Part shown: one piece after another, positions 1 through 14,299 of the stretch
How positions within the stretch are numbered: position 1 is the first letter of the stretch
Layout: every line of letters starts with the position of its first letter
Source: Candidatus Aerophobota bacterium
GTDB taxonomy: Bacteria; Aerophobota; Aerophobia; Aerophobales; B3-G15
Reading direction: 5' to 3'
Length of the DNA: 14,299 nt
Assembly (NCBI GenBank): GCA_014859225.1
Contig: JACUUP010000029.1
Span: 1 to 14,299 of the forward strand
Notes under the pieces: model-generated
What the model was told of the DNA's origin: nothing
The model's input: the letters and a program-made list of their open reading frames with translations, nothing else
Databases searched by the model: none
Made by a program: the position numbers and the translations under genes

Positions 1-1
1 A

Positions 2-529
2 GCACATCATTTCTCCTTAGATGGAGTAAACCGGGGCGGCAAAGCTCGTATCAAGATTCATCTTGAGATGTGTTATCGTAGAAACAGTTTTAAGTCAAGT
101 AGAGATAGGACGCTTATAAATCCATCAGTTCTTCATAAAGTGTCTCTTCAGACCTCCAATGAAAAGGTGATTGAGAAATTGAAATCAGCTGGAGTTCCCA
201 TAACAAAAGCTAAAAAAGGAATCAGGGTGCGAATTGCAAGTAGTGATCTAGAAAAAGCAGGAGTTATGGCTGAGTATCTTAAGAAAATTACCGGAGGTAT
301 TCTGGAAAGCAAATTTTCTCTGGGAACTTTGAATATACAGCATAAACCTGCCCTTGTTATCCCTGCCTCTAATGTGTTACGAGGTTTTTATCTACCTGTG
401 CTTAAGGGCTCAAAAGTTGTCTACGACAGGGTGGTTAAAGTCAAAGAAGAGATGAGGAAGGAGACAGTTTACGATTTAGAAGTAGAAAGAACTCATAACT
501 TTGTAGCTAATGGGGTTTTGGTCCACAAC
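2..529 (+). other. Intein (C-terminal part) inserted in helicase motif III
   Basis: The encoded peptide before base 530 does not belong to a helicase and ends in a textbook intein C-terminus. Block F reads VYDLEVERTHNFVANG (about 470-514). Block G ends Val-His-Asn (521-529), followed by Ser as the +1 residue of the C-extein (530-532). The exteins rejoin inside motif III, whose usual form is D-D-x-Q-S-I-Y-x-F-R-G-A, so the splice junction is inferred to be between Gln and Ser. The penultimate His and terminal Asn needed for Asn cyclisation are present, so it should be splicing-competent at this end. The visible central part (a basic stretch with HHF near 5-13, then a TSNEKVIEKL-type segment near 150-180) shows no LAGLIDADG motif that I can recognise. 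Whether a homing endonuclease is present cannot be judged because the N-terminal part is outside the window. Confidence 0.9.
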
Positions 530-2632
530 TCCATCTACAAATTCCGGGGCGCGGCTATAAGCAATATTTTAGGGTTTCTTGATACCTATCCTGATGCGCA
601 TCAGATAGTGCTTACTAAAAATTATCGCTCACCTCAGCCAATTCTTGATTGTGCTTACAGATTAATTCAGTTCAATAACCCGGATCGGCTGGAATTCAAA
701 AATAAAATTGATAAAAGGTTAGTTGCAGTAAAAAAAGATACAGCAAAAGTAAGGTTTTTCCACTACGATAGTGTGCTAAGTGAAGCAGAAGGGGTAGCAA
801 AACTCATTCAGGAAAAAGTTACGGCAGGTGAGTACAGGTGGCCCGATTTTGCTATTTTGGTGAGAGCCAACGATGATGCGGACCCTTTCCTGCGTGCTTT
901 AAATATGTCGGAAATTCCCTGGAGATTTTCTGGTAATGAAGGTTTGTATACTCAGCAGGAGGTCAAACTCCTCATTTGTTTTTTGCGGGCACTGGTAAAG
1001 TTAGAGGATAGTATAAGCCTTTACTATCTTGCAGCTTCAGAGATTTACCAGATGCCAGTTAGAGATTTAACGATGTGCATGAACTTAGCTTCTAAAATAA
1101 ATCGTTCCCTCTTTTATGTTTTTTCTCACCTGAATAGTTTACCTGAATTAAATGAAGAGCTGTCCGTAGAAGGTAGGGCTACTGTGGATAAAATTCTAAA
1201 AGAGATTGAGGATTACCTTAAGAAAAGTGTCAAAATTTCAACCGGAGAAATAGTATATCAATTTATAACAAAAACAGGATTTCTCAATAGACTCACAAAA
1301 AATCCTTCCCTCAAAAATGAGCAGAAAATAAAAAACATTGCCAGATTTTTCGAGCTTATCCAGAGTGCCAGTAGAATTTTGAGGGACAATAAAGCGGCTG
1401 AGTTTGTAAACTATCTTGACCTTTTAATTCAAGCGGGTGATAACCCGGCGGTAGCAGAGGCAGAACTTGAGGCTGATGCGGTTAATGTTCTTACCATTCA
1501 TAAGGCAAAGGGGCTTGAATTTTCCGTGGTTATCATGGTGAGTTTAATTAATGAGCGATTTCCTTCACGCTTTCGGCATGAGGCTATTCCTCTTCCCGAT
1601 GAGCTTATAAAAGATATTCTTCCCAGCGGAGACTTTCATCGTCAGGAAGAACGTCGTCTTTTTTATGTGGGAATGACCCGTGCTCAAAGGGAACTTTACT
1701 TTACAAGCGCAAAGGATTATGGAGGGAAAAAAACCCGAAAACCCTCACCCTTTGTGCTTGAGGCTCTGGATTTATCTCCCGCAGGTGTTCCCCCTTTTAA
1801 ATATTCTGCTCTGGAGGTTATTGAAAGAAATGCTCCCCAAAAAATAGCAGAAGAGGCCTCCTGGAGAAAAATCTCAAATGATGATATTGTTACACTTTCG
1901 CACTTACAAATTGATGATTATCTTACCTGCCCCTTGAAATATAAATATATCCATGTTTTGCGTGTTCCTATTTTGCGGCATCATGCCATAATTTATGGTA
2001 AGGCTCTTCATGATGCTGTTCAGGGCTATTATCGTCATAAAATACAGGGAAAAAAACTATCATTAGAGGAAGTTATAAGCTGTTTTGAAAACTCCTGGGT
2101 AAATGAGGGTTTTATAAGCAGGGAGCATGAAGAAAAAAGGTTGGAGGAAGGAAAGATTACTCTAATTGGTTTTTATCAGCGGGCAGAACACGAAGATGTT
2201 ATACCTTCTTATATAGAGGAGAAATTTAATTTTATTTTAAATAAAGATCGGATAATAGGGCGTTGGGATAGGGTGGATATAATAGAGGATAAGGTCATAA
2301 TAACAGACTATAAATCCTCACAGGTAGATGATAAAAAAAAGGCAGATGAAAGAGCCAAAAAAAGTCTTCAACTTGCCATATATGCTCTTGCCTATTACAA
2401 AATTTTTGGGAAGATACCTAACAGTGTTAGATTGCACTTTCTTGAGAATGGACTGGTGGGAGAGGTAGCTCCACGCGAAAGAGGTTTTGAATTAACTATT
2501 GAGAAGATAAAGCAGGCATCCCGTGGAATAAGAGAAGGGATTTTTGACTCTCAACCCACCTATATTGCTTGTCGCTACTGCCCCTACCAGGGTATATGTC
2601 CGGATGAGGATAGTAAAAAGTATATAGGGTGA
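2..2632 (+). CDS. UvrD/Rep-type (SF1A) helicase fused to a RecB-family nuclease, interrupted by an intein; 5' end outside window
   Basis: This frame is open from base 2, so the first in-frame ATG (68) lies inside the intein and is not the gene start. Helicase motifs I, Ia and II must lie upstream of the window. After the intein the host protein resumes with motif III (SIYKFRGA, from 530), then motif IV (NYRSP, about 620-640), motif V (TIHKAKGLEF, from 1493) and motif VI (EERRLFYVGMTRA, from 1646). The C-terminal third is a PD-(D/E)XK nuclease with GKALH (from 1997), GRWDRVD (2258-2278) and the catalytic D-Y-K (2306-2314). Four cysteines fit the iron-sulphur staple of AddB-type nucleases: one at 1928, then C-x2-C-x5-C from 2570. 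The architecture matches AdnA/AdnB-like or AddAB-like helicase-nucleases that process DNA double-strand ends; that role is inferred. The last bases overlap or abut pyrF, so the two may be co-transcribed. Family assignment is firm, the precise orthologue is not. Confidence 0.9.
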   Translation, partial: AHHFSLDGVNRGGKARIKIHLEMCYRRNSFKSSRDRTLINPSVLHKVSLQTSNEKVIEKLKSAGVPITKAKKGIRVRIASSDLEKAGVMAEYLKKITGGILESKFSLGTLNIQHKPALVIPASNVLRGFYLPVLKGSKVVYDRVVKVKEEMRKETVYDLEVERTHNFVANGVLVHNSIYKFRGAAISNILGFLDTYPDAHQIVLTKNYRSPQPILDCAYRLIQFNNPDRLEFKNKIDKRLVAVKKDTAKVRFFHYDSVLSEAEGVAKLIQEKVTAGEYRWPDFAILVRANDDADPFLRALNMSEIPWRFSGNEGLYTQQEVKLLICFLRALVKLEDSISLYYLAASEIYQMPVRDLTMCMNLASKINRSLFYVFSHLNSLPELNEELSVEGRATVDKILKEIEDYLKKSVKISTGEIVYQFITKTGFLNRLTKNPSLKNEQKIKNIARFFELIQSASRILRDNKAAEFVNYLDLLIQAGDNPAVAEAELEADAVNVLTIHKAKGLEFSVVIMVSLINERFPSRFRHEAIPLPDELIKDILPSGDFHRQEERRLFYVGMTRAQRELYFTSAKDYGGKKTRKPSPFVLEALDLSPAGVPPFKYSALEVIERNAPQKIAEEASWRKISNDDIVTLSHLQIDDYLTCPLKYKYIHVLRVPILRHHAIIYGKALHDAVQGYYRHKIQGKKLSLEEVISCFENSWVNEGFISREHEEKRLEEGKITLIGFYQRAEHEDVIPSYIEEKFNFILNKDRIIGRWDRVDIIEDKVIITDYKSSQVDDKKKADERAKKSLQLAIYALAYYKIFGKIPNSVRLHFLENGLVGEVAPRERGFELTIEKIKQASRGIREGIFDSQPTYIACRYCPYQGICPDEDSKKYIG

Positions 2633-2637
2633 AAATT

Positions 2638-3348
2638 ATGCAAAATATTCAAAGAAAAGATAGATTGATTTTGGCTCTGGATGTTGATACCGAGGATGAG
2701 GCAAAGAAGCTGGTTTTAGATTTGAGGGAGTGGGTGAGTTTTTTTAAAGTAGGAATGAGACTTTTTTTTAGATACGGTCCTCAAATTGTGAACTCTGTGC
2801 AGAGGGCAGGAGGGGCAATCTTCCTTGATGCAAAACTGCACGATATACCTTCTGTGGTGGAGGCTGCGGTTAGAGTGATTGGTAGAATGGGTGTGAGTAT
2901 GGTAACCATCCATACCCTGGGTGGAAAAGATATGATGAGAAGGGCAAAAGAAGCGGCAAAAGAGGAGAGCCCCCGCATGAAAGTGCTGGGAGTTACCCTT
3001 TTGACGTCTATGGACGATAGAATTTTAAGAGAGGAGCTTGGCGTAAAAGAGAGTGTACAGGAAAAAGTGCTTTTTCTTGCCTTGAGGGCACAAGAAGCGG
3101 GATTAGATGGAGTTGTTTGCTCGGGCAGGGAGGTTAGAATTCTAAGAGAGTCCCTGGGTCCTGATTTTATCCTGGTTGTTCCGGGTATAAGAAAGGAAAA
3201 AATAGAAGGTGATGAACAAAAAAGAGTTTTAACCCCCACCGAGGCGATTAAACAGGGAGCCGATTATCTGGTGATTGGTCGTCCCATTCTGCAAGCCTCT
3301 AACCCTGCTACTGTGGCAAAAGAGATGGCGTCAGGTTTTGACATTTGA
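2638..3348 (+). CDS. pyrF: Orotidine 5'-phosphate decarboxylase
   Basis: This enzyme decarboxylates OMP to UMP, the last step of de novo pyrimidine synthesis, in the cytosol. The protein is a short TIM barrel of about 236 residues, normal for the bacterial family. Visible landmarks are LALDVDT near the N-terminus, the FKVG strand, the catalytic D-x-K-x-x-D array (DAKLHD, about residues 64-69), TIHTLGG, and a C-terminal phosphate-binding VIGRPI. I prefer ATG 2638 because GGTGA lies 5 bases upstream. A GTG at 2629 is in frame and overlaps the helicase stop (GTGA) but has no good ribosome binding site. Either way the gene is probably translated in one transcript with the helicase-nuclease. The last codons and TGA stop fall inside a dispersed repeat (3327-3353), so the C-terminal SGFDI tail may be a replacement of the ancestral end. 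Confidence 0.95.
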   Translation: MQNIQRKDRLILALDVDTEDEAKKLVLDLREWVSFFKVGMRLFFRYGPQIVNSVQRAGGAIFLDAKLHDIPSVVEAAVRVIGRMGVSMVTIHTLGGKDMMRRAKEAAKEESPRMKVLGVTLLTSMDDRILREELGVKESVQEKVLFLALRAQEAGLDGVVCSGREVRILRESLGPDFILVVPGIRKEKIEGDEQKRVLTPTEAIKQGADYLVIGRPILQASNPATVAKEMASGFDI

Positions 3349-3353
3349 CATTC
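3327..3353 (-). repeat. Dispersed inverted repeat, left arm (copy A) flanking the restriction-modification cassette
   Basis: Bases 3331-3352 match the reverse complement of 4928-4949 at 19 of 22 positions without gaps. The copy covers the end of pyrF including its stop codon. Related copies lie at 6160-6192 and 13960-14016. It contains two TTGACA hexamers (3338-3343 and 3345-3350) pointing towards the downstream genes. Confidence 0.75.
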
Positions 3354-3421
3354 AGAGTTTTTGTGGTACTTTAGAGATACCATGGCAAGACAATTGAGAC
3401 TATCATTACTGATGGGGAAAT

Positions 3422-3898
3422 ATGATAAACATTAAAGACATCCAGTCAAAATACAAAAAAGCCATTCTTGAATCCCAAAAGCTTTATGCAGATAGAAGGG
3501 CAAAAGATACTGCTGGTGCCGTAAGATATACTAAAGGCAAAATAGTTGAAGATATCACGAAAGATATTATAAAAATAGCATGGTCAAAAATATCCTCCGA
3601 TGAAACTAGACTGAGAATGGACAAGAAGAAAGTTGTTATTAAAACAAATGATGAAATATATAAATTGTCTCAAGATATACATATTTATATTGATAATATA
3701 TTCAAAATCAGTGTTGAGTGTAAGTCTTATACTGAAGTCGCCATGTATAAAAGAGTTTTGATTGACGCGAGTCTCTTAAAAGAGGCTGTGCCTACGATAA
3801 ATGCTTTTTTCATAATCCAATTAGAAAATTTTTTAAACCGCTACGAGATGAAAGACTTAATTATGCCATTGAACTATTCAGAAAAGCAATGCTTATAG
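3422..3898 (+). CDS. Type II restriction endonuclease-like protein (PD-(D/E)XK), probably frame-interrupted at its C-terminus
   Basis: The 158-residue product has a predicted PD-(D/E)XK core: Asp91, then Glu99-Cys-Lys101 in the strand ISVECKSY, followed by a helix with YKRVLIDASLLK. This is the usual arrangement of restriction endonucleases. I do not recognise the specific family or target. GGGG about 5-8 bases before ATG 3422 can serve as ribosome binding site. The protein is short for a complete enzyme. Its last 20 residues (after LENFLN) look less natural than the overlapping -1 frame, which is open from 3766 and reads ERLNYAIELFRKAM into the next gene. A one-base loss in the T6 run (3829-3834), a sequencing error, or -1 frameshifting at 3832-3838 would explain this. 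It overlaps the methyltransferase by 10 bases, supporting a restriction-modification pair. Function inferred, not proven. Confidence 0.6.
   Translation: MINIKDIQSKYKKAILESQKLYADRRAKDTAGAVRYTKGKIVEDITKDIIKIAWSKISSDETRLRMDKKKVVIKTNDEIYKLSQDIHIYIDNIFKISVECKSYTEVAMYKRVLIDASLLKEAVPTINAFFIIQLENFLNRYEMKDLIMPLNYSEKQCL
3832..3838 (+). promoter_or_regulatory. Possible -1 ribosomal frameshift heptamer T TTA AAC
   Basis: In the endonuclease frame the codons read TTA (3833-3835) and AAC (3836-3838) preceded by T, which fits the X XXY YYZ rule. UUUAAAC is a well-known slippery heptamer in coronaviruses. A -1 slip here enters the frame that continues without a stop through the methyltransferase to 4851, giving a predicted 476-residue fusion. 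I see no clear downstream stem-loop or upstream Shine-Dalgarno-like stimulator. Bacterial sites more often use A-rich heptamers, so chance or a homopolymer deletion remains quite possible. Confidence 0.3.
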
Positions 3899-4851
3899 GT
3901 CAAGATATAGAAAAAGGAGGTATAGGGGAGCCATTTTCTGATTATAAAACTTCAAGGGCATATCCTGATGCTAAACTTTTAAGAAGAGAGAGAAAAGTCG
4001 TTGACCGAGTTGAAAAGGAGAAAATACGAGGAGGAACCAAGGAGTTAACTAAAATACAATCTGAAATTTCTAACATTGATGTTTCTGCGATAGTAAATAA
4101 AATTGTATGTGGTGATAGTGAGAATATATTAAAAGAATTTTCAGATAATTTTGTTGATATTATTATTACATCGCCACCATATAATTTTGGATTGAATTAT
4201 AAAAATGATAAAAATAAAGATGCTATATACTGGCACGATTACTTTGATAAATTGAATAGAATTTGGAAAGAGTGTTATCGTGTGCTAAAGCCAGCTGGGA
4301 GAATTTGTGTTAATATTCAACCATTATTCTCCGATTATATGCCCACCCACCATATTATCTCAAAGCAATTGTTAGACTTAGGATTGCTCTGGAAAGCTGA
4401 GATACTTTGGGAAAAACACAACTATAATTGTAAATATACTGCGTGGGGCAGTTGGAAAAGTCCAAGTATGCCTTATTTGAAATATACATGGGAATTTATT
4501 GAAGTATTTTGTAAAGAATCGCACAAGAAAAATGGCGAATCTAATAAAATAGATATTACTGGAGATGAATTTAAGAACTGGGTTTATGCAAAATGGGACA
4601 TCGCACCAGAAAGCAATATGAAAAAATATAATCATCCGGCGATGTTTCCGGAAGGATTAGTGGCAAGATTATTAAAGTTGTTTAGTTATCAAGAGGATAT
4701 TGTTTTAGACCCATTTAATGGGGTAGGCACTACCACATTAGTAGCATATAAATTAAGAAGGAAGTATATCGGTATAGACATTTCAGAGGAATATTGTAAA
4801 ACTGCAGAAAAGAGATTAAAAGACGAACAAAAGCAAACGAGATTATTTTAA
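3889..4851 (+). CDS. Beta-class DNA methyltransferase (TSPPY type, N4-cytosine or N6-adenine)
   Basis: Transfers a methyl group from S-adenosylmethionine to an exocyclic amino group in DNA, probably protecting host DNA from the neighbouring endonuclease. Catalytic motif IV (TSPPYNFG, residues 94-101) precedes the SAM-binding motif I (DPFNGVGTT, residues 274-282, then KYIGIDISEEY), the beta-class order. SPPY is commonest in N4-cytosine enzymes, but N6-adenine enzymes with it exist, so the modified base is open. The catalytic domain starts near residue 68 (IVNKIVCGDS). The preceding 65 or so residues are a charged segment that may really be the C-terminal part of the endonuclease. ATG 3889 has no convincing ribosome binding site. 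AGGAGG at 4029-4034 is not followed by an in-frame ATG, GTG or TTG at useful distance. Start therefore uncertain, family certain. Composition is A+T-rich compared with the flanking genes. Confidence 0.85.
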   Translation: MLIGQDIEKGGIGEPFSDYKTSRAYPDAKLLRRERKVVDRVEKEKIRGGTKELTKIQSEISNIDVSAIVNKIVCGDSENILKEFSDNFVDIIITSPPYNFGLNYKNDKNKDAIYWHDYFDKLNRIWKECYRVLKPAGRICVNIQPLFSDYMPTHHIISKQLLDLGLLWKAEILWEKHNYNCKYTAWGSWKSPSMPYLKYTWEFIEVFCKESHKKNGESNKIDITGDEFKNWVYAKWDIAPESNMKKYNHPAMFPEGLVARLLKLFSYQEDIVLDPFNGVGTTTLVAYKLRRKYIGIDISEEYCKTAEKRLKDEQKQTRLF

Positions 4852-4927
4852 CAAGTTTAAGGAAAGAATAAGAAAAGATAAAAAATTAATGAAGTTAAAG
4901 GCTGACCTTGTAGAAGCTTTAAAATCA

Positions 4928-4954
4928 AATGTCAAATGCTAAGACCTGACCCCC
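4928..4954 (+). repeat. Dispersed inverted repeat, right arm (copy B)
   Basis: Inverted relative to the copy at the end of pyrF. It contains AAGACCTGACCCC, which recurs in variant form at 6160-6192 and 13984-14016. The upstream ATG of ribD (4936) lies inside it. Confidence 0.75.
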
Positions 4955-6036
4955 AAATGTATATGAGGATGGCGCTGAGACTTGCCCGGAGAGGAGAGGG
5001 GAATATTTCTCCTAATCCCATGGTGGGAGCGGTTATAGTAAAAAATGGGAAGGTAGTAGGGAAAGGTTACCATAAATACTTTGGTGGACCTCATGCGGAA
5101 GTTGAAGCTATAAAGAATGCAGGAGTAAAAGCAAAGGGGGCTACTCTTTTTGTAACGTTAGAGCCCTGTTCTCACTTCGGGAAAACCCCACCTTGCACCC
5201 AGGCAATAATTAAGGCGGGTATCAAAAAAGTAGTAGCGGCAACTTTTGACCCCAATCCACTCAATCGGGGAAAAGCATTTGAGATACTGAAAGAAGCTGG
5301 AATAGATACAGAAGTCGGTGTGCTGGAGGAGGAAGCAAAAAAAGTCAACCAGTACTTTTTTAAGTATATCAGCACAAAAATTCCGTATGTAACGGTCAAA
5401 GCGGCAACAAGCCTTGATGGAAAGATAGCGACCTTCAAAGGGGAATCAAAGTGGATAACCTCTGAGCGGTCCCGAAGGTGGGGTAAAAAGCTTCGTGATA
5501 AGGTGGATGCTATTTTAGTGGGTATCAATACCGTGATGAAAGATGACCCTGAGCTTTTACCTTTAAAAAATAAAAAAAGATATCTGCGCGTAGTTTTAGA
5601 TACACATCTGAAAATACCTTTGGGTGCAAAAATCCTTGAGCAACAGTCTAATTTTCCTACCCTTATATTTACCGGCTCCCACACTGGTATAGATAAAATG
5701 AAAGTTCTGACAGAAAAGGGTGTAGGGGTAAAAATTGTTGAGGAAAAAGAGGGTAGGGTTAATTTGGGGAAAGTTTTGCAAGAGCTTGGCAAAATGGAAA
5801 TTGCATCTCTTCTGGTAGAAGGAGGAGGAGAAGTTATTGCCTCTTTTATAAAAGAAAATCAGGTAGATGAGCTATTTTTATTTTTATCTCCCTGCATAAT
5901 CGGGGGAAAAGAAGCACCCACCTGGGTTGAGGGTGAAGGCTTTTGCCTGCTCAAAGATGCAACAAAAGTTAAGATAGAGAGTATACGAAGAGTAGGTGAG
6001 GATGTCTTACTGCGGGGCAAGGTTTTGAGTATTTGA
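4936..6036 (+). CDS. ribD: Bifunctional diaminohydroxyphosphoribosylaminopyrimidine deaminase / 5-amino-6-(5-phosphoribosylamino)uracil reductase
   Basis: Catalyses the second and third steps of riboflavin synthesis from GTP: pyrimidine ring deamination, then NADPH-dependent reduction of the ribosyl side chain. The N-terminal cytidine-deaminase-like domain carries the zinc site H53-A-E55 plus P77-C78 and C87 (PCSHFGKTPPC). The C-terminal reductase domain begins near residue 151 (YVTVKAATSLDGKIA) with SKWIT and the later LLVEGGGEV nucleotide-site segment. Length 366 matches the family (E. coli 367). ATG 4936 lies within a dispersed repeat; ATG 4957 (MYMRMALRLA) corresponds better to where the family's conserved part begins. 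Neither has a clear ribosome binding site, so the 5' end may have been altered by the repeat. No other rib genes are adjacent, and the gene stands alone between the cassette and the convergent asd operon. No FMN riboswitch is visible upstream. Confidence 0.95.
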   Translation: MLRPDPQMYMRMALRLARRGEGNISPNPMVGAVIVKNGKVVGKGYHKYFGGPHAEVEAIKNAGVKAKGATLFVTLEPCSHFGKTPPCTQAIIKAGIKKVVAATFDPNPLNRGKAFEILKEAGIDTEVGVLEEEAKKVNQYFFKYISTKIPYVTVKAATSLDGKIATFKGESKWITSERSRRWGKKLRDKVDAILVGINTVMKDDPELLPLKNKKRYLRVVLDTHLKIPLGAKILEQQSNFPTLIFTGSHTGIDKMKVLTEKGVGVKIVEEKEGRVNLGKVLQELGKMEIASLLVEGGGEVIASFIKENQVDELFLFLSPCIIGGKEAPTWVEGEGFCLLKDATKVKIESIRRVGEDVLLRGKVLSI

Positions 6037-6046
6037 TACTTAATAC

Positions 6047-6069
6047 AAAAAGGGGACAGACCCCTTTTT
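6047..6069. terminator. Palindrome, copy 1: possible bidirectional terminator after ribD
   Basis: A5-G4, loop ACAGA, C4-T5: a perfect 9-bp stem, 10 bases after the ribD stop. It is followed by T tracts read in either direction and lies between two convergent genes. It recurs exactly at 6094-6116, so it is also a repeat element. Terminator function is inferred from shape and position. Confidence 0.55.
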
Positions 6070-6093
6070 GGGTACTCAGTGAACCAAAGTAAG

Positions 6094-6116
6094 AAAAAGG
6101 GGACAGACCCCTTTTT
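6094..6116. terminator. Palindrome, copy 2: possible bidirectional terminator
   Basis: Identical 23-base copy of the palindrome at 6047-6069, offset by 47 bases. Read on the minus strand it can end the asd operon transcript. Confidence 0.5.
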
Positions 6117-6128
6117 GATGGGTTTGAT

Positions 6129-6147
6129 GACAGGCGAGACGCCTGTC
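6129..6147. repeat. REP-like hairpin
   Basis: GACAGGCG, loop AGA, CGCCTGTC: a perfect 8-bp G+C-rich stem with a 3-base loop. It has no trailing T tract, so it resembles a repetitive extragenic palindrome more than a terminator. Only one copy is in this window. Confidence 0.5.
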
Positions 6148-6159
6148 CTCCTGTAGATG

Positions 6160-6192
6160 TTGTGGAATGTCAAATGCTCAAGCCCTGACCTC
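6160..6192 (+). repeat. Dispersed repeat (copy C) beside the end of asd
   Basis: Bases 6160-6182 are identical to 13984-14006, and the following CCTGACC resembles the arm shared with 4928-4954. It ends 3 bases from the asd stop codon. Confidence 0.75.
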
Positions 6193-6195
6193 AAG

Positions 6196-7197
6196 TTATA
6201 TAAGGAGTTCTGCGATCTGGATGGCGTTTAGGGCTGCACCTTTTCGCAGGTTGTCAGAAACAACCCACATATTTAAACTGTTGGGCGCAGATTCATCCAT
6301 TCTTATTCTTCCCACAAATACCTCATCCCGTCCCGCTGCGCTAATGGGTAAAGGGTAGATGCTGTTTCCCGGTTCATCCTCAACCACCACACCCGGGGCA
6401 CTCATAAGAATCTGCCTGACTTCATCAACCGATATACTTGCTTTCGTCTCCAGGGTTATCGCCTCAGAGTGAGATATGAATACGGGAACTCTAACGCAGG
6501 TTGAGGTAGCATTTATGGAGTTATCTTCCATTATTTTCCTTGTTTCGTTAACCAGTTTTACCTCTTCCTCAGTATATCCCGAGGGGAGAAAACTGCCGAT
6601 GTGGGGAAGCAGGTTAAAAGCAATTTGATGGGGATAAACCTCTTTTTTAATCTTATTTCCCCTTAGATAATCCTCAGTTTGTTCTTTAAGCTCCAGGATT
6701 GCTTCCCTTCCTGTTCCAGACACTGACTGAAAAGTAGATATTATCATGCGTTTTATCCTGACTTTTCTGTGGATGGGATTAATGGCAACCACCAGTTGAA
6801 TTGTGGAACAGTTAGGATTGGCTATAATCCCCCTGTGTTTTTTGGCAGCGTGAGGATTTACCTCAGGAACCACGAGTGGCACATTATCATCCATTCTAAA
6901 AGCACTGCTATTATCAACTACCACTGCTCCTTTACTGGCAAATTGAGGAGAGAATTCCTTTGATACAGAGGCACCTGCAGAAAACAAGGCTATATCAATA
7001 TTTTTAAAGGAGGATGCAGCAAGATTTTCTACCTTTATTTTTTCTCCCTGGAACTGCACAATTTTCCCTTCAGACCTTTCGGAAGCAAAAGCCTTTAAAT
7101 TTTTAACAGGAAAATTTCTTTCATCCAGGATTTTAAACATCTCCTCACCTACTGCACCTGTTGCTCCCACCACAGCTACACTGTAACCATTACTCAA
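6196..7197 (-). CDS. asd: Aspartate-semialdehyde dehydrogenase
   Basis: Reduces aspartyl-4-phosphate to aspartate semialdehyde with NADPH, the step after aspartokinase on the way to lysine/diaminopimelate, threonine and methionine. Visible features with the chosen start are the Rossmann nucleotide loop GATGAVG (residues 11-17), the catalytic Cys130 in NPNCST, and His243 in VFISHSEA. Length 333 is typical. The frame is open to an ATG at 7254, but that would overlap the ACT gene by 65 bases and add a poorly conserved basic tail. I chose TTG 7197 because GGGAGG lies 6 bases upstream and the protein then starts just before the first strand (YSVAVVG). It overlaps the ACT-domain ORF by 8 bases, which implies translational coupling. 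It is the last gene of the minus-strand operon. Confidence 0.95.
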   Translation of the reverse strand: MSNGYSVAVVGATGAVGEEMFKILDERNFPVKNLKAFASERSEGKIVQFQGEKIKVENLAASSFKNIDIALFSAGASVSKEFSPQFASKGAVVVDNSSAFRMDDNVPLVVPEVNPHAAKKHRGIIANPNCSTIQLVVAINPIHRKVRIKRMIISTFQSVSGTGREAILELKEQTEDYLRGNKIKKEVYPHQIAFNLLPHIGSFLPSGYTEEEVKLVNETRKIMEDNSINATSTCVRVPVFISHSEAITLETKASISVDEVRQILMSAPGVVVEDEPGNSIYPLPISAAGRDEVFVGRIRMDESAPNSLNMWVVSDNLRKGAALNAIQIAELLI

Positions 7198-7729
7198 TTT
7201 TTCCCTCCCGCATATTTTCCTCATCTTTTTCTTCATGTAACTCAAACGCCTCATGGATGATTTTTACCGCCTTTTTTCCATTCTTTCTTTTCACCGCACA
7301 GGAAATCTTTATCTCGGATGTGGAGATCATTTCTATATTTATTCCCGCCTGACCAAGAACAGTAAACATTTTGGCTGCCACCCCGGGATGAGATTGCATT
7401 CCTGCTCCTACTATGGATACTTTTGCCATGTCAGAGTCATAGCTTAGCTCTTCCACCGAAATAGCTGATTTTATCTCTTCCATCACCCTCATAACTTCAG
7501 GTAAATCCTTTTCTTCAATGGTAAAAGAAATAGTATTTTTTTCATATTGAGGACTGCTTTGAATAATCATATCCACATTTATGTTTTTTCCCGCCAGATT
7601 GCTGAAGATAAATCCAGCCACACCCGGTTTATCCGCTACACCTCGCACCGTAATTTTTGCCTCTGCCTCATTTAAGGCTATCCCCGCTACCACAAAGCCT
7701 TCTATAGGTTCTTCTTTAATTTTAGTCAT
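7190..7729 (-). CDS. lysC: Aspartokinase regulatory (tandem ACT) domain as a separate ORF
   Basis: The 179-residue product corresponds to the C-terminal regulatory half of aspartokinase. The first ACT domain starts at about residue 20 (AGIALNEAEAKITVRGV, then DKPGVAG). The second starts at about residue 100 (KVSIVGAGMQSHPGVA, ending NIEMISTSEIKIS). ACT domains bind lysine and/or threonine for feedback control; which effector applies here cannot be read off. AAAGGA sits about 6 bases before ATG 7729, so it can be translated independently. The same frame runs back into the kinase ORF through 8 sense codons and a single TAA (7754-7756). Bacillus aspartokinase makes a comparable beta subunit from an internal start, so a two-subunit enzyme is reasonable. 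The 3' end overlaps asd by 8 bases. Confidence 0.9.
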   Translation of the reverse strand: MTKIKEEPIEGFVVAGIALNEAEAKITVRGVADKPGVAGFIFSNLAGKNINVDMIIQSSPQYEKNTISFTIEEKDLPEVMRVMEEIKSAISVEELSYDSDMAKVSIVGAGMQSHPGVAAKMFTVLGQAGINIEMISTSEIKISCAVKRKNGKKAVKIIHEAFELHEEKDEENMREGKIE

Positions 7730-7753
7730 CTTAATTCCTTTTAAATTAAAAAT

Positions 7754-8479
7754 TTATCTTACTAAGGTTCCTTCTTCTTCACTGAAACTTGAGCGGATAT
7801 GCAAGGTGACATTAAATTTTCTTGCTATCTCCATTGCTCTTAGATGCAAAACTTTAGCGCCAAGGCTTGCAAGCTCAAGCATCTCATCATAGGATATTTG
7901 TTTGAGTTTTCTTGCCTCAGGAACAATTCGGGGGTCAGCAGTAAATACTCCCTCCACATCAGAGTAAATTTCGCAGACTTTTGCCTGTAGTGCGGCAGCT
8001 AAAGCTAATGCAGTTGTGTCTGAGCCACCTCTACCCAGTGTCGTAATAGTATCTCCTGCAGTTATACCCTGAAAACCAGCTATGATCAGGATGTTACCTT
8101 TATCAAGTTCCTCCAACATTTTTCTGGTATCTATTTTTTGAATACGTGCTTTTGTATGAATATTATCAGTTATTATTCCTCCCTGATAAGCGGTAAAAGC
8201 AATTGCCTTTTCACCTTGAGCCTGAATTGCCGCTGCTAAAATTGCCGCAGAAACTATTTCTCCCGTAGATAAAAGAAGGTCCAGTTCTCTTTTTGGCGGG
8301 TCCGGATTTACCTTTTCCATAAGTTCAATAAGCTCATCTGTGGTATCACCCATTGCTGAGACAACCACTACTAATCTGTGCCCCGCTCTTTTCGTTTTTA
8401 TAATTCTATCTGCTATTTGTTTAATTCTCTCAGGTGTAGCTACTGAAGAGCCCCCATATTTTTGCACAATTAAAGCCAC
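7754..8479 (-). CDS. lysC: Aspartokinase, catalytic domain only
   Basis: Phosphorylates aspartate to aspartyl-4-phosphate, the committed step of the aspartate amino-acid family. The amino-acid-kinase fold is complete: KYGGSS (residues 7-12), [10 protein letters not shown], the ATP/aspartate loop [12 protein letters not shown] (147-158) and [12 protein letters not shown] (173-184), ending in [15 protein letters not shown]. Full-length enzymes of this class have about 400 residues; this ORF stops at 241, exactly in the linker before the ACT domains. The stop is a lone in-frame TAA. Start GTG 8479 has GAGAGGA a few bases upstream and lies 3 bases after the nicotinate phosphoribosyltransferase stop. 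Activity is probable since all catalytic motifs are present; feedback control would need the separate ACT protein. Confidence 0.92.
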
Positions 8480-8482
8480 TTT

Positions 8483-9649
8483 TTATCCTCTCTCAATAGT
8501 TGTTTTTTCTAACTGCCTGAGGACAAAATCTCTTATTGTCCGGGGTGAGGGAGAAGAGTGTGTTTTTTTACCATTATCTATCATTAATTTGAGAAGAGGT
8601 TCAGTTTTTCCGCCACATGTACAAGCAGGGTATTTTTTTGACCAGGGTAAAACTTTTGTGGAATTGCAGGCTAAACAGCTCCATACCTGCTTTTTCCCGG
8701 AATGTTTGCCTTTTTTAGCAACAGGTTTTCCCTCTATATCCACAATGTCAAGAGCAAAATCAACTACCGGAGCGTTGCTTATCCAGGTTCCTACTCCAAA
8801 AGCATCGGCTACTTCCCTCAATTCACGGATTTTTTGCTCATGTAAGCCTCCAGAGAGAAAGAGTTTCACATGTTCAAATCCCCTGAGGTCAAGTTCCCAT
8901 CTTATCTCCTTTAATATTTCTAAAATATCTCCTCTTCTTGAGGCAGGAGTATCTATTCTCACGGCAAAAAGGTCTTTTCCCAAATCTTCTGCTACCCTGA
9001 GTGCTTCAAACTTTTCATCTCCCAGGGTATCAATCAAGGCGACTCTTTTAACTTCAGGCTCTATTATCTGGTGAAACAGTCTAATTGACTTTAGTGTATC
9101 TCCTGTTAGAAGGACGAGACTGTGGGGAATTGTTCCTATCGCCTGTTCTCCTAAAAATTTTGCACTTTCTGTCACTGCTACCCCATCACAGCCACCTATA
9201 TAAGAGGCTCTGTCTATCATCAGGGCAACTGCCGGATGCATTCTTCTTGCTCCAAAATGATAGATGGATTTTCCCCCTGACATTTTTTTGCACCTTGCCG
9301 CTCGGGTGGCTATACCAGATGCCTGACAGAGAAAACCCAAAAGAGAGGTTTCGTAGGCAGCAAAATCGCTGTATCTACCTTCCAGCAGAAGGACAGGTTC
9401 CATGGAATGAAACAAAGTCCCCTCAGGCATAGCCCAGAGTTTCACCGGCAGTCCCTCTAAAAGATTTAACACCTCCTCTATCCCCGCAAGCACAGCCCAT
9501 GGGTAGTCACAGGGCAGATTTCTCGCTCTAACCTCAGCTGCCACGGTCCTGTCCAGATTTTCTTTCTTTATTATGCGCACAGTTCTATCAAAATAAACAT
9601 CACTAACATTTGCTTTTTTTATCTGCTCCGGCGTAAAAATATGAAACAT
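8483..9649 (-). CDS. pncB: Nicotinate phosphoribosyltransferase with C-terminal zinc-ribbon-like motif
   Basis: Forms nicotinate mononucleotide from nicotinate and PRPP, the entry to NAD salvage (Preiss-Handler route), with ATP hydrolysis. The type II PRTase barrel is recognisable from the N-terminal YFDRT segment, IYHFGARRMHP (129-139), GTIPHSLVLL with the presumed phospho-acceptor His176, RIDTPASRRGD, and the phosphate-binding LSGGL and GVGT loops (265-288). The C-terminal part has a C-x2-C (325, 328) and C-x-C (343, 345) pair resembling a zinc ribbon, as in the shorter archaeal-type enzymes. Length 388 fits that subgroup. It is the first gene behind the promoter at 9690-9717 and leads into aspartokinase with 3 bases between. 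Quinolinate phosphoribosyltransferase (nadC) is less likely because of the barrel motifs and zinc ribbon. Confidence 0.9.
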   Translation of the reverse strand: MFHIFTPEQIKKANVSDVYFDRTVRIIKKENLDRTVAAEVRARNLPCDYPWAVLAGIEEVLNLLEGLPVKLWAMPEGTLFHSMEPVLLLEGRYSDFAAYETSLLGFLCQASGIATRAARCKKMSGGKSIYHFGARRMHPAVALMIDRASYIGGCDGVAVTESAKFLGEQAIGTIPHSLVLLTGDTLKSIRLFHQIIEPEVKRVALIDTLGDEKFEALRVAEDLGKDLFAVRIDTPASRRGDILEILKEIRWELDLRGFEHVKLFLSGGLHEQKIRELREVADAFGVGTWISNAPVVDFALDIVDIEGKPVAKKGKHSGKKQVWSCLACNSTKVLPWSKKYPACTCGGKTEPLLKLMIDNGKKTHSSPSPRTIRDFVLRQLEKTTIERG

Positions 9650-9689
9650 CAGCTCTTCTCCTCTCCATCCTCTTTTTTTGTTGGCAAAG

Positions 9690-9717
9690 ATTATAGTAAT
9701 GTAGCTTCTTCTGTCAA
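9690..9717 (-). promoter_or_regulatory. Consensus sigma-70 type promoter for pncB-lysC-asd
   Basis: On the minus strand TTGACA (9717-9712) and TATAAT (9695-9690) are both perfect, with a 16-base spacer. The expected start is near 9683, giving a leader of roughly 30 bases that holds purine-rich GGAGAGGAG before the pncB ATG. The leader is too short for a lysine riboswitch. Confidence 0.8.
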
Positions 9718-9745
9718 CTGTTTATCTCCCTTTATCCTCGCAATC

Positions 9746-10789
9746 TTACATTCTATCTATCAGGTGACAGGCTACCCAGTGCTCTTTATTTATACCTCTT
9801 AACAGTGGTTCTTCTTGTTTGCACTTTGTGATGGCGTAAGGGCAGCGAGGGTGGAACCTGCAGCCGGGAGGAGGGTTAACGGGGCCTGGCACATCTTCGC
9901 TCAGAATTATCCGCTCTTTTTCTCTTCCAAACTCTGGCTCAGGAATTGCAGAAATGAGAGCTTTGGTGTAGGGATGTTTTGTCCGGGAAAATATACTGTT
10001 GGTAGGAGCAAACTCTATTATCTTTCCCAGGTACATGACCGCTATTTTTTTTGCCATGTATTCTACTACCCTAAGGTGGTGACTTATAAAAAGATAGCTG
10101 AGATTAAACTCCCTTTGAAGTTGCTTGAGCAGATTTAAAATCTGAGCTTGAACAGAGACATCCAGAGCGGAAGTTGGCTCATCCAACACCAGGAAATCAG
10201 GATTGCTGGCAAGGGCCCGTGCTATAGCAATTCTTTGCCTTTGCCCCCCGCTGAACTCATGTGGGTATCTAAAAAGATGCTCCTCACTTAAGCCAACCCG
10301 CTCAAGGAGTTGAAGAATTTTCTCATCCTTATTTGCATTTAATTTATGAATTTTTAAGGGCTCTTCTACAATATTTTTTATGAGCATCCTTGGGTTAAGA
10401 GAGGAAGAAGGGTCCTGAAATACTATTTGCATTTTCCTTCTCACCTGCCTCAATTTTTTTCCCTCAAAGGTTGAAAGGTCATACCGTCTTCTCAAACGGT
10501 TAAGTTCAAGAGAGTTTGGATTTGAGAATAACTCCAGGATTTTGTTTTTTATATCCTCTGGCACCTCAAAAAAAATAAACCCTTCTGTTGGCTCTATTAA
10601 ACGAAGAATTGTTTTCCCCAGGGTCGTTTTACCGCAACCTGACTCTCCAACCAGTCCCAGGCATTCTCCCTTTTTTATTTTCAAATCAACCCCATCCACT
10701 GCTCTTGCATCAGCCACCCTTTTTTTTAAAACCCCTGCATAAATGGGAAAATACTTTTTTAACCTCTTGGTCTCCAGTATAAAATCCAT
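9746..10789 (-). CDS. Peptide/nickel-class (Opp/Dpp) ABC transporter ATPase, OppF/DppF type
   Basis: One of the two cytoplasmic ATPases that power the importer encoded upstream. It shows Walker A GESGCGKT (48-55), Q-loop VFQDPSSSLNPR (123-134), a signature reading FSGGQRQR (179-186), Walker B FLVLDEP (199-205) and the H-loop His (residue 237). The C-terminal oligopeptide-transporter domain has Cys310, 316, 323 and 341, as in the Fe-S-type members of the family. About 30 extra residues lie between the Walker A domain strand and the Q-loop (roughly 75-112) compared with typical members, and the H-loop is followed by His rather than the usual Asp (SHHLRVV). It is the last gene of the transporter operon, 10 bases after the partner ATPase. 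No terminator hairpin is visible after its stop. Substrate unknown. Confidence 0.92.
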   Translation of the reverse strand: MDFILETKRLKKYFPIYAGVLKKRVADARAVDGVDLKIKKGECLGLVGESGCGKTTLGKTILRLIEPTEGFIFFEVPEDIKNKILELFSNPNSLELNRLRRRYDLSTFEGKKLRQVRRKMQIVFQDPSSSLNPRMLIKNIVEEPLKIHKLNANKDEKILQLLERVGLSEEHLFRYPHEFSGGQRQRIAIARALASNPDFLVLDEPTSALDVSVQAQILNLLKQLQREFNLSYLFISHHLRVVEYMAKKIAVMYLGKIIEFAPTNSIFSRTKHPYTKALISAIPEPEFGREKERIILSEDVPGPVNPPPGCRFHPRCPYAITKCKQEEPLLRGINKEHWVACHLIDRM

Positions 10790-10799
10790 TTTACTCTTC

Positions 10800-11975
10800 T
10801 TACGTCCCGTAAAAGTGACAGGCTACAAAGTGATTCTCGCTCACTTTTTCAATTTTTGGTTTTATTTGTGTACATTTTTCCCTTGCCCCTGGACAGCGAG
10901 GATGGAACCTACATCCTGAAGGTGGGTTTATGAGGTCAGGAACGTTTCCTTTAATACTCTCCAGTCTTTCTACACCGGCGGTGGGTATTGATTTTAACAG
11001 AGCCATCGTGTAAGGGTGCAGGGGTTTTTCAAAAAGCTCTTTTACCCTGGTAAGCTCACATATTGTTCCTGCGTACATAACAGCCACCCACCTGCACATC
11101 TTTGCGATTACACCCAGGTCATGGGAAATGAAAAGTATAGAGGTTCCGGTTTTTTCCTTCAGCGCTCTGATAAGCTCAAGTATCTGAGCCTGGATAGTCA
11201 CATCAAGATTGGAAGTAGGCTCATCCGCAATTAAAAGGGTGGGATTGCAGGCAATTGCTATGGCAATCACCACCCTTTGTTGCATTCCGCCAGAGAGCTC
11301 ATGGGGGTATCTTTGAACTGTTCTGTCCGGGTCAGGAACACTCATACTGCGTAAAAGATTGGCGGATTTTTCCATGCCAATTTTTTTTATCCTGTGCTTA
11401 TCAGTTCGGATGCAGGGAAAAATTGATAAAAATTTTAACCAGAAAGATTTTGGGTTTTTTAGAACCTTGCTGCAAAGTTTACTCTCCCATATCAGAGCTA
11501 CTTTGCCAGGAAAAAATATCTTTTTTTCTTTTAACTCTTCATTAATTCTTTTGAGCGCTTCCTGATAAAGCTGAGCTTTTCTGTGAAGAAGGAAACTTTC
11601 TGCGATTTGTTCACCCACCGTATATACCGGGTTCAGGGCAGATGCTGGCTCCTGGAATATCATGGAAATTTCATTTCCCCTTATCTTCTGCATAAAGGAA
11701 TCAGTTTGCTGAAGAAGGTCAATACAGGGGGGCTGCAAAATTTCATCTTGTTTGTCTAAATTGAAAAGTATCCTGCCTGACTCTATTTTCCCGGGAGGAA
11801 GAATCAGCCTCATGACAGAAAAAGATGTAACGCTTTTTCCACATCCTGTTTCGCCCACAAGTCCAAGAGTATCTCCTTTTTCTATATCAAAGTTCACCTC
11901 ATCAAGAGCTTTTACCACTCCCTCATAGGTGTAAAAATTAGTCTTAAGAGCATCTACATTGAGAATTTTTGTCAT
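10800..11975 (-). CDS. Peptide/nickel-class (Opp/Dpp) ABC transporter ATPase, OppD/DppD type, with a large insertion
   Basis: Second ATPase of the importer. Motifs are Walker A GETGCGKS (41-48), Q-loop IFQEPASALNP (106-116), signature LSGGMQQR (227-234), Walker B LLIADEP (247-253), His285 and a cysteine set at 355, 361, 368 and 386. At 391 residues it is some 60 longer than usual. The excess lies between Q-loop and signature (about 138-200), a basic, partly hydrophobic segment in the helical subdomain, where the family normally has a short helix leading to the YPHELSGG segment. The frame is continuous, so this is an insertion rather than a break. The gene starts 4 bases after the permease stop and ends 10 bases before the partner ATPase. 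Confidence 0.92.
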   Translation of the reverse strand: MTKILNVDALKTNFYTYEGVVKALDEVNFDIEKGDTLGLVGETGCGKSVTSFSVMRLILPPGKIESGRILFNLDKQDEILQPPCIDLLQQTDSFMQKIRGNEISMIFQEPASALNPVYTVGEQIAESFLLHRKAQLYQEALKRINEELKEKKIFFPGKVALIWESKLCSKVLKNPKSFWLKFLSIFPCIRTDKHRIKKIGMEKSANLLRSMSVPDPDRTVQRYPHELSGGMQQRVVIAIAIACNPTLLIADEPTSNLDVTIQAQILELIRALKEKTGTSILFISHDLGVIAKMCRWVAVMYAGTICELTRVKELFEKPLHPYTMALLKSIPTAGVERLESIKGNVPDLINPPSGCRFHPRCPGAREKCTQIKPKIEKVSENHFVACHFYGT

Positions 11976-11979
11976 AAGA

Positions 11980-12921
11980 CTATTTTCTCCTTATTTTAGG
12001 GTCAAGTATATCTCTAAAAGCATCACCTAAAAGATTCCATCCCAGGACAAAAAGCACAATAAAAAGTCCAGGAATAGTTACAGCATACCAGTAGGCAAGT
12101 GGGTTTCCAGGAGGACCAACTATCCAGTTACGGGCAAAACTTATCATCTGTCCCCAGTCAGCGTAACCAACCGGTGCTCCCAGTCCGAGGAAGCTCAAGG
12201 CTGCAGCAATCAAAACCATTGCTCCTATATCAAGTGATGCCATTATCAGGAGAGGATAAATTGCATTGGGCAGAACATGCTTAAAGATGATTCCAAAATC
12301 AGATATACCTGTTGCCCGTGCTGCTTCCACATAAGTTTGCTCTCTCACAGAGAGAATATTTCCTCTCATCAGGCGGGCATAGGCGGGCCAGCCAACAACA
12401 ATTAAAGCGAGCATTACATTATCCATGTTTCGTCCCAGAGCTGTTACAAGAGCCATTGCCAGAATAAGAGTGGGAAGAGACATAAATGTATCAACAATCC
12501 TCATTACTATCTCATCAATAATTCCCCCATAGTATCCAGAGACACTACCAGCTACAATGCCAATGACCAGGATGCTTCCCACCACGATGAATCCTATACG
12601 AAAGGCTGTCCGGGTTCCCCAGATAACTCCGTAGAATATGTCGTACTGACCTTCTGTTCTTCCAAAAGGGTGCTCCCAGGAAGGAGGGCTGGGGGTCATG
12701 CTGTATCCATAGCGGGGAATTCTATAAGGCTCATGCGGGTGCTGAGGGGGACAGATAAACGGAGCCAGAAGAGCGATGCCGACAAAAACAAGAATGATGC
12801 AAAGACCTATAACAGATAGAGGACTTTTTCTTATCCTGCCCAGTGCAAATTGTAGCTCTTTAATCTGTGGCTCAATGTTTCTTTTCAATCCTTTCTTTTT
12901 TTTGAGTATTTTTGATATCAT
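11980..12921 (-). CDS. Peptide/nickel-class ABC transporter permease, OppC/DppC type
   Basis: Inner-membrane subunit of the importer, 313 residues. A basic cytoplasmic N-terminus (KKKKGLKRN) precedes the first membrane segment at about 36-57. The periplasmic loop with HPFGRTEGQYD (84-94) is the family's usual HPFGTD motif. About five further membrane segments follow, with the cytoplasmic coupling (EAA) loop at 199-220 (EAARATGISDFGIIF). The start codon overlaps the upstream permease stop in an ATGA arrangement, indicating translational coupling. Substrate is not readable from the sequence. Confidence 0.93.
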   Translation of the reverse strand: MISKILKKKKGLKRNIEPQIKELQFALGRIRKSPLSVIGLCIILVFVGIALLAPFICPPQHPHEPYRIPRYGYSMTPSPPSWEHPFGRTEGQYDIFYGVIWGTRTAFRIGFIVVGSILVIGIVAGSVSGYYGGIIDEIVMRIVDTFMSLPTLILAMALVTALGRNMDNVMLALIVVGWPAYARLMRGNILSVREQTYVEAARATGISDFGIIFKHVLPNAIYPLLIMASLDIGAMVLIAAALSFLGLGAPVGYADWGQMISFARNWIVGPPGNPLAYWYAVTIPGLFIVLFVLGWNLLGDAFRDILDPKIRRK

Positions 12922-13952
12922 CCCAATCTTATCCTGGGGTCAAAGTATGCATAGAGAAGGTCCACAATCAAATTGGTGAGAACAAATAAAACTCCGTTAA
13001 AAAGCACCGCTCCCAAGACCGCAGGAATATCAAGTTGAGTAGCTGCATTGGCCCACCACCATCCAAGTCCCTTGCGATTAAATATAGTCTCTGTAATAAC
13101 CATCCCGCTCATAAGCAGGGCAAATATATAACCTGATACGGTGACAACAGGAATCATAGCATTACGGCGGGCATGTTTTGTACGTACCGTTTTCTCATCT
13201 GCCCCTTTTGCTCGTGCAGTCATAACATAACCTTTTCCCAGAGCTTCCAGCATGCTGGAACGCATTATTCTCATCACCATGGCACAATTGACAACGGTCA
13301 AGGTAACCACGGGCAAAAGTAAGTGGCGCAGAGCATCAACAAATATCCACAGCTTCCCGTTCAAGAGGGCATCAATTGTATTTATTCTGGTAAAGCGGAT
13401 GAACTCTTGTGATTTAACAAACAGGCTGGCTTTAATGCCTAATTCTTCAGGAGGCAGAAGGCCGGAAAAATATCCATAAAATATCATGAGAAGCACAAGT
13501 CCTAACCAGAATGTGGGCAGGGACCAGCCCACAATGGAAAAAACTCTGCTCACATGGTCAATGGGTTTATCTTTGTGAACAGCGGATATAGTTCCAAGGT
13601 GCATGCCCACAAAAATTATGAGGGGTGCAGAAAAAAGGGCAAGTTCTGCTGTGGTGGGAAGGAAATAAAAAAAAGCTTCAAGCACAGGTCTTTGTGCTGT
13701 TTTAGACCATCCAAGGTTTCCCTGAAAAACCTGAGAAATCCATCTGAAATACTGCACATAGAAAGGTGCATCCAGTCCATGTTGTTTTATAACTGCCTGA
13801 ATATTGTGAAGCTGTCTTATATCAGTTACAAAAACAGTGGCTCTTTGCTCCGGGGAAAAAAGCAAAAGAAGGACAAAGACGATAACACTTACCCCCAGAA
13901 GAACAGGGATTATGAGAAGAAGCCTGCGGAATATATAATGTACCATCTTCAT
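12918..13952 (-). CDS. Peptide/nickel-class ABC transporter permease, OppB/DppB type
   Basis: First permease of the importer, 344 residues. The N-terminal YIFRRLLLIIPVLLGVSVI segment is the hallmark first helix. A periplasmic domain containing HGLDAPFYVQYFRW and GNLGWS follows, then five more membrane segments. The EAA coupling loop is at about 236-266 (LEALGKGYVMTARAKGA). Two ATG codons are possible (13952 or 13946); no strong ribosome binding site is seen at either. The sequence directly upstream is an inverted-repeat element rather than ordinary leader, so translation may depend on coupling or on altered signals. Overlaps the next permease by 4 bases. Confidence 0.93.
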   Translation of the reverse strand: MKMVHYIFRRLLLIIPVLLGVSVIVFVLLLLFSPEQRATVFVTDIRQLHNIQAVIKQHGLDAPFYVQYFRWISQVFQGNLGWSKTAQRPVLEAFFYFLPTTAELALFSAPLIIFVGMHLGTISAVHKDKPIDHVSRVFSIVGWSLPTFWLGLVLLMIFYGYFSGLLPPEELGIKASLFVKSQEFIRFTRINTIDALLNGKLWIFVDALRHLLLPVVTLTVVNCAMVMRIMRSSMLEALGKGYVMTARAKGADEKTVRTKHARRNAMIPVVTVSGYIFALLMSGMVITETIFNRKGLGWWWANAATQLDIPAVLGAVLFNGVLFVLTNLIVDLLYAYFDPRIRLG

Positions 13953-13959
13953 CCCAAGA

Positions 13960-14016
13960 GGGTCAGGTCTTGACTTTTAAGTTTTGTGGAATGTCAAATG
14001 CTCAAGACTAGACCCC
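13960..14016. repeat. 57-base inverted-repeat element (copies D and E) between binding protein and permease genes
   Basis: Left arm 13960-13973 (GGGTCAGGTCTTGA) pairs with 14002-14015 at 12 of 14 positions around a 28-base middle. The right half contains the same 23 bases as 6160-6182. It begins directly after the binding-protein stop codon and ends 8 bases before the permease start codon. Transcribed, it could fold into a hairpin inside the operon and lower expression downstream of the binding protein, a known role for palindromes in such operons. Confidence 0.75.
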
Positions 14017-14299
14017 TTACCGTTTAAAAATTGGGTAGAGATAACCTTGAATATCAGCGCCTGGATAAATGGGATTGTAGTACCATCCATGCACCCAGTC
14101 TCTTTCATAGTGGCGAAGAAATTCCTGGTAAAGGGGAACGCTTGGAACATCCTCGTGGTATATCCACTGCAGCTGATAGTAGATTGAGCGTCTTTTTTCC
14201 GCATTAAGTTCCTTAATACCCCTGGCGATTAACTCATCCACTATGGGGTTACGATAGCTCTGGAAGGCAGAAAAATCTCCACGAGAGTGCATAAAGGGA
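14017..14299 (-). CDS. Extracellular solute-binding protein of peptide/nickel-class ABC transporter (C-terminal part)
   Basis: The frame is open to the window edge, so the ATG at 14292 is internal and the gene start, including any signal peptide, lies beyond base 14299. The visible 94 residues match the C-terminal end of SBP family 5 proteins: PFMHSRGDFSAFQSYRNP, then VDELI, a charged helix (RRSIYYQLQWIYHEDVPSVPLYQ) and the short tail ending YPIFKR. It would bind substrate outside the membrane and deliver it to the two permeases encoded next. The stop codon abuts an inverted-repeat element. Confidence 0.88.
   Translation of the reverse strand, partial: PFMHSRGDFSAFQSYRNPIVDELIARGIKELNAEKRRSIYYQLQWIYHEDVPSVPLYQEFLRHYERDWVHGWYYNPIYPGADIQGYLYPIFKR

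Follow-up and report, generated by a model that had tools for sequence, protein, structure and literature searches.

We found that the pyrF and ribD genes of a Candidatus Aerophobota bacterium enclose a cassette that is probably a decayed, transposase-less TIRtron, with a broken restriction-modification (R-M) gene in place of the middle of its transposase gene. TIRtrons are characterized by terminal inverted repeats (TIRs) with the motif GGGGWSAS and by the TIRYT transposase (Di Nocera and co-workers 2013, PMC3733652). The TIRYTs mostly belong to TnpA-Y1 subclass 2.1 and carry C-terminal HTH domains (PMC3733652; Quentin et al. 2018, PMC6006769). The stretch analysed here (the window, 14,299 nucleotides) is the entire contig C84 of a 1.8-Mb metagenome-assembled genome of 273 contigs that is ~91% complete. 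It was compared with the genomes of Aerophobota (17, its own included) and with G030, G055 and G087 from other phyla. The genes are ordered uvrD-pyrF-[cassette]-ribD-asd, the last two being convergent. As initially annotated, A+T-rich R-M-like coding sequence lies between two biosynthetic genes: an endonuclease (REase) piece and a methyltransferase (MTase) gene between pyrF and ribD, at 31-35% GC between the arms vs about 40-46% nearby. The UvrD-like helicase ORF (68-2632) matches an intein splicing domain in its N-terminal part (PF14890, residues 59-154), and the contig seems to start within this putative intein-bearing helicase. The window contains the following copies of the repeat:

3327-3352, + strand: left terminal inverted repeat, GGCGTCAGGTTTTGACATTTGACATT, overlapping the pyrF stop codon
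4928-4953, + strand: right terminal inverted repeat, containing the ATG (4936) of the ribD ORF
6166-6192, + strand: third copy of the arm, unpaired, next to the asd stop codon and absent from the initial annotation
13960-14016, + strand: short paired form of 57 bases (miniature, one arm degraded)

The inverted match first noticed between 3331-3352 and 4928-4949 (19/22 identical) was reproduced when recomputed, and reaches 22/26 between 3327-3352 and 4928-4953. By chance, about 0.06 pairs at 22/26 and about 0.5 pairs at 19/22 are expected in the 14-kb window alone, so that the match within the window is weak by itself. The arms are recognized as a real dispersed family by genome-wide counts against zero controls: with three mismatches or fewer, the right-arm motif is found at 10 places in its own genome (none for the reversed control), and the arm is present in 8 of the 17 phylum genomes (controls 0). 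The repeat is thus dispersed, as had been supposed. As terminal inverted repeats, the arms have the consensus GGGGTCAGGTCTT-N-ACATTTGACATT. The head of the right arm, GGGGTCAG, fits GGGGWSAS, and that of the left arm, GGCGTCAG, differs from it by one change. The left arm covers the stop codon of pyrF and contributes its last codons, and the pyrF ends differ in other Aerophobota. The ribD ORF (4936-6036) begins with an ATG inside the right arm, as it also does in G005 at the same junction, and the element may supply the start of this ORF. Misassembly of the cassette was considered and appears unlikely, since the two arms are not identical and measure just 26 bp each. Between ribD and asd, at 6046-6117, AAAAAGGGGACAGACCCCTTTTTG occurs twice in inverted orientation, both copies being nearly self-palindromic. 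Their GGGGACAG also fits the TIRtron motif GGGGWSAS, and a second TIR family may exist in the window.

The arms were then related to transposase genes. Arms facing outward in the same way enclose Y1_Tnp genes in contig C77 of the same genome and in G003:C22. Broken Y1 transposase copies lie between such arms in G003:C18 and G008:C109, and in G005:C232 a nearly complete transposase gene begins just inside a left arm and is cut off by the end of the contig. Intact TIRtrons of ~1.02-1.03 kb with these ends are found in other phyla (L199, L200 and L201, from G030, G055 and G087), and L230 (G055:C79) is a further intact copy. Among the three Y1_Tnp matches in the window's own genome, none is bounded by exactly the arm version of the window, so any helper transposase in that genome is hypothetical. 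Miniatures of 74-127 bp with paired arms occur frequently, most of all in G005. An intact miniature is predicted to fold into a long hairpin (z -9.3), and the degraded 57-base form in the window folds more weakly (z -1.8). A DDE-type MITE was rejected as the source of the repeats, as the genes between the ends are Y1/HUH transposases and the flanks of 24 pairs, inspected by eye, carry no evident target duplication. At the sequence level, these comparisons show that the repeats in the window are the terminal inverted repeats of a TIRtron, a Y1/HUH transposon with a TIRYT transposase. A Y1 transposase is thus associated with the repeat, which the initial annotation had suggested looking for. The short form at 13960-14016 had been correctly recognized as the same repeat; it matches the paired miniatures and is a miniature derivative of the TIRtron family, and the suggestion that it may be the empty form of the cassette is not supported.

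Two stretches just inside the arms resemble the ends of the transposase gene:

3353-3405, + strand: TIRtron leader and first eight transposase codons, encoding MARQLRLS at 3382-3405
4853-4939, + strand: probable transposase 3' coding remnant, ending ..KFKERIRKDKKLMKLKADLVEALKSNVKC and reading in frame into the right arm

The start codons at 3382-3405 are ATG GCA AGA CAA TTG AGA CTA TCA. The leader and start match a G005 element at the 5' end of ribD (shuffle p about 0.0002) as well as the transposase genes of G005 (p about 0.002) and G001 (p about 0.007), showing by alignment that the transposase 5' end is present in the window. The 3' end, comprising the last ~29 codons, is probably present as well. 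The remnant matches the transposase end of G005 (p about 0.002) and, in fixed register, that of L199 (0.007), and gapped alignments with the transposase ends of L186 and L199 gave p about 0.1 in shuffle tests. A profile search placed it at the top of 533 window fragments, but with E=0.33. The transposases of the intact TIRtrons L199 and L200 end in SNVKT, which is coded across the arm. Both remnants are short and a complete Y1/HUH gene is absent between the arms of the window. Since only the transposase start and its probable end are left, the window copy is a TIRtron derivative rather than a complete TIRtron. The initial annotation had proposed mobile-element ends around R-M genes with no transposase of their own. 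That much agrees with a TIRtron family, whereas the ends are not plain MITE or REP ends, as the 5' end and probably the 3' end of the transposase gene are still inside them. Alternatively, two independent solo TIR copies might flank a horizontally acquired R-M gene by coincidence. Single arms are indeed common, and arm pairs around ordinary genes occur (a tmRNA gene in G030:C86 and a transporter gene in G003:C34). However, unrelated solo repeats would not be adjoined by a transposase start and a probable transposase end in the right frame and place, and we regard such a coincidence as quite improbable.

The R-M homology stops about where the transposase remnants begin. It comprises the following features:

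3408-4855, + strand: homology to single-gene REase-MTase fusions of other phyla (alignment with L129, L130, L131 and the G003 copy)
3422-3898, + strand: ORF1, 158 aa, N-terminal REase part truncated by a frameshift (PADLOC REase_II PDLC03499, E=1.5e-23)
3826-3838, + strand: point at which ~154 nt were deleted between short direct repeats rich in T, gaaaatttttt / gaatattttaaacc
3889-4851, + strand: ORF2, 320 aa, open N6/N4 DNA methyltransferase half (PF01555, E=1.2e-40; PADLOC MTase_II PDLC03353, E=2.6e-71)

A D...ECK motif can be read by eye in ORF1, and the Pfam family search gave no match for this ORF. The closest full relatives are single REase-MTase ORFs of 527 aa with 75-76% identity, from Stahlbacteria, Ratteibacteria and another MAG (L129-L131). 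Their coding stretch is 1584 nt long vs 1430 nt in the window. Comparison with these single-ORF relatives shows that the R-M gene of the window was split by the ~154-nt deletion and a frameshift. The initial annotation had spoken of R-M genes in the plural, but the relatives have one fused gene and the copy in the window is broken. The matching intact REase and MTase of a type II system are not found in the window, where the MTase frame is open and the REase part truncated. Restriction has therefore probably been lost with the endonuclease half, whose methylase partner might survive as an orphan. A programmed -1 frameshift at TTTAAAC joining ORF1 and ORF2 was also considered, as the frames fit, and then set aside: the intact relatives encode the fusion as a single ORF, and ~154 nt are missing at this place in the window. 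In G003, a copy of the MTase is about 90% identical over most of its length, whereas the ribD of G003 is only 56% identical to that of the window, indicating horizontal transfer of the MTase. The REase part is gone from this copy, a frameshift interrupts it, and its neighbourhood is a different one, in which a lone arm is found at the end of the contig. No arm pair was found in the 28 loci of R-M relatives examined.

The explanation that we consider probable is as follows. A Y1/HUH single-strand transposase (TIRYT) would naturally act on the 26-bp terminal inverted repeats. As for how the R-M gene entered the TIRtron, we infer that the middle of the transposase gene gave way to a single-chain type II R-M gene acquired by horizontal transfer. 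The loaded element would be mobile, in principle, only in trans through a related TIRYT. A later microhomology deletion of ~154 nt would have cut the REase-MTase fusion in two, leaving a probably dead endonuclease half and a methylase half that was possibly retained as an orphan. A putative cargo gene inside a TIRtron is supported by these comparisons. A stronger version, close to the initial annotation, is that the TIR ends and the R-M genes move jointly as a unit, with a TIRYT helping in trans. The ends look like transposase substrates, a second TIRtron carries foreign cargo (G001:C88), and good arms enclose a toxin-antitoxin pair in G003:C98. Nevertheless, no second copy of the loaded element was found in its own genome or the 16 other phylum genomes, the R-M relatives have no arms around them, and the G003 MTase copy lies in other surroundings. 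Moreover, a G005 element at the same ribD junction has no R-M gene, which fits an element that preceded the R-M gene. R-M genes moving between these ends are therefore not borne out, and we consider a joint mobile unit unlikely.

We then investigated the gene order in the relatives. In these genomes asd and ribD are neighbours, and pyrF is convergent and downstream of ribD in those with pyrF on the same contig (G001, G013, G011 and G012). In the window, arms occur at the pyrF/cassette, cassette/ribD and ribD/asd junctions, and recombination between repeats may have shaped the region. Thus, the arms might be rearrangement breakpoints, at which an inversion or deletion between TIRtron copies joined pyrF, the R-M gene and ribD. 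This is suggested by ribD being inverted against asd in the window, compared with the adjacent asd and ribD and the convergent pyrF of the relatives, with an arm at each junction. Such breakpoints would account for the neighbours but not for the transposase remnants adjoining the R-M gene. We see rearrangement as a tenable, if not the favoured, account; it is compatible with the decayed TIRtron, and both can hold. At the start of ribD, G005 has a 193-bp element that contains the transposase start, has no R-M gene, and places its right arm as in the window. This could reflect an earlier insertion event at this position or a separate one. An exact empty site for the window unit, proposed as a check in the initial annotation, was not found in its own genome or the 16 other phylum genomes. 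The element is absent at ribD in G001 and G002, but their gene order differs from that of the window.

The family of the decayed TIRtron shares with described TIRtrons the GGGGWSAS motif, a Y1/HUH transposase between inverted TIRs, and dispersed single and paired TIRs. The related copy L186 also has the C-terminal Bac_DnaA_C domain (PF08299), whose corresponding region is missing in the window. The window copy differs in that little of the transposase gene is left and its place is taken by an R-M gene; the type of element is known but its condition unusual, the replacement having itself decayed. REPINs and RAYTs (Bertels & Rainey 2011, PMC3116915; PMC2817692) likewise comprise short inverted doublets whose repeat is also found at the borders of a Y1 transposase gene. 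REP repeats, however, are headed by a GTAG or GTGG tag (Nunvar et al. 2010, PMC2817692), whereas the arms in the window begin with GGGGTC, have no such tag, and are 26-bp TIRs rather than REP palindromes. R-M genes flanked by complete IS copies have been described, and their movement proposed (PMC3031569). These too lie beside mobile-element sequences, but the R-M gene in the window lies inside one element and replaces its transposase. The fusions L129-L131 are similar over the whole gene, but are intact and have no TIRs nearby. Word searches of the TIRtron papers PMC3733652 and PMC6006769, for cargo in the former and passenger in the latter, gave no occurrence. No description of a TIRtron with cargo was found in the literature on RAYT/TIRYT elements and on R-M genes in MITEs, of which our coverage was partial, leaving novelty unproven.

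Other arm pairs were compared with that of the window. In G001:C88 (L186), perfect 26-bp arms of the same TIRtron family surround transposase residues 1-42, a foreign ORF of 308 aa, and residues 96-326. Two further pairs enclose other genes, and the foreign ORF is listed with them:

L186 1461-2387 (G001:C88): ORF of 308 aa where the TIRYT gene should have its HUH region
L188 2747-3424 (G003:C98): antitoxin-like ORF plus ParE-type toxin, enclosed by good outward arms, with no transposase remnant
L229 622-1417 (G030:C86): 796-bp arm pair around a predicted tmRNA gene

The 308-aa ORF has no Pfam or PADLOC match. The pair in G003:C34 surrounds an EamA transporter gene. The initial annotation had asked whether other repeat pairs enclose different cargo; the foreign ORF in G001:C88 suggests so, but the pair in G030:C86 encloses a host tmRNA gene at a spacing like that of the window. 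Arm pairs were therefore rejected as general proof of cargo, and a pair without transposase remnants is no evidence of it. It is conceivable, but in our estimate rather improbable, that the TIRtrons of Aerophobota are cargo carriers in which addiction-type genes (R-M, toxin-antitoxin) take the place of the transposase, with TIRYTs of other copies mobilizing the loaded elements in trans. TIRtrons are little studied. Two copies from one bacterial family in which a foreign gene stands in for part of the transposase would demonstrate that genes can be carried by these single-strand elements. TIRtron cargo would also give R-M genes a further route of travel, and the window copy illustrates the decay of a restriction gene towards an orphan methylase. 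In contig C98 of the window's own genome (L021 61-1281), HicB-like and MazF-like fragments, named by eye, lie between two arms, of which the left is weak and the right clear.
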